DNA from: Alistipes sp.
Lineage (GTDB): Bacteria; Bacteroidota; Bacteroidia; Bacteroidales; Rikenellaceae
Assembly (NCBI GenBank): GCA_017504265.1
Contig: JAFVRN010000020.1
Coordinates: 39,079 to 103,078 of the forward strand
DNA length: 64,000 nucleotides
Reading direction: 5' to 3'
A model generated the notes under the pieces. That model searched no databases. It was given only the letters and a program-made list of their open reading frames with translations, and was not told where the DNA came from. Shown piece by piece: positions 1-64,000 of the stretch. A program made the translations under genes and the position numbers. The stretch's first letter is position 1; each line of letters starts with the position of its first letter.

Positions 1-354
1 CCGTGTACTCCGCCTAAGGACGAGGCTAAGTTCCTGACCAAGCTCTTTCAGGCGTTGCGCATAGAACTTAACGGCGAGATGGAGGCACTCAAAATGGCAC
101 TCGAACAGAGCATCAAGGTGCTTAACCCCGAGGGGCGGTTGGTGATTATGTCGTACCACTCGCTCGAAGACCGCATCGTGAAAAACTTTATGCGCAGCGG
201 CAATAGCGATGGCAAGATAGAGAAGGACTTCTACGGCCGTAGCACCACACCTCTGAAGGTGATAAGCCGCAAGGCGATAGTACCCAGCGACCAAGAGATA
301 GAGCGCAATCCTCGCTCTCGCAGCGCCAAGCTACGCATCGCCGAGATGCTGTAA
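1..354 (+). CDS. rsmH: 16S rRNA (cytosine1402-N4)-methyltransferase, C-terminal part
   Basis: The reading frame is open from the left edge of the window, so only the C-terminal ~117 residues are present. Visible family motifs are LFQALRIELNGE near the start and VIMSYHSLEDRIVK in the middle, followed by the basic C-terminal tail with NPRSRSAKLRIAE typical of RsmH (MraW). The enzyme uses S-adenosylmethionine to methylate N4 of C1402 in the 30S P-site. It stands first in the cluster here, 78 nt before the ftsL-like gene, as in other dcw clusters. An internal TTG at 55 is not the start; the gene begins upstream of the window. Confidence 0.95.
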   Translation, partial: PCTPPKDEAKFLTKLFQALRIELNGEMEALKMALEQSIKVLNPEGRLVIMSYHSLEDRIVKNFMRSGNSDGKIEKDFYGRSTTPLKVISRKAIVPSDQEIERNPRSRSAKLRIAEML

Positions 355-432
355 CCGATGGTGGCGACATAGCGACGATTAACACCCGTAACGGCAGCAG
401 ACGACAAAGAAAAAGCAAAAGGAAAAGAGAGA

Positions 433-990
433 ATGCAAAAGGAAAAGAGATATTATCCCGACGAAGAGGAGCGTAGCGGCAGAGATATCATCATCGATAT
501 AGACAGCGAGATTGACGACGAGGCCCAGCGACGCGCCCAGCGTATACGCCGTGAGGTGGTACGCATAGATAACCCTGCACCCGTAGAGGAGGAGGATTTC
601 GACGAGGACGAGGAGATATTGGAGGCAGAGGAGGAGCCGGAAAACGAGGCGACCAACGAGGCGACAAGCATCAAGAAGCGCAGCAAGAGCCTATGGCAAC
701 ATATCACCACCGGCTCGTTCTTCACCGACGGCGCAAAAAACCACTACCGCTATCTCATCGCCATAGCCCTAATGTACTTCCTGAGTATATTTCTCAGCTT
801 CATATCGCTGAATGCCGACCGCGAGTACCGCAAGAGGGAGAAGTATGCTACCGTACTTACCGAGAGGGCGGTACTAAAAGAGGAGGAGCGTTTCTCGCTA
901 TCATCCAAAAATGCGATAAAGCAGCGGCTCAAAGAGTATGGGATTGAACTTATCGACCTATCTAAGGATAGCCGACTTATAGAGGAGTAG
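433..990 (+). CDS. FtsL-like cell division membrane protein
   Basis: A 185-residue bitopic protein: a long, very acidic cytoplasmic N-terminus (about residues 1-95, rich in Glu and Asp), one membrane segment around residues 105-125 (YLIAIALMYFLSIFLSFISL) and a short extracytoplasmic part with heptad-like character. FtsL evolves fast, so the call rests on topology and on position between rsmH and the class B PBP, where Bacteroidota carry an FtsL-like gene. FtsL normally forms a periplasmic coiled coil with FtsB/FtsQ and activates the FtsW-FtsI synthase. The acidic N-terminus is longer than in Proteobacteria. Two nucleotides separate it from ftsI, so translation is probably coupled. Confidence 0.8.
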   Translation: MQKEKRYYPDEEERSGRDIIIDIDSEIDDEAQRRAQRIRREVVRIDNPAPVEEEDFDEDEEILEAEEEPENEATNEATSIKKRSKSLWQHITTGSFFTDGAKNHYRYLIAIALMYFLSIFLSFISLNADREYRKREKYATVLTERAVLKEEERFSLSSKNAIKQRLKEYGIELIDLSKDSRLIEE

Positions 991-992
991 CT

Positions 993-3311
993 ATGAAAAG
1001 AGAGAAGAATACGACATCGACAAATAGAGGTGGCATAAGCGACACGAAGCGTGACATAATATCACGCATCAAGTTGCTGTATACCATCTTCATCCTCATC
1101 GGCATAGTCATCGCCGCGCGTCTGGTGTGGGTACAGGTGGTAAGCCCCTCGGTGCGCCACAACGCCAAGGTTCTGAACAACGGCATCCTCCGCAAAACCT
1201 CTATTCCGGCACATCGCGGGTCGATACTAACACGCGAGGGTGAGCCTCTTGCTCTGTCGAGTTTCAGGTATCACGCTGCCGTAGACTTTGCCTCGGAGGC
1301 CTTACAGGAGAGCGACAAGGAGACACTTGACCGCAATATCGACTCGCTCTCACGTATGCTTGCGTGGCACTTCTCGCCATCGGATGCCGAGCGTTACGGC
1401 TACGAGCATATAACGGCGAAGGAGTACAGCGATATGTTTCACAAACTAACTAACGCCGGCAAGGAGCGTTCGCGTCACATCTTTCCACGTGCCGTAACCC
1501 TCGACGAGTGGAATATGATGCGTCGCAACTTTCCTATTCTCAACGACAATATGGGTATCGTCTGCGGCGCGGACCGCACCGATGAGCGTCTATATCCCTC
1601 GGGCGACCTTGCGCATCAGCTTATAGGCAACCTTCCGGATAGCACCAAGGCCGACACCACGCGCTATGGCTCGGGTATAGAGCGCAGCTACAACAACTCG
1701 CTGCAAGGCATCGACGGCATAGCCATAGAGCAACGTGTGGCGCACGGCTTTTGGACCCGCACCGACGACAAACGTAACACCATGCCACAGGATGGCTGCA
1801 ATGTGATAACGACGATAGACGGAGGGCTGCAAAAGATAGCTACGGAGCGTCTGCGTGATGCACTCGAATCCGAGGAGGCATCGTTTGGTGTGGCGATGGT
1901 AATGGAGGTGGCAACGGGAAATATTCTCTGTATGGTAAACCTCAGCTCGGGACGTGAGCGAGGTACGAACTACAACGAGGAGGTCTTCAACCACGCTTTC
2001 GGCACGGCCATGTGTCCGGGTTCTACCTTTAAGTTAGCCTCGGCAATGGCACTACTCGAAATCGGAGGATGCGACGTAAACACCATTGTCAATATTCCGG
2101 CATCGACGGTTAAGGTGGGCGACAAAGTTGTTGTAGACTCTCACCGCATATGCGACGACAACAACAAGCCGATGGACAGTGTCACGATGAAGGATGGCTT
2201 TGCTCACTCCTCGAACATCTACTTTGCACAAGCCGTACATGACCGCTTCATAAAGGAGCCCGAGCGATATACACAATTCCTCGAAGGCCTGCTCTTCAAC
2301 GGCTGTGTAGGCTTGCAGGAGTATGGCGAGAAGCCTGCAAAGCTGCCGCATCCGGGCACCCCCGAGTGGAAACGTAATGGCAGCAACGCTCTGGTGCTGC
2401 CACAGCTCGCCTACGGATATATCTTGGAGCTACCGCCGATACATACACTCACCTTCTTCAACGGTGTGGCCAACGGAGGTTGTATGGTAGCCCCACGACT
2501 TGTAGACCGCATAGAGCGTGATGGCGATGTTGTGGAGAGAATGCCGGTAGTGACGCTACGCGAGAAGATGTGTTCGTCGAAGACCATCGAGGGGCTTAAA
2601 GAGTGTCTGTTGGCAGCCTCGGCAGACAACCGTACGGCATACAAATTCCGTGGCCTACCCTTCGAATTCGGATGTAAGACAGGTACTGCTCAGGTGTGGG
2701 GTTCGTTCATCTCGGAGGCTATCAAAGATAAGGAGAGTATGAGTAACGGCATGCGTCCCAAGGAGGATAACTACTATTTGGGATCGGTGGTGACGATGTT
2801 CCCTATACAGCAACCCAAATATACGGTCATGGTGTGTGTCGCCAAGCAGCAGACATCGACACACCCCACCTACTTCGGCATCAGCCTGTCGGGAGGCACG
2901 GCACGTACCATTATGGAGTATATCTATGCCAACGACCCCACGTTGCACGCCACGATAGAGAGTCCCGACACCCCCTATGAGGCACGCAGCATCAAGGGCG
3001 GAAGCAGCGATATGGTGCAGCTTAGCGCAAAGCATAACGCAGCATCTGCGAGCTACGACGAGGCGAAAGGCGAGTGGAGCAAAGCCTCGGTAGACGAGAT
3101 GGGTGCGGCCACACTCACGACCATTGCTATCGAAGATGGCTTGGTACCCAACGTGGTGGGCATGGGACTATCCGATGCTCTCTACGTTTTGGAGAGTGCC
3201 GGACTGCGTGTTACGCATAGCGGCAACGGCCGTGTTACAGGCCAGAGCCTGCGTGTGGGAACAGCAATAAAGAGCAAGGGACGAACCATACATCTGACAC
3301 TTGAACGTTAG
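993..3311 (+). CDS. ftsI: Class B penicillin-binding protein (FtsI/PBP3-type) with C-terminal PASTA domain
   Basis: Septal peptidoglycan transpeptidase of 772 residues. One N-terminal membrane anchor lies at about residues 28-50, followed by the PBP dimerisation domain and the transpeptidase domain with all three active-site motifs: S344-T-F-K347, S406-S-N408 and K562-T-G564. Residues of about 712-770 (VPNVVGMGLSDALYVLESAGL and following) form one PASTA domain. This is the Spo VD/FtsI architecture common in Bacteroidota, whereas E. coli FtsI has no PASTA. It lies in the dcw cluster between the ftsL-like gene and murE and should work with FtsW at the division septum. Confidence 0.95.
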   Translation: MKREKNTTSTNRGGISDTKRDIISRIKLLYTIFILIGIVIAARLVWVQVVSPSVRHNAKVLNNGILRKTSIPAHRGSILTREGEPLALSSFRYHAAVDFASEALQESDKETLDRNIDSLSRMLAWHFSPSDAERYGYEHITAKEYSDMFHKLTNAGKERSRHIFPRAVTLDEWNMMRRNFPILNDNMGIVCGADRTDERLYPSGDLAHQLIGNLPDSTKADTTRYGSGIERSYNNSLQGIDGIAIEQRVAHGFWTRTDDKRNTMPQDGCNVITTIDGGLQKIATERLRDALESEEASFGVAMVMEVATGNILCMVNLSSGRERGTNYNEEVFNHAFGTAMCPGSTFKLASAMALLEIGGCDVNTIVNIPASTVKVGDKVVVDSHRICDDNNKPMDSVTMKDGFAHSSNIYFAQAVHDRFIKEPERYTQFLEGLLFNGCVGLQEYGEKPAKLPHPGTPEWKRNGSNALVLPQLAYGYILELPPIHTLTFFNGVANGGCMVAPRLVDRIERDGDVVERMPVVTLREKMCSSKTIEGLKECLLAASADNRTAYKFRGLPFEFGCKTGTAQVWGSFISEAIKDKESMSNGMRPKEDNYYLGSVVTMFPIQQPKYTVMVCVAKQQTSTHPTYFGISLSGGTARTIMEYIYANDPTLHATIESPDTPYEARSIKGGSSDMVQLSAKHNAASASYDEAKGEWSKASVDEMGAATLTTIAIEDGLVPNVVGMGLSDALYVLESAGLRVTHSGNGRVTGQSLRVGTAIKSKGRTIHLTLER

Positions 3312-3338
3312 AACCAAACATGGATATTTTGAACGACC

Positions 3339-4808
3339 ATGAAAAAACTGAGAGATATAATAGCCGAGATTTCGGCAATAGAGATACGAGGAGAGCATAA
3401 TCCCGACATTATGGCCTTGGAGTATGACTCACGCCGTGTCGAGAGGAGCGGATGCTTCTTTGCCGTGGTGGGCAGCAATAGCGACGGCCACGACTATATA
3501 GATGCCGCCATAGAGCGTGGTGCTGTGGCCATAGTATGTCAAAGAGTACCCGAAAATATCTGCGATGAGGTGTGTTACATCGTAGTCGAAGATAGCAATA
3601 TGGCTATGGCCGATATGGCAGCATCGTTCTATGACCACCCCTCACGAGAGCTTCATCTTGTGGGTGTCACAGGCACCAACGGCAAGACTACGACAGCGAC
3701 ACTGCTATACGATATGTTCACCGCATTGGGCTACCGTGCAGGCCTTATATCGACGGTGGTATACCGCATAGCCGACAAGCGTATCGACTCGACACATACC
3801 ACACCCGATGCCATACGTCTCAACGCCATGATGCGACGTATGGTGGACGAGGGCTGCGACTACTGCTTTATGGAGGTGTCGTCGCACGCTGCCGCACAAT
3901 ATCGCATACGTGGTCTGCACTTCGAGGGGGCACTCTTTACCAACCTCACACACGACCACCTCGACTATCACGGCACATACAAGGAGTATATACGAGCCAA
4001 GAAGTCGTTCTTCGATATGCTCTCGCCCGAGGCATGGGCCGTGGTCAATATCGATGACCGCAATGGCGAGGTGATGGTGCAGAACTGCCGTGCCCGCGTG
4101 CTACGACTATCGCTACGCTCTATGGCCGACTACCGTACCAAGCTTGTGGAGATGTCGCCCGATGGCATGCAACTGCTTATCGATGGGCAGGAGACGTGGG
4201 TGAAATTTACGGGTCGCTTCAATGCCTACAACCTGACGACGGTATATGCCGCCGCCACATTGTTGGGCGTGGAGCGCATCGAGGCACTCACCACACTCTC
4301 GACGCTGACCCCCGTCAGCGGACGTTTCGAGAGTATCGCTGCCGATGACCGTACGATAGCCATCGTCGATTATGCACATACGCCCGATGCTCTGCAAAAC
4401 GTTCTCGAAACCATCGAGGAGATACGCCGTAGCGACCAGCATCTGATAGTGGTATGCGGCTGTGGCGGTGATCGTGATCGCACCAAGCGTCCCGAGATGG
4501 CGGCAATAGCCGTACGCTATGCCACGACAACCATCTTCACCTCGGATAATCCACGCACGGAGTCACCCGAGGCTATCCTCGACGATATGGTTGCAGGTGT
4601 TGGCGATGCATCTAACTACCTGCGTATAACAGACCGAGGCGAAGCTATACGCACCGCAGCGATGCTGGCCAAGGCCGGCGATATAATCCTCATTGCCGGA
4701 AAGGGTCATGAAGACTACCAAATAATAGGCCACCAAAAGCACCACTTCGACGACCGTGAGAAGATACGCGAGGCCTTTGCCTCGACACACAACAACACAA
4801 AGAACTAA
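3339..4808 (+). CDS. murE: UDP-N-acetylmuramoyl-L-alanyl-D-glutamate--2,6-diaminopimelate ligase
   Basis: Cytoplasmic Mur ligase of 489 residues, usual length for the family. It has the ATP-binding motif GTNGKTT (Lys116), the central Mur ligase domain and the C-terminal domain with D403-N-P-R406. DNPR in this position is the accepted signature for meso-diaminopimelate rather than lysine as the added amino acid, so the peptidoglycan stem peptide should contain meso-DAP. That agrees with a dapA gene elsewhere in the window (54612-55499). It sits between ftsI and mraY in the dcw cluster. Confidence 0.97.
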   Translation: MKKLRDIIAEISAIEIRGEHNPDIMALEYDSRRVERSGCFFAVVGSNSDGHDYIDAAIERGAVAIVCQRVPENICDEVCYIVVEDSNMAMADMAASFYDHPSRELHLVGVTGTNGKTTTATLLYDMFTALGYRAGLISTVVYRIADKRIDSTHTTPDAIRLNAMMRRMVDEGCDYCFMEVSSHAAAQYRIRGLHFEGALFTNLTHDHLDYHGTYKEYIRAKKSFFDMLSPEAWAVVNIDDRNGEVMVQNCRARVLRLSLRSMADYRTKLVEMSPDGMQLLIDGQETWVKFTGRFNAYNLTTVYAAATLLGVERIEALTTLSTLTPVSGRFESIAADDRTIAIVDYAHTPDALQNVLETIEEIRRSDQHLIVVCGCGGDRDRTKRPEMAAIAVRYATTTIFTSDNPRTESPEAILDDMVAGVGDASNYLRITDRGEAIRTAAMLAKAGDIILIAGKGHEDYQIIGHQKHHFDDREKIREAFASTHNNTKN

Positions 4809-4849
4809 ACACACAACAATAACACAGAACACTTTTAACCCATACAGAA

Positions 4850-6097
4850 ATGCTATATCGACTATTCGAATACCTCAACGAAAATACCGATCTGCCGGGA
4901 ATGCGTATTGGCGAATATATATCATTCCGCTCGGCAGCAGCCATAATACTCTCGTTGCTTATCACCATCTTCTTCGGCAAGCGTATCATACGCTTTCTGA
5001 AACGTCAGCAGATTGGCGAGGATATACGTGACCTCGGCTTGGAGGGACAGCTTCAAAAGAAGGGAACACCGACGATGGGTGGCATAATCATCCTGTTGGC
5101 CATCGTAGTCCCCGTACTCCTCTTCGGCGACCTTGGCAATGTCTACATACAGCTGATGCTCATATCGACACTATGGCTCGGCATAATCGGCGGCTTGGAT
5201 GACTACATCAAGGTCTTTCGCCATAAGAAGGAGGGACTTAAAGGTCGCTTCAAGGTCGTAGGACAGGTGGGCTTGGGTATCATCGTAGGTACAACCATGT
5301 GGCTGTCGGAGGATATTGTGATACACGAGAAGAGCTTCGAGACGAAACATTACAACATTACCGATGTGCAGACCGGCGAGATTGTGGACAGCTATGTCGA
5401 GCGACACGTGGTAAGCACCTCGGCCGAGAAGAGCAGCAAAACATCTATCCCATTCCTCAAAGATACGGAGCTGGACTACATGATGTTCACGGGTGGTAAT
5501 GACACCTTGGCCTGGCTGTTATATGTCGTAGTAGCCATATTCGTTATCACGGCGGTATCGAACGGTGCTAACCTCACGGATGGCATCGACGGACTGCTCA
5601 CGGGGGTATCGGTGCCCATAGTGCTGGTACTCGGTATTTTGGCATACCTATCGGGACATATAATCTACTCGGACTACCTGAACATAATGTATATCCCCGA
5701 TAGTGGCGAACTTGTCATCTTCGCTGCTGCCTTTGCCGGAGCCTTGGTAGGCTTCTTATGGTACAACTCCTTCCCTGCACAGATATTCATGGGCGACACC
5801 GGCTCGCTCACGATAGGAGGTCTGATTGCCGTATTTGCACTGTGCATACGCAAGGAGCTACTCCTACCACTACTCTGCGGCATATTCCTGGTGGAGTCAC
5901 TATCGGTGATGTTGCAGGTGGGATACTTCAAATATACCAAGAAGAAGTATGGCGAGGGACGTCGCATCTTCCTGATGTCGCCCATACACCACCACTATCA
6001 GAAGAAGGGCATCTTCGAAACAAAGATTATGATGCGTTTCTTCATCGTATCGTTGCTACTATCGGCACTGACACTCGTAACATTGAAGATGCAGTAG
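4850..6097 (+). CDS. mraY: Phospho-N-acetylmuramoyl-pentapeptide transferase
   Basis: Multi-pass membrane enzyme (415 residues, about ten membrane segments) that transfers phospho-MurNAc-pentapeptide to undecaprenyl phosphate, forming lipid I. Characteristic motifs are [14 protein letters not shown], the NLTDGIDGL aspartate cluster and the C-terminal [10 protein letters not shown] with three histidines. It is longer than the ~360 residues of E. coli MraY because of a hydrophilic insertion at about residues 155-215, which I believe is usual in Bacteroidota. It follows murE and precedes murD, the standard dcw order. Confidence 0.97.
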
Positions 6098-6148
6098 CAA
6101 CACCTCGAAAATCGACAGCTATTAACCGACAAAAATGAATTGTAAGAT

Positions 6149-7522
6149 ATGAAACGTAAGATAGTAGTTTTGGGTGGCGGCATATCGGGCTACGGCTCGG
6201 CTATACTTGCCAAGAAGAAGGGCTTCGACACCTTCCTATCGGATATGGGAGATATAGCTCCCATGTTCCGTGAGCGTCTCGAGGAGTGGGGCGTGGAGTA
6301 TGAGCAGGGAGGACATAGCGAGGAGCGCATCCTCGCTGCCAACGAGGTTATCAAGTCGCCCGGCATCCCCGAGAGTGCCCCCATTGTGCAGAAGCTGCGC
6401 GCAAAAGGCATACCCATTATCTCGGAGATAGAGTTTGCCGGACGATATAAGGGTGTGGCAAAGACGATATGTATAACCGGCTCGAACGGTAAGACTACTA
6501 CCACGTCGCTTATCTACAAGATTATGAAGGATGCGGGACGTGCCGTAGCTCTTGGCGGCAACATCGGTGAGAGCTTCGCCTACTCGGTGGCTACGAGTAA
6601 GTACTTCTGGTATGTATTGGAGCTTAGCTCGTTCCAGCTCGATGGTATGTATAAGTTCAAGGCCGACATCGGCGTACTGACCAACATCACCCCCGACCAC
6701 CTCGACCGCTACGACTATAAGTTGGAGAACTATGCACGTTCGAAGATGCGCATCACTCAGAACCAGAACTCTGCCGATGCCTTCATCTACTCTGCCGATG
6801 ACCCTACGACACAGCAGATGCTCGACACCATGGACTCGACACTGCGTGCCCGACAGCTACCCTTTGCCATAAATACGGCTATCGCCTCGGGCGATGGCGA
6901 TGCCATCCTCGAAGGCCACAGCTTCACGGCGACAGTGGGCAAGAAGTCGGTTACGATTGATACCCGCAAGATGCAGATCGAGGGTATGCACAACATCTAC
7001 AACGCTATGGCAGCCGCACTTGCGACCCTTGCAGCGGGCGTAGACCCCAAGAGTATCAAGCGTTCAATATACTCGTTCTCGCCTGTGGAGCACCGCTTAG
7101 AGCCGGCAGGCGAACACGACAATATAGCGTGGATAAACGACTCGAAGGCAACAAACGTAGACTCGGTATGGTATGCACTCGAAAGTATGAAGCGACCAAC
7201 GGTCTGGATTGCAGGAGGCACAGACAAGGGCAACGACTATACACCGCTCAAGGAGTTCGCGCGACACAAGGTAAAGGCCTTGGTGTGTATGGGCGTGGAT
7301 AACAGCAAGCTGCTCAGAGAGTTTGACGGCATAATTCCCATCATACGTGACTGCAAGTCGCTCGACGAGGCTATGCGTGCCGCACGAGATATTGCCGAGA
7401 GTGGCGACACCGTACTTCTATCGCCTGCGTGCGCCAGCTTCGACCTCTTCCGCAACTACGAAGAGCGCGGCAGGCTGTTCAAGGCGTGGGTAGCGGAGAA
7501 TATTCTTAACCAGAAGGAGTAG
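6149..7522 (+). CDS. murD: UDP-N-acetylmuramoylalanine--D-glutamate ligase
   Basis: Cytoplasmic Mur ligase of 457 residues adding D-glutamate to UDP-MurNAc-L-Ala. It shows a Rossmann-like N-terminus (VVLGGGISGYGSA), the ATP-binding motif GSNGKTTTT (Lys115), NITPDHLDRY in the central domain and NDSKATNVDS leading into the C-terminal domain. It is complete and of normal length. It lies 51 nt after mraY and 5 nt before ftsW, consistent with one transcript. Confidence 0.97.
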   Translation: MKRKIVVLGGGISGYGSAILAKKKGFDTFLSDMGDIAPMFRERLEEWGVEYEQGGHSEERILAANEVIKSPGIPESAPIVQKLRAKGIPIISEIEFAGRYKGVAKTICITGSNGKTTTTSLIYKIMKDAGRAVALGGNIGESFAYSVATSKYFWYVLELSSFQLDGMYKFKADIGVLTNITPDHLDRYDYKLENYARSKMRITQNQNSADAFIYSADDPTTQQMLDTMDSTLRARQLPFAINTAIASGDGDAILEGHSFTATVGKKSVTIDTRKMQIEGMHNIYNAMAAALATLAAGVDPKSIKRSIYSFSPVEHRLEPAGEHDNIAWINDSKATNVDSVWYALESMKRPTVWIAGGTDKGNDYTPLKEFARHKVKALVCMGVDNSKLLREFDGIIPIIRDCKSLDEAMRAARDIAESGDTVLLSPACASFDLFRNYEERGRLFKAWVAENILNQKE

Positions 7523-7527
7523 ATACG

Positions 7528-8787
7528 ATGATTAAACAGAACAGAGCGAACGATAGTGGTAATGCCGAAGGTATAATCTCACGACGAGGCAATATCTTCG
7601 AGGGCGACCGTACACTGTGGATGATATACGCAGTGCTCATCGTCCTCTCCATACTTGTTGTATACTCCTCGACAGCGAAGATGGTATACGACATCAGCTC
7701 GAAAATGACATCGACGGATGCCCTGCGCAACCAGATAATGTTTGTCATAATGGCTGTACCGATGATATATGTGGTGCATAAGATGGATTACCATATTTTC
7801 CGTCGCCTCACACCACTATTATACTACCTCTTCATACTCCTTACGATTGCCGCATATGTGGTAGGCTCGACAACAAACGGAGCTGCCCGCTGGCTGCCCA
7901 TCGGCCCCTTCCAATTTCAACCCTCGGAGGGTCTTAAAATAATGACTATATTGATGCTCGCACGATGTATGGAGTCGCGTCAGGCAACCATAAACAAGAT
8001 TGCCCTGCTCCCCACTTCGTGGCATCTCACCGACCCCAAGCAGAAACGTATCTTGAAGGAGAACACCCTGCCTCTGCTCGGCCCCGTAGTGCTGTCGTGC
8101 ATCGTAATTCTTCCGGCACATACATCCTCGGCCGTAATCATCTTCCTAGCATCGGTAATCATGCTCTACATAGGACGTGTCAGCGTGCGTGAGCTTGTCA
8201 AGTTGGTGGTATTGATGTCGGCAGCAGGCATCATCGGTCTATCGCTACTATCGGCGGTGGGCATAGGTCGTGGCGATACGGCCGGAGGTCGTCTTGCCTC
8301 GTGGGTGGATGAGTGGACCACCGATGGCAAGTGTACCACCGTAAACCAGATGTCGGATACGCAGCGTGCAATGGTCGCCATACACAACGGAGGACTCTTT
8401 GGCGAGGGTGCAGGACATAGCACCTCGCGTGTAGTGGTCATACACCCCGAGAGCGACTACGCTTATGCCTTCTTCGTATCGGAGTACGGCATAGTCACGG
8501 CACTGATACTTATGCTGCTCTACCTATGGATATTCTTCCGCTCGATAGAGATATGCCGCCGATGCAGCAGTCCATTTCCTACGCTGATGACCGCAGGCCT
8601 CGGACTGCTGATAACCATACAGGCACTGCTACACATCTTGGTGCAGGTAAACTTCATACCCGAAACAGGACAGACACTACCCCTTATATCGCGTGGTGGC
8701 ACATCGCTGCTATTTACGAGTATCGCCATCGGTATGATTCTAAGTGTCAGCCGCACCAACGAGTATAACCCCAAAAAGAGAGAGTAG
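7528..8787 (+). CDS. ftsW: Lipid II polymerase FtsW (SEDS family)
   Basis: Polytopic SEDS glycosyltransferase of 419 residues that polymerises lipid II at the septum together with the class B PBP encoded upstream. Family features are the tracts TNGAARWLPIGPFQFQPSE and the C-terminal TGQTLPLISRGGTS, with about ten membrane segments. In a typical Bacteroidales dcw cluster murG, murC, ftsQ, ftsA and ftsZ follow ftsW. None is found here; an S4-domain gene begins 3 nt after the stop. Confidence 0.96.
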   Translation: MIKQNRANDSGNAEGIISRRGNIFEGDRTLWMIYAVLIVLSILVVYSSTAKMVYDISSKMTSTDALRNQIMFVIMAVPMIYVVHKMDYHIFRRLTPLLYYLFILLTIAAYVVGSTTNGAARWLPIGPFQFQPSEGLKIMTILMLARCMESRQATINKIALLPTSWHLTDPKQKRILKENTLPLLGPVVLSCIVILPAHTSSAVIIFLASVIMLYIGRVSVRELVKLVVLMSAAGIIGLSLLSAVGIGRGDTAGGRLASWVDEWTTDGKCTTVNQMSDTQRAMVAIHNGGLFGEGAGHSTSRVVVIHPESDYAYAFFVSEYGIVTALILMLLYLWIFFRSIEICRRCSSPFPTLMTAGLGLLITIQALLHILVQVNFIPETGQTLPLISRGGTSLLFTSIAIGMILSVSRTNEYNPKKRE

Positions 8788-8790
8788 AGG

Positions 8791-9201
8791 ATGAGCGATA
8801 TACGATTGGATAAGTACCTGTGGGCTGTAAGAGTCTTCAAGACACGCAGCGATGCCGCCGATGCCATACGTCAAAACCGTGTTATGGTAAACGATGCCTA
8901 TGCCAAGCCCTCGCGTGAGGTCAAGATAGGCGACAGGATAAGTGTCATACGTGAGCGTGTGACATACAGCTACAAGGTTTTGGAGCTTGTGTCGAGCCGA
9001 CAACCGGCAAAGAATGTACCTACATATTGCCTCAACTGCACACCACAGGAGGAGCTCGACAAACTCAACGTGCCTCACGAGACAATATTTGTCTTCCGCG
9101 ACCGAGGTACGGGACGTCCCACGAAGAAGGAGCGACGCGATATAGATGCACTTATGGAGGGCTTCTACTTCGATGATGAGGATTACGACGACGAAGATTA
9201 A
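8791..9201 (+). CDS. RNA-binding S4 domain protein, Hsp15-like
   Basis: A 136-residue protein with an N-terminal S4 fold (IRLDKYLWAVRVFKTRSDAADAI, then VMVNDAYAKPSREVKIGD) and a very acidic C-terminus (DDEDYDDED). The layout matches the Hsp15/HslR family, whose E. coli member binds 50S subunits carrying stalled nascent chains. It starts 3 nt after ftsW and is probably cotranscribed with the dcw genes, which is not its usual company. The specific function in Bacteroidales is inferred from the family only. Confidence 0.85.
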   Translation: MSDIRLDKYLWAVRVFKTRSDAADAIRQNRVMVNDAYAKPSREVKIGDRISVIRERVTYSYKVLELVSSRQPAKNVPTYCLNCTPQEELDKLNVPHETIFVFRDRGTGRPTKKERRDIDALMEGFYFDDEDYDDED

Positions 9202-9281
9202 ACTAAACATAGAGTAAGGCTGTCGGCCTATACACGACCAGAATAATAGACAACGACAAATAACAATATAAAATAACGATT

Positions 9282-12038
9282 ATGGAATACGATTTTAGAG
9301 CCATAGAGGCTAAATGGCAAAAGAAATGGCAGGAGGATGGTACCTACAAGGTGGAGGTAGACCCCACTCGTCCCAAGTTCTACGTTTTGGATATGTTCCC
9401 CTATCCTTCGGGCGCAGGTCTGCACGTAGGTCACCCACTCGGATATATAGCATCGGACATCTATTCACGATATAAGCGACAGTCAGGCTTTAATGTCCTT
9501 CACCCTATGGGTTACGATGCCTTCGGTCTCCCCGCCGAGCAGTATGCTATCCAGACAGGACAGCACCCTGCGGTAACTACCGATGAGAATATCGCACGCT
9601 ACCGTTCACAGCTCGATAAGATTGGCTTCTCGTTCGACTGGTCACGCGAGGTGCGCACCTGCGAGCCGGAATACTATCACTGGACACAATGGGCATTCCT
9701 GAAGATGTTCGACCACTGGTACAACAACCGCACACGTAAGGCCGAGCCTATATCGGAACTTATACACTACTTCGAGGAGCATGGCACAACAGGCCTTGAT
9801 GCTGCCGAGACAACACACCTCAGCTTCTCGGCGCACGAGTGGTGCGCGATGTCGGAGCAGAGCCGTGAGCAGGTTTTGCAGAACTACCGTCTTGCCTTCC
9901 GCGCCGACACCATGGTAAACTGGTGTCCGGCACTCGGCACAGTGCTTGCCAACGATGAGGTTAAGGAGGGTTTGTCGGTTCGTGGCGGACACCCTGTTGA
10001 GCAGAAGCGCATGAAGCAGTGGCTGTTGCGCGTTACGGCCTATGCGCAGCGTATGCTTGACGGTCTTGACGAATTGGAGTGGAGCGAGTCGCTCAAAGAG
10101 ATACAGCGCAACTGGATAGGTCGCTCGGTAGGTGCTCAGATATTCTTCGATGTTGCGGGCACGGATCGTAAGCTGGAGATATTTACCACACGCCCCGACA
10201 CCATATATGGTGTGACATTTATGGTTATCGCTCCTGAGCACGAGTGGGTCAATGAACTTACAACGGCAGATAACCGAGAGGCTGTCGAGGCATATATCGC
10301 CGAGACGAAGCGTCGCTCGGAGCGTGAGCGTATCGCCGATACGAAGCGTGTCAGCGGTGTTAAGACAGGCTCGTATGCCATCAACCCATTCTCGGGACAG
10401 GCAATACCTATCTACATCTCGGACTACGTGCTATCGGGCTATGGCACAGGAGCTATTATGGCCGTACCTGCGCACGACTCACGCGATTACGCCTTTGCGC
10501 GCCACTTCGGACTCGATATAATCCCCGTTGTCGAGGGTGGTAATATCGAGAAGGAGTCGTACGATGCCAAGGAGGGTAAGCTCATCAACTCGGATATAAT
10601 CAACGGCATGGATGTCCATGAGGCTATCGACTTTATGTTTGCCGAGGTGGAGCGACGTGGCTTGGGTAAGCGTTTGGTAAACTACCGTCTGCGCGATGCC
10701 ATCTTCTCGCGCCAGAGATATTGGGGCGAGCCATTCCCTATCTATTATAAGAACGATGTAGCCTACCGTATTGGCGACGAGCAGCTGCCACTGACACTGC
10801 CACCTATCAAGGACTTCGGACCTACGGCCGAGGGTGAACCGCCATTGGCGCGTGTCGAGAATTGGCATACGGCAGATGGCTATCCCTACGAGCTATCTAC
10901 AATGCCTGGCTTTGCAGGTTCTTCGGCCTACTACCTGCGTTATATGGACCCACACAACAGCGAGGCATTGGTAAGCCGCGAGGCTAACGAGTACTGGCGC
11001 AATGTAGACCTTTATGTAGGTGGTATCGAGCATGCTACGGGACACCTTATGTACTCACGTTTCTGGAATATGTTCCTCTACGACTTGGGTTATGTATGCG
11101 AGTCGGAGCCATTCAAGAAGCTTATTAATCAGGGTATGATTCAGGGCCGTTCTAACTTCGTATACCGCATTGTCGGCACCAACAAGTTTGTGTCGTATGG
11201 CCGTAAGGGTGAGTTCGATACACAGGAGATACACGTCGATGTAAATATCGTCAAGAACGATATTCTCGATTTGGAGGCCTTCCGAGCTTGGCGTCCCGAG
11301 TTCCGTGACGCAGAGTTCGAGCTCGAAGATGGCAAGTATATCTGCGGCTGGGCTGTCGAGAAGATGTCTAAGTCGATGTTCAACGTCGTAAATCCCGACT
11401 ATATCGTAGATAGCTATGGTGCAGATACGTTGCGTATGTACGAGATGTTCCTCGGTCCATTGGAGCAGTCTAAGCCATGGGATACCAACGGTATTGATGG
11501 TGTTCACAAGTTCCTGCGCCGCCTATGGTCGAAGTTCTACTCGCGTGACGGCAAGTTGCTTCTCAACGACGAGAAGGCCACACCTGCCGAGCTTAAGATA
11601 CTACATAAGACCATCAAGAAGGTCAGCGAGGATATCGAAAACTTCTCGTTCAACACCTCGGTGGCAGCCTTTATGATATGTCTGAACGAACTTGGCGACT
11701 GCTCGAAGCGTGAGATATTGGAGCCTCTGACAGCCCTTATCGCCCCATTTGCGCCACATATCGCCGAGGAGCTGTGGCATACTCTCGGCCACAACAGCTC
11801 GGTATGCGACGCTCAGTTCCCGAAGTTTATCGCCGAGTACCTCGTGGAGAACTCATTCGAGTATCCCGTGATGATCAACGGTAAGCTACGCTGCAAGCAG
11901 GAGTATGCCTTGGATATGTCACAGGAGGATATTGCAAAGCATATCGTAACAACGGAGGGTGTTCAGAAGTGGCTTGGCGATGCGCAGCCCAAGAAGATCA
12001 TCGTTGTTAAGGGTAAGATTATCAATATCGTGATGTAG
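9282..12038 (+). CDS. leuS: Leucyl-tRNA synthetase
   Basis: Class Ia aminoacyl-tRNA synthetase of 918 residues, charging tRNA-Leu in the cytoplasm. The ATP-binding signatures are both intact: H48-V-G-H51 in the context [16 protein letters not shown], and K694-M-S-K-S698. The CP1 editing domain occupies about residues 230-430 and contains the [15 protein letters not shown] motif; the anticodon-binding domain is at the C-terminus. It lies 80 nt after the S4-domain gene and 10 nt before the FNT-family gene. Confidence 0.98.
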
Positions 12039-12048
12039 GAGCAAAGGG

Positions 12049-12645
12049 ATGAGAAATTTCCTATCAATGTCGGTATTTGCAGGTATACTGATCGGCATCG
12101 CCGGATTGGTATACCTGCGTGTCGGCGGCCTTGCCGGAGCTGTACTCTTCGCCTTCGGGCTGCTATGCGTTGTTATGTGTTCGGCACAGCTCTACACGGG
12201 AAAGGCCGGATACCTACCCTACCGCGAATGGCCGCGTCTGTTACTTATGCTCGCCGCAAATGGCGTAGGCTGCCTTTTAGCTGCTGCGATGGCCACATAT
12301 GTAGCTAACGCTGCGGTGCTTGACAACCTCGACACCATACTATCGGCACGCCTGTCTGCCTCGTGGCATGCACTGCTTGTGACCTCAACAGGAACGGGTA
12401 TGATTATGACACTTGCCGTGTATGGAGCACGCCGTGGCAACTACCTGCCACTGCTCTTTGGCGTACCCGTATTTATTATGTGTGGTCTGCCTCACTGTGT
12501 TGCCGATGCCTTTTACTATGGTGCCGCCCTACTACTTGGTCGTGCCGAGTGGATGATGCTGTGGGCGTGGCTGTGGGCTATCGTAGGTAACTACATAGGG
12601 TGCAATCTGCCTCGCTGGTTTATGGGCAAGGGGTTCGAGGCGTAG
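12049..12645 (+). CDS. Formate/nitrite transporter (FNT) family membrane protein
   Basis: A 198-residue, strongly hydrophobic protein with about six membrane segments. Motifs recall the FNT (aquaporin-like pentameric channel) fold: CSAQLYTGKAGYL near residue 45 and the C-terminal GNYIGCNLPRWFMG. It is shorter than the ~270 residues of FocA or NirC, so substrate assignment to formate, nitrite or another small anion is not possible from sequence alone. It starts 10 nt after leuS and its stop is followed by a strong hairpin terminator. Confidence 0.75.
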   Translation: MRNFLSMSVFAGILIGIAGLVYLRVGGLAGAVLFAFGLLCVVMCSAQLYTGKAGYLPYREWPRLLLMLAANGVGCLLAAAMATYVANAAVLDNLDTILSARLSASWHALLVTSTGTGMIMTLAVYGARRGNYLPLLFGVPVFIMCGLPHCVADAFYYGAALLLGRAEWMMLWAWLWAIVGNYIGCNLPRWFMGKGFEA

Positions 12646-12658
12646 AGACTTATACAAC

Positions 12659-12686
12659 AAGGGCGGCTGCTGATGCAACCGCCCTT
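12659..12686. terminator. Hairpin terminator between the FNT gene and the tRNA gene
   Basis: AAGGGCGG pairs with CCGCCCTT, with an inner TGC/GCA pair around a TGAT loop. It lies just after the FNT stop codon and just beyond the 3' end of the convergent tRNA gene, so it can serve both transcripts. Confidence 0.75.
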
Positions 12687-12691
12687 ACTTG

Positions 12692-12765
<74 letters not shown>

Positions 12766-12788
12766 GAGGTTTTCACCCTTTGTGGGTG

Positions 12789-12819
12789 CAAAGATAGTCA
12801 ATATTTTTTTACATCCAAA
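12789..12819 (-). promoter_or_regulatory. Promoter of the CAU tRNA gene
   Basis: On the minus strand, TTTG (complement of 12816-12819), 19 nt, then TATCTTTG (complement of 12789-12796). This is an exact match to the Bacteroidota primary-sigma pattern, placed just upstream of the tRNA 5' end. Confidence 0.8.
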
Positions 12820-12863
12820 AAAAACAAAAATAAAAATCCTTTTATAATATTTTATTGTACTAT

Positions 12864-12893
12864 TTTGCATTTCCATTTGTTTTAGTATCTTTG
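12864..12893 (+). promoter_or_regulatory. Promoter of the porin gene
   Basis: TTTG at 12864-12867, 18 nt, then TATCTTTG at 12886-12893. Transcription should begin near 12900, only a few nt before an ATG at 12904, which favours the ATG at 12931 as the translation start. It is divergent from the tRNA promoter. Confidence 0.8.
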
Positions 12894-12930
12894 TATAATT
12901 ATTATGCGAATAACGCCAAATTTTGAGAAA

Positions 12931-14052
12931 ATGAAGATTTCTACCAAACTTATTTCTGCTATGAGCAATAGCCTAACTTCCAAACTGTTATTACTTGCCT
13001 TCGCACTGCTCAGCACAGTTGCAACACAGGCACAGGAGAGCGACGAGGGAAACGAACTCTTTCGCCTCGGCTTTGAAGCTCGCTTCGACTACCTCAACCA
13101 GACTCTCGATGGCGACAAATTAGATGACGCATCGGGCATAAAGTTTCGCTATCTGAATATGCGTATGGATGGCAAGATTGGCAAGATGTTCAACTACTCG
13201 TGGCGACAGCGTCTTACAAAGATGTACAATGCCGGCGACTTCGTAGATAACACCGATTGGCTCTATCTCAATTTCCAGCCTACGAAAAATTGGGGTATCG
13301 CAGCAGGTAAGCAGGTGGTGCTTATCGGCGGCTGGGAGTATGACCGTGCCCCTATCGACCTATACTTCTGCTCGGAGTATTGGAACAATGTGGTATGCTA
13401 CAGCTATGGTGCAAGTGTTACCTATACGACAAACAAGGGCAATGACAGCATCTCGTTCCAGGCGTGCCAGAGTCCATACGACACCAAACAAAACGATCTG
13501 TTTGCATACAACCTATACTGGATGGGCAAGCATGGCTGCTACACGGCCCTGCACTCGCTCAACTTCTCGGAGTACGACAAGGGGAAGTACAACATGTACA
13601 TCGTTCTTGGCAACCAATTCAAATTTGGCGACGCTACCATTCAGCTCGACCTTATGAACAGAGGCATCAACGGTCGTGAGCTTCTCTTCAAGGACTTCTC
13701 GATAATGGGAGAGGTGGCATATCTTATTGCCGACCGTGTAAATATCTTTGCGCGCGCCAGCTACGACTACTCCGACAGCGAGCGTCCCACAGGTCTGTTT
13801 GTATACCCGGGCACCAACCTTACACGTGTAGGTGGCGGTGTTGAGTACTATCCTTTGGGAGGCAAAGGCAACCGTGATGTACGTCTTCACGCAGCCTACG
13901 CCTACGGCTTTGGTACTAACGGCAACCCCGCAGGTACTATCCGCGATAACCAGGGTTACCTCACCGTGGGTCTTACCTGGCGCATAGATGTTATCTCGGC
14001 TATCGGCAAGATTGTCAATAAGGTAGAGGCCAAGCGCGACAGCAAGATGTAA
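12931..14052 (+). CDS. Outer-membrane porin, OprO/OprP-like
   Basis: With the start at 12931 the product has 373 residues: a signal peptide ending at VATQA-Q, then a beta-rich, aromatic protein with alternating polar and hydrophobic residues and paired strands such as GIKFRYLNMRMDGKIGKMFNYSWRQRL, ending in VGLTWRIDVI. This is the look of the phosphate-selective porin O/P family in Bacteroidota, but the substrate is not readable. An ATG at 12904 is also in frame but lies within a few nt of the predicted transcription start. The transporter gene begins 20 nt downstream, suggesting an outer/inner membrane uptake pair. Confidence 0.75.
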   Translation: MKISTKLISAMSNSLTSKLLLLAFALLSTVATQAQESDEGNELFRLGFEARFDYLNQTLDGDKLDDASGIKFRYLNMRMDGKIGKMFNYSWRQRLTKMYNAGDFVDNTDWLYLNFQPTKNWGIAAGKQVVLIGGWEYDRAPIDLYFCSEYWNNVVCYSYGASVTYTTNKGNDSISFQACQSPYDTKQNDLFAYNLYWMGKHGCYTALHSLNFSEYDKGKYNMYIVLGNQFKFGDATIQLDLMNRGINGRELLFKDFSIMGEVAYLIADRVNIFARASYDYSDSERPTGLFVYPGTNLTRVGGGVEYYPLGGKGNRDVRLHAAYAYGFGTNGNPAGTIRDNQGYLTVGLTWRIDVISAIGKIVNKVEAKRDSKM

Positions 14053-14072
14053 CAACAAAAACTCAAACTTAT

Positions 14073-15710
14073 ATGGAGAATCAGACAAAAGGTATCAAGA
14101 AGTACCTCGGAGGTATCATCTGCCTCCTAATCGTTATCGGCATCTTTGGCGGCATAGGCTCGGTTATGGGTCTGCCAAATATGCTTAACACCATTATGAA
14201 GACGGCGCACGACTTGTTGCTCAACACCGTATTCTACCTTATGGCAATCTGTGTTATCACAGGTGCATTGGGTCGCATCTTCGTAGAATTTGGCGTGGTA
14301 GGCCTCTTAGAGCGTCTGTTGCGTCCTTTGATGAAGCCGCTGTTCAACCTTCCGGGTGTAGCATCGCTGGGAGCTGTTATGACCTTCCTCTCGGACAATC
14401 CTGCCATTATCTCGTTGGCCAAGGATAAGCGTTTCAGCACCTACTTCCGCAAGTATCAGTTTATCTCGCTTACCAACTTCGGTACAGCCTTCGGTATGGG
14501 TCTGCTCGTTATCGTATTTATGGTATCGCAGGGCTACTTCGTAGAGCCATTCATCGGTCTGTTGGGTGCAATAATAGGCTGTATCTGCTCGACACGCCTT
14601 ATGCAGCGTTTCATCCTCAAGCAGCACCCCAACTTCAAGGAGGAGTTTGCCGCAGTTTTGGACGAGAACGATATGCAGGAGGAGGAGTCTGTTAAGGAGA
14701 CTTCGATGTTTACCCGTATCCTCAACTCGTTGCTCGATGGTGGTAAGACGGGTGTCGATGTAGGCCTTTCTATCATCCCCGGTGTATTGATTATCTCGAC
14801 ACTTGTTATGATTCTCACCTTCACCACGGGTGACAACGGTGTATACGACGGTGCAGCATACGAGGGTGTAGGCTTCCTGCCATGGCTCTTCGGACAGATT
14901 AATTTCCTCTTTGATTGGCTCTTTGGCTTCGAGCATCCTGCACTTATGGCCTTCCCTATCACGGCTCTTGGTGCTGTGGGTGCAGCTCTTGGTCTTATCC
15001 CCGGCTTCATACAGGAGGGATGGGTAGATGGCAATGCTATTGCCGTATTTACGGCTATCGGTATGTGTTGGAGCGGATACCTCAGCACGCATACCGCAAT
15101 GCTCGATACACTTGGCTACCGTAAACTCACATCAAAGGCTATTCTCGCCCACACCGTTGGTGGCTTGGTAGCAGCTATATCGGCACACTGGATATTCGTA
15201 TTGTACGCCTTGGCCTTTGGTACTCCGGCTACATTTGAAGGTGGTGCCGACCGCTACGAGCCTATGCACAAGAGCGAGGTTATCGCTTTCGAGATGGTTG
15301 GCGAGAACCAGATACGTGTTGGCGACCGAGTATTTACGGACAACCCTGAGGATAAACCTACCGACGACCGCTCGTTGGCCAACTATATCTTCGACTACCT
15401 CAAAGCTAACTCTACGGAGATAGCTGCCGATACGGAGCAGGGTGCGAAGATCAATGTGGCTGAGTTCATCTTCGACAAAGATCTTCCCGAGACGATGTAC
15501 GAGAGCCTATATCGTGAAGTACGCCTCGGTTTCAGCTGGTATAAGGATGAGGTTGCCATGAAGTACTTCAAGCGTCCGGTTAATGAACTTACCGACGAGG
15601 AGAAGGCCGAACTCGACGAGATTATCCCATTCCGCTTTGAGCGCGATGAGGTAACGCCGCTCGAGACAAGCGCGACTGCGGAGGATAGCTCGGCATCGGC
15701 GGAGGAGTAA
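14073..15710 (+). CDS. Gate-domain (nucleoside recognition) membrane transporter, CD0519/CD1768-like
   Basis: An inner-membrane protein of 545 residues with about ten membrane segments and two halves resembling the nucleoside-recognition Gate domain (for example AVMTFLSDNPAIISLAKDKRFSTYFRKYQ). The soluble C-terminal part (about residues 385-545) is acidic and ends in a Ser/Ala/Glu tail. The family resembles the poorly characterised CD0519/CD1768 membrane proteins; no substrate is known to me. It follows the porin by 20 nt and ends at a strong terminator, so the two probably form a dedicated two-gene operon. Confidence 0.7.
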   Translation: MENQTKGIKKYLGGIICLLIVIGIFGGIGSVMGLPNMLNTIMKTAHDLLLNTVFYLMAICVITGALGRIFVEFGVVGLLERLLRPLMKPLFNLPGVASLGAVMTFLSDNPAIISLAKDKRFSTYFRKYQFISLTNFGTAFGMGLLVIVFMVSQGYFVEPFIGLLGAIIGCICSTRLMQRFILKQHPNFKEEFAAVLDENDMQEEESVKETSMFTRILNSLLDGGKTGVDVGLSIIPGVLIISTLVMILTFTTGDNGVYDGAAYEGVGFLPWLFGQINFLFDWLFGFEHPALMAFPITALGAVGAALGLIPGFIQEGWVDGNAIAVFTAIGMCWSGYLSTHTAMLDTLGYRKLTSKAILAHTVGGLVAAISAHWIFVLYALAFGTPATFEGGADRYEPMHKSEVIAFEMVGENQIRVGDRVFTDNPEDKPTDDRSLANYIFDYLKANSTEIAADTEQGAKINVAEFIFDKDLPETMYESLYREVRLGFSWYKDEVAMKYFKRPVNELTDEEKAELDEIIPFRFERDEVTPLETSATAEDSSASAEE

Positions 15711-15738
15711 GTAATATCTATTTTTATATATGGTACGA

Positions 15739-15768
15739 GGGCGTGTCCAAAAGTTTTTGGGCACGCCC
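15739..15768 (+). terminator. Rho-independent terminator after the porin-transporter operon
   Basis: GGGCGTG pairs with CACGCCC, extended by CC/GG and AAAA/TTTT pairs to a long uninterrupted hairpin, followed by CTTTGTT. Confidence 0.85.
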
Positions 15769-15935
15769 CTTTGTTGGAAGTTGTGTAACAAGAGCTATTT
15801 TGAAGCTGCTCACGGGCTGGATAAGCGGAGTCTACTTGGCATAAATGACCATTTTTCAGACAAGGCTGATGCCACAATAGAGTGTTGGACAGCATCCTCG
15901 TTTTTGTCAGATAAAAGAAAAATAACGCCTACGCG
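15769..15935. other. Gene-free stretch between terminator and promoter
   Basis: This segment holds no credible coding region. A short tract TATTTTGAAGCT at about 15796 resembles TGTTTTGAAGCT about 30 nt after the terminator at 59621-59652; otherwise I see nothing in it. Confidence 0.5.
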
Positions 15936-15965
15936 TTGCAATATAGCAAAGCTTTATTATATTTG
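15936..15965 (+). promoter_or_regulatory. Promoter of the fimbrillin-LRR-Omp28 lipoprotein gene
   Basis: TTG at 15936-15938, 19 nt, then TATATTTG at 15958-15965, 42 nt before the start codon. Confidence 0.8.
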
Positions 15966-16006
15966 CACTCGGGTTAATACCGAAAATTAAAACTTAAACT
16001 ACTATC

Positions 16007-18220
16007 ATGAGATTTTTTAACTATCTGACACTTTGTGTAATGATGTTGCTCGCAGCCTGCTCACAGGCCGATGTCGAGCAGAATTTCTACGCTCCACAAA
16101 GCGGCGAGGAGCTCCTCTACGTGCTAAGCGAGGAGGGCGATACTCGTGTTATGCTATCGGAGGGCAAGAGCATTTGGCAAAAGGATGACTATATGTCGGT
16201 ATTCTACGGTACTGCAACAAACCAGAAGTGGCAGTATCAGGGCGAGACAGGCAGCAACAAAGGTGTGCTACGTCCTGTTGGCGAGGGTGTTACAAAGGGC
16301 GAGGGCGATATTGTGGCTCTATACCCATACAACGAAAGCAATACGCTCAATGCCGAGAACTATACCGTAGGCAGCACTCTGCCTGCTACACAGAGCTACG
16401 TAGCCGACAGCTACGATCCGGCAAGCAACCTTATGGTTGCGCGAAGCAGCAACAGCACACTTGCCATGAAGAACCTTTGCGGCTGGTTGCGCCTTTCGCT
16501 GACAGGTAATGGCGAGAAGGTTGAGAGCATATTTATCAAGGGTAACAACGACGAGAAGCTTGCAGGCAGCATTACGGCAAACAGCTCGACAGCACTCTTG
16601 GAGCTTGCAACAGGCAACACTCATAGCGAGGTGAATATGACGTGCGGCGAGGGTGTGACACTCTCTTCTAACGCCACCAACTTCTACGTGACACTGCCTC
16701 CACAGCAGTATAGCAAGGGTCTGACCGTCGTCATCAAGTGTAAAGATGGCAAGATTATGACCAAGACAACGAAGGCCATGACCATTGCCCGTAACACCAT
16801 TCAGCCTATGGCAACTATCGCCTTTGCGGAGGATGTAGCCGAGGAGGAGGGTGAGGAGACGGTATACCCTGCCAACAATCAGATTTGGTATCTCACATAT
16901 AGCGGTAGCCCTCTCACCATTACAGACAATACGTTCGGAGCAAAGGTTGTAGAGCACGAGTTTGGTGCTTGCATTGGCGATGAATGTTACTCGTTCCAGT
17001 GCATAACCTTCGACAAGGATATAACCTCTATCCCCGCTCAGGCATTGGCCAAAAACGAAGATATCGAGGTTATCTATCTTCCTCATAGCGTAAAGAGTAT
17101 CGGTGCCGCAGCATTCTTTGGTTGCAAGATGCTTAGCGAGGTACACCTCGGCAAGGGCATAGAGAGCCTCGAGAATGGAGTCTTCACCAACTCTTCGCAG
17201 ATTAAGAAGGTCTACTGCCGTGCCACAACGCCTCCGACCTTGGGCGAATATGTATTAATGGCGGATGGTGGCACTGGTTATGACTCCTACATACAGGCTA
17301 TGGTATACGTACCTGCATCATCACTTGACTCATACAAGAGTGCTTCACGCTGGAGTAAGTTTGCAGACTATATTCGTGGCTATGACTTTATCAATGGCAA
17401 GGAGGTTACCGCAGGTGGCAGCGAGGGCGGTGATACCAATATAAGCAACTTCAACCACCGCATATTGCTAATCGACCACACGGGTGCTAACTGTGGCTTC
17501 TGCCCTGTGGCCATCGACAGACTATACGCTTTGGCCAATTACGCAGACCCCGCTTTTGACTTTTCGGACTACTATAATGAGGTACAATGTCATGGTGGCG
17601 ACTTTGCCGGCGGTGACCCAGCCTATTCGGAAGCTGCCGATATAGTTGATAGATTCTATAAAGGAGCCGGTATTCTCAGGGGATACCCCACTTTTTCTAT
17701 CAACTTCCGAGGAGGCAAGGTTGAAAGAGGCGGTTACAACTGGGAGTTTGTCGAGGTGAATATGAATCAGGCGTTCAAGACGCACAGAAAGTCTTTGGGA
17801 GCTGATGCCGGTATTAAGATTTCGAACAGCATATCATCGGATAAGATAAATATCGACATTGAGGTTACCTCTGCAAAGCTGCAGGAGTACAAGGTTACTG
17901 CTTGGGTTTTGGAGAACAACATCTACTCACCCAACCAGAATGGAGCAACTACCGAGCGCCACAAGACCTACCACCACGCATTGCGTTACATAGCAGGAGC
18001 ATACAGCACGTCGGATATCTCGGGTGATGCTCTTGGCACTATCGATGTAGGCAAGACCGCAAGCAAGTCTTACAGTGTGCCTATCAGCAGCTCGTGGGTA
18101 AGAAACAATTTGGAGGTTCTTGTTATTGTAAGTGCTCCCGACAGTTCGGGCAACTACGAGGTTGTAAATACCGCCGTATGCCCCATAAATTCTACGAAGG
18201 ATTACGAATACTTGAAGTAA
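16007..18220 (+). CDS. Lipoprotein fusing fimbrillin-like, LRR and Omp28 domains
   Basis: A 737-residue predicted lipoprotein with the lipobox LLAAC (Cys18). Three regions are visible. Residues of about 20-275 resemble the fimbrillin/Mfa-like fold (STLPATQSYVADSYDP, then FYVTLPPQQY). Residues of about 300-460 carry BspA-type leucine-rich segments (FDKDITSIPAQALAKNEDIEVIYLP and the next repeat). Residues of about 480-735 match Omp28, with its thioredoxin-like C496-G-F-C499. Omp28 is usually a separate Porphyromonas-type outer-membrane protein, so the three-way fusion is noteworthy. It is probably exposed on the cell surface or in the outer membrane. It is monocistronic: its own promoter lies upstream and a hairpin follows. 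Confidence 0.75.
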   Translation: MRFFNYLTLCVMMLLAACSQADVEQNFYAPQSGEELLYVLSEEGDTRVMLSEGKSIWQKDDYMSVFYGTATNQKWQYQGETGSNKGVLRPVGEGVTKGEGDIVALYPYNESNTLNAENYTVGSTLPATQSYVADSYDPASNLMVARSSNSTLAMKNLCGWLRLSLTGNGEKVESIFIKGNNDEKLAGSITANSSTALLELATGNTHSEVNMTCGEGVTLSSNATNFYVTLPPQQYSKGLTVVIKCKDGKIMTKTTKAMTIARNTIQPMATIAFAEDVAEEEGEETVYPANNQIWYLTYSGSPLTITDNTFGAKVVEHEFGACIGDECYSFQCITFDKDITSIPAQALAKNEDIEVIYLPHSVKSIGAAAFFGCKMLSEVHLGKGIESLENGVFTNSSQIKKVYCRATTPPTLGEYVLMADGGTGYDSYIQAMVYVPASSLDSYKSASRWSKFADYIRGYDFINGKEVTAGGSEGGDTNISNFNHRILLIDHTGANCGFCPVAIDRLYALANYADPAFDFSDYYNEVQCHGGDFAGGDPAYSEAADIVDRFYKGAGILRGYPTFSINFRGGKVERGGYNWEFVEVNMNQAFKTHRKSLGADAGIKISNSISSDKINIDIEVTSAKLQEYKVTAWVLENNIYSPNQNGATTERHKTYHHALRYIAGAYSTSDISGDALGTIDVGKTASKSYSVPISSSWVRNNLEVLVIVSAPDSSGNYEVVNTAVCPINSTKDYEYLK

Positions 18221-18243
18221 TAACCGACGCAGAATAGAGGTAG

Positions 18244-18276
18244 GCGGCCGACCGAATTAATCTTTTGGTCGGCCGC
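18244..18276 (+). terminator. Rho-independent terminator
   Basis: GCGGCCGACC pairs perfectly with GGTCGGCCGC over 10 bp, followed by TTTATTTCTTT. It ends the lipoprotein transcript. Confidence 0.85.
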
Positions 18277-18316
18277 TTTATTTCTTTGTATGATAAATAA
18301 AAAATAACAAGAAATC

Positions 18317-18347
18317 TTTGATTGTTACAAAATTAAATGTATATTTG
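18317..18347 (+). promoter_or_regulatory. Promoter of gcvH
   Basis: TTTG at 18317-18320, 19 nt, then TATATTTG at 18340-18347, followed by an ~80-nt leader before the gcvH start. Confidence 0.8.
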
Positions 18348-18431
18348 TAGTTGCAGAGGTGGAATTTCACCGCAACTAAATAGACAGAGGACAATACTAA
18401 CAAATAATAACTACTTAATACAAAGTTAATT

Positions 18432-18812
18432 ATGGCTAATGTACCTGCAAATTTGAAGTACTCTAACGACCACGAGTGGTGCCGTGTAGAGGGCGATGTT
18501 GCCGTTATCGGCATTACCGATTATGCTCAGTCACAGTTGGGTGATATCGTCTTTGTAGACGTTCCTACCGTAGGCGAGACTATCGAGGCTAACGAGGTAT
18601 TCGGCTCTATCGAGGCTGTTAAGACCGTATCTGACGCATTCTCTCCTGTTAGCGGCGAGGTGTTGGAGTTCAACGAGGCTGTCGAGGCTGACTCTTCACT
18701 TGTAAACAAGGATCCATATGGTGAGGGTTGGTTGATTAAGATTAAGATGTCTAACCCAGCAGAGGTAGAGGGCTTGCTCGATGCTGCTGCTTATGAGGCA
18801 CTTATCGGCTAA
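18432..18812 (+). CDS. gcvH: Glycine cleavage system H protein
   Basis: A lipoyl-carrier protein of 126 residues, normal length. The lipoylated lysine is Lys64 in [11 protein letters not shown], and the flanking fold GEVLEFN...[14 protein letters not shown] is canonical. It carries the aminomethyl group between the P and T proteins and returns the dihydrolipoyl arm to the L protein. It stands alone here with its own promoter and terminator; gcvP and gcvT are not in the window. It could also act in lipoate relay, but that is speculation. Confidence 0.97.
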
Positions 18813-18834
18813 TCGTAGGGCGATCTACCAACAT

Positions 18835-18868
18835 AAAAACTGCTCGGCATATATGTCGAGCAGTTTTT
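18835..18868 (+). terminator. Rho-independent terminator of gcvH
   Basis: AAAAACTGCTCG pairs with CGAGCAGTTTTT over 12 bp with a 10-nt loop and a T-run. Confidence 0.85.
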
Positions 18869-18930
18869 TATGTATAAGGTATTAATATTTTTGGAAAAAT
18901 TTTTATATCTTTACCACAAATATCTATTTT

Positions 18931-19764
18931 ATGTCCAAGAGTAGGGTTAATACGGTGTACGAAATTATTGTTGTGGGGGTATCTGCCATAGCCCTCTTCG
19001 CTATGCAGCATATCGTAGGAGAGTTCCCCGTGACACTCTTTCGCTTCCCGCTCAACATCCTCGTAGCAGCACTATGGTGTGCGTTATTGGTAGGCATATA
19101 CCGCAAGCGTAGCACATCGAGACTATCACAAGCATTGCTCTCGATGCGCGCCACCATACTTGCCCTATCGCTTATCATAACACTCGGCATAGTTCTCGGA
19201 CTACAAGCAAAGCCTCATACAGAGTCGTGGCCTGTGGTAGGAGCTATACTCTTCGTATTGTCGCACCTCGTGCTTATAACCATACGTGGTGCAAGAGATG
19301 GCCAGCATCGGCTTCGCATACGTTTCCTACTCAACCACTTAGGCTTGATATTGGCCATAGGAGCAGGCTTTTGGGGCGCGCCCGACAGAGAGGAGCTGCG
19401 AGTTATTGTCGAGAGCGACAAGCCGACCAACGAGGCATACCGCAGCGATGGTAAGATGACGCTGCTTGACTACAATATGCAACTCAGCGACTTCGATATA
19501 GAGTACTACGATACGGGAACACCATCGGCATTTAAGGCCGGTGTTGTGGTCGATGGCCGTGAGCAGACACTGCGTGTAAACCACCCCTATAACCGTACGC
19601 TGAGCGAAACAATATACCTTATAAGCTACGACACGGAGCGTGGCGCAGATGCCCGCTACTGCATAGTGGAGGTGGTACGTGAGCCTTGGCGATGGCTGTC
19701 GGTGGCCGGCATTGTGATGCTTATGGCGGGTGCTGTGCTAATGTTTATAGAGGGTAAGAGATAG
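18931..19764 (+). CDS. resB: ResB-like cytochrome c biogenesis protein
   Basis: A membrane protein of 277 residues with four N-terminal membrane segments, an extracytoplasmic domain (about residues 150-245, with EELRVIVESDKPTNEAYR and LDYNMQLSDFDIEYY) and a final membrane segment at about 250-272. This matches ResB/Ccs1, the partner of CcsA in system II haem delivery to apocytochrome c. It is shorter than Gram-positive ResB but similar to Bacteroidota forms. It is followed 17 nt later by ccsA and then by a tri-haem peroxidase that needs covalent haem attachment. Confidence 0.85.
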   Translation: MSKSRVNTVYEIIVVGVSAIALFAMQHIVGEFPVTLFRFPLNILVAALWCALLVGIYRKRSTSRLSQALLSMRATILALSLIITLGIVLGLQAKPHTESWPVVGAILFVLSHLVLITIRGARDGQHRLRIRFLLNHLGLILAIGAGFWGAPDREELRVIVESDKPTNEAYRSDGKMTLLDYNMQLSDFDIEYYDTGTPSAFKAGVVVDGREQTLRVNHPYNRTLSETIYLISYDTERGADARYCIVEVVREPWRWLSVAGIVMLMAGAVLMFIEGKR

Positions 19765-19781
19765 TATAACAATAGTTTAGG

Positions 19782-20564
19782 ATGATACTTGGTTGGAACA
19801 TATTTCCTTGGGTTGCGGCAGTAGCTGTGCTACTCTCGGTGGTGGCTGCCGTATGCTCGGCACTACCCTCGGAGCGTGGCAGACATATGGCCATATACTC
19901 GGCGATAGGAGGTATTGTCGTAATGGCCGCCTTCGTGGTGATGCTGTGGCTGACACTCGACCGCCCACCACTACGCACGATGGGCGAGACACGCCTATGG
20001 TACTCGCTATTCCTGCTCTTAGCAGGAGCACTAACCTACATACGTTGGCGTTATCGCTGGATAATGAGTTTCTCGACCCTGCTGGCCACCGTATTTATCA
20101 TCATCAACATCGCCAAGCCCGAACTCCACGACCATACCCTTATGCCGGCATTGCAGAGTCCATGGTTTATACCGCACGTATCGGTATATATGTTCTCATA
20201 CTCGCTACTCGGCTGCGCGACACTGCTCTCGCTATATGCACTGTGGCGACCGACCAAGGAGCTGGATATGGCGATTGAGCGTGTGCTTATCTCGGGCATC
20301 GCCTTCTTTACGATAGGCATGCTCAGCGGCTCGCTATGGGCCAAGGAGGCGTGGGGCACATATTGGAATTGGGATGCCAAGGAGGCGTGGGCAGCCGCTA
20401 CGTGGGGTCTATACCTGCTGGCACTGCACCTTACTCCGCAACGCCGAAGAGTATACTACGTGGTGATAATCATTGCGTTTATCGGCTTACAGATGTGTTG
20501 GTGGGGCGTAAACTATCTGCCCTCGGCAGCCGGCAGCGAACATACCTATACGATGCAAAACTAA
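19782..20564 (+). CDS. ccsA: Cytochrome c biogenesis protein CcsA
   Basis: A polytopic membrane protein of 260 residues with the tryptophan-rich WWD haem-binding motif (GTYWNWDAKEAWA), and histidines in periplasm-facing positions such as HVSVYMFSY that are typical axial ligands. With ResB it exports haem and attaches it to CxxCH motifs in the periplasm (system II). It lies between resB and the peroxidase gene, pointing to a dedicated maturation cassette. Confidence 0.93.
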   Translation: MILGWNIFPWVAAVAVLLSVVAAVCSALPSERGRHMAIYSAIGGIVVMAAFVVMLWLTLDRPPLRTMGETRLWYSLFLLLAGALTYIRWRYRWIMSFSTLLATVFIIINIAKPELHDHTLMPALQSPWFIPHVSVYMFSYSLLGCATLLSLYALWRPTKELDMAIERVLISGIAFFTIGMLSGSLWAKEAWGTYWNWDAKEAWAAATWGLYLLALHLTPQRRRVYYVVIIIAFIGLQMCWWGVNYLPSAAGSEHTYTMQN

Positions 20565-20611
20565 TGATTTAATAGATAGAATATAATGTAAACCCTTAAA
20601 AAACAGTTACG

Positions 20612-22030
20612 ATGAAGAAGTTTAGACTATTACTTATTGCGACGCTTGTAGTCGCTGTGGCACTTGTCGTAGCCTATCGTCTTGTGAACACCACTCCAAA
20701 TGAGGATTTGCCCTTGGAGAAGCGTGTACTTGCGATACTTAATGATGGCGGATGCCTTAGTTGCCACTCTGCCAATCCCGACCTTCCCTTCTACGCCTCA
20801 TTGCCCGTAGCCAAGAGCGTGGTTATGAAGGATGTGAATGAGGGCTACCGTGCCTACGATATCGAGCCACTTATGGAGGCTCTGCGCAGTGGCACACTGC
20901 CTAATCCCGTAGATGTAGCCAAGGTTGAGAAGGTGGCCATAGATAAGCGTATGCCTATGGCTAAGTACTATCTTATGCACTGGGGCAGCCAGATGACCAA
21001 CGCCAAGCGCGACATCATCGTCGAGTGGGCTACCGACTACCGCACGGCATACTACGCCGACGGCCTCTACGGCGAGCGTGCCGGAGAGCCTATACGCCCC
21101 ATTCAGCCGGCAACGAACATCGACGACCGCAAGGCGAAGCTCGGCTTCGAGCTATACCACGACACACGCCTATCGGTGGACAACACCATATCGTGCGCCT
21201 CGTGCCACGGTCTTAACACCGGCGGTGTCGATAACAAACAGTACTCGGATGGTGTAGAGGGACGTATGGGTGGCGTGAATGCTCCTACGGTATACAACGC
21301 TGTATACAACTTCGTACAGTTCTGGGATGGTCGCGCACGTACGCTTGCCGAGCAGGCTGCAGGCCCTCCACTCAACCCTGTGGAGATGGCCTCAACATCC
21401 TTCGACGAGATTATAGCAAAGCTCGAAAAAGATGACCTCTATGTTGCTGCCTTCAACTCTATATATGGCGACGGTATCACCGAGGCCAATATTACAGATG
21501 CCATCGAGGAGTTCGAGCGCACGTTGGTTACACCCAACTCGGCATTCGACAGATGGTTGCTTGGCGATAATAGTGCCATTGGCGAGGAGGAGTTACGAGG
21601 ATATGCCCTCTTCAAGGAGTATAACTGTGCTACATGCCACGTAGGTGCAAACCTCGGTGGTGAGTCGTATGAGCTTATGGGCTTGCGCCGCCACTACTTT
21701 GCTGACCGCGGTATGGAGCTTACCATAGAGGATAACGGCCGCTTCAAGGAGACACAGCAGGAGCGTGACCGTCACCGCTTCAAGGTGCCGGGTCTGCGTA
21801 ATATCGAACTTACGTGGCCATATTATCACGACGGCACACGCCTTACTATGGACGAGGCTGTACGTGATATGGCTCGCTACCAATCCGACGTAGACCTTAC
21901 AGACGACGAGGTGGAGAGCATCGTAGCCTTCCTACGCTCACTAACAGGCGAGTACAACGGCACGAAACTTACCAACGTAAATATGTATGGTGAGATATTC
22001 GACCACGACCATGACCACGACCACGAATAG
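20612..22030 (+). CDS. Tri-haem cytochrome c peroxidase (YhjA/MauG-like)
   Basis: A 472-residue protein with an N-terminal membrane anchor (residues 5-24) and three CxxCH haem sites: C48-LS-C51-H52 in an extra N-terminal domain, then C195-AS-C198-H199 and C339-AT-C342-H343 in the two halves of the CCP/MauG fold. An extra N-terminal haem is the feature of YhjA-type quinol peroxidases, which reduce periplasmic hydrogen peroxide with quinol electrons. The C-terminus ends in alternating Asp-His residues (DHDHDHDHE), a possible metal-binding tail. It lies 47 nt after ccsA, whose product would attach its haems. Confidence 0.88.
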   Translation: MKKFRLLLIATLVVAVALVVAYRLVNTTPNEDLPLEKRVLAILNDGGCLSCHSANPDLPFYASLPVAKSVVMKDVNEGYRAYDIEPLMEALRSGTLPNPVDVAKVEKVAIDKRMPMAKYYLMHWGSQMTNAKRDIIVEWATDYRTAYYADGLYGERAGEPIRPIQPATNIDDRKAKLGFELYHDTRLSVDNTISCASCHGLNTGGVDNKQYSDGVEGRMGGVNAPTVYNAVYNFVQFWDGRARTLAEQAAGPPLNPVEMASTSFDEIIAKLEKDDLYVAAFNSIYGDGITEANITDAIEEFERTLVTPNSAFDRWLLGDNSAIGEEELRGYALFKEYNCATCHVGANLGGESYELMGLRRHYFADRGMELTIEDNGRFKETQQERDRHRFKVPGLRNIELTWPYYHDGTRLTMDEAVRDMARYQSDVDLTDDEVESIVAFLRSLTGEYNGTKLTNVNMYGEIFDHDHDHDHE

Positions 22031-22056
22031 TAGTCGAGGTGCGGAGATATCGAAAG

Positions 22057-22102
22057 CATAAAATAATATAGGGCATCACTTGATGCCCTATATTATTTTA
22101 TG
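22057..22102. terminator. Bidirectional terminator between convergent genes
   Basis: A perfect 22-bp inverted repeat (arms 22057-22078 and 22081-22102; core GGGCATCA/TGATGCCC flanked by AT pairs) lies between the peroxidase stop and the stop of the convergent transglutaminase gene. Confidence 0.85.
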
Positions 22103-22111
22103 TGTGATGCC

Positions 22112-23323
22112 CTACTTGAGCGATATCGCTACTGTCACAGGCTCCTCGCCAAGCGATACGCTAAGACGTTGCAACTCGCCCTCGGCATTGTAGTAGCGCA
22201 GCTCGTACTCCTGATTTTTGGGCAGCAGCACAGAGAACATATCGTTCATATCACGCAACGGGCCTGCTGTAAGACCGCCGCCCATCTGCTCCGTGCCCCA
22301 AAATACATCGACACCCATAGCCACACGGTCACCCGACTGCTCACGCTTAGCGGCATCGGCATATCCGGCAATACGCAAGAATGTGTGTGTGCCGGCCTCC
22401 AAATGGCGCGTATACTGCTCGTAGGCAAGCTCAACGTATCTATCCGTGACATTCTCTGCACCTATCCATTGAGGCAGATCCTCGATAGCAACACCCTCCT
22501 CGGCTCCGCACCACACCATAGGAAACCAATCCTCGGCCTTGCCGAAGTGCGTAGCATAAATGGCATAGGTGCGGTCATCGGCATTAGCCTTTGAGGCATC
22601 AGCCATAAACCATAGGTGGTCGAGTTTCGATGGCATATAGAACTCCGTAACACGCCACTCGCCATCCAACCACACCTCGGTCCAGCTGTGGTTACCGCGG
22701 TTGTCGTGCCACGATGCTGTGCCTGCGAAGCGGGCGGGAATACCCACCGAGCGCAGTGCATCTACAAGCAGAATGGCCAGACCCGTACACGATGCCATAC
22801 CCTGTCGCATAGACTCCTTTGGACTTTGGTTGGTCTTCTCACGCAACGTATTATAGTCCACGCCTGTCATACGTGGCAGATTACCATTGACAACATCGAT
22901 AGCCTCGGCCATGGTAGCGCACTCGGCAACAGCCGGAGCAAACAGCTCGTACAGCTCCTTACGCCACGCATCGCGCACCTCATCGACAACATAGTAGGGC
23001 AATACGTCGCTTAGGTATATCTCCTCGGGAACATCTGCCGACCAGGGAAACTCCTTGCGGGCACGTGCCGCATACTCCACATTCTCACGCAGCAAATCCA
23101 ACGACATCGTATCACGGTCACCGGCAGGCATATAGAGTAACAGGTGCTCCATATCTTGCTTCGAACCATCGGGCGTGGACTCATACAACGATACAAGCTC
23201 CTCGTAACGCTCCGAGCTTTTGAGCACCTCGTCGAGTTCGGCACTGACACCACCCCTCGAAAATAGTATCAAGGCAAGGGCAACACCCACGCCGATACCA
23301 AATAGAAATAGGTTTTTTCTCAT
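22112..23323 (-). CDS. Transglutaminase-like domain protein, exported or membrane-anchored
   Basis: A 403-residue protein with an N-terminal signal/anchor (FLFGIGVGVALALILF). The transglutaminase-like core has Cys179 in RQGMASCTGLAILLVDALR and His212 in GNHSWTEVWLDGEW, so at least two of the catalytic triad are present. A beta-rich C-terminal part follows. Such proteins may be proteases or cross-linkers; substrate unknown. It is the last gene of a four-gene operon, starting 4 nt after cutC. Confidence 0.8.
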   Translation of the reverse strand: MRKNLFLFGIGVGVALALILFSRGGVSAELDEVLKSSERYEELVSLYESTPDGSKQDMEHLLLYMPAGDRDTMSLDLLRENVEYAARARKEFPWSADVPEEIYLSDVLPYYVVDEVRDAWRKELYELFAPAVAECATMAEAIDVVNGNLPRMTGVDYNTLREKTNQSPKESMRQGMASCTGLAILLVDALRSVGIPARFAGTASWHDNRGNHSWTEVWLDGEWRVTEFYMPSKLDHLWFMADASKANADDRTYAIYATHFGKAEDWFPMVWCGAEEGVAIEDLPQWIGAENVTDRYVELAYEQYTRHLEAGTHTFLRIAGYADAAKREQSGDRVAMGVDVFWGTEQMGGGLTAGPLRDMNDMFSVLLPKNQEYELRYYNAEGELQRLSVSLGEEPVTVAISLK

Positions 23324-23327
23324 ATAT

Positions 23328-24062
23328 CTAACGATTTAGTAGTTTTAGTATTGCTATCACCTCCTCTTCGTCCACCATACGCAATGCGAACTCATCAACC
23401 GAGGATACACCACCCATCGAAATACGAGGATTGCGATAGCGCATACCGCCCGCCACCATCCTCTTTGCGCTGAAATGGAGCGCATCGACACCCGTGGCCG
23501 CCAGCTCTGCGGCATTCGACGACAAGACTCCGCTGCCGGCCATAATCTCCACCCGTCCTGCGGCAATATCGACCGCACGACGTATGTTATCAATGCCGTC
23601 AATAGCCTTGTCGTAACCGCCGGAGGTGAGTATACGACAACAGCCCGCAGCTATAACATCCTCAACGGCCTTCGCATAATCTTCGGTCATATCCACAGCA
23701 CGGTGAAACGTGGTCTCCATACCCTCCGAGGCCTCGACAAGCTGTCGGGTGCGCTCCACATCTACACGGCCATCGGCCGTAAGTATGCCAAAGACCACGC
23801 CCGTAGCACCTGCACGTCGGGCATACTCCACATCTCGGAGCATCGTGCAGAACTCATCGTCGGAATAGAGGAAATCGCCACCACGCGGACGTATCATCAC
23901 CGAGAGATCAAGACCCTCGATATCGGCGACACGCTCGATAGTTGCCATAGAGGGTGTCACACCGCCATCCGAGGGCGAAGCACACAACTCGACACGGTCT
24001 ACACCAAGGCGTTGCGCAACACGACACGCATCAACCGAATATGCACATAACTCTACTTTCAT
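23328..24062 (-). CDS. cutC: CutC family protein
   Basis: A 244-residue TIM-barrel protein with the family N-terminus VELCAYSVDACRVAQRLGVDRVELC, the SPSDGGVTPS loop, MIRPRGGDFLYSDDE and VEIMAGSGVLSSNAAEL. CutC was named for copper homeostasis in E. coli, but its role in copper handling has been disputed and its reaction is unclear. It is located 2 nt after the LuxR-type regulator and 4 nt before the transglutaminase gene. Confidence 0.93.
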   Translation of the reverse strand: MKVELCAYSVDACRVAQRLGVDRVELCASPSDGGVTPSMATIERVADIEGLDLSVMIRPRGGDFLYSDDEFCTMLRDVEYARRAGATGVVFGILTADGRVDVERTRQLVEASEGMETTFHRAVDMTEDYAKAVEDVIAAGCCRILTSGGYDKAIDGIDNIRRAVDIAAGRVEIMAGSGVLSSNAAELAATGVDALHFSAKRMVAGGMRYRNPRISMGGVSSVDEFALRMVDEEEVIAILKLLNR

Positions 24063-24064
24063 AT

Positions 24065-24640
24065 CTATATCTGTTCACTGTTAATCAGCTTGTTAAGCAC
24101 GGCATATACCGTAAGGCCTGCCACCGAGCGGATACCCGTCTTGTGGACTATATTCTTGCGGTGCGAAATCACCGTATGCGGCGATATGTTAAGCTCCGAG
24201 GCTATCTCCTTGTTTGTGAAGCCGCGCGCCACGAGTATCAGCACATCGCGTTCACGCTCCGAGAGCTCGTGACTCTCGGCATAGCTCGGCTCGATGGGGG
24301 TATCTGCCGCCTCGTGCATGGCACGCACTATCTCCTCCGAAGAGCTGTATATCGATACCACAGCGGCAAAACGACGCAACGCCTCGGACGACATCAAGCC
24401 ACTCTGCACAACGATAATCGGGATAGCATCCCACTCCGAAAGTGAGGCTACATCCGAAATAAGTGTGTGCGACAGGAAGATAAGGTCTATATCGTTACGT
24501 ATTGCTCGGTGTGATGACAGCTCGGCAAGCGTCGTGCAACAGCACACCACCTCGGCCTCTCCACATCTTGTCAATATCGCTGTTATGCCCTCGCCAACAA
24601 CCGTGGCCGGCTCGACGATAGCTATACGGTAACGCTTCAT
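24065..24640 (-). CDS. LuxR-type regulator with degenerate receiver domain
   Basis: A 191-residue DNA-binding protein. The C-terminal half is a clear LuxR/GerE helix-turn-helix (LSERERDVLILVARGFTNKEIA, then SPHTVISHRKNI). The N-terminal half has receiver-like secondary structure but lacks the key residues: the phosphoacceptor position reads DLIFLS (Ser57 instead of Asp) and the acidic pair is missing. It is therefore likely phosphorylation-independent. It starts 9 nt after the hemerythrin-domain gene, so the hemerythrin protein is a candidate signal partner (inference). Confidence 0.85.
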   Translation of the reverse strand: MKRYRIAIVEPATVVGEGITAILTRCGEAEVVCCCTTLAELSSHRAIRNDIDLIFLSHTLISDVASLSEWDAIPIIVVQSGLMSSEALRRFAAVVSIYSSSEEIVRAMHEAADTPIEPSYAESHELSERERDVLILVARGFTNKEIASELNISPHTVISHRKNIVHKTGIRSVAGLTVYAVLNKLINSEQI

Positions 24641-24649
24641 ACTAACATA

Positions 24650-25348
24650 CTATTTATTAACAAATTTCTCTACCAGAGGACGTAGCAGGTACCTCTCGAT
24701 ATTGTGGTGACGACGCAGATCGTCACGCAACATATATATATGCGCCAACATAGTACAACGCAACGTTGTAGGAGCCTCCTCGGGCAGGCACTTTACGATA
24801 AGCGAGGCTATATCGCCCGTGCGGTCATCTATATCGGAGTGGGGCTGATCAAGTTCATAGTTGCACATATCGGCCGAAGTCTCGGAGCGTTCGACATTGC
24901 TGAAGAGACGTTGCTCCTCATCGCCGAGATGCTCCTCTATGCAGGCGACATAATCGGCATAGAAGCGGCTTAACATACTGCGCGACAGCTCGTCGCAATG
25001 CTCCAAGATGTCGTTCAGATGTCTGCCCGTATGAGGCAACATATACTCTATGTAGTAGCGGTGCGTAGCTCTCAGGTATCCGATAACGGGACCAAGCATA
25101 TCCTCACTTATATGCTCCGATGTGGGGATATACGACAAATCTATATGCATACGGCAGATGAGCATAAAGAGCTTTGAGGAGTATCCATCTCTACGACACA
25201 TCTGCTCGACGGAGATATCGCCAAAGGGGAGTGTTATACCAAGGCGCGAAAATATTGATAGAAGCTCGGGGTAGGCATCTATAAGTTCGAAGACCTTCAT
25301 TTCAGGATCGAGAGCAACCATAGCCCCATTACAACAAGTCTTATTCAC
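24650..25348 (-). CDS. Hemerythrin domain protein (RIC/YtfE/ScdA-like)
   Basis: A 232-residue cytoplasmic protein. The N-terminal part (about 10-75) resembles the ScdA/DUF542 segment (VFELIDAYPELLSIFSRLGITLPFGD); the rest is a four-helix hemerythrin-like domain with regularly placed His and Glu (RATHRYYIEYMLPH, IEEHLGDEEQRLF, MLAHIYMLRDDLRRHHNIE) for a di-iron site. Related RIC proteins repair iron-sulfur clusters after nitrosative or oxidative damage. It is first in the operon with the LuxR regulator, and its promoter is well defined. Confidence 0.87.
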   Translation of the reverse strand: MNKTCCNGAMVALDPEMKVFELIDAYPELLSIFSRLGITLPFGDISVEQMCRRDGYSSKLFMLICRMHIDLSYIPTSEHISEDMLGPVIGYLRATHRYYIEYMLPHTGRHLNDILEHCDELSRSMLSRFYADYVACIEEHLGDEEQRLFSNVERSETSADMCNYELDQPHSDIDDRTGDIASLIVKCLPEEAPTTLRCTMLAHIYMLRDDLRRHHNIERYLLRPLVEKFVNK

Positions 25349-25400
25349 TATATATCAGTTATTTGAGTTACACATTAAATATCTATTGTAATATATATTG

Positions 25401-25431
25401 CAAAGATAGTTATAATTTTTCAAATCTCAAA
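25401..25431 (-). promoter_or_regulatory. Promoter of the hemerythrin-regulator-cutC-transglutaminase operon
   Basis: On the minus strand, TTTG (complement of 25428-25431), 19 nt, TATCTTTG (complement of 25401-25408); expected start near 25395, about 45 nt before the first gene. Confidence 0.8.
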
Positions 25432-25503
25432 TCCCCACATAAGGGGATGCGTAATATATCATTTTACCAAAATCAGGCGATTGCACACAATCCGAAAATA
25501 GCC

Positions 25504-25722
25504 GACCTTTGCACCAAGAAAAAAATGAGAGTGGTCGGCCTACAACAAGCATAGCCATACAAGATTGTTGCGAGGCTCACACTCCGACAAAGGCTCTTCG
25601 TAAAAAGCCGTGATGGTGAAGAGTATTTGTAATAGTTCGAATCTTTTTTAGTTTTTATTGGGTGTTACTCGTCTGCTACGGCAGCGAGGACGAGCCTCTC
25701 GGTAGTCGAGGGGCTTGTTTTT
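25504..25722 (+). ncRNA. Candidate small non-coding RNA ending in an orphan terminator
   Basis: No coding gene on the + strand precedes the strong terminator at 25693-25722, so a short transcript is implied. A near-consensus promoter (TTG at 25481, 20 nt, GACCTTTG at 25504-25511) would start an RNA of about 205 nt near 25517. The body holds stable hairpins: CTCTTC/GAAGAG at about 25594-25623 and CTCGTC/GACGAG with inner GCT/AGC at 25668-25694. The AACAAGC near the 5' end can pair with GCTTGTT at the terminator. Size and shape would allow a 6S-like RNA, but I cannot confirm any family. A nine-codon ATG frame also lies inside (25525-25554). Confidence 0.4.
25693..25722 (+). terminator. Rho-independent terminator without an upstream gene
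   Basis: AGCCTCTCG pairs with CGAGGGGCT around a GTAGT loop (one T-G pair), followed by TGTTTTTT. The nearest + strand coding gene upstream ends more than 3.6 kb away. Confidence 0.8.
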
Positions 25723-25818
25723 TGCATATAGCCTAACAACACCGACAAACGAGGATATGCGGGCAAATAAACGATGCAACTAAACATCCATATTTTTTTC
25801 ATTCTCCTGAAATTTTCC

Positions 25819-25826
25819 TATCTTTG
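25819..25826 (+). promoter_or_regulatory. Promoter -7 box of the LysE-type gene cluster
   Basis: TATCTTTG at 25819-25826 is a perfect -7 box; the -33 position falls in a T-run. Transcription would start near 25832, which makes the upstream ATG at 25838 almost leaderless. Confidence 0.65.
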
Positions 25827-25900
25827 CAACGTTATATATGCACTCCGCAAGAGCTATGCTCTTAGGTGATTGGAAAAATATCGCAAAACGACACATCGAC

Positions 25901-26581
25901 ATGCTTATAGAGATACTCAAAATATTATTCGACGGCCTATGCGTAGGTCTCGCCTCGTCGGTAACCGTAGGCCCTGTGGCAGTGCTATGTATACAGCGTA
26001 CGCTGAGCAAGGGACACCTGTCGGGTATCGCTTCGGGATTTGGTATAGCCTGCGCCGACACCCTGCTCGCCATACTCGCCTTCTCGGTATATGCTCTGCT
26101 GAAAACATATATCGACGAGTACAACACCATAATCCAGATTTGTGGCGGTGTGTTTGTCGTAATCGTCGGTATCTTCATCTTCTTCAAAAATCCTGTACCA
26201 CAGATACGAAAAAACCGTACAGGTCATAGTGCCCTATGGCAGGATTTCGTATCGATGTTCGGTTTCACGTTGGCCAACTTCGTGGTTATCATACCCTACA
26301 TCCTCGCCTTCTTCACGATGTTCAACGTCGAGTTGGCAGCGAGTGCCGACGAGATAGGCACATTGAGTGAGGCCACACGGCTGAGCAGTGTTGCAACAAA
26401 CGCTCTTATACTCTTTGGCTTCCTGCTGGGTGCCATGCTATGGTGGCTCGCTCTGACCTCGACCATCAATATCTTCCGTCGCGGCTTCCGTCCACGCCAT
26501 ATGCTTACCATAAATCGTGTGGCAGGTACGGTCATCAGCATCCTCGGATTATACACACTTCTATCGCAAATAATCGGTTAG
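25901..26581 (+). CDS. LysE family exporter (amino-acid translocator)
   Basis: A membrane protein with six predicted segments and the family N-terminus LFDGLCVGLASSVTVGPVAVLCIQRTLSKGH, with conserved Gly/Pro in the first segment. From 25901 the product has 226 residues and begins like other LysE/RhtB members. In-frame ATGs at 25838 and 25856 would add a hydrophilic 21- or 15-residue extension that the family lacks. The substrate is not readable from sequence. It lies 3 nt before cmk and probably starts the cmk-ispH transcript. Confidence 0.82.
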   Translation: MLIEILKILFDGLCVGLASSVTVGPVAVLCIQRTLSKGHLSGIASGFGIACADTLLAILAFSVYALLKTYIDEYNTIIQICGGVFVVIVGIFIFFKNPVPQIRKNRTGHSALWQDFVSMFGFTLANFVVIIPYILAFFTMFNVELAASADEIGTLSEATRLSSVATNALILFGFLLGAMLWWLALTSTINIFRRGFRPRHMLTINRVAGTVISILGLYTLLSQIIG

Positions 26582-26584
26582 ACA

Positions 26585-27283
26585 ATGGATAATAAACGTA
26601 TAATAATAGCCCTCGACGGTCACTCGTCGTGTGGCAAAAGCACCTTTGCCAAGGCCATTGCTGCACGCCTCGGCTATATATTCATCGACACGGGTGCTAT
26701 GTATCGTGCCGTCACGCTATACGCCTTGGAGCACGGAGCGATAACCTCGGGCATAGTAGACGAGGCACGCACCGAGGCTCTGCTTGGTGAGATAAACATA
26801 GATTTCAGATTCAATGCCGCACGTGGCGCAAGCGATATATACGTCAATGGCGACCTTGTAGAGGGAAAGATACGCACCATTGAGGTAAGCAACTGCGTGA
26901 GTGCCGTAAGCTCTATCGGCGAGGTGCGCCGTCGCCTTGTAGCCCTGCAACAAGAGATGGGTCGTCGCAAGGGCGTGGTAATGGATGGCCGAGATATAGG
27001 CACTGTGGTATTTCCCGATGCCGAGCTTAAAATATTTATGACGGCCAAAGCCGAGGTACGCGCCGAGCGTCGTTTCAAGGAGCTTACCGCAAAGGGCGAC
27101 AACGTAACCTTCGAAGAGGTATACCGTAATGTCGTATCACGAGATAAGGCCGATACCACACGTAGCATATCTCCGCTGCGCAAGGCCGACGATGCCATAG
27201 TCCTGGACAACTCGCATATGAGTGTCGAGGAACAAATGGCGTGGTTTATGGAGCGTTACAACGAAGCTATAAAGAAGCTATAA
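26585..27283 (+). CDS. cmk: Cytidylate kinase
   Basis: A 232-residue P-loop kinase phosphorylating CMP and dCMP. The Walker A motif is GHSSCGKS (residues 12-19), followed by DTGAMYRAVTLYAL, the GRDIGTVVFPDA motif and the RRFKEL lid region. It is complete and of normal length, and lies between the LysE-type gene and ispH (12 nt upstream of it). Confidence 0.97.
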   Translation: MDNKRIIIALDGHSSCGKSTFAKAIAARLGYIFIDTGAMYRAVTLYALEHGAITSGIVDEARTEALLGEINIDFRFNAARGASDIYVNGDLVEGKIRTIEVSNCVSAVSSIGEVRRRLVALQQEMGRRKGVVMDGRDIGTVVFPDAELKIFMTAKAEVRAERRFKELTAKGDNVTFEEVYRNVVSRDKADTTRSISPLRKADDAIVLDNSHMSVEEQMAWFMERYNEAIKKL

Positions 27284-27294
27284 AGAGGTAGACG

Positions 27295-28164
27295 ATGAGA
27301 GTGCTCATAGATGATAATTCGGGTTTTTGCTTCGGAGTGGTACGTGCCATAGGCGAAGCCGAGAGTGCCCTGGCGAATTTAGGCAAGGTATACTCCCTGG
27401 GCGACATCGTACACAACCGTATAGAGGTGCAACGCCTCGAACAAATGGGATTATACACAATTGCCCATGAGCAGATGGCGACACTTGGCGAGGCTACGCT
27501 GCTCATACGAGCACACGGCGAGCCTCCACGCACCTATGAGCGCGCCAAGGAGCTGGGGCTGCGCATCATAGATGCCACATGTCCGGTTGTAGCACGCCTG
27601 CAACGTCGTGTGCGCGAGGCCTACGAGAAGATGCAATGCGTTGGAGGTCAGGTTGTTCTCCTCGGCAAGAGAGGTCACGCCGAGGTGGTAGGACTAACCG
27701 GACAGGTTATGGACGATGTAATGGTCGTGGAGGGCGAGGGCGACTTAGATATGCTGGATTTCAGCCGCCCCATATATTTCCTGTCGCAAACGACACAGAG
27801 CATAGAGCTGTTCCACCGCTTAGGCGACGAGATACGACGACGCGCCAAGAATAGCGACGATGTAATCCTCGACGACACCATATGCCGCAGGGTGGCCGGC
27901 AGAGAGCATAATCTCACGGAGTTTGCGAGAAGCGTGGATGTGGTTATCTTCGTCGCAGGACGTAAATCCTCGAATGGTCGTGTCCTCTACGACGTATGCC
28001 GCAAGGCCAACGAGCGGTGCTACAACATAGAAGAGGCCTCGGAGTTGGACAGATCGTGGTTCGAAGGGGTCGGAAGCGTGGGTATATGCGGTGCTACCTC
28101 TACCCCTCGCTGGCTGATGGAGGATGTGGCAAAGGAGGTAGAGGCACTCTATGATAAGGCATAA
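27295..28164 (+). CDS. ispH: 4-hydroxy-3-methylbut-2-enyl diphosphate reductase
   Basis: An iron-sulfur enzyme of 289 residues, the last step of the MEP isoprenoid pathway yielding IPP and DMAPP. The three cluster cysteines are Cys12 (GFCFGV), Cys96 (DATCPVV) and Cys197 (DDTICRR). The SQTT motif and the C-terminal CGATSTP region complete the active site. It is clustered with cmk, a common arrangement in bacteria. Confidence 0.97.
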   Translation: MRVLIDDNSGFCFGVVRAIGEAESALANLGKVYSLGDIVHNRIEVQRLEQMGLYTIAHEQMATLGEATLLIRAHGEPPRTYERAKELGLRIIDATCPVVARLQRRVREAYEKMQCVGGQVVLLGKRGHAEVVGLTGQVMDDVMVVEGEGDLDMLDFSRPIYFLSQTTQSIELFHRLGDEIRRRAKNSDDVILDDTICRRVAGREHNLTEFARSVDVVIFVAGRKSSNGRVLYDVCRKANERCYNIEEASELDRSWFEGVGSVGICGATSTPRWLMEDVAKEVEALYDKA

Positions 28165-28190
28165 ACATATATAAATTAGCAGGTTATACT

Positions 28191-28676
28191 ATGAGATACG
28201 TTATCAGATCAATAAAATATCTACTTCTTCTATCTCTGCTCCTCGTAGCCCTGATGTGGCTGTCGATGCTGAGCTACCCCGAGGAGGCCAACTTGGAGCT
28301 ACTGCCCTTCATCAAGGGCTATATGCTTTCGGAGCGTGGCAGGTGGTTTATAGTCGGCGTGGTGGTACTCGCTGCGCTATATCCCCGTTTCGGATTTATG
28401 CGCAGCAAGGTCGAGGAGTGCGACTTGGAGCGTGACGCCATACGCATAGATAATGCTATGCACGCCTCGGGATACCGTCTTATAGAAGATGGCAAGGATG
28501 TTAAGGTATACCGTGCCGAGGGCATAATACATCGCCTGTCGCTTATGTTCGAGGATAGCATCGAGGTACGCCGCGTAGAGGGAGGCGTAGAGTTTGTGGG
28601 CATACGTCGTAGCGTGGCACGCATCGTCTTCCGCCTGAGAACATATCTACACAACAGCCGTTTCGAACAGGAGTAA
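28191..28676 (+). CDS. Two-segment membrane protein of unknown function
   Basis: A 161-residue protein with membrane segments at about 8-28 and 50-67, then a cytoplasmic-looking basic/acidic domain (about 70-161) rich in charged beta-strand patterns (HRLSLMFEDSIEVRRVEGGVEFVGIRR). I do not recognise the family. It sits 26 nt after ispH and 16 nt before the S41 protease gene, with which it is probably cotranscribed. The spacer between them carries an unusual run of nine G. Confidence 0.7.
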   Translation: MRYVIRSIKYLLLLSLLLVALMWLSMLSYPEEANLELLPFIKGYMLSERGRWFIVGVVVLAALYPRFGFMRSKVEECDLERDAIRIDNAMHASGYRLIEDGKDVKVYRAEGIIHRLSLMFEDSIEVRRVEGGVEFVGIRRSVARIVFRLRTYLHNSRFEQE

Positions 28677-28681
28677 CCAAA

Positions 28682-28690
28682 GGGGGGGGG
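28682..28690 (+). promoter_or_regulatory. G9 homopolymer in the ribosome-binding region of the S41 protease gene
   Basis: Nine consecutive G followed by CT and the ATG at 28693. The run occupies the ribosome-binding position. Homopolymers of this length are prone to slippage; here a length change would alter spacing or pairing rather than frame. Confidence 0.6.
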
Positions 28691-28692
28691 CT

Positions 28693-30393
28693 ATGATGAG
28701 GTTTATCATATATTTTCGAGTAGTGTGTGTGGCGATAATCATGGCCACCGCAGCTCTACTGCCCGAGTACGCCACGGCGCAGGAGATGGAGCACCAGCGC
28801 AAGGACTTCGAGCTGGGTAAGAGCATCGAGGTTCTGGCCAATATCATGCGTGAGTTCGAGGCAGGATATGTCGATGAGGTAAGTCCAAGTAAGCTTCTCA
28901 AAGCTGCTGCCGATGGTATGATTATGGCCACCGACCCATACTCGGAGTACCTTTCGGAGGAGAGTATGGCCGACTTCGAGATACTTACCACAGGTAAGTA
29001 TGGCGGCGTAGGCTCGCTGATACGTAAGCGTGGCGACTATGTACTCTTTGCCCAACCATACAAAGGCTCTCCCTCGGATGAGGCGGGTATACGTGTGGGT
29101 GACAAGATTCTGGCCATAGACGGCACCGATGCCAAGGCTATGGCCGTAGGTGAGATCAGCTCTCGTCTTAAAGGTGAGCCCGGAACGGATGTGGAGGTTG
29201 TCGTGGAGCGTAACCACGACTCATCGGTAGATACGCTGCGTATCACACGCCGCAGAATATCTATACCGAGTGTTCCCTATGCCGGTATACTGCGTGATGA
29301 TATAGGCTACATCTGCCACAACGACTTTATTGACGGCAGCTACGATGAGGTACGCCGCGCATTGGAGGGGTTGCTTGCAACCGACACGCTACGAGGAGTG
29401 ATACTCGATTACCGTTCGAATGGCGGTGGCGTGATGCAGGAGGCGGTGAAGATAGCCTCGCTGTTTGTGCCACGCGGCGAGCTTGTGGTATCGCTTATGG
29501 GACGCGACTCCTCGTCGCTACGCCAGTTCCGCACCGAGTTGTCACCGTTGGCCACAGACCTCCCCATCGTGGTACTTGTAAACGGCACATCGGCATCGGC
29601 ATCCGAGATATTGGCAGGGGCACTGCAAGATATGGACAGAGCCGTAATTATGGGACAACGCACATATGGCAAAGGGTTGGTGCAAGGCACCCGCTCGGTG
29701 GGATATAACGGATATTTGAAGTATACCACAGCCAAGTACTATATACCTTCGGGACGCTGCATACAGGCACTAAACTACTCATCACGACGCAGCGATGGCA
29801 GCGTGGAGTCCGTGCCCGACTCTCTTATCAGCGAGTACCACACACGCTCGGGGCGCAAGGTATACGATGGTGGCGGCATAGTTCCCGACTGCAAGATAGA
29901 GCCTCAATATGTCAGCCGCTTTGCTCTAACGCTATACGCCATGGGGTATCTGGAGGATTGGGCAGATGAGTATATGCGTCGTAACCACGATAAGAGTATA
30001 GATCTGCGCACATTCTCCATTACGGATGCCGACTACGACGATTTTAAGCGTTTCATAGCCGACAAGGATGTAGACTACGAGTCGGAGACACGCCGAGCAT
30101 TGAGCCGCCTGAAAGAGGCTGTCCGCAACGACCTCTACGATGAGCAGCTAAACGGCATTATCGAGGAGCTTGAGAGATATATTCAGGATGATAAGATGTC
30201 GAACCTCGACACCTATCGGAACGAGATTGTCGAGGCCCTCAACACCGACATCATTATGCGCCACTACTACAATGGTGGAGCTGTAGAATACTCGGCATGC
30301 AAGGATGATACAGTAGCAGCGGCCATAGAGCTACTACTCGACAGCGAGGAGTACGAACGCATACTACGCGAGCAGGATTTGGAGATGCATTAA
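28693..30393 (+). CDS. S41 family C-terminal processing protease with PDZ domain
   Basis: A 566-residue exported protease. A signal peptide ends near ATA-QEM (about residue 30); an N-terminal helical region follows, then a PDZ domain (about 95-190, GVGSLIRKRGDYV...GIRVGDKILAIDG) and the S41 catalytic core. The Ser-Lys dyad is Ser302 in GTSASASE and Lys327 in TYGKGLVQ, 25 residues apart as in known CtpA enzymes. It belongs to the CtpA/Prc group and acts in the periplasm on protein C-termini. It precedes a histidine-kinase gene by 12 nt. Confidence 0.92.
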   Translation: MMRFIIYFRVVCVAIIMATAALLPEYATAQEMEHQRKDFELGKSIEVLANIMREFEAGYVDEVSPSKLLKAAADGMIMATDPYSEYLSEESMADFEILTTGKYGGVGSLIRKRGDYVLFAQPYKGSPSDEAGIRVGDKILAIDGTDAKAMAVGEISSRLKGEPGTDVEVVVERNHDSSVDTLRITRRRISIPSVPYAGILRDDIGYICHNDFIDGSYDEVRRALEGLLATDTLRGVILDYRSNGGGVMQEAVKIASLFVPRGELVVSLMGRDSSSLRQFRTELSPLATDLPIVVLVNGTSASASEILAGALQDMDRAVIMGQRTYGKGLVQGTRSVGYNGYLKYTTAKYYIPSGRCIQALNYSSRRSDGSVESVPDSLISEYHTRSGRKVYDGGGIVPDCKIEPQYVSRFALTLYAMGYLEDWADEYMRRNHDKSIDLRTFSITDADYDDFKRFIADKDVDYESETRRALSRLKEAVRNDLYDEQLNGIIEELERYIQDDKMSNLDTYRNEIVEALNTDIIMRHYYNGGAVEYSACKDDTVAAAIELLLDSEEYERILREQDLEMH

Positions 30394-30405
30394 TATACCC
30401 GCAAG

Positions 30406-31650
30406 ATGAAGTTACCGAAGATCAACCTGAGCCGTGGGGTACTCTCCACACGCCGCAATACGATAGTTATAGCGGTGGGATTGGCATTGGCTGCACTATC
30501 GGTGCTATACACGTGGAACGTCTCGATGAATATGAAGCACGAGGATGAGGCTGCCATAGAGCAGTTGCGTCGTGATGAGCGTAACCAGGTGGAGATGTGG
30601 GAGGACATCCTGAAATCGACAAACATCGGCGGACATATGATATACAGCCCCGAGCTACTCAATAAACTCGCCGAGCATACCAACGTCCCAATGATCATCG
30701 CTGACGAGAGGCTTAACGTCTGGATCACAAATCTGCCACAAGAGGTGATTGCCGATAGCGAGCTGCTTCGTGAGCAGATAATGACCATGAGCGAGCATAA
30801 CAAGCCTATCTCGGTAGCATCGGGTGTTATGAGTCGCACCATATTTACCATATACTACGGCACGACAGACTATGCTCATCTCATATCGAGTGCCCATAGC
30901 GAGGCCTTGACACTATTCCCCTACGTGCAGCTTATTATCATTGCAATTTTTGCCGCCTTCGCCTATATAGCCTTCTCCTCGACCAAACAGAACGAGCAAA
31001 ACAGGGTGTGGGTAGGTCTTGCAAAGGAGACCGCACACCAGCTCGGCACACCCACCTCATCGCTACTCGGATGGGTGGAGTATCTGCGCAGCCAACCCGT
31101 AGACCAGCTCGCCGTGGAGGAGATGTCCAAGGATTTGGCACACCTGATGAAGATCGTAGACCGCTTCTCGAAAATCGGCTCTGAGACGCAGCTTACACCG
31201 ATGAATATCAACGAGGTCGTAGGCGATACGGTTATGTACTTCCGTCGTCGCATACCCCGCCACGTGACCCTCAGCTACAACGGTCTTGCCATAGCACCTA
31301 TCAGCGTACCTATCAACGCGGCACTCTTTGAGTGGGTTGTGGAGAATCTGATGAAGAACTCGCTTGATGCACTGCAAGGCCAAGGCTCGATAGATGTTGT
31401 CGTCGGCGAAAGCGACAAAGAGGTATATGTCGAGGTGAGCGATACGGGCAAGGGTATAGCCAAGAGCAACTGGACACGTATCTTCGAGCCGGGCTTTACT
31501 ACCAAAACCCGAGGCTGGGGACTGGGACTGTCACTATCACGCCGTATAATAGAGGAGTATCACGGAGGCCGCATCGCGGTAGTACGCTCCGAACCGGGAC
31601 GAGGCACAACCATACGTATAACACTCAAACGTCACTCCGACAATGAATAA
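30406..31650 (+). CDS. Sensor histidine kinase
   Basis: A 414-residue membrane kinase: membrane segments at about 18-36 and 172-190 enclose a ~135-residue periplasmic sensor region. The HisKA-type phosphoacceptor is His211 in AKETAHQLGTPTSSLLGW, a form typical of Bacteroidota NtrY-like kinases. The ATPase domain has the N box (NLMKNSLDALQ), G1 (DTGKGIAKSNW) and G2 (GWGLGLSLSRRI). No response regulator gene is adjacent, so it is an orphan here. Its end overlaps the DUF4271 gene by 8 nt. Confidence 0.93.
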   Translation: MKLPKINLSRGVLSTRRNTIVIAVGLALAALSVLYTWNVSMNMKHEDEAAIEQLRRDERNQVEMWEDILKSTNIGGHMIYSPELLNKLAEHTNVPMIIADERLNVWITNLPQEVIADSELLREQIMTMSEHNKPISVASGVMSRTIFTIYYGTTDYAHLISSAHSEALTLFPYVQLIIIAIFAAFAYIAFSSTKQNEQNRVWVGLAKETAHQLGTPTSSLLGWVEYLRSQPVDQLAVEEMSKDLAHLMKIVDRFSKIGSETQLTPMNINEVVGDTVMYFRRRIPRHVTLSYNGLAIAPISVPINAALFEWVVENLMKNSLDALQGQGSIDVVVGESDKEVYVEVSDTGKGIAKSNWTRIFEPGFTTKTRGWGLGLSLSRRIIEEYHGGRIAVVRSEPGRGTTIRITLKRHSDNE

Positions 31651-32500
31651 CAAGGTTATGACATACGACCCCCACTCCTTGCAGCGTAGTGCAGGCGAGT
31701 TCTACGGCAAGTCGTCGGAGAAGGGCGACGGGTATCCCGTTAGCGATGGGCAGTACCAGGAGTGCAGCTTGGAGGAGATGTATGGCAGCAACTCCTATGT
31801 CGTTGCGAGTCAGCCTACTGAACCTATCTTACCGACATTCTCGGCAGAGCCCACATTCCAGGCACTTGTCGCCGTGACGCTTATCGCATACCTATATATG
31901 ATGTTTCGCTCGTGGGATTTTATTAGCTCGATGTGGAGCAATCGTCTTATCGGCAAAAGCGAACGTCGCATGGCCAACGAGGCCGGCACGATGCCTCTGC
32001 TACGCTTCAAGATTGCAGCAACACTGCTCGGCGGCGTATGCCTTGCACTTATAGGTGTCCGCCTTATCGAGGGCATCATCCCCACAGAGTCGATAGCCTC
32101 GATAGGCGACAAATCGCCACTCGTTCCATTGATTGCCATGTTTCTGGTTATGGTTGTTGTGGCATGGAACTATGCCTTTCACGAGATATGCAGTTGGGTA
32201 ACGCGCTCCGATGCTGTCGAAGAACTTGCCTCGATAGGCTTTATGAACTTCGTGCGTAGCGTAGTTATCCTCTACCCCGTTATTGCCGTATGGCTTGTTG
32301 CCAAAGAGGATACGCTGTCGGCGATGAATGTGATTGTCAGCATATGCTCCTTATTGCTGTTTATTATATACTTAAAGGATACTTTTTTATTCTTTATCGA
32401 AAAAAAAATTCCAATTTTGCATTGGATTTTGTACCTTTGCACCGCAATTTTGCTGCCGCTCAGCTTCCTGGCCGTACTACTACCCGAGAAGTTAGGTTAG
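31643..32500 (+). CDS. DUF4271 membrane protein
   Basis: A 285-residue protein with a polar N-terminal ~70 residues and about six membrane segments. Sequence and position (just before hemD, rnpA and yidD) match the Bacteroidota DUF4271 family, for which I know no function. It overlaps the histidine-kinase gene by 8 nt. The 3' end of the gene is AT-rich and contains a promoter-like TACCTTTG at 32432-32439 that probably serves the downstream hemD. Confidence 0.8.
   Translation: MNNKVMTYDPHSLQRSAGEFYGKSSEKGDGYPVSDGQYQECSLEEMYGSNSYVVASQPTEPILPTFSAEPTFQALVAVTLIAYLYMMFRSWDFISSMWSNRLIGKSERRMANEAGTMPLLRFKIAATLLGGVCLALIGVRLIEGIIPTESIASIGDKSPLVPLIAMFLVMVVVAWNYAFHEICSWVTRSDAVEELASIGFMNFVRSVVILYPVIAVWLVAKEDTLSAMNVIVSICSLLLFIIYLKDTFLFFIEKKIPILHWILYLCTAILLPLSFLAVLLPEKLG
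32432..32439 (+). promoter_or_regulatory. Intragenic promoter -7 box for hemD
   Basis: TACCTTTG inside the AT-rich 3' end of the DUF4271 gene, a perfect -7 box although no good -33 box lies 19-20 nt upstream. It would give hemD a ~175-nt leader containing a GGCAGT/ACTGCC hairpin at 32559-32576. Confidence 0.5.
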
Positions 32501-32619
32501 CCTATGCGCGTGCAATATGCTGAATATGAACTATTTGTATTACTATATGTGAGAGATTGGCAGTGTTACAACTGCCATTATGTGAGCTAAATTTTGATAA
32601 AGTAATAACCGCAAAGACC

Positions 32620-33477
32620 TTGAAAATTAATAAGATTTTGGTGTCACAGCCCAAGCCGGCTGTTATAGAAAAGTCGCCTTTTTACGAATTTTCTCAAAAA
32701 AATGAGCTTGCCATAGATTACAAGCCACTGATACGTGTCGTTGGTGTCTCGCTCAAGGAGTTTAGAGCACAACGTACCGAGATCCTCGAACACTCTACAA
32801 TGATATTTTCGTCGCGTACTACTATCGACAGCTTCTTCCGCATCTGTGAGGAGGCTCGCATTACGGTACCCGAGACGATGAAGTATATATGTAATACCGA
32901 GGCCGTAGCACTATACTTGCAGAAGTATATCATATATCGTAAGCGTAAGATATCGTTTGCCGACGGTACATTCAACTCGTTACTCGAACTTATCGTAAAG
33001 CACAAGGACGAAAAGTTTATCCTCGCCCTTACCGAGCCATATAAGCCTGAGTTACCCGAGACGCTGTCGAAGCTCAAATTGAAGGTATCTCCCGTAGTCT
33101 TTGCCCGCACCATCGCCGCAGATATGAGCGATATGCGTCCCGAAGATTACGACATCATCGCCCTCTACTCGCCATCGGACGTAAAGGCTCTTGTAGAGAA
33201 CTTCGACATAGCACGTCTGCCAATAGTTGCAACTTTTGGTGAGGCTACGCTACGTGCTGCCAAGGAGGCAGGACTTAGAGTGAAGGCATCGGCACCATCG
33301 CCCGAGGCACCATCTATGGTCAAGGCGTTGGATATCTACTGCCAGAAGCTTGCCGAAGGTCTGGAGGTAGAGGATGCCCAGGTTAAGGACAACCAGGATA
33401 AGGAGGAGTTCATACGTGCGCAGCAGAGCAAGTTGCAGAAAAAGACTCGTACACGCACTCCCAAGAAGAGTGTATAA
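32620..33477 (+). CDS. hemD: Uroporphyrinogen-III synthase (HemD family)
   Basis: From a TTG at 32620 the product is 285 residues beginning KINKILVSQPKP, the conserved N-terminus of Bacteroidota HemD-like proteins. A longer frame from 32557 would add 21 poorly conserved residues overlapping a leader hairpin. The family closes hydroxymethylbilane to uroporphyrinogen III. Visible features are STMIFSSRTTIDSFFRI and VATFGEATLRAAKEAGLRV. An extra basic C-terminus (KLQKKTRTRTPKKS) is present. It is followed by rnpA and yidD. No other haem-synthesis gene is near. Confidence 0.85.
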   Translation: MKINKILVSQPKPAVIEKSPFYEFSQKNELAIDYKPLIRVVGVSLKEFRAQRTEILEHSTMIFSSRTTIDSFFRICEEARITVPETMKYICNTEAVALYLQKYIIYRKRKISFADGTFNSLLELIVKHKDEKFILALTEPYKPELPETLSKLKLKVSPVVFARTIAADMSDMRPEDYDIIALYSPSDVKALVENFDIARLPIVATFGEATLRAAKEAGLRVKASAPSPEAPSMVKALDIYCQKLAEGLEVEDAQVKDNQDKEEFIRAQQSKLQKKTRTRTPKKSV

Positions 33478-33492
33478 CACTGCTACGAACCT

Positions 33493-33873
33493 ATGACAAA
33501 GTCGTATGCACTACCTAAGTCGGAGCGTCTTCACTCGCTCTCGGCACTACGCCGCCTCTTTACGGATGGCACATCGCACTTTGTCTATCCCTTCCGATAT
33601 ACGGTATACAGCACGAAGAGTACCACGGCAAGTGTCGAGGTGCTCTTCTCTGTTCCCAAAAGGTTTCACAAGCGGGCCAACAAGCGTAACCTGCTACGCC
33701 GACGCACCAAGGAGGCATACCGACTAAACAAACATCTGCTTGACGACTATCTATCGGCCTCGTGCCAAGATATAGATCTGGCCCTGGTCTACTCCACAAA
33801 GGATGTTCTACCCTATAAAACTATCGAAAATGCGATTTGCAGAATTTTGGCCGAGATTGCTAAGTCTAACTAA
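33493..33873 (+). CDS. rnpA: Ribonuclease P protein component
   Basis: A basic 126-residue protein with the RnpA signature [29 protein letters not shown] (in shortened form: [18 protein letters not shown]). It assists the RNase P RNA in tRNA 5' maturation. Its 3' end overlaps the yidD gene in another frame by at least 44 nt, a well-known arrangement of this gene pair. Confidence 0.95.
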
Positions 33874-34090
33874 ACGCACCTTAGCTCTACCACTCATAGC
33901 TTTGGTACGCATATATCAGCTCGCCATATCACCCCTGAAACCGCCTTCGTGTCGTTTTACGCCCACATGCTCGCAATATGCCATAGAAGCACTACGCAAG
34001 CACGGCGCAATAAAAGGGTTATACCTCACCATACGACGACTATTGCGTTGCCATCCTTGGGGAGGTAGCGGCTACGACCCCGTACCCTGA
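33830..34090 (+). CDS. yidD: Membrane protein insertion efficiency factor YidD
   Basis: A small protein (86 residues from 33830; 95 if started at 33803) with the family core [32 protein letters not shown] and the C-terminal [17 protein letters not shown]. The cysteines in PPSCRF and PTCS are conserved. It is thought to sit at the inner membrane and assist YidC-dependent insertion. Its 5' end lies inside rnpA. The start cannot be fixed from sequence alone. Confidence 0.92.
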
Positions 34091-34152
34091 TTTTGAGGTG
34101 TGGATTATTTTTTGTAATTTTACGTGTGGAAAATCATTAAAACCAAAATAGT

Positions 34153-34461
34153 ATGACTGAGACAAAGAAGAATGGTATCGAGATACAACTCGACGAGCAG
34201 GTTGGTCAGGGTAACTACTGCAACTTAGCAATTATAGCACACTCGGCATCGGAGTTTATCATAGACTTTGCTACGGTGCTTCCCGGTCTGCCTAAGGCAC
34301 GTGTCAAGAGCCGCGTGATACTCACTCCGGAGCATGCTAAGCGTCTGCTTATATCGCTACAAGAGAATATCACACGTTACGAAAGCAACGTAGGCAAGAT
34401 TAACATTCCATCGAAGCAACCCGTTATCGACCCCTTCGGCCATAACAAGGGTAACGCATAG
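34153..34461 (+). CDS. DUF3467 protein
   Basis: A 102-residue soluble protein matching the short DUF3467 family (YCNLAIIAHSASEFIIDFA, then SRVILTPEHAKRLLISLQENI). The family is widespread in bacteria and has no established role that I know. It lies 62 nt after yidD and ends at a bidirectional terminator. Confidence 0.85.
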   Translation: MTETKKNGIEIQLDEQVGQGNYCNLAIIAHSASEFIIDFATVLPGLPKARVKSRVILTPEHAKRLLISLQENITRYESNVGKINIPSKQPVIDPFGHNKGNA

Positions 34462-34474
34462 GACAAATATAAGA

Positions 34475-34516
34475 GAAGAGAGGGTGACTAAAAAGCAAAT
34501 TAGTCACCCTCTCTTC
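34475..34516. terminator. Bidirectional terminator between convergent genes
   Basis: GAAGAGAGGGTGACTA pairs perfectly with TAGTCACCCTCTCTTC over 16 bp around a 10-nt A-rich loop, between the DUF3467 stop and the end of the convergent lipoprotein gene. Confidence 0.85.
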
Positions 34517-34535
34517 GTATCGCGTTATCATCACA

Positions 34536-36737
34536 CTAATCACGTAGTATATAGCGTGTCAGATGCGTAGCAGTTGTAGTAATACGGCCTACGCCACACG
34601 GCTCACAGCCGGTACTAGCGACCACCACAGCCTCGTCGGCAACGCCTCCAAGGGCCGTAAGACGAGGTCTTGCACTACGCTCGCCAACAACCACCGATGC
34701 AGGTATAGCCTGCGCCTTATCTGCGGCAAGCACCCTATCGTAGAGCTCACGAAGCTCATCTATCGGGCTCTTGGCATCTGCCGTAGCACACGTATACATA
34801 CGGGCGATATTTCCGGGCGCTCCACTCATATCTACGGCATATGCCAATGCTGTCTGCACATGCTCCCACTCTGCCGTATAGAAGGTATAGGGGATGGCAA
34901 CCTTACAATTGCGCCAATAACCGGTAGTAATACCCCACAACTCGGCATCGGGATATGACGTGGGGTTGGTACAATCATCCTGAAGCATCGTGGTAAAGAG
35001 CGAACGAGCACCATCCAAGTTATCGTACGACACAACGGTGATAGCCTTACCTCTTGTAGCTGCGGCATCCTTAAAAATCGTTCCTGCCTCCTCATCTCCT
35101 GAGTAGTAGCCAACAAGCTCAATGGTGGGAGTCACACTGCCCAACGACCCCGTAGTGGCCACACTATCGAAGGTGAAGCTACGCACGACGTGTCCCGTAG
35201 CATTGTCGAGCGTATAGATATATGCCATGAACTCGCTATCGGGCATAACGCCTGACACCTGAATTGTGTTACTTCCATTGTAGTAATATTGGTCAAGAAC
35301 CTCAACTGCGGTGATGCTTGGATTAAAGTCCTTAGAGCCGGCATAGTAGTAGTCAAAGACCTCGTTCTCCATAGCTATAAACTCCTCCTCGACATACTCG
35401 TCACGCTCGACAACACCTACGACATAGTATATCGTGGGATCGCTTGACGTGATATTCATCGTAAAGCCGTAGGGCGAGATACTCGACGACGTTATGCCAA
35501 ACTCCACATCTTCGTGGCTGCCGCCCTCCAACGTGCGGAAGGTGACCATCTCGGCATTAGTCGTTATACCTCCATCATAACCAAAGGCTATTATATAGTA
35601 GGATGTATCTGCCGCGGGCAACTTGAACTTATTTGCCCCCGAGTGCTCGACAGGCCCCTTGTCGTTGGCCATAAGCGACATTAAGCTACCCCACTGCTCG
35701 ACAATACTGTGCATCATCTCATCGGCATCGGATACACCATCCCATGGTGCGACCAAAGCACAATACAGCTCATCGTTTTTCGAAGGCGTTATAGAGAAGC
35801 TGGCAGCCATAGGCTCTATATCCCAGACCTTGATGTCGAAGGTCATATCCGACTTGGGAGCATCCTCGGTTCTAAACTCACCATACACAGCATCGGTGGT
35901 TATGTATAATCCATCCTCGTCGAGCGATAATCCTGCTACAAGGTATACATAGTCGGTATTGGCATTAAGACCCTTAGCTTCGAGCGACAACGATCCGCTG
36001 AATATCAGAGCATCGATGACATCCTGCTGGCTGTATCCCTGGCCGAGAAGTCCGTTAATCTCCTCCTGGAAATAGATCGAGAAGAAGTACTCCTTGCTCC
36101 AACCCGCCTCCGAATTGGGGTCGGTATATTGGTCATAGAGCGACTTGGTGACACTGAACAGATGCCAGCTGATGCTCTCATCGTCGGGAACAACATCGAA
36201 CGTAACACTATTATTAACGACCTTGGCGGCAACACTGAAACCACAATCCGAGATGGGGACACTAAGTGTGGTAAACGGCGTCTTAACGACAGCCGATGCC
36301 GCCTCATACCCACGTGCAGCATCAACGGCAAATACCAATAAGTAGTACTCCGTATCTACAACAAGGCCACTGAAGCTACCCTCAACCTTGCCCATATCAC
36401 AAATATCGGCCATATACTCCTCGAAGGTAAGACCAAGGGATGCAGCCTCCTCTGTAATATCCTGATAAATGGTCGCTACAAGATATTCATCTTTGAGATA
36501 TTCGTCGGCCGACTCCCTGTCCATAACAAATACCAGATAGGCGACATCCTCAACCGAAGGAGTTACCGTAAATGACATCCTGCTCTTGGACACCTCGTCT
36601 ATCGACACCTCGAAACTTACAGCCTCGGGCGTGGGGTTAATCTGCCCACTATGCTCCTCACCTCGCTCACACGCCGCAAACATCAACGCAACGATTGAGA
36701 TAAGCAACGCAAACAACCGTTTGAAATTTCTCATCAT
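34536..36737 (-). CDS. Large lipoprotein with four Fn3-like repeats and an unknown C-terminal domain
   Basis: A 733-residue predicted lipoprotein (lipobox MFAAC, Cys23). Four tandem beta-rich repeats of ~105-130 residues (about 43-155, 165-290, 296-405, 413-530) each begin with a pattern like FEVSIDEVSKSRMSFTVTP and include a Tyr-rich YYLLVFAVD-type strand, which resembles fibronectin-III modules. The last ~200 residues form a separate domain ending in STGCEPCGVGRITT. I do not recognise that domain, and CEPCG could be a redox or metal site. It is monocistronic and convergent with DUF3467. Surface or outer-membrane location is inferred from the lipobox. Confidence 0.7.
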   Translation of the reverse strand: MMRNFKRLFALLISIVALMFAACERGEEHSGQINPTPEAVSFEVSIDEVSKSRMSFTVTPSVEDVAYLVFVMDRESADEYLKDEYLVATIYQDITEEAASLGLTFEEYMADICDMGKVEGSFSGLVVDTEYYLLVFAVDAARGYEAASAVVKTPFTTLSVPISDCGFSVAAKVVNNSVTFDVVPDDESISWHLFSVTKSLYDQYTDPNSEAGWSKEYFFSIYFQEEINGLLGQGYSQQDVIDALIFSGSLSLEAKGLNANTDYVYLVAGLSLDEDGLYITTDAVYGEFRTEDAPKSDMTFDIKVWDIEPMAASFSITPSKNDELYCALVAPWDGVSDADEMMHSIVEQWGSLMSLMANDKGPVEHSGANKFKLPAADTSYYIIAFGYDGGITTNAEMVTFRTLEGGSHEDVEFGITSSSISPYGFTMNITSSDPTIYYVVGVVERDEYVEEEFIAMENEVFDYYYAGSKDFNPSITAVEVLDQYYYNGSNTIQVSGVMPDSEFMAYIYTLDNATGHVVRSFTFDSVATTGSLGSVTPTIELVGYYSGDEEAGTIFKDAAATRGKAITVVSYDNLDGARSLFTTMLQDDCTNPTSYPDAELWGITTGYWRNCKVAIPYTFYTAEWEHVQTALAYAVDMSGAPGNIARMYTCATADAKSPIDELRELYDRVLAADKAQAIPASVVVGERSARPRLTALGGVADEAVVVASTGCEPCGVGRITTTATHLTRYILRD

Positions 36738-37048
36738 ACTTATTTTTTAGGTTTATGTCGTAAAAATAGTAATTATTCTTATAAAATCAAAGAGGTAGCA
36801 CCATATTTGGTCGCACATAAAAGCTATGGAGCATAAGTAAGTTACGATATATAAATATCAAAAAAAATGTGGCAGAAATGCGTACAATTAAAAATATATT
36901 CGTATTTTTGCAGAACAACGCTTTATTATGCAGCTACAATATTGTGTATTATGTTGATATACAGAATATTAACTGCAACTATGTTGAGATTATTATTAAC
37001 CTAAGGGTAGCGGGCAAAAATCGCTACTCCCATAAAACTGATGGACGT
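36738..37048. other. AT-rich divergent intergenic region
   Basis: It separates the minus-strand lipoprotein gene from fhs. It holds the fhs promoter box at 36903-36910. A continuous upstream frame (36869-37048) exists, but it begins before that promoter and encodes 60 residues foreign to the Fhs family. I see no clear promoter for the lipoprotein gene. Confidence 0.5.
36903..36910 (+). promoter_or_regulatory. Promoter -7 box of fhs
   Basis: TATTTTTG matches the -7 pattern; transcription would begin near 36917, giving an ~130-nt leader before the start at 37049. No clear -33 box is visible. Confidence 0.55.
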
Positions 37049-38719
37049 ATGAAGTCTGATATTGAAATTGCTCGTGAAACGAAGCTGAAAAATATTCGTG
37101 AGGTGGCAGCCGGCGTAGGCTTCCCCGACGAAGAGGTATTCAACTACGGCAAGTACATTGCCAAAATTCCTTATAAACTTATCGACGATAAGAAGGTAGC
37201 CAAGAGCCACCTTATCCTCGTTACGGCTATCACCGCAACCAAGGCCGGTGTAGGTAAGACTACGGTGAGCATTGGTCTGGGTATGGGCCTTAACCACATA
37301 GGCAAGAAGGCTATCATAGCACTGCGCGAGCCATCGCTCGGCCCATGCTTCGGCATGAAGGGTGGTGCTACGGGTGGCGGATATGCACAGGTACTCCCCT
37401 CGGAGGATATCAACCTCCACTTTACGGGTGACTTCCACGCTATCACCTCGGCCAACAACCTTATCGCAGCACTTTTGGACAACTACCTATACCACAACCG
37501 CTCAAAGCAGGTGGGCCTGAAGAAGGTTATGTGGCGTCGTGTACTCGATATGAACGACCGCTCGTTGCGTAATATCGTATCGGGCCTTGGCGGCTCGGCA
37601 AATGGCATACCTACGGAGACAGGTTTCGATATAACACCTGCATCCGAGATTATGGCTATCCTCTGCCTCGCGCGTAATATCGATGACCTCTATGCACGTA
37701 TCGGCCGTATCGTTCTCGGCGTACGTTATGACGACACCCCATTTACGGTCAATGACCTCGGTGTGACAGGTGCAGTGGTAGCCCTGCTCAAAGATGCCAT
37801 CAATCCTAACCTTGTGCAGACTACCGAGCATAATCCCGTTATTATCCATGGTGGTCCTTTCGCAAATATCGCTCATGGCTGTAACTCGGTGATAGCTACA
37901 CGTATGGCTATGTCGTGGGCCGACTATACCGTTACCGAGGCAGGTTTCGGTGCCGACCTTGGCGCAGAGAAGTTCCTCGACATCAAGTGCCGTCAGGCCG
38001 GTCTTAAACCCGACCTTACCGTGTTGGTAGCCTCGACACTTGCGTTGAAGATGCACGGTGGTGTTCCCGAGACGGAGATAAAGTTGCCTAATGCCGAGGG
38101 CTTGCAGCAGGGCTTCGCCAACCTCGACCGCCATGTTGCCAACTTAAAGAAGTTCGGACAGACCGTCCTTGTATGCTTCAACCGCTTTGCCAGCGATACC
38201 GACGATGAGATTGCAATGGTCATCGACCACTGCGAGAAGCTCGGTGTACGCTGCGTTATCAACAACGCCTATGCCGAGGGCGGTGCAGGTGCTGCAGAGC
38301 TGGCACAGGCTGCCGTAGAGCTTATCGAGACAGAGCCTTCTGCCCCTATCAACTACGCCTACAACCTCGAAGACAGCCTTAAAGAGAAGATTACGAAGGT
38401 TGCCAAGAATATCTATGGCGCAGGCTCGGTGGTATTCGGTCCACGTGCGCAGAAGGAGATTGCTCTGCTCGAGAAGTGGGGAATGGGTAACCTGCCGGTA
38501 TGTATCGCCAAAACACAGTTCTCGTTCAGTGCCGATGCCAAGCGTTATGGCAGCGTCGAGGGCTTCGAGATCAACATCAAGGATATAGAGCTTAATGCCG
38601 GTAGTGGCTTTGTGGTAGCTCTTGCAGGTGATATTATGCGTATGCCGGGTCTTAGCAAGACCCCTCAGGCCGGCAATATCCACCTTGCTGAGGATGGTAA
38701 TGTAGAGGGTATAGTTTAA
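37049..38719 (+). CDS. fhs: Formate--tetrahydrofolate ligase
   Basis: With the start at 37049 ([10 protein letters not shown]) the enzyme has 556 residues, the usual length. It makes 10-formyl-THF from formate, THF and ATP. Motifs include [18 protein letters not shown] (ATP loop), [23 protein letters not shown], and [21 protein letters not shown]. The upstream in-frame extension to 36869 is unlikely because a promoter lies within it. It is monocistronic and followed by a hairpin terminator. Confidence 0.96.
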
Positions 38720-38741
38720 CCCCTGCGACTATAAACGATAG

Positions 38742-38768
38742 AGGGACTAATCCGTGTGGTTAGTCCCT
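38742..38768 (+). terminator. Rho-independent terminator of fhs
   Basis: AGGGACTAA pairs with TTAGTCCCT, plus one T-G and one C-G pair, followed by TTTGTTGTG. Confidence 0.8.
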
Positions 38769-38805
38769 TTTGTTGTGTGTGTGGCGGGGGCAGGGATTTT
38801 GTGTT

Positions 38806-38837
38806 GCAGGGCGAAGCCCTGCCACTGCGAAGCAGTG
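38806..38837. repeat. Two abutting GAA-triloop hairpins
   Basis: GCAGGGC-GAA-GCCCTGC (38806-38822) is followed without a gap by CACTGC-GAA-GCAGTG (38823-38837). Both are perfect palindromes with the same GAA loop, and the second ends exactly where the 9-bp repeat array begins. There is no T-run after either, so they do not look like terminators. Confidence 0.85.
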
Positions 38838-38970
38838 TGGGTTAGATGGGTTAAATGGGTCCAATGGGTCAGATGGGGATTTTTTCCACAGAACCCACTG
38901 AACCCACTGAACCCACTGAACCCACTGAACCCACTGAACCCATAGAACCCATATAACCCACTGAACCCAC
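38838..38970. repeat. 9-bp tandem repeats in two inverted blocks
   Basis: Left block 38838-38878: four and a half degenerate copies of TGGGTTAGA. Right block 38892-38970: nearly nine copies of AACCCACTG, six exact, two variant (AACCCATAG, AACCCATAT) and a partial one. The TGGGTT cores of the left block are complementary to AACCCA of the right, so the blocks can form a long imperfect hairpin across a T-run at 38880-38885. Translation gives only WVQWV/NPLNPL-type low complexity, not a gene. Confidence 0.85.
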
Positions 38971-38982
38971 AACACTCGGGAT

Positions 38983-39125
38983 AATCAGCGGTTAAACCCT
39001 AATTTTTGTCAGAAGGGGTTAGCTGTGGCCTCGATTAAGAGATTGCCCCGGATGGATAGTACCCAGCGTACATTCCATTCGGGGCAATGATTGAGAGGTC
39101 GCAGATGACCCCTTATCACAAAAAT
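38983..39125 (+). repeat. Structured repeat element, copy 1 (124-nt hairpin plus conserved 5' linker)
   Basis: A conserved linker (AATCAGCGGTTAAACCCTA) precedes a long hairpin at 39002-39125. From outside in: ATTTTTGT/ACAAAAAT (8 bp), a CAG/ATC internal loop, a 20-position stem (39013-39032 with 39095-39114, one G-A mismatch), an asymmetric internal loop beginning with tandem G-A juxtapositions, a 15-bp stem (39042-39056 with 39074-39088), then GTAC/GTAC closing a CCAGC loop. Non-Watson-Crick stem pairs on the + strand are G-T apart from that single G-A. It is not a terminator (no T-run) and does not encode protein. Confidence 0.8.
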
Positions 39126-39126
39126 C

Positions 39127-39269
39127 TCAATCAGCGGTAAGACCCCAATTTTTGTCAGAGCGGTGCAGTAGTGGCGCTGACACGAGAAAGGGCGGATGGG
39201 ACATACTAAGCGTATTTCCCATTCGCCCTTTGGACTGAAGCGTCGCTAATGCGCCGCTATCACAAAAAT
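39127..39269 (+). repeat. Structured repeat element, copy 2
   Basis: Same architecture as the preceding element: linker CAATCAGCGGTAAGACCCCA, hairpin at 39148-39269 with ATTTTTGT/ACAAAAAT ends, identical CAG/ATC internal loop, a 20-position stem (39159-39178 with 39239-39258) with the G-A mismatch at the same position 10, tandem G-A juxtapositions, a 15-bp stem (39187-39201 with 39217-39231), and ATAC/GTAT closing a TAAGC loop. Stem sequences differ from copy 1 but pairing is kept by compensatory changes. The end touches the stop codon of the convergent C1B peptidase gene. Confidence 0.8.
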
Positions 39270-40456
39270 TATAGGTTTAGCTTCTTACGAATATCCTTTG
39301 GTATAGCATTCTTGTGAACAACAATGTTCATAGTCTTATAGCGCACGAATGCCTTTGATGCATACCAGATACCCTTATATGTACCGGCCTCACCCCATGA
39401 GTTCTTAACCATGTAGTACTCTACGCCATTCTGATCCTTAGCGATACCGTAGATCTGCATACCGTGATCATCGGTAGTCTCCCAATTATCATAAGCGAGC
39501 TGACGCTCCTCCTGAGTACACCACTTCTGAGCCGATGGCTTAGGAGTATTCTTCTTCTCCTCCTCTGTAAGGTTGAGCCACTTTGCCATATCCGAGCCCT
39601 GAAGGTCGGCACTTGCTGACTCGTCAGGAAGCACAGCTGTACCCATACGAGTAAAGCCCTTCTCGCTAACATCGCTACCCCATGCAATAGTGTAGCCCTC
39701 CATAATAGCATTGTCGAATACCTCCATCAACTCGTCGATAGGGAGGTTATACGACTGTGCCCAGCGCCAGTTATCTTGAATCTCAAGGATGAATGGCTCG
39801 TAGAAGGGGTGGTGTGTGTAAGAGGTCAATGACACATAGTCAGAGGCATTCAAGCCCAATGACTCATAGAATGACTTTGGAGTATACTCCTTACCGTTAT
39901 AGGTGAATGACTCGGGACGCTCACCAAGATAGATGTCGTGGATAGCCTCAATAGCCTGCTTCCATAGTGGCTGACCATCGGGGCTGAGCTGCAAGCTGCG
40001 GTGTCTGCCCTTAGCAATAGCTGCTACAACAGCATCGCTAACAGCCGAAAGCTCGTTGTGGTTGCTCAACTCCTTACCATACATTACACCGGGACGCATC
40101 TCAGCCTCGGGAACAAGACCAAAGGCCTCCATACCGTAGATAACATCGTAGAATGAGCCGCCCTGCGAGAAAGATACATCGCCGTGTGTACGCACTGCCT
40201 TGTCGGCACGGTCAAGATAGGTGTTGTGAACGAGATACATCTCAGAGAAGTCGAACTCACCCTTGCCCATACGCAAAAGCTCCGACTCGATGAATGCCAA
40301 TGACGAATAGCACCAGCAAGTACCAGCCTGATTCTGATTCTTGATGCTCGTAATAGGATTCTCCTTTACTACGGTAAACTCAAGAGTGGTCTCCTCCTGA
40401 GCCATAGCACCTGTCGCCATAATGATAGCGAGTGCCAAACCAAAGATTTTCTTCAT
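39269..40456 (-). CDS. C1B-family cysteine aminopeptidase (bleomycin hydrolase/PepC-like), exported
   Basis: A 395-residue papain-fold peptidase with a signal peptide (MKKIFGLALAIIMATGAMA-Q). The catalytic Cys47 lies in NQAGTCWCYSS, with the oxyanion Gln just before it; the His is in DDHGMQIYG and the Asn in VKNSWGE. Family C1B members are usually cytosolic homohexameric aminopeptidases; the signal peptide places this one in the periplasm or outside, as in other Bacteroidota. The C-terminus reads KKLNL. The downstream end abuts the structured repeat elements. Confidence 0.92.
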   Translation of the reverse strand: MKKIFGLALAIIMATGAMAQEETTLEFTVVKENPITSIKNQNQAGTCWCYSSLAFIESELLRMGKGEFDFSEMYLVHNTYLDRADKAVRTHGDVSFSQGGSFYDVIYGMEAFGLVPEAEMRPGVMYGKELSNHNELSAVSDAVVAAIAKGRHRSLQLSPDGQPLWKQAIEAIHDIYLGERPESFTYNGKEYTPKSFYESLGLNASDYVSLTSYTHHPFYEPFILEIQDNWRWAQSYNLPIDELMEVFDNAIMEGYTIAWGSDVSEKGFTRMGTAVLPDESASADLQGSDMAKWLNLTEEEKKNTPKPSAQKWCTQEERQLAYDNWETTDDHGMQIYGIAKDQNGVEYYMVKNSWGEAGTYKGIWYASKAFVRYKTMNIVVHKNAIPKDIRKKLNL

Positions 40457-40499
40457 AGTTAAATTGTTTTAGGTAAATGTTATATTCTGTTTAATGTTG

Positions 40500-42803
40500 T
40501 TACTTCTTAGCCTTAGCCACGATACGCTGACACTCCGCATAGGATATGCTATCTACCTTAACACCCTTAGGCAGACGGTAGTTCTTGCCGTTGTATGCTA
40601 TATATGGGCCATAGACACCTGTCTTGATGACCATCGAGGCATCCTCCTCGAAGAGACGTAGCGGCGTGGCTGCCACCTGCTGCTTGGCACTATTCTCGCG
40701 TAGCAATGCTTCGGCACGTTCGCGTGTGATGGTGTATGGGTCGTCACCCTTACCCAGCGAGGCGAAGGTCTTGCCGTGACGCACATATGGGCCAAACTTA
40801 CCAATACCCACCATCAGTGCCTCGCCATCCAACTCGCCGAGGTTGCGAGGCAAGGCAAAGAGTTCGAGGGCCTCCTCCAACGTTATAGACTCGATGAGCT
40901 GTCCCTTTTTAAGCGAGGCAAACTGCGCCTTGCTGCTATCCTCGCCGACGAGTTCCACCATAGGACCATAGCGTCCTATACGCGCTCTTACCGTAAGGCC
41001 GGTCTTGGGATCTATACCCAGCACTCGTGCAGACTGATAACCACGCTCATTCTGCGTACCTATGGCGGCATCTACAAGCGTGTGGAAGGGGTTGTAGAAG
41101 TCGCTAATCATCTTAGTCCACGTGATATCGCCATCGGCAACACGGTCGAACTCCTTCTCGACATTTGCCGTGAAGTGGTAGTCCATAATCGAGGCGAACT
41201 GCGATTCGAGATAGTCGTTTACGACCATACCTATATCCGTAGGGGCAAGACGGTTCTTCTCCTTACCATAGCTCTCGGTAATCATCTTCTCGCTGAGTTT
41301 ATCGCCCACAAGCGTTATCTGCAACGTCTGACGCTTTTGTCCCTCCTTGTTCTGCTTTACGACATAGCCACGATTGATAATCGTGGTAATGGTAGGTGCA
41401 TAGGTTGAAGGACGGCCTATACCCAGCTCTTCAAGACGCTTGACAAGAGCGGCCTCGTTATAGCGCACGGGAGCTTGTGTATATCGCTCCGAGGCTACTA
41501 TATTTACATACTCCACCTCATCGCCAACACACATCTTGGGCAATATTCCGCCATCGCCCTCATTTTGAGCATCCTCATCTACACTCTCGGAGTAGAGGCG
41601 CATAAAGCCGTCGAAACGCACCACCTCGCCCGTAGCCACGAACTGCTCCTTATGTCCCGAAACCTCGATAATAACCTGCGTGCGGTCGAGTTCCGCCGGC
41701 ACCATCTGCGATGCTACGGTACGCTTCCAAATAAGGTCGTACAGACGCTTCTCTGCGGCCGTTCCCTCAATCTCGTGACGTTCAATATAGGAAGGACGTA
41801 TAGCCTCGTGTGCCTCCTGCGCACCCTTAGACTTGGTCTTGAAGTTATGCGGATATGAATATTTGGCACCAAAAAGGCGGGTTACCTCATTCTTACACTG
41901 CGTGATAGCCATCTGCGAGAGATTTACCGAGTCGGTACGCATATAGGTAATAAGACCTTGCTCGTACAGCTTCTGCGCTACGGACATCGTCTGCGACACG
42001 CTCATACCGAGTCTACGGCTGGCCTCCTGCTGCAAGGTAGAGGTGGTAAACGGAGGTGCAGCATAACGCTGTACCGGCTTCTCCTCGGCCTTGATGACAC
42101 TAAACTTCTGCCCGATACACTCCTTGAGGAACTGCTCGGCATCCTCCCTGCGCTCGAAGAGTTGCGATAGCGTAGCCTTGAAGAGCGTTTTCGACTCATC
42201 GCCGGCAGCATAGAACTGCGCTACAACTCGATACTGAGCAACACTCTTAAAGGCGATTATGTCGCGCTCCCTCTCAACGATAAGGCGCACGGCAACGCTC
42301 TGCACACGGCCGGCCGAGAGTGCCGGACGCACCTTCTTCCATAGTACGGGCGACAGCTCAAAGCCTACCAAACGGTCTAAGACACGACGCGCCTGCTGTG
42401 CATTGACCAGATTCATGTCGATGGTACGAGGATTCTCAATGGCCGCGAGTATAGCACGCTGCGTAATCTCGTGAAAGACAATACGCTTAGTACGGTCAAT
42501 AGGAAGATTAAGCACCTTTGCCAGGTGCCACGCGATGGCCTCTCCCTCGCGGTCCTCATCGGATGCCAACCATACGGTCTTAGCCTCACGTGACAGACGT
42601 GCAAGTTCGTCCACTATCTTACGCTTATCCTCCGGAATCTCGTATATTGGTTCGAAATCGTTATCCAGATTTATACCAAGTCCCTTCTTAGCCAAGTCGC
42701 GTATATGGCCAAAACTCGATTTGACCATATAGCCCTTGCCAAGAAATCTCTCGATAGTCTTAGCCTTGGCCGGAGACTCTACAATAACTAAATTTTCCTG
42801 CAT
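40500..42803 (-). CDS. topA: DNA topoisomerase I
   Basis: Type IA topoisomerase relaxing negative supercoils. From the ATG at 42803 (MQENLVIVESPAKAKTIERF) it has 767 residues; an ATG at 42824 would add seven. Toprim motifs VIVESPAKAK and ASDEDREGEAIAWH, and the active-site segment GLITYMRTDSVNLS with the catalytic Tyr, are intact. The C-terminus carries topoisomerase C-terminal repeats (VGIGKFGPYVRHG, IKTGVYGPYIAYNGKNYRLPKG) and no cysteine zinc fingers, unlike E. coli TopA. Confidence 0.97.
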   Translation of the reverse strand: MQENLVIVESPAKAKTIERFLGKGYMVKSSFGHIRDLAKKGLGINLDNDFEPIYEIPEDKRKIVDELARLSREAKTVWLASDEDREGEAIAWHLAKVLNLPIDRTKRIVFHEITQRAILAAIENPRTIDMNLVNAQQARRVLDRLVGFELSPVLWKKVRPALSAGRVQSVAVRLIVERERDIIAFKSVAQYRVVAQFYAAGDESKTLFKATLSQLFERREDAEQFLKECIGQKFSVIKAEEKPVQRYAAPPFTTSTLQQEASRRLGMSVSQTMSVAQKLYEQGLITYMRTDSVNLSQMAITQCKNEVTRLFGAKYSYPHNFKTKSKGAQEAHEAIRPSYIERHEIEGTAAEKRLYDLIWKRTVASQMVPAELDRTQVIIEVSGHKEQFVATGEVVRFDGFMRLYSESVDEDAQNEGDGGILPKMCVGDEVEYVNIVASERYTQAPVRYNEAALVKRLEELGIGRPSTYAPTITTIINRGYVVKQNKEGQKRQTLQITLVGDKLSEKMITESYGKEKNRLAPTDIGMVVNDYLESQFASIMDYHFTANVEKEFDRVADGDITWTKMISDFYNPFHTLVDAAIGTQNERGYQSARVLGIDPKTGLTVRARIGRYGPMVELVGEDSSKAQFASLKKGQLIESITLEEALELFALPRNLGELDGEALMVGIGKFGPYVRHGKTFASLGKGDDPYTITRERAEALLRENSAKQQVAATPLRLFEEDASMVIKTGVYGPYIAYNGKNYRLPKGVKVDSISYAECQRIVAKAKK

Positions 42804-42830
42804 CACAATATATTCGTTATACATATAGCA

Positions 42831-42856
42831 AAACCTAAGTATTGGGACTTAGGTTT
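42831..42856 (-). terminator. Hairpin terminator after the DUF4270 gene
   Basis: AAACCTAAGT pairs with ACTTAGGTTT over 10 bp around a 6-nt loop, lying between the end of the DUF4270 gene and the start of topA; on the minus strand a short T-run follows. Confidence 0.6.
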
Positions 42857-42887
42857 GCTCGTACGTCTATTTATCACACATAAACTA

Positions 42888-44558
42888 TTATTTTACAACA
42901 GTATATGTCATTTCCAACTTAATCGGCGCGCTGTTACGCACACCATCTATCTCGCCATCCGAGCCGATAACCGCCTGTCGCTTGAAGCCAAAGAGCGAAT
43001 AGGCATCCGGAGCCAAATATATGCGGCGATACTCCACCAGCGACTCCTCGTCGGGGGTGTAGCCTGGCGAGAACATATCCAACTTAACCCTACCACTATC
43101 GTCACAATTAGAGGCTGCGGCGTGCAGCAACGACTGCACGAAGCTCGAGATATTCATCGTATAGCATGCCAACGAGCGGTTAAGCTCGCCACCATATGCA
43201 AGCGTATGGCTCGACTCGGCGGTATAGATATAGTCCGAGATAGCCGTCTTTGTTGCATAGTTCGTGTACATACCCATACGCGACATCGAACTATCCATAA
43301 GCGGAGTGATAACCATAGGGTCGAGCGACGTATAGTCGTAGCTCGAATTTTCCAAATAGATGGTAAGCAATGCCTGGTTGATGGCAACCACAGCATCCTC
43401 ATTCTCGTGTGCCAAATCTGCCAACGACTGTATAAACTCATCGCTGAAACTTATCTCCGTAACGACACCACCCATGCCATCGACATAACCCATAAGTACC
43501 TCTTCGCCACCGGCAACAACATACTCACCGTTGTTCTTCTCCACGTCGTACAACGTAACCTTTGAGTAGTCGTGCTCCACACGGTTTATCGACACATTGC
43601 CGGCCTCTAAGTCGTAGTCGTAGTTATTGGGATTGAGGTAGAAGTTGTATACCATATAGGTAGTATCACGGATAATGGTAGGATCCTCCACATAACGATC
43701 TCGCGAATAGAGTATCATCGAGGTACTCTCCAAGTTGGTGGCATAGACCGCACCACGCCCCTCGGGCTGCTCCTCGGCAGGCATGATATATACGCCACGC
43801 ACCTGCTCTACGAAGGCCTCTTCGTTACCTATGACATACAACTCATCCTTATCGAGGGCAAAGCCATCGTTGGCATCCAAATCGGTAAGGAACATCAGGC
43901 GCGAGATATAGTCACGTGTGGCAGGTGTCTCCTGCAAGCGCACGGCACGCTCCTCGGGAGCCTCTATATCGCCTACATAGACACCACGCTGCTGATCGGG
44001 GAAGTCAAAGACAAAAATCGGCTCGCTGGAGATATAGGGCGTAGGATCAAAGTTTATGTAGAATGAGGTATCCTGCGACTGCTTGATATATTCGTTAGAG
44101 GTAATTTCGTAGACCTCAAAACGCTGCGAGCGTGTGGTATCGCCATGAAAGTCCGTAACATACAACGACAGCTCCATAGAGTCGAAGATGGGACGATAAC
44201 CCCAGCCACGATCCTCGTTAAGGCTCAAGCTGAACAGCAACTGCGACATGAAGCCGGCGCGACGTGTACCAAACGTGTCGCTTGCCTCACAGCCGAAATA
44301 GCCCATGCCGAGATTTGCCGAGGCGATGGAGTCTGTGATGTATAGTCGGGTGGAGCTAAGGCGACAAGCAGAATTGTCACTACCGCCATCACGCATCTGG
44401 CCAAGCTCATACACCCTACGACGAAGCTCCATACTCTGGTTCGAGGGAATAAACTCCGAACCCAAGGTATAGTCTACGTCGGTAGTACAGCTCACCACCG
44501 AGAGTGATATGGTAAGTATAATTGCTAAAAGCCTCAACACACGGCTACAACTCATCAT
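42888..44558 (-). CDS. DUF4270 lipoprotein
   Basis: A 556-residue predicted lipoprotein when started at 44558 (MMSCSRVLRLLAIILTISLSVVSC, lipobox Cys). A longer frame to 44663 would run into the GT5 gene and add a basic tail before the signal peptide, so the shorter form is preferred; it still overlaps the GT5 gene end by 14 nt. The body (FIPSNQSMELRRRVYELG, SRLMFLTDLDANDGF, final APIKLEMTYTVVK) matches the Bacteroidota DUF4270 family, of unknown function and probably outer-membrane. It is cotranscribed with the GT5 gene, an association I believe is common in the phylum. Confidence 0.82.
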   Translation of the reverse strand: MMSCSRVLRLLAIILTISLSVVSCTTDVDYTLGSEFIPSNQSMELRRRVYELGQMRDGGSDNSACRLSSTRLYITDSIASANLGMGYFGCEASDTFGTRRAGFMSQLLFSLSLNEDRGWGYRPIFDSMELSLYVTDFHGDTTRSQRFEVYEITSNEYIKQSQDTSFYINFDPTPYISSEPIFVFDFPDQQRGVYVGDIEAPEERAVRLQETPATRDYISRLMFLTDLDANDGFALDKDELYVIGNEEAFVEQVRGVYIMPAEEQPEGRGAVYATNLESTSMILYSRDRYVEDPTIIRDTTYMVYNFYLNPNNYDYDLEAGNVSINRVEHDYSKVTLYDVEKNNGEYVVAGGEEVLMGYVDGMGGVVTEISFSDEFIQSLADLAHENEDAVVAINQALLTIYLENSSYDYTSLDPMVITPLMDSSMSRMGMYTNYATKTAISDYIYTAESSHTLAYGGELNRSLACYTMNISSFVQSLLHAAASNCDDSGRVKLDMFSPGYTPDEESLVEYRRIYLAPDAYSLFGFKRQAVIGSDGEIDGVRNSAPIKLEMTYTVVK

Positions 44559-45351
44559 AGAATCTCTTATAGTTATCGAAAATCTCCTTCTCCTCACCTG
44601 CCTGATACTCCAAGACCTTCTTGCCCTTGCTGCGAGCATACTCCACAAGCGAGCTATCAGCATCGGCCGAGGTTACAACAACACCATCGGCATAATCAAT
44701 AACGTAACGATATAGATTTTCGTATGACGGAGTCTCCAAAATCTTCATATTGCTATCCATAATACCCTCGCCTTCGAGCTTCTGCTTGAAATCGTCGGCA
44801 AGCGTACCATCAAACCTATCTCCCGTAAGCGATAGCACTATTTTGAGATCACGGAAGAGCGGATCGTCGTAGAATACTCGCTTCAGATACATAGGAACTA
44901 TCGCCGAGAACCAACCGTGACAATGCACGATGGTTGGCGACCAGCGTAACTTCTTGACTGTCTCGAGCATACCACGTGCGAAGAATATCGCTCTATCGTC
45001 GTTATCCTCGAAGAACTTACCCTCGGCATCATGCAACACGGCACGACGTGAGAAGTAGTCGTCGTTATCGATAAAATATATCTGGATACGTGCCGACGGG
45101 ATAGAGGCGACCTTAATGATTAGCTGATGGTCGTTATCGTTGATAATAAGGTTCATACCCGACAGACGGATAACCTCATGCAGCTGGTTTCTACGCTCGT
45201 TGATACATCCGTAGCGAGGCATAAAGGTGCGCACCTCGCAACCACGCTCCTGCATCTGACGCGCAAGCTCCAAGCTAAGCTTCGAGAGCTCGTTTTCGGG
45301 CAGATAGGGAGAAATCTCCTGACAGACGTACAATATTTTGTTTGTTGCCAT
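44545..45351 (-). CDS. Glycogen/starch synthase-like protein, GT5 N-terminal domain only
   Basis: A 268-residue protein covering only the GT5 catalytic N-domain (ILYVCQEISPYLPENELSKLSLELARQMQERG, VHCHGWFSAIVPMYLK). The C-terminal GT-B Rossmann domain found in GlgA (~480 residues) is absent, and the ADP-glucose-binding KxGGL motif is altered to ENELSKLS. A true glycogen synthase activity is therefore doubtful. The frame is intact, so this is a short family rather than a broken gene. It is linked to DUF4270 by overlap, suggesting an envelope-related role (inference). Confidence 0.8.
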   Translation of the reverse strand: MATNKILYVCQEISPYLPENELSKLSLELARQMQERGCEVRTFMPRYGCINERRNQLHEVIRLSGMNLIINDNDHQLIIKVASIPSARIQIYFIDNDDYFSRRAVLHDAEGKFFEDNDDRAIFFARGMLETVKKLRWSPTIVHCHGWFSAIVPMYLKRVFYDDPLFRDLKIVLSLTGDRFDGTLADDFKQKLEGEGIMDSNMKILETPSYENLYRYVIDYADGVVVTSADADSSLVEYARSKGKKVLEYQAGEEKEIFDNYKRFYDEL

Positions 45352-45371
45352 AACTTTTCGGTTTGCTACTG

Positions 45372-45379
45372 CAAAGATA
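45372..45379 (-). promoter_or_regulatory. Promoter -7 box of the GT5-DUF4270 operon
   Basis: Complement reads TATCTTTG, 20 nt upstream of the GT5 start; no good -33 box at 19-20 nt. Confidence 0.6.
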
Positions 45380-45390
45380 CAAAAAATTTT

Positions 45391-46440
45391 CTACAAAATT
45401 AACATCGCATCACCGTATGTACCAAAACGGTATCCCTCCTTGCGTGCTATGTCATAAGCCTCCATAACCATATCGTAGCCACCATAGGCCGCAACCATCA
45501 TAAGCTGTGTAGAGTATGGAAGATGGAAGTTCGAAACAAAAGCATCTGCCGACGAGAACTGGTAGGGGTGGAAGATAAACTTATTTGTCCAGCCCTCCAT
45601 AGGTTTGAGCATACCGCCCACAGATACCGCCGTCTCCATAGCGCGCATAACGGTAGTGCCGATGGCTACCACCTTACGACCCTCTCGCTTCGCGGTGTTG
45701 ATACGCTCAACAGCCTCGGGAGTGACGACAAACTGCTCGGAGTCCATCTTGTGCTTCGACAAATCCTCGACATCCACCGTACGGAAGTTACCCAAGCCCA
45801 CATGAAGTGTGATAAACGTCGAGTCTATACCCTTGATTTCCATACGCTTCAAGAGATGCTTCGAGAAGTGAAGACCCGCCGTAGGAGCTGCCACAGCACC
45901 CTCGTTCTTGGCATAGATAGTCTGATACCACTCCTCATCCTCGGGCTCGACCTTCTCTCTTACCCAACGGGGCAGAGGTGTCTCACCGAGGTTATACAAC
46001 GCCTCCTTGAACTCCTCGTACGAGCCATCGAAGAGAAAACGCAAGGTACGACCACGAGAGGTTGTATTGTCTATAACCTCAGCTCCCATAAGCTCATCAT
46101 CGCCAAAGAAGAGCTTATTGCCGATACGTATCTTACGAGCCGGGTCTACCAATACATCCCACAAGCGCAACTCACGATTAAGCTCTCGCAGAAGAAATAT
46201 CTCGATATCGGCACCGGTCTTCTCCTTGCAGCCTTGCAGACGTGCCGGAAAGACCTTCGTGTCGTTGAAGACAAACATATCCTTCTCGTCGAAATACTCT
46301 ATAATATCCTTAAAGATGCGATGCTCTATTTCGCCGGTGCTGCGATGTAACACCATAAGACGGGCATCGTCGCGATTGATCGTAGGATACTTGGCAATCA
46401 TATCCTGCGAAAACTCGTAACCATACTGCGATAGCTTCAT
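45391..46440 (-). CDS. queA: S-adenosylmethionine:tRNA ribosyltransferase-isomerase
   Basis: A 349-residue enzyme of queuosine synthesis, moving the ribosyl part of SAM to 7-aminomethyl-7-deazaguanine in tRNA. Signature parts are [40 protein letters not shown] and the C-terminal [18 protein letters not shown]. Full length. It is the last gene of the minus-strand group with truB and uppP. Confidence 0.97.
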
Positions 46441-46496
46441 ATAGCTCTATATTTTCAAAAAAATGTGTAACAATTATTTATAATACGCAAAAGAGT

Positions 46497-47210
46497 CTAT
46501 TTTGTTTCACACTCTTGCAGTTTTTCCATAAAATTTTCGAGTGTATGGGCCCTTTCCACAATAAAACCGCCACTGCGAGTACGTCGCAACGAGCTGAGAT
46601 ATGCGCCGCTGTTAAGTGCCTCGCCTATCTCGAAGGCCAGCGAACGGATGTAGGTTCCCTTGCTACACTCCACTCTGATCTTGATGCGTGGCAGGTCGTA
46701 CTCCAACAGCTCCATGGCGTATATATTTATCTTGGCGCGTTTCAGCTCCACCTCCTCACCTGCACGTGCAAACTCGTAGGCTCTGACACCCGACACCTTC
46801 TTCGCCGAATAGAGCGGGGGCAACTGCTCGCGCTCACCCGTAAGCGAGCGTAACGCCTCCTCGACACTATCGCGCGTGATATGCTCTGTGGGGTAGTGCC
46901 TATCCACCTCGTGCTCCATATCGCCACTCGGCGTGGTGGCACCAAGTATCAACTCTGCGATATACTCCTTCTGCTCGGCCTGCAACTGCTCCACCATCTT
47001 CGTAGCACGGCCTATACATACTATAAGTATACCCGTAGCCAGCGGATCGAGCGTGCCGGCGTGACCTATCTTAATCTTGGGATAGCCACACTTACGCAGC
47101 TGAAACTTTATCTTACGTACAACATCTGCCGATGTCCACTCATAGGGCTTATCGATAATGGCGATATACCCTTCTGTAAACTCGACACCTTTCAGTGTAA
47201 ACTCCTCCAT
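46497..47210 (-). CDS. truB: tRNA pseudouridine-55 synthase
   Basis: A 237-residue pseudouridine synthase with the catalytic Asp55 in GHAGTLDPLATG, and the motifs KPYEWTS, PPLYSAKKVSGVRAYE and RVECSKGTYIRSLA. It makes the universally conserved pseudouridine in the T loop of tRNAs. A point of interest is the atypical T loop of the CAU tRNA in this window, which keeps T55. It lies 21 nt after uppP. Confidence 0.96.
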   Translation of the reverse strand: MEEFTLKGVEFTEGYIAIIDKPYEWTSADVVRKIKFQLRKCGYPKIKIGHAGTLDPLATGILIVCIGRATKMVEQLQAEQKEYIAELILGATTPSGDMEHEVDRHYPTEHITRDSVEEALRSLTGEREQLPPLYSAKKVSGVRAYEFARAGEEVELKRAKINIYAMELLEYDLPRIKIRVECSKGTYIRSLAFEIGEALNSGAYLSSLRRTRSGGFIVERAHTLENFMEKLQECETK

Positions 47211-47231
47211 CTTCTTGACGCTAAATTTGGA

Positions 47232-48035
47232 TTAGATAAAATATGAGGTTATTGCCACCACACCGACAACCGCACAATATAGAGCAAACCATATCAACTT
47301 ACCGCGCTTGACAATGTTTATCATAAAGCGACAAGCCAGGCATCCCACTACAAATGCCGAGATAAAGCCCGCAACAAGTGGCATAACACCTATATCGGCA
47401 ATGGCAATACCACCATCTACCATATCGAGCAGTGTCTGTCCCATAATCGGTGCCAACACCATAAGGAATGAGAAGGTGGCCACCGCCGACTTCTCGTTAC
47501 CGAGCAACAAACCGGTGGCGATAGTCGTTCCCGAACGCGATAGGCCGGGCATCGAGGCTACGGCCTGCGACAGACCAATTATAAAGGCATCACGATAAGA
47601 TATATCCTGCTTAGAGCGGGGATGTGCATAGTAGGCGAACGATAGCAGTGCGGATGTAAGCAACAGCATAGCACCCACCACAACCATTATATACTCCGAG
47701 GCCAACAGCGCATCGAGTTGCTCCATACACAACATTCCGACAATGCCGATAGGTATCATCGAAATAATGAGCTTGATGGCATAACGCTTCTCATCGTTCA
47801 TACCTCGCGAGAATAGACCTCGAAGCAGCCACCATATCTCGCTCCACAGCACCACGATAGTACTCAGCACCGTGGCGGCATGCAGCGTGACATCGAAGGT
47901 CAGATTCTCCTCCAACTCCACACCCAACAGCTCCTTGACGAGTTGCAGATGACCGCTACTCGACACCGGCAGAAACTCAGTAATGCCCTGCACGGCACCC
48001 AGAATTACCGACTCTAAAATATCCATACGTCGCAA
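47232..48035 (-). CDS. uppP: Undecaprenyl-diphosphatase
   Basis: A polytopic membrane phosphatase of 267 residues (BacA/UppP) that regenerates undecaprenyl phosphate for cell-wall synthesis. The two active-site tracts are GITEFLPVSSSGHLQL and MPGLSRSGTTIATGL. It lies 6 nt after the DUF3098 gene in the ftsX-DUF3098-uppP-truB-queA order typical of Bacteroidota. Loss or multicopy of this family is linked to bacitracin sensitivity in other bacteria. Confidence 0.96.
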   Translation of the reverse strand: MRRMDILESVILGAVQGITEFLPVSSSGHLQLVKELLGVELEENLTFDVTLHAATVLSTIVVLWSEIWWLLRGLFSRGMNDEKRYAIKLIISMIPIGIVGMLCMEQLDALLASEYIMVVVGAMLLLTSALLSFAYYAHPRSKQDISYRDAFIIGLSQAVASMPGLSRSGTTIATGLLLGNEKSAVATFSFLMVLAPIMGQTLLDMVDGGIAIADIGVMPLVAGFISAFVVGCLACRFMINIVKRGKLIWFALYCAVVGVVAITSYFI

Positions 48036-48041
48036 CCCTTT

Positions 48042-48308
48042 CTATTCATCCCCCTTATCTTCGGAGAAGCGTTTCATAATGGCATATATCTCGAAGGCGA
48101 AGCCCGCGATAACGACTATCGGGGCAAGCGTGATGCGTCGAAACGAGAATATCGACTCGTCGAAATCGGTCACCGTATGTTCGCCGCCTCCCGACATCAA
48201 CACAAAGCCAACTACAATAATCACCACACCGACCAACATCAGCAGGTAGTTTTTACGCGAAAAGGGCATACGCTCCCCGCCGCCATTTTGCTTATTATTC
48301 TCGGCCAT
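48042..48308 (-). CDS. DUF3098 small membrane protein
   Basis: An 88-residue protein with two membrane segments (LLMLVGVVIIVVGFVLMSGG and ITLAPIVVIAGFAFEIYAIM) joined by an acidic loop (FDESIFSFRR). Length, sequence and position between ftsX and uppP match DUF3098. No function is known to me; constant linkage with ftsX and uppP suggests an envelope role. Confidence 0.87.
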   Translation of the reverse strand: MAENNKQNGGGERMPFSRKNYLLMLVGVVIIVVGFVLMSGGGEHTVTDFDESIFSFRRITLAPIVVIAGFAFEIYAIMKRFSEDKGDE

Positions 48309-48318
48309 AAGCTAATGA

Positions 48319-49209
48319 TTAATATAAATGTATCTTATTGGATTTCATATTTACAAACTTATTCACAGCCAATGCACTGAACACCAGCGTAATAAGCATA
48401 CCCATAACCAACATCGCACCGACGATGATACCGACCTCACGGTAGGGCAACATGGCGATACCCTGAGGCGTAAACCGCTCCACGCCATATACAGTAAGCA
48501 GCACCAGAATGGCAGATACGATGCCTGCCACGAAACCCTGTTTTAGTGCCGTACCCAGCAGTGGTCGCATAATATACCACTTCGTGGCACCCACCAGCTT
48601 CATGGTATTGATAAGGTATCGTTTGGTGTATATTGCCAGGCGCACCGTATTGTTAAGCAGCAGTATGGAGATAAGCAGCAGCACCGCAAAGAAGATAAGC
48701 ATAGCCCAACTTACGTGTGTAATAGAGCGGTGCATGCTCTCCAAAATCTCGATGGGCGGAACAGATACATATACCACACCTTCGAGTCCCTCTACCGCCT
48801 TAACCAACATATCGACACCATCGCGCGTGGAGTACTCGCCGAGGAGCATCGCCTCGTAGCTGTCGTACAACGGGTTATCGTCGAGAAGTTCGGTTATATC
48901 CAACTCGAACTGTCGCAAGAACTCCTCGTCACGGAGCTTATCATCCTGGCCGGAATAGCTCACCGAGCTACATATTCCCGTAGCCTCGATAGCCTCCTTA
49001 ACGATAGCGCGTCCACTCTCATCGAGGTCATCTGCGACCTCCACCGACACCACAACATTCTCTCTCAGCGACGATGCTGCCGAGAGGGCCGAAAGAGTTA
49101 CATAGCTTACAGCACCCAGCATATAGAGTACCAATGCGATGCTTACCGTAGATATTGTATACGACCTACGCACCTTACGTCGTAGTCGTCGCTCCTTGTT
49201 ACTTTCCAT
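48319..49209 (-). CDS. ftsX: Cell division protein FtsX
   Basis: A 296-residue permease-like protein with one N-terminal membrane segment, a periplasmic domain (about 55-170) and three further C-terminal segments (four in all), the FtsX topology. The tract LINTMKLVGATKWYIMRPLLGTALKQG is characteristic. FtsX pairs with the ATPase FtsE to control septal hydrolases; ftsE is not adjacent here, as is usual in Bacteroidota. It starts 8 nt after the YfhO-family gene. Confidence 0.93.
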   Translation of the reverse strand: MESNKERRLRRKVRRSYTISTVSIALVLYMLGAVSYVTLSALSAASSLRENVVVSVEVADDLDESGRAIVKEAIEATGICSSVSYSGQDDKLRDEEFLRQFELDITELLDDNPLYDSYEAMLLGEYSTRDGVDMLVKAVEGLEGVVYVSVPPIEILESMHRSITHVSWAMLIFFAVLLLISILLLNNTVRLAIYTKRYLINTMKLVGATKWYIMRPLLGTALKQGFVAGIVSAILVLLTVYGVERFTPQGIAMLPYREVGIIVGAMLVMGMLITLVFSALAVNKFVNMKSNKIHLY

Positions 49210-49217
49210 ATTTACAC

Positions 49218-51815
49218 CTATTCTGACTCTTTTTTACATCTTTTCTTACAACCACACGCCACAACGACAAGCATCGCCACAACGGATAGCAGTATGAGCC
49301 ACGACGCTATGGCCATTATCGTCGATATTGTGTTCCACGCGGGAGCTCTAAACCTCCACTCCACGATATGCTCTCCTGCCGGCAGCTCCATGGCTCGCAA
49401 CAGGTAGTCGGCCATAAAATAGTCTGCCGGCTGACCATCGACATATGCACTCCATCCATCCTCGAAGTATATCTCCGAGAATACAACAAGAGAGCTATGC
49501 GTTGCGCTATACTCATATTTCAGATAGTTTGGCGCATACTCCACCAGATTGATACTTCCCGTAACGTCATAGCTCTCGGCCGACAGCTGCGTCTTGTCAG
49601 GCACAACGGCATAGCGACGCAGTTCCACCTCGGCAAGGGCATCCAGCTCCTCACGAGGTGTCGCATAACGCCTTACACCCTCGACAAACCATGCAGCACC
49701 AAAGGGCTCTGCACCGATAAACTCTTCGAGGCTGACAGCCTTGCCCTCATCTATGACATATCGTATGTTGAGTGCCGAAAGCACGTCAGGTGTGAAGCCT
49801 TTGAGATGTCTATCTATAAGCTCCTGATAGCGACCCAGCTTTGCACCATGATAGCCACCTACCGAGCGATGGAAATAGGAAGCACGCGCACTATTGAACG
49901 GGTCTTGCGACAGGTCCATAACACGATATCCAAGCTCCTTATCCTCCATTATCTGTCGGTCGGCAGCCGTAGGCATCACCTCGACGGGAGCTCTTTCAAA
50001 CCACTTCTCCTCGCCCATATAACGTCTATCGACACCTGCAATATCGACGATGGCGAGAGTAGCGGCCGCAGCCAGCATCGCACCTTTAATCCACACCTCG
50101 CCGCCACGCTCCTTAAAGCGCACATAGAGCATAAGGGCAGCTGCCGTGAGCAGGATATATATCGTCGAACGCAGAGCATCGCCAAGGGCAGCACCGCGAC
50201 GTGCATCGAGAGCCGCCTCGCGCAACTGCTCCACCCATAGAGCATCGCCCAGCTCGTCGTATATACCCTTCACCCCATAGTCTGCCACAAGTAACATAAC
50301 ACCAATGACCGCAATCAGAGCACCCGCGGCTATCATTATGCGACGACGCAGAACACGGCCATCGAGCGTCGTCTGCCACAACTCCCATAGAGCCATAGTT
50401 GCCATAAGTGCTTCGCTCCACTCCACGACAACCAATGCCATAGAGACCGTACGGAAATTATCGTACCCGGGAAGCAGGTCGTACATAATCTCATAGAGGC
50501 CCATAAAGTTAGCTCCCCACGCCAAGAGCAGCGCAAAGAGCGATACCGCCACCATCCACCACCTGTTGCGCGACGATGTGAGCATCGCGCCGAGCAACGA
50601 CAAGAGTATCAGTGCTGCACCCAGATAGGTTGGACCTGCGGTATAGGGCTGTCCGCCCCAATAGTTCGAAGCATATTTCGAAGCTATGTTATTGCGCGTC
50701 TGGTAGAGGTAGTATACCTCCTCAAGCAGTCGCTCGTCGCCCGCATCCAACCAATACTCGACATCGCGTCGCGACAGCTCGGGCATCTGCTCACGCAGCA
50801 GCTCGGTGAGGTCATCCACAGCCTCGCCAAACATCGCCTCCTGAGCACCCCGACTCTGTAATATGGCGATAGCATCATCGTTGTAATCGCCCGACCACGC
50901 ACCGACATAATCAGGAACAAGCATATTGCCACTCTCCAAGATGCCGTAGCTCCACGCCGTGTTATAGGCAATCTTCTCTTGTCGTGCCAGCTCAGCATCG
51001 ACAACCTCCGAGTTGGCACGCGTAGTGTAGCGTTGGTGTTTCATCGTATACCACAGTGGCGCGATATTGGAACATAGAGCAAGAGCAGCGGCACATGCCA
51101 ACAGCATAGTGCGCGAGAAGAAGCCCTTCAAGCTCTTATCCCTATATGCAAACCACAACTCATTGAGCCACAATGCCACGCAGACCAACAAGAAGTAGTA
51201 TGTTATCTGAGGGTGATTCGCCCCCAGCTCCAACGAGCCGAAGAGAGCTGCAAGCGCAGCTCCCACCCACATATTGCGGCGCAAGGCATACCATACCGAT
51301 GCTACGAGCGGTGGTGCGTAGACCAGGGCCCACATCTTTGTTATGTGTCCGGCATCGATGATAAGGAAGAAGTAGGTGGATAGTCCGTAGGCAAGTCCTG
51401 CAATGATACCTATCCACGGATTTACACCCATAAGAACAGCGGACAGCATCATCAGCAACATGGCAAAGAGTGTCATATTCATCGGCGACGCTACGCACTT
51501 GACAATCTGTCCCACGCTATTTTTCACCTCCTGCTCCGGATAGCTGACATCGATAAGATATGCCGGCATTCCCGAGAACATAGCTCCCGTCCACTGCGGA
51601 TCTTCGCCCGTGGCCTCACGGTGTTCACGAATGTCACGCGACATACCGCCATACTGCGTGATATCGCCCTGACCAAGCGACTTACCCTCGTATTGCGGAG
51701 CATAGAAGAGATAAGAGAGCGACCAAAAGGCGACAACACCCACCAGCCACGGAGCTATCTTTCGAGCAATACCGCTCACACTCCATGAGCTACATATATC
51801 TTTGTTCGTAGACAT
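49218..51815 (-). CDS. YfhO-family membrane protein
   Basis: An 865-residue protein with about a dozen membrane segments and a C-terminal periplasmic domain, the GT-C-like layout of the YfhO family. Recognisable parts are GMPAYLIDVSYPEQE, LSTYFFLIIDAGHITKM, FFQ-like GAWSGDYNDDAIAIL, and the beta-rich end (LVVFSEIYFEDGWSAYVDGQ, final WRFRAPAW). In Firmicutes YfhO affects lipoteichoic-acid glycosylation; here the acceptor is unknown. It heads the operon that continues into ftsX, with its own promoter. Confidence 0.88.
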   Translation of the reverse strand: MSTNKDICSSWSVSGIARKIAPWLVGVVAFWSLSYLFYAPQYEGKSLGQGDITQYGGMSRDIREHREATGEDPQWTGAMFSGMPAYLIDVSYPEQEVKNSVGQIVKCVASPMNMTLFAMLLMMLSAVLMGVNPWIGIIAGLAYGLSTYFFLIIDAGHITKMWALVYAPPLVASVWYALRRNMWVGAALAALFGSLELGANHPQITYYFLLVCVALWLNELWFAYRDKSLKGFFSRTMLLACAAALALCSNIAPLWYTMKHQRYTTRANSEVVDAELARQEKIAYNTAWSYGILESGNMLVPDYVGAWSGDYNDDAIAILQSRGAQEAMFGEAVDDLTELLREQMPELSRRDVEYWLDAGDERLLEEVYYLYQTRNNIASKYASNYWGGQPYTAGPTYLGAALILLSLLGAMLTSSRNRWWMVAVSLFALLLAWGANFMGLYEIMYDLLPGYDNFRTVSMALVVVEWSEALMATMALWELWQTTLDGRVLRRRIMIAAGALIAVIGVMLLVADYGVKGIYDELGDALWVEQLREAALDARRGAALGDALRSTIYILLTAAALMLYVRFKERGGEVWIKGAMLAAAATLAIVDIAGVDRRYMGEEKWFERAPVEVMPTAADRQIMEDKELGYRVMDLSQDPFNSARASYFHRSVGGYHGAKLGRYQELIDRHLKGFTPDVLSALNIRYVIDEGKAVSLEEFIGAEPFGAAWFVEGVRRYATPREELDALAEVELRRYAVVPDKTQLSAESYDVTGSINLVEYAPNYLKYEYSATHSSLVVFSEIYFEDGWSAYVDGQPADYFMADYLLRAMELPAGEHIVEWRFRAPAWNTISTIMAIASWLILLSVVAMLVVVACGCKKRCKKESE

Positions 51816-51840
51816 ACAGACTATACAAAAAATTATCGGC

Positions 51841-51871
51841 CAAAGTTACGAAAAAAGGTCGGAATAATCAA
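51841..51871 (-). promoter_or_regulatory. Promoter of the yfhO-ftsX-DUF3098-uppP-truB-queA operon
   Basis: On the minus strand, TTG (complement of 51869-51871), 20 nt, TAACTTTG (complement of 51841-51848), about 26 nt before the first start codon. Confidence 0.75.
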
Positions 51872-51934
51872 TGCTTTCGCATCTTTTTACATCAATATAT
51901 GGCCCAAACCATACAAATGCCGTCACAAAATAAA

Positions 51935-51973
51935 GCAACCCCAAGAGTTTCTCATTCAAACTCTTGGGGTTGC
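51935..51973 (-). terminator. Rho-independent terminator of the small acidic protein gene
   Basis: GCAACCCCAAGAGTTT pairs perfectly with AAACTCTTGGGGTTGC (16 bp), followed on the minus strand by TTTATTTT. Confidence 0.85.
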
Positions 51974-51998
51974 CAACCTGTTGCGGCGCAGATAACGG

Positions 51999-52313
51999 TT
52001 AGAAATCGTCGTCCGAGCTCTCATCCGACACGTTGTCGGCGAGTTCATCCGCACCCTTGATATCGTCATCATCGTAGTAGGCCTCGTCGGCATCATCCGC
52101 ACCGTCATCAACCTTAACATCAATCTTCACCAAATAATATGTGTCATCCGTCTCGTAAGGAACAACATAGAAGAATGAGCCATCGGGTTTGTCGATGCGC
52201 ATCATAACCTCCGTAAAGCCAAGCGGATAGAGCGCCTTGACTGCTGCCTGCTGCTCCGGCGTCAGATTGTGAAAACTTGTAACTAAACGTTTCTTCTTGT
52301 TATCAGTAGCCAT
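51999..52313 (-). CDS. Conserved acidic protein of unknown function
   Basis: A 104-residue soluble protein. Residues 8-70 (LVTSFHNLTPEQQAAVKALYPLGFTEVMMRIDKPDG, split here only by description) look like a small folded domain; residues of about 72-104 are almost entirely Asp, Glu and Ser. I do not recognise a named family. It has its own promoter and terminator and is divergent from ligA, so it is a real monocistronic gene. Confidence 0.8.
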   Translation of the reverse strand: MATDNKKKRLVTSFHNLTPEQQAAVKALYPLGFTEVMMRIDKPDGSFFYVVPYETDDTYYLVKIDVKVDDGADDADEAYYDDDDIKGADELADNVSDESSDDDF

Positions 52314-52370
52314 AATCTAATAATTCTTTCTACACCAAATAGTGCCCTAAACTTATTCTCAAATTTTCCG

Positions 52371-52401
52371 CAAATGTAAACACAATTTAATAATGTGCAA
52401 A
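52371..52401 (-). promoter_or_regulatory. Promoter of the small acidic protein gene
   Basis: On the minus strand, TTTG (complement of 52398-52401), 19 nt, TACATTTG (complement of 52371-52378), an exact match. Confidence 0.8.
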
Positions 52402-52477
52402 CATTGAGCAATATTTTTTTTATTTTTTGAAATTTTCTTCGTCGTTCCAAACAAATTGTGTACCTTTACACGGATAA

Positions 52478-54586
<2,109 letters not shown>

Positions 54587-54611
54587 TAATGACGAGTAAA
54601 ACAACAGAGAT

Positions 54612-55499
54612 ATGATACAGGAGAAATTAAGGGGTGTGGGTGTAGCACTTATAACACCTTTTAACGATTATGAGATTGACTATGATGCTCTCAGTCGTAT
54701 GATTGAGCGTGTCATAGAGGGTGGCGTGGACTATATCGTGGCTCTCGGCTCTACGGCCGAGACGGCAACACTATCGCAGACGGAGCGTCAGGCGGTATTG
54801 CGCTTTGTCGTGGAACGTGCAGCAGGACGTGTGCCCATCGTAGCGGGTATGGGTAGCAACGACACGCGCGCACTCTGCACACAGCTACGCAGCTACGACC
54901 TCAGCGGCACGTCAGCAATACTTAGCGTCGTACCCTACTACAACAAACCTTCGCAGGAGGGTATATACCGCCACTACATGGCCGTAGCCGAGGCATCACC
55001 CGTACCCGTAATCATCTACAATGTGCCGGGGCGCACGGGAGTGAATATGAGTGCCGAGACCACACTGCGCCTGGCCCACGACAGCAAAAATATAGTAGCG
55101 GTAAAGGAGGCATCGGGAGATATTGAGCAGATGCAACGCATATTGGATGGCCGTCCCGATGATTTTCTTGTACTATCGGGTGACGACGGTATAACCATAG
55201 AACTTGTAAAGCGTGGCGGCGACGGAGTTATATCGGTTGCGGCCAACGCCTTTCCCAAGAAGTTCTGCCGATGTATACACGATGCCCTCGATGGCGATAT
55301 TGCCACAGCCGAGAGAGCCATGGAGAGCTTTGCAGAGCCTCTACACCTGCTATTCTGCGAAGGCAACCCTACGGGAGTCAAGTGTATGACAGCGGTGATG
55401 GGGGTAACACAAGATGAGCCACGCCTGCCCCTTGTTGCCGGCAGCGAAGCACTCCACAACGAGATGAAAAAGGTGGTTCGCAAATACGAATTGGAGTAG
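54612..55499 (+). CDS. dapA: 4-hydroxy-tetrahydrodipicolinate synthase
   Basis: A 295-residue TIM-barrel aldolase condensing pyruvate and aspartate semialdehyde, the first committed step of the DAP/lysine branch. The Schiff-base Lys165 is in VAVKEASGD and Tyr136 in VIIYNVPGRTG; GSTAETATLS holds the conserved Thr pair. It supplies meso-DAP for the MurE encoded at the other end of the window. Confidence 0.96.
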   Translation: MIQEKLRGVGVALITPFNDYEIDYDALSRMIERVIEGGVDYIVALGSTAETATLSQTERQAVLRFVVERAAGRVPIVAGMGSNDTRALCTQLRSYDLSGTSAILSVVPYYNKPSQEGIYRHYMAVAEASPVPVIIYNVPGRTGVNMSAETTLRLAHDSKNIVAVKEASGDIEQMQRILDGRPDDFLVLSGDDGITIELVKRGGDGVISVAANAFPKKFCRCIHDALDGDIATAERAMESFAEPLHLLFCEGNPTGVKCMTAVMGVTQDEPRLPLVAGSEALHNEMKKVVRKYELE

Positions 55500-55537
55500 G
55501 ATGTACGTTGGTCGAATATAACCAAATGGGAACGATT

Positions 55538-56299
55538 ATGCGACGACTGATATCGATACTGTTACTCCTTATATTAGGCACGGGTGGCATTATGGCACAA
55601 ATGGAGCAGAGCACAGTGCTACGCATCCCCGACGAGGAGGATATAATATCTCAAACGCTGGCCACCTCCTCGCCATACTACTATACCAACCTGATGCTCA
55701 AATATCGTAATGGGGAGCAGAGACTCACCGACGAGGAGTACTACTATCTATACTACGGCTTTGTATACCAGGAGGATTATAGACCATTCACCGAGAACAA
55801 GGCTCTCGACCGTATGCTTTCCTTCGTAAGCGGCCTAAACCCCGAGAAGCCAACCGTAGGTCAGTTGGAGTCGATAATCGAGGCGGGCATACAGGCTATG
55901 GAGCTTGACCCGTTCAACCCCAAGGTACTCAATATGTTGGCATATGCCTACGGAGCGTTGGACGACCCCAAGCGCGAGGAGCTCTATTTCACCCATCTGA
56001 ACGGCATACTACGCGCCATAGAGTCCTCGGGAACAGGGCGCAAGGAGGAGTCTCCGTGGCATATACTTATGTTCTCGCACGCCTACGACCTGCTTGCATC
56101 GAAGGGTTACACCTACAACGAGGCACGCATCATAAGTCGCACGACGGAGTACATACCGCTACTCAAAAAGAGTCACGACCGCATCAAAGGGTTCTACTTC
56201 GACTACAGCCGTGTATATCGCAACAAACCCGACGATGTGACATTCAAACGCGACCGCACATGGCAGTTCAACAACCTTAAACCACAGGAGTATAAATAG
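55538..56299 (+). CDS. DUF4919 exported protein
   Basis: A 253-residue protein starting MRRLISILLLLILGTGGIMA-Q, a clear signal peptide; an upstream TTG at 55508 would add ten residues. The body is alpha-helical with a TPR-like segment (IIEAGIQAMELDPFNPKVLNMLAYAYGAL) and a Tyr-rich region (ITDEEYYYLYYGF-like). The pattern matches DUF4919, known from Bacteroidota without a function. It lies 38 nt after dapA and 28 nt before the C11 peptidase. Confidence 0.75.
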   Translation: MRRLISILLLLILGTGGIMAQMEQSTVLRIPDEEDIISQTLATSSPYYYTNLMLKYRNGEQRLTDEEYYYLYYGFVYQEDYRPFTENKALDRMLSFVSGLNPEKPTVGQLESIIEAGIQAMELDPFNPKVLNMLAYAYGALDDPKREELYFTHLNGILRAIESSGTGRKEESPWHILMFSHAYDLLASKGYTYNEARIISRTTEYIPLLKKSHDRIKGFYFDYSRVYRNKPDDVTFKRDRTWQFNNLKPQEYK

Positions 56300-56327
56300 C
56301 ATACTAACCATTTGTACGATACCAGAG

Positions 56328-57818
56328 ATGAAGATACTACGCATTTGCACCACAGCATTACTGCTAATCCTCACGCTTGCAAGCTGCGAGGAGGGAGAAA
56401 AAAGACTGTACAGCATAAATATCGATAAGCAGGTGAGCTGCCTCTACACCGAGCATAGCTTCGATGTAGAGTACACGATAAGTGCATTACAACCCGACAT
56501 CGCCGAGGATTCATTTACCATATCCGTAGACACCGATGCCGAGTGGATTACCGGCATCTCGTCTACCGAGCAGGGAGTGTTGAGCATCAGCGTTGCCGAG
56601 AACGTGGGCGCGCTGCGCAGCGGCACAATAACCATCACATCGCCAAACATAGTCACCACAAAGGTGGAGGTGACACAGATCGCAGCCCCACAGGCCGAGG
56701 TCAAGCACACCATCATACACTACTTCTTCGGCACAAGCCTCAGCCGCTACTTCAAGACCAACCGTGAGGATGCGGCCGAGAGCATTGCAAGTGGTATTCT
56801 CGGTAGCGATAACCGCTATGTATATCTCATGCAGAAGAGTGCCAGCGAGGCATACATTGCAGAGATGTGCTACGATCCGGTGAACGGAGAGGTGTTGGAG
56901 CGACACGTAGCCGACATTATCCTCGATGCCGGCAAGCCTCTCAGCGAGCTTATAGCCGACAATATGGCTATGCTGCGCATGGCGGCTCCGGCACAAAGCT
57001 ATGGTCTTATACTTGCCGGCCACGGCCAGGGTTGGGTTACAAAGGATGACATCAACAGTGACAGCCCCATAGAGTTTGGTGCGGCCGGCAATAGCAATCC
57101 GTGGTATCCGGCATTGGGTGCCGAGACCACACGTGCCTTTGGCGAGAATAACGTGCAGTGCGACATAAGCGAGCTTGCAGAAGGTCTTATGCCGACCGAT
57201 GGCAACAGCTATGAATATCTGCTCTTCGATGCCTGTTTTATGGCCAACGTGGAGACATTGTACGACCTGCGCAATATCGCCGAGTATATCATAGCCTCGC
57301 CATGTGAGATTATGGGACGCGGCTTCCCCTACCACCGCACACTGCCACACCTCGTAGAGGGTCAGCGTGACCTCGATGCTGCAGCCCGCAGCTACTACAC
57401 CTACTATCGTGACGACTATACGGGTAATGCACGTTGCGGCTCTATCGCACTTATCGACTGCTCGGAGTTGGAACCTTTGGCCGAGGCTACACGACAGGTA
57501 GCAGCTACGATGGTCGAGGAGTATGACAGAAGCACCTTGCAGACATACGAGGGACAGAGCCAGCACTCGTTCTACGACTTTGGAGAGTGGGCAACGACGG
57601 TAGCCACAGACCATATGGCACTCAAAGCATTCGACGAGCAACTATCACGCACCGTGACAGCCAAGTATACATTGCCCTCGTTCTACTCGGCATTGGGCAC
57701 AGCGGGAACATATCCCATCGACGAGAGCATATATTCGGGCATTACCACCTCGGCACCAAGCACACTATACGAGACATCGTGGCGTAACACATCGTGGTAC
57801 AAGAGAGTATGGATGTAG
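56328..57818 (+). CDS. Clostripain-type (C11) cysteine peptidase lipoprotein with BACON domain
   Basis: A 496-residue predicted lipoprotein (lipobox TLASC, Cys20). Residues of about 30-118 form a BACON domain (EWITGISSTEQGVLSISVAEN and ending TTKVEVTQIAAP). A C11 peptidase domain follows with the dyad His232 in LILAGHGQGWV and Cys303 in LLFDACFMANVE. C11 peptidases such as clostripain cut after Arg or Lys and are usually calcium-dependent and self-processing. Surface or periplasmic location is inferred. It is the last gene before ffh. Confidence 0.88.
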   Translation: MKILRICTTALLLILTLASCEEGEKRLYSINIDKQVSCLYTEHSFDVEYTISALQPDIAEDSFTISVDTDAEWITGISSTEQGVLSISVAENVGALRSGTITITSPNIVTTKVEVTQIAAPQAEVKHTIIHYFFGTSLSRYFKTNREDAAESIASGILGSDNRYVYLMQKSASEAYIAEMCYDPVNGEVLERHVADIILDAGKPLSELIADNMAMLRMAAPAQSYGLILAGHGQGWVTKDDINSDSPIEFGAAGNSNPWYPALGAETTRAFGENNVQCDISELAEGLMPTDGNSYEYLLFDACFMANVETLYDLRNIAEYIIASPCEIMGRGFPYHRTLPHLVEGQRDLDAAARSYYTYYRDDYTGNARCGSIALIDCSELEPLAEATRQVAATMVEEYDRSTLQTYEGQSQHSFYDFGEWATTVATDHMALKAFDEQLSRTVTAKYTLPSFYSALGTAGTYPIDESIYSGITTSAPSTLYETSWRNTSWYKRVWM

Positions 57819-57838
57819 GAAGTTTCAAAAATAATTCA

Positions 57839-57846
57839 TACCTTTG
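57839..57846 (+). promoter_or_regulatory. Promoter -7 box of ffh
   Basis: TACCTTTG, 36 nt before the ffh start codon; no good -33 box is visible. Confidence 0.65.
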
Positions 57847-57882
57847 TGCGCTTTTTTATGATATTAATAAATAGAGAGATAT

Positions 57883-59223
57883 ATGTTTGAAAATCTAACC
57901 GAGAAACTCGAACGATCGTTTAAGATTCTTAAAGGCGAGGGTCGTATCACCGAGATCAACATCGCCGAGACACTTAAAGAGATACGCCGTGCGCTTATCG
58001 ATGCCGACGTAAACTACAAGGTTGCCAAGAACTTTACCGATGAGGTTAAGCAGAAGGCCTTGGGTCAGGATGTGTTACGTTCGGTGAAGCCCGGACAGAT
58101 GATGACCAAGATTGTGCGCGATGAGCTGGCTGCACTTATGGGTGGCACGGCTACCGACATCAAGCTCGAAGGTACTCCTGCCGTAATTCTTATCGCCGGT
58201 CTTCAAGGTTCGGGTAAGACGACATTCTCGGGTAAACTCGCAGCACACATCAAGAGCAAGAAGGGACGTCAGGTGTTACTCGTAGCCGGCGACGTATACC
58301 GTCCTGCGGCTATCGACCAGCTCAAAATCCTCGGCCAGCAGGTAGGCGTAGAGGTATACACCGAGGAGGGCAACAACAACCCTGTACAGATAGCGCAGAA
58401 CGCTATTCGCTATGCTCGCGAGAAGTCATACAATACGGTTATCGTCGATACCGCCGGCCGTCTTGCCGTAGACGAGGCCATGATGCAGGAGATTACGGCA
58501 ATCAAGGCTGCGGTAAACCCTTCGGAGACACTCTTCGTTGTGGACTCGATGACGGGTCAGGATGCAGTAAATACGGCCAAGGAGTTCAACGACCGCCTCG
58601 ACTTCGACGGCGTTGTACTCACCAAGCTCGATGGTGATACTCGCGGTGGTGCGGCCATCTCTATCCGCTCGGTGGTAGACAAGCCGCTTAAATTCATCTC
58701 GGCAGGTGAGAAGATGGATTCGCTGCAGGTATTCCACCCCGAGCGTATGGCAGACCGCATCCTCGGCATGGGTGATGTGGTATCGCTGGTGGAACGCGCT
58801 CAGGAGCAGTTCGACGAGGAGCAGGCACGTAAGCTCAAGAAGAAGCTTATCAAGAATGAGTTTAACTTCAACGACTTCCGCGATCAGATTAATCAAATCA
58901 AGAAGATGGGTAATCTGAAAGACCTCGCATCGATGATACCGGGCATGGGCAAGATGCTCAAAAATGTGGATATCCCCGATGATGCCTTCAAACAGACAGA
59001 GGCTATAATCGACTCTATGACACCCGCCGAACGAGAGAACCCCGAGATTATCAATGCACGTCGCCGTGAGCGTATAGCCAAGGGCTCGGGTACTACAATG
59101 GCCGATGTCAATCGTCTGCTCAAGCAGTTCGACGACACGCGTAAGATGATGCGTACGGTAGCCGGCGGCGGCCTGCAAAAGCAGATGCAACGTATGCAGC
59201 GTGGCGGTATGCGTCGCCGCTAA
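57883..59223 (+). CDS. ffh: Signal recognition particle GTPase Ffh
   Basis: A 446-residue protein with an N domain, a GTPase G domain (GLQGSGKTT with Lys112, DTAGRLAVDE, TKLDGDTRGGAA) and a Met-rich M domain ending GGLQKQMQRMQRGGMRRR. It binds signal sequences on ribosomes with the 4.5S RNA and docks on FtsY. Full length. The 4.5S RNA gene is not visible in the window. Confidence 0.97.
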   Translation: MFENLTEKLERSFKILKGEGRITEINIAETLKEIRRALIDADVNYKVAKNFTDEVKQKALGQDVLRSVKPGQMMTKIVRDELAALMGGTATDIKLEGTPAVILIAGLQGSGKTTFSGKLAAHIKSKKGRQVLLVAGDVYRPAAIDQLKILGQQVGVEVYTEEGNNNPVQIAQNAIRYAREKSYNTVIVDTAGRLAVDEAMMQEITAIKAAVNPSETLFVVDSMTGQDAVNTAKEFNDRLDFDGVVLTKLDGDTRGGAAISIRSVVDKPLKFISAGEKMDSLQVFHPERMADRILGMGDVVSLVERAQEQFDEEQARKLKKKLIKNEFNFNDFRDQINQIKKMGNLKDLASMIPGMGKMLKNVDIPDDAFKQTEAIIDSMTPAERENPEIINARRRERIAKGSGTTMADVNRLLKQFDDTRKMMRTVAGGGLQKQMQRMQRGGMRRR

Positions 59224-59253
59224 CCCATACCTTATATAATAACGGAGCAAGCG

Positions 59254-59598
59254 ATGGGAGAGAGGGGAGAGAGGAGTACAAAGCAGGTACGTATACGTAT
59301 GGGCATCATACTCGGCGTATTGCTACTCATAGGTGCAGCAGGTATTTGGCTATACAACCGTGAGGTTACGTTTGCGGAGTACCAAAACCAGATTGGTCGC
59401 ATTGCCAAGGAGCAACAACGCTTCATCGAGCGCAACGATGTCTACGGCTCGCAGCTAAAAATAGGACAGGCCGAGCAGGTATACGACCTTGCAAAGGGGG
59501 AGTACAAGCGTAGAGCCGACAAGCTGCGTACCGCAATCGATAGTATGTATGCTGCGCACAACAGCCTCGCCACAACAACCGAGGCGGCCGAGGAGTAG
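59254..59598 (+). CDS. Small single-pass membrane protein
   Basis: A 114-residue protein with one membrane segment (GIILGVLLLIGAAGIWLY, about 17-35) and a helical, charged C-terminal part (FAEYQNQIGRIAKEQQRFIERN and beyond) with coiled-coil character. I do not recognise a family. It lies 30 nt after ffh and is followed by a terminator, so it is probably cotranscribed with ffh. Confidence 0.7.
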   Translation: MGERGERSTKQVRIRMGIILGVLLLIGAAGIWLYNREVTFAEYQNQIGRIAKEQQRFIERNDVYGSQLKIGQAEQVYDLAKGEYKRRADKLRTAIDSMYAAHNSLATTTEAAEE

Positions 59599-59620
59599 TG
59601 CAAATAGATAGCATCAAGAG

Positions 59621-59652
59621 AGGGGTTGTCCAACAAAGGTTGAGCAACCCCT
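59621..59652 (+). terminator. Rho-independent terminator
   Basis: AGGGGTTG pairs with CAACCCCT, with an inner CAAC/GTTG stem, followed by TTCTT. It ends the ffh transcript. Confidence 0.8.
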
Positions 59653-59707
59653 TTCTTAGTAGACGTAGAATAGCGGAAACTGTTTTGAAGCTCCTTGCAG
59701 ATAGCTA

Positions 59708-59917
59708 CTAACCGACCTCGTGTATCACCTCCAACAGACTATCTGCGAAACATGCCGACGTAGGCACAAAACGACGACTGCATACAGGACAGAAGAAGGG
59801 AGCATCATCGTCGATACGCTCACCACAATCCACACAGCTGCATACGAAGCCTATGCCCGTCTGATGCTCGAACGCCGTACCACAACGCTCGCAGCATACT
59901 CTATATATTACACCCAT
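59708..59917 (-). CDS. Small zinc-ribbon-like protein
   Basis: A 69-residue protein with four CxxC-type pairs or knuckles: CCERC, CSCVDC and CPVC. The spacing suggests one or two zinc ribbons, a form found in small nucleic-acid-binding or regulatory proteins. I do not recognise a named family. A TACCTTTG box lies 21-28 nt upstream of the ATG, which supports a real gene. Confidence 0.65.
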   Translation of the reverse strand: MGVIYRVCCERCGTAFEHQTGIGFVCSCVDCGERIDDDAPFFCPVCSRRFVPTSACFADSLLEVIHEVG

Positions 59918-59937
59918 ACATCAATAGTTTTATGGTG

Positions 59938-59945
59938 CAAAGGTA
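59938..59945 (-). promoter_or_regulatory. Promoter -7 box of the zinc-ribbon gene
   Basis: Complement reads TACCTTTG, starting 21 nt upstream of the zinc-ribbon start codon. Confidence 0.6.
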
Positions 59946-60040
59946 GTCGGCACGTTTGACAGCTTGCGTCAAAACCAAAAAAAACAAGAGCGTGTCCCGA
60001 AGAACATGGCTTTTAATTTTTAACTGATTGATTTTCAGTG

Positions 60041-60163
60041 TTAGTTTTTTACAATATTGCGAAATCCTACATAGAAGGCTACATAGAGGTCGTAATCAAA
60101 CCAAAAAACTACGAATGCAAAGGTATATAAAACTTTTGAAAGTAAAGCACTGAAATCAAGCAT
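60041..60163 (-). CDS. Possible 40-codon hydrophobic small protein (doubtful)
   Basis: In a ~338-nt gene-poor stretch (59918-60255) the minus strand has an open frame starting at an ATG (complement of 60161-60163) with a hydrophobic, aromatic product (segments SKVLYTFAFVVFWF and DYDLYVAFYVGFRNIVKN). A TACCTTTG promoter-like box (complement of 60118-60125) lies inside it, which argues either for a shorter transcript or for chance. Could be a remnant of a mobile element; nothing else is visible in this stretch except the hairpin at 60188-60237. Confidence 0.25.
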   Translation of the reverse strand: MLDFSALLSKVLYTFAFVVFWFDYDLYVAFYVGFRNIVKN

Positions 60164-60187
60164 CTTTTGAGAATGCAATGTGAATAA

Positions 60188-60237
60188 AAATCAGGCGTAT
60201 GCTGTGGACTATACAAAGCCCGACATACGCCTGATTT
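60188..60237 (-). terminator. Hairpin terminator of the P-loop gene
   Basis: AAATCAGGCGTATG (60188-60201) pairs perfectly with CATACGCCTGATTT (60224-60237), 14 bp around a 22-nt loop, followed on the minus strand by TTATTC. It lies 18 nt beyond the P-loop gene stop. Confidence 0.75.
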
Positions 60238-60255
60238 AATACTTCACAATAGAAA

Positions 60256-60636
60256 CTATATATGTTGCAAGACCTCCTTTGCCGTGGCTATATTTTCCCT
60301 GTCGCCTCGCTTCTCCTTTTTGATGTACACAACATCGTAGTCAGAGAATATTCTATCAAGTGACGACCGTCTAAAATTGCGACTTGCTGTGATAAGAATA
60401 TCGCAGCCGTCATGGTCAGACACTGTTTTGTGTATATTTTTAAGCAGATCACCAGCAGAACTTATAGCAATATTCTTCCCATTATATAGTAGTTCTGTAT
60501 CAAAATCAGCGTAAGTCTTACCCGAGTTTCTCGGCTTATCAATCTTGGCTCCCTTATATAATAGTAGGTCGTACACCAATCGGATAGAGGTGGTCTTTCC
60601 GCTATTTGGATTACCTTTAATAACAATGATTTTCAT
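60256..60636 (-). CDS. Small P-loop NTPase-like protein
   Basis: A 126-residue protein starting KIIVIKGNPNSGKTTSIRLV, with a clean Walker A (GNPNSGKT, residues 8-15). A possible Walker B is the CDILITASRN strand. It is small for a kinase or ATPase and lacks recognisable partner domains. It starts 12 nt after the collagen-like lipoprotein gene and ends at its own hairpin, so the two may form an operon. Function unknown. Confidence 0.7.
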   Translation of the reverse strand: MKIIVIKGNPNSGKTTSIRLVYDLLLYKGAKIDKPRNSGKTYADFDTELLYNGKNIAISSAGDLLKNIHKTVSDHDGCDILITASRNFRRSSLDRIFSDYDVVYIKKEKRGDRENIATAKEVLQHI

Positions 60637-60648
60637 AAACAGTTGATA

Positions 60649-63600
60649 TTAAAATTCGATTTCCTCTATTCCTGCAAATTCTTCCCATGGATAAATAAAT
60701 TCAGGCCACGACGATTCATCTCTGTAATATTGCTTAACATATGTATTTTTGCACCCTGTGGGGACATAAACCATACAATTCGGCCAATTATAAGTCGAGC
60801 CAAACGCAAGACCTTCGTAACGGCGCTCGATACCCGCCATAGATTCTGGGCGATATGCCAATGTTAAGTTAGATGGCTTACAATATATAGCAGAAAAATT
60901 TAGTGGTGTATATAACTCTGAATCATCTTCCAATGCTGCAAATGCTCCGTATGGCAGTTCTGTGAGTCCTGCTCCAATAAGCAAATATCCTTGAAAACTA
61001 GTGCAGTTTAAGAATGCATTATACTCCAACGATGTTACTGAATCAGGGATAACTAAATTGCCCACCAAAGAGGAACATTCCTCGAATGCACTGACACCAA
61101 TCGTGGCTAACTTATTACCTAAAACAATATTACCAGATAATCCTGAACAATGCTGAAATGCGTAATTATCAATATTCACAACCCCATCACCAATCATAAG
61201 ATTACCAGTAAACCCACTACACTTATAGAATGCATATTTACCAATTGTCGTAACAGAATTAGTTATTACTAAATCACCTGTAAATTTAGAACAATATGTA
61301 AATGCAGACTCCCCAATAGTCTGTACCCCCTCTCCGAGTGTCAATGTACCATCAAATGTACAATTTTGGAAGCAGTAATCACCGATAGAAGTAGTTGCAT
61401 CGGGTATAACAAGATCTCCCTTAATTGATTGACACTGATAAAATGCATATTCGCCGATAGTTTGTACTGTTTCGGGAATATAGATTGAGGTGATGCCCGA
61501 TTGATAGAACGCTCTATTAGGTATTGCTGTCAAATTCCATGGCAACAACACGGTCGGAATGGTTGTCTGCTCCAAACAACTGGCTGGTAGTGTCGTATTA
61601 TCCAAACCCGAAAGATCAAGCAACTGCAAATTTGACATAGTCTTGATAAACTCAAAGTCTATAAAGTTCAGATTGCCTGTTACCGTAAGTTCTTCAACAA
61701 GGTCTTTATTACTTGTGCCCACAAAACTCTCCAATGTTCCCGCCGTTGCGACATGAACACTCTGCGCCGCACCTGCTCTTTGAGAAATTAAGATTGTTTC
61801 AGAGGTAACACCGAGTGCATCAATAAGTTTGACCATTGTGTATCGGACTGCTAATGTTTCGTTCTTCTCCACCGTAAATGTCAATGTTTCGTCACGCATC
61901 ACTACACGGGTTTCCGCAACCGAAATCCAAGATTTGTCGGCTTCGGGGATTTCAACCGTGTAGTCAATATTGGTCGAAAGAGGTACTTGCACTGTTCCGC
62001 CTGCATAATCGACTGTGTATGATTTCGAAGAAACAATAATCACACCCTCAACAAAATTTATTGAGTGCATAATTGTTCGCTCCTTGCCATCGGTCACAAA
62101 GACAAGAATCTCTGTCGGCAGAATAGTTGAGGGTGTGGTAATCTCAATAACACCCGTTGCGTTGTCAGTTTTCTTAACCACAGCACGGAATCCATCTTGT
62201 GCAAGCGCCTTAATAACAGTCTTGTCGTCAGCGCCCGTAATGGTATAACCAATTGTATATGTTTTATCTGCCAAGACACGAATATCCTCGGTTTCGGTAA
62301 AAGTTACCGACAGAGGATGATGTTTCGGAACATCAATTTGTTCACCCGTTGAAAGAGTTAAGTAAACATAGTCTTCGTCTTGTGTAACACTTTGGAAGAA
62401 AGCATCTCCATCTTCGCCTGTTGCCTTGCCGGCTTGTTGCCAAGTCGCACCATTGTCGTATGAGATACACCAATAGTCATCCTCGATTTTCAGTTGAGGA
62501 GTGATTGCATCTTTTCCGTTCTCGCCATCTTTTCCGTGGACTGGAACTCTCTCTCCATTCTCATCTAACAACCATTCCCCATTAATAGTCCAATATAGGA
62601 TATTGTCGGTGTGGTATTTGGCACCTATGATAGGTGTTGCACCATCTATTCCGTTGATACCATCTTTTCCATGATAGATAACAATAGAACCCGACTTTGC
62701 AAAAGTGATTGTATAGCCAATTTGAACCCCATCCTCCATCAGCGGTGTGCAAGAGGAGATATAATCGTTGTTCTGCAACGCATTTACAATCGACTGCAAT
62801 GATGTAATATTGGTGTTCATTTGGTTGCACAAAGTGCGCAACTGCTCAAATGCATACCAAGTCGGCAGTTGGATTTGCGTGCCATCTGCCAAAGTAAATA
62901 CTACATATTCGCTATTAGATGTGTCCACGCTCTGGAAGAAAGAATCGCCATCCTTGCCATCATCACCATTGGTGCCGTTTGTTCCATTTTGACCATCTTT
63001 ACCATCCTCGCCCGTTGCCTTGCCGAGTTGAGTCCACGATGTACCATTGTCGTATGAGATATACCAATAGTCATTTTCGATTTTCAGTTGAGGTGTGATG
63101 CCGTCTTTGCCGTCGGCTCCATTTACGCCATCTTTTCCATCCGCTCCATCTTTTCCATCAGTGCCATTTGCACCGTCTTTTCCATCTTCGCCATCAGCTC
63201 CGTCTTCTCCATTGGCTCCGTCTTGACCGTCTTTGCCGTCAGTGCCTTGTGCTTTGATCTTATTGCCGTTGGCATCGAGCAACCACTCGCCATTCAAAGT
63301 CCAATAGTAGATATTGTCGGTGTCTTGTTTTACTCCGATAATGGGTGTTGAGCCATCCTTACCATCTACTCCGTCTTTACCGTCAGTTCCATTTTGGCCG
63401 TCCTTGCCATCTTTGCCGTGATAAATGGTAATGGGCTGCGATTTGGTAAATGTGATGGTATAGCCGATCGTTTCGCCATCTTTGGTGATGGGTGTAACGC
63501 CTGTAACATAGTCATTGTTCTGCAAAGCCTCTACAATCGTCTGTAACGATGAAATGTTGGTGTTCATCTGTTTGCAGAGCTCTTCGAGTTTGGCAATTCG

Positions 63601-63711
63601 GCTCTCGTGGTCGTTGAGTTTGTCCCAAATCTTTGAATCGTCAAATGATTCACTACATCCTGCGATAATCATCGTTATCGCAACGAGCAAATAGGTAAAT
63701 AGTTTTTTCAT
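60649..63711 (-). CDS. Surface lipoprotein with PL29-type N-terminal modules, collagen-like repeats and BspA LRRs
   Basis: A 1020-residue predicted lipoprotein (lipobox IIAGC, Cys19). It opens with a coiled-coil PL29 N-terminal-type module (SRIAKLEELCKQMNTNISSL; DYVTGVTPITKDGETIGYTI) that recurs at about residues 285-345. Between and after are collagen-like Gly-X-Y runs rich in GKDG, GTDG, GADG and GEDG (about 99-117, 155-205, 233-258). Beta domains (about 470-650, BACON-like) and about eight BspA-type LRR_5 repeats follow (for example YAFYQCQSIKGDLVIPD). Base composition is visibly more AT-rich than the housekeeping genes, suggesting accessory or acquired DNA. Likely a surface adhesin or glycan-interacting protein. 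Confidence 0.85.
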   Translation of the reverse strand: MKKLFTYLLVAITMIIAGCSESFDDSKIWDKLNDHESRIAKLEELCKQMNTNISSLQTIVEALQNNDYVTGVTPITKDGETIGYTITFTKSQPITIYHGKDGKDGQNGTDGKDGVDGKDGSTPIIGVKQDTDNIYYWTLNGEWLLDANGNKIKAQGTDGKDGQDGANGEDGADGEDGKDGANGTDGKDGADGKDGVNGADGKDGITPQLKIENDYWYISYDNGTSWTQLGKATGEDGKDGQNGTNGTNGDDGKDGDSFFQSVDTSNSEYVVFTLADGTQIQLPTWYAFEQLRTLCNQMNTNITSLQSIVNALQNNDYISSCTPLMEDGVQIGYTITFAKSGSIVIYHGKDGINGIDGATPIIGAKYHTDNILYWTINGEWLLDENGERVPVHGKDGENGKDAITPQLKIEDDYWCISYDNGATWQQAGKATGEDGDAFFQSVTQDEDYVYLTLSTGEQIDVPKHHPLSVTFTETEDIRVLADKTYTIGYTITGADDKTVIKALAQDGFRAVVKKTDNATGVIEITTPSTILPTEILVFVTDGKERTIMHSINFVEGVIIVSSKSYTVDYAGGTVQVPLSTNIDYTVEIPEADKSWISVAETRVVMRDETLTFTVEKNETLAVRYTMVKLIDALGVTSETILISQRAGAAQSVHVATAGTLESFVGTSNKDLVEELTVTGNLNFIDFEFIKTMSNLQLLDLSGLDNTTLPASCLEQTTIPTVLLPWNLTAIPNRAFYQSGITSIYIPETVQTIGEYAFYQCQSIKGDLVIPDATTSIGDYCFQNCTFDGTLTLGEGVQTIGESAFTYCSKFTGDLVITNSVTTIGKYAFYKCSGFTGNLMIGDGVVNIDNYAFQHCSGLSGNIVLGNKLATIGVSAFEECSSLVGNLVIPDSVTSLEYNAFLNCTSFQGYLLIGAGLTELPYGAFAALEDDSELYTPLNFSAIYCKPSNLTLAYRPESMAGIERRYEGLAFGSTYNWPNCMVYVPTGCKNTYVKQYYRDESSWPEFIYPWEEFAGIEEIEF

Positions 63712-63890
63712 AGTAATATGATTTTAGTTTAACATTCTACCAAATCAAATTACCATTCTGCTCCTTGATGGTGGGTGTCGATCGGGTAAGTACAAAAAGA
63801 AAGTGTGGAGCAGTTCCGTCTATTTAGTGGTAGGCTCTGACAAAACCCGAAACGAATAAACGATTACAAGACCCCACACCTGTATATGAT

Positions 63891-64000
63891 ATGACTTTGA
63901 ATCGCATACCAATACAGATGATGAGTGTTGTCGTTACCCTCGTTTCTGGAAAACTGTCAGATTTTACCACTAAGGATAAAAGCGAAAACACTTTCATCAA
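63891..64000 (+). CDS. Possible start of a gene running past the right edge
   Basis: An ATG at 63891 opens a frame of 36 codons that is still open at the window end (IPIQMMSVVVTLVSGK and following). It could be the N-terminus of a protein whose body lies outside. No promoter or ribosome-binding site is clear. The alternative is non-coding leader DNA of the minus-strand lipoprotein gene, whose start is at 63711. Confidence 0.3.
   Translation, partial: MTLNRIPIQMMSVVVTLVSGKLSDFTTKDKSENTFI

Follow-up and report, generated by a model that had tools for sequence, protein, structure and literature searches.

A tandem hairpin pair at the stop codon of a peptidase gene in Alistipes: candidate right end of a mobile repeat constrained on the antisense strand

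The window studied here, a stretch of 64,000 nucleotides from an Alistipes sp. genome, contains two adjacent hairpins, units A and B, the second of which abuts the stop codon of a C1-like peptidase gene read from the minus strand (Table 1). Set against nine named genomes, the topA protein of the host came closest to that of an Alistipes-labelled MAG (68%, with 51-57% for the rest), and the host is thus probably a member or near relative of Rikenellaceae. A tandem pair of structured elements had been proposed at this place from the letters of the sequence alone (hereafter the original prediction), and the two units are indeed there, with the common features that had been described, namely a AATCAGCGGT.A.ACCC linker, ATTTTTGT/ACAAAAAT ends and a CAG/ATC loop. 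The hairpins are real, but the extent given to the feature was too short: similarity to other places in the same genome starts at 38786-38804 and stops at 39269-39271. The statement that no protein gene is adjacent was mistaken, since the peptidase gene adjoins the pair directly.

Table 1. Coordinates of the repeat, its parts and the adjoining gene in the 64,000-nucleotide window.
Feature	Position	Strand	Remarks
Whole composite repeat	38786..39270	+	left edge varies with the copy compared (38786-38804)
Two short palindromes, TTGCAGGGCGAAGCCCTGCC and ACTGCGAAGCAGTG	38804..38837	+	same module precedes many copies in the own genome
Inverted tandem 9-mers, TGGGTTAGA type then AACCCACTG type, flanking GGGGATTTTTTCC	38838..38969	+	
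Leader CAACACTCGGGATAATCAGCGGTTAAACCCTA	38970..39001	+	on the 5' side of unit A
Hairpin unit A, 124 nt	39002..39125	+	antisense to the adjoining gene; covariance model R1 scores 127.9 bits (+) and 64.1 bits (-)
Apical helix P3 of unit A, top GTAC/GTAC	39042..39088	+	
Inter-unit linker	39126..39147	+	contains AATCAGCGGTAAGACCC at 39129-39145
Hairpin unit B, 122 nt	39148..39269	+	R1 scores 122.4 bits (+) and 63.5 bits (-); abuts the stop codon
Stop codon TAA of the peptidase gene	39269..39271	-	one base common with unit B
C1-like peptidase gene	39269..40456	-	stop abutted by the element; PF03051 match of the same gene in locus L001

On the plus strand, unit A has a minimum free energy of -73.0 kcal/mol (z -9.1) and unit B one of -73.4 (z -9.0), values equalled by none of 200 shuffles; the minus-strand folds are weaker (-58.4, z -5.9, for unit A and -62.2, z -7.0, for unit B), likewise with 0 of 200 shuffles reaching them. 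When the two units are aligned with each other, both partners have changed in 15 of the 48 consensus pairs. Nine of these pairs belong to the lower stem, for which eight double compensatory changes had been counted before. The earlier count of eight G-T pairs needs correction, the folds giving 5 and 4 G-U pairs, with one extra C-T mismatch in unit B; the G-A mismatch shared by the two units is present as described. A scan of the window with the covariance model R1, described below, returned units A and B only.

The hairpins form the right end of a mosaic repeat of about 485 bp, and the right edge of this repeat is the stop codon itself. In a comparison with 62 loci of the same genome, some of them overlapping, the left part of the repeat was matched by 23-31 loci, the hairpin part by 37-46 and position 39281 by none. 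Many copies in this species are preceded by the leader, the inverted 9-mers and the short palindromes, and the exact linker was confined to the species among the loci compared; leaders and short repeats differ in other species. The leaders and the letters of the outer stem are largely species-specific, a pattern that suits spread within species. A second type of leader occurs in the own genome at eleven contig ends on ten contigs (C2, C3, C4, C5, C6, C14, C33, C36, C44 and C45, which end within it), and such repeats thus limit the assembly of this genome. On contig C41 (locus L302, about 912-1500) lies a frameshifted gene whose N part is TIGR02436-like (below cut-off) and whose C part matches the TIGR04258 four-helix-bundle suffix (above cut-off). 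It is flanked by low-complexity repeats and by a leader of the second type that carries a truncated hairpin.

The original prediction had suggested a covariance model and a genome search as a check. We built such a model, R1, from 25 copies (alignment A3). In the own genome it gave at least 144 matches with both strands counted (150 of 590 candidates scored), in at least 86 distinct places and at least 53 arrays, a few of them partial; blastn gave 61 matches. The idea of a repeated hairpin element is borne out by these numbers. Across 61 genomes of the genus, the own genome included, blastn found matches in 17 and R1 in 39, with 22 genomes showing no R1 match; the per-genome counts are lower bounds, and 8 of the 61 genomes stand at at least 58, the number scored per genome. 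Among 198 genomes of the order, again including the own, R1 matched two others, both of another family. In one of these (G211) there are three copies that share the CAG/ATC loop; two form a tandem with a spacing of 149 nt, and one of the three stands 3 nt from the stop of an ORF of 498 codons. In the second (L281), R1 gave one weak match, which lacks the stop-codon placement and which we took as chance. On 620,537 bases of unrelated loci R1 gave no match. A scan of genome contigs for the linker pattern returned at least 116 loci that look like chance: none was among the blastn matches, and R1 found nothing in the 83 that were scanned with it.

The hairpin is preserved by pairing rather than by sequence, and the constrained strand is the antisense strand of the adjoining gene. 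In A3, which was aligned by MAFFT without structure, 96.6% of cells are paired, 31 of 47 pairs show both-sided changes and the covariation score is 0.477, compared with 79.9%, 20.6 pairs and 0.183 in shuffled controls and at most 48.8%, 12 pairs and 0.122 in slid controls, the structure having been derived from A3 itself, which favours the unslid version. A weaker measure, the number of further pair types, stood at 62 against a shuffle mean of 55.2 and was equalled by 6 of 500 shuffles. The terminal stem takes part in the covariation, with both-sided changes in 4 of its 8 terminal pairs and the other 4 invariant; type I hairpins end in ATTTnTTG/CAAnAAAT, and the bases TGTCAGA/TATCACA are invariant columns of A3. 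The strand preference was assessed on 59 non-redundant copies out of 173 full-length ones, oriented by homology to the seeds and not by energy, with incomplete and N-containing copies left out. Their plus-strand folds hold 289 G-U pairs and their minus-strand folds 64, a 4.5-fold difference, and the plus fold is the more stable in 55 of the 59; R1 scores full type I copies about twice as high on the plus strand as on the minus strand. One G-U pair of the apical helix is kept in 25 of 25 A3 sequences, and the internal loops stay in place. The G-U excess on the plus strand and the invariant G-U pair argue against a cruciform or a template switch and in favour of a single strand that is read, whether as RNA or as single-stranded DNA, in line with the plus-strand selection that had been proposed from the two copies in the window. 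One unit elsewhere (L007:1646-1767) is chimeric, joining a B-type 5' half to an A-type 3' half that do not form the long stem; either a recombination event at the conserved top or a join made in assembly would explain it.

The placement seen at the peptidase stop is shared by most of the arrays examined. We grouped 212 copies from the fetched loci, those listed first by the searches together with their neighbours, into 143 arrays, of which 139 were unique and had enough flank. In 106 of the 139, a minus-strand ORF 80 or more codons long had its stop between -4 and +6 nt of the array's right end, compared with 486 of 26,015 random positions (1.9%). By reading, a short hairpin remnant intervenes in seven of the remaining 33 arrays; in some the hairpin contains the stop, and some of type II stand just upstream of a start codon. 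Where such remnants of another hairpin lie between the stop and the intact hairpin (L010, L016, L018, L020, L217, L221 and L243), it is as if one element had replaced another. The gene to the right is on the minus strand in 102 of 113 arrays and on the plus strand in 11, six further arrays being omitted for having no gene on one side. Those 102 arrays provide an internal control: 81 lie at -6 to +8 nt of the right gene and 4 within 8 nt of the left gene, in intergenic spans with a median of about 470 nt. Of the left genes of these arrays, 59 are convergent and 43 co-directional, and their occurrence in either direction indicates that the tie is to the right gene. Element-side stops in three related species are TAA in 66 cases and TAG in one, compared with 79 TAA, 60 TAG and 32 TGA among other long ORFs, a background that includes spurious ORFs; the corresponding figures in five type II genomes are 6 TAA, 10 TAG and 3 TGA, compared with 42, 23 and 20. 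Beside type I elements the stop is almost always TAA, even where the empty ortholog has TAG.

Comparisons of orthologs with the element (filled) and lacking it (empty) bear on the fate of the protein. Outside the peptidase, 16 of 17 filled/empty rows share the same end codon and the filled protein is two residues shorter in one, the rows being partly dependent on each other (two are repeats, L282 being the same place as L196, and three share the empty locus L036). An empty TAG corresponds to a filled TAA in 4 of 5 rows, and an empty TGA to a filled TAG in the single row of that kind; in one of the four TAG-to-TAA rows (L204/L230) the partner carries a degraded hairpin. For the peptidase, the element lies 0-10 nt from the stop in 8 of 30 ortholog loci (L165, L169, L171, L172, L179, L186, L190 and L192; the other 22 are empty), among close and distant relatives, and two types of element follow the peptidase stop in close relatives, by reading, which fits turnover at this site. 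Filled and empty peptidases are equal in 23 of 36 pairs, and the filled protein is one residue shorter in 13 of 36; filled/filled pairs are equal in 56 of 69 and otherwise differ by one or two residues. As one genome per species was compared, movement of the element is something we infer from these states, and the empty ones may be losses.

We propose a non-autonomous mobile repeat that folds as a single strand and enters at stop codons, with the pair in the window as its right end; in this reading we place about as much belief as doubt. The strand bias, the conservation of structure and the species-specific versions agree with a non-autonomous element whose mobile form is a folded single strand. 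Copies would spread in this folded form, either as DNA or as RNA later copied to DNA, and a putative structure-recognising enzyme would join the folded strand to the stop codon. The gene would keep its protein and gain a new 3' end, and, more tentatively, the apical helix with its T-rich flank may partly replace the native terminator of the empty orthologs.

Among the closest known repeats are REP/BIME sequences with RAYT. These, too, are imperfect palindromes that occur interspersed and in high copy number, frequently as mosaic clusters, and of which one strand is recognised. A REP is a short palindrome of 20-40 bp tagged GTAG or CGTC at one end, according to one account (PMC3733652), whereas the present element is a hairpin of about 124 nt that has no constant GTAG or CGTC tag and is tied to the stop codon. 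The Y1 (IS200-like) REP-associated transposase was found in 0 of the 61 genus genomes, the own included, with a model that finds it in 5 of 14 control genomes. Rfam gave no match at gathering score in the region, in agreement with the original prediction, which had recognised no described family; the only match in the window was one tRNA at 12692-12765, and a relaxed search of the region and five related loci had a best E of 0.068, with everything far below gathering. A phage- or retron-like RNA had also been considered and finds no support, and neither does a DGR element: blastn found no match in phages and plasmids, viral contigs (IMG/VR) had none to the apical-core pattern in an exact and narrow search, and RVT_1 was absent from the own genome, which is 89.6% complete. 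RVT_1 occurs in 20 of the 61 genomes, in 5 of 18 with at least 40 element matches compared with 7 of 22 with none, and does not track copy number; completeness of these genomes is 63-99%, at which a rare gene could be missed. The sole protein lead for a mobiliser is the frameshifted four-helix-bundle gene of L302, of which we found no relatives beside the other loci searched or in viral contigs, in a search that reaches close relatives only. No clear target-site duplication was seen at the junctions, which were read by eye and have varying left flanks. In the literature, covered mostly through open access and hence weak evidence of absence, we recognised no description of such a Bacteroidales element.

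The alternative that survives best, although we consider it unlikely, is that the hairpin is a host 3'-end RNA module, which terminates or protects transcripts past the stop and is copied among genes by gene conversion and not by mobility of its own. The arrays do lie mostly 3' of genes. In the sense of the gene, a GC-rich apical helix begins about 40 nt past the stop side, as in intrinsic terminators, and is followed in part of the copies by a T-rich flank: the 9 nt past the helix contain a mean of 3.8 T, compared with 1.8 on the other side (49 copies, 10 of 59 having been dropped), and at least five T in 17 of 49 copies, compared with 1 of 49. A terminator-like site lies within 130 nt in 18 of 22 empty and 4 of 8 filled peptidase orthologs, inside the element in the filled ones, and the native terminator of the empty orthologs is found 19-95 nt past the stop. 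A general terminator scan, too insensitive to be informative, placed a site inside 4 of 91 filled arrays, compared with 24 of 234 controls. The constrained strand is, however, antisense to the gene, the helix belongs to a larger hairpin constrained on that other strand, and a third or so of the genus genomes (22 of 61) have no match to the element. The placement at two of the host genes also speaks against a module of this kind. Ten host genes were checked, namely purB, lpdA, greA, aspS, mreB, sufB, gdhA, recR and the genes for the C1-like peptidase and an Omp28-like protein. Five hairpins stand at the mreB stop in L206, 35 nt before a gene read as mreC from its translation, and three at the sufB stop in L210, before a gene read as sufC in the same way; a strong terminator should do harm between such operon genes, which argues against one there.

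A MITE of the ERIC/RUP/Correia type with a TA target, for which stop codons supply the TA and copies elsewhere are purged, is in our view somewhat less likely again. A 5'-TA at the termini is given for Correia, ERIC, RUP and CIR in one report (PMC2229807), and the ends of the present element read TA-ATTT...AAAT-TA in part of the copies. Beside type I elements the stop, TAA, amounts to TA followed by the element's first base; beside type II it is often TAG. Like ERIC, RUP, Correia/NEMIS and the YPAL MITEs, the element is within 100-200 bp, self-complementary and intergenic. With spans of some 470 nt to choose from, however, a TA target by itself should not place 81 of 102 arrays at one stop but 4 of 102 by the gene on the other side, and several off-stop junctions (L019, L203, L242 and L247) have no TA, by reading. 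The pair in which an empty TGA equals a filled TAG also fits poorly. The terminal stem, moreover, covaries and is not fixed, one strand is favoured and the placement at stops is codon-precise, all of which set the element apart from these MITEs.

Codon precision has led us to weigh a bolder form of our own proposal, improbable as we judge it, in which the element homes on stop codons as such and insertion starts at the level of the mRNA. Messages are cleaved in the A site when ribosomes stall. Under stalled ribosomes, 3' ends from such cleavage at the stop might be joined to the element or used for priming, followed by copying to DNA and recombination with the gene, the folded plus strand then being the DNA copy. 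Insertion from the mRNA level would explain both the codon precision and the match between the stop and the end of the element.

We give very little credence to an attC-like recombination site, that is, a folded bottom strand 3' of the stop serving as substrate for a tyrosine recombinase. In attC sites of integrons, it is the bottom strand that folds, directly 3' of the stop codon, and structure is kept while sequence varies around an R-box consensus. The element resembles them in strand, in place and in a structure that outlives its sequence, and integrase-model matches below cut-off, as ordinary tyrosine recombinases give, occur in 61 of 61 genomes. No genome of the 61 has an integron integrase above the TIGR02249 cut-off, however (nor has any of the 14 controls, by which the sensitivity of the search is therefore not shown), the conserved TGTCAGA/TATCACA differ from the R-box consensus, and the genes concerned are resident ones and not cassettes in an array. 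Least credible of all is a neutral repeat whose palindromes are corrected by template switching at replication, which would make the covariation an artefact. Long inverted repeats can undergo such correction, but it restores Watson-Crick pairs and should leave no strand bias, which the excess of plus-strand G-U pairs, the one conserved throughout A3 and the retained internal loops contradict.

As a whole, the interpretation offered in the original prediction is partly supported. Interspersed palindromes are common in bacteria, but a stop-abutting, codon-precise, antisense-strand, strongly covarying palindrome family fits no described class that we found. If the element moves, it would be an unusual kind of mobile repeat, offering a testable case of a mobile sequence that joins the ends of housekeeping genes and leaves the protein unharmed. 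The family bears on how attC-like sites may arrive behind stop codons, and it points to a putative structure-specific enzyme in Bacteroidales.
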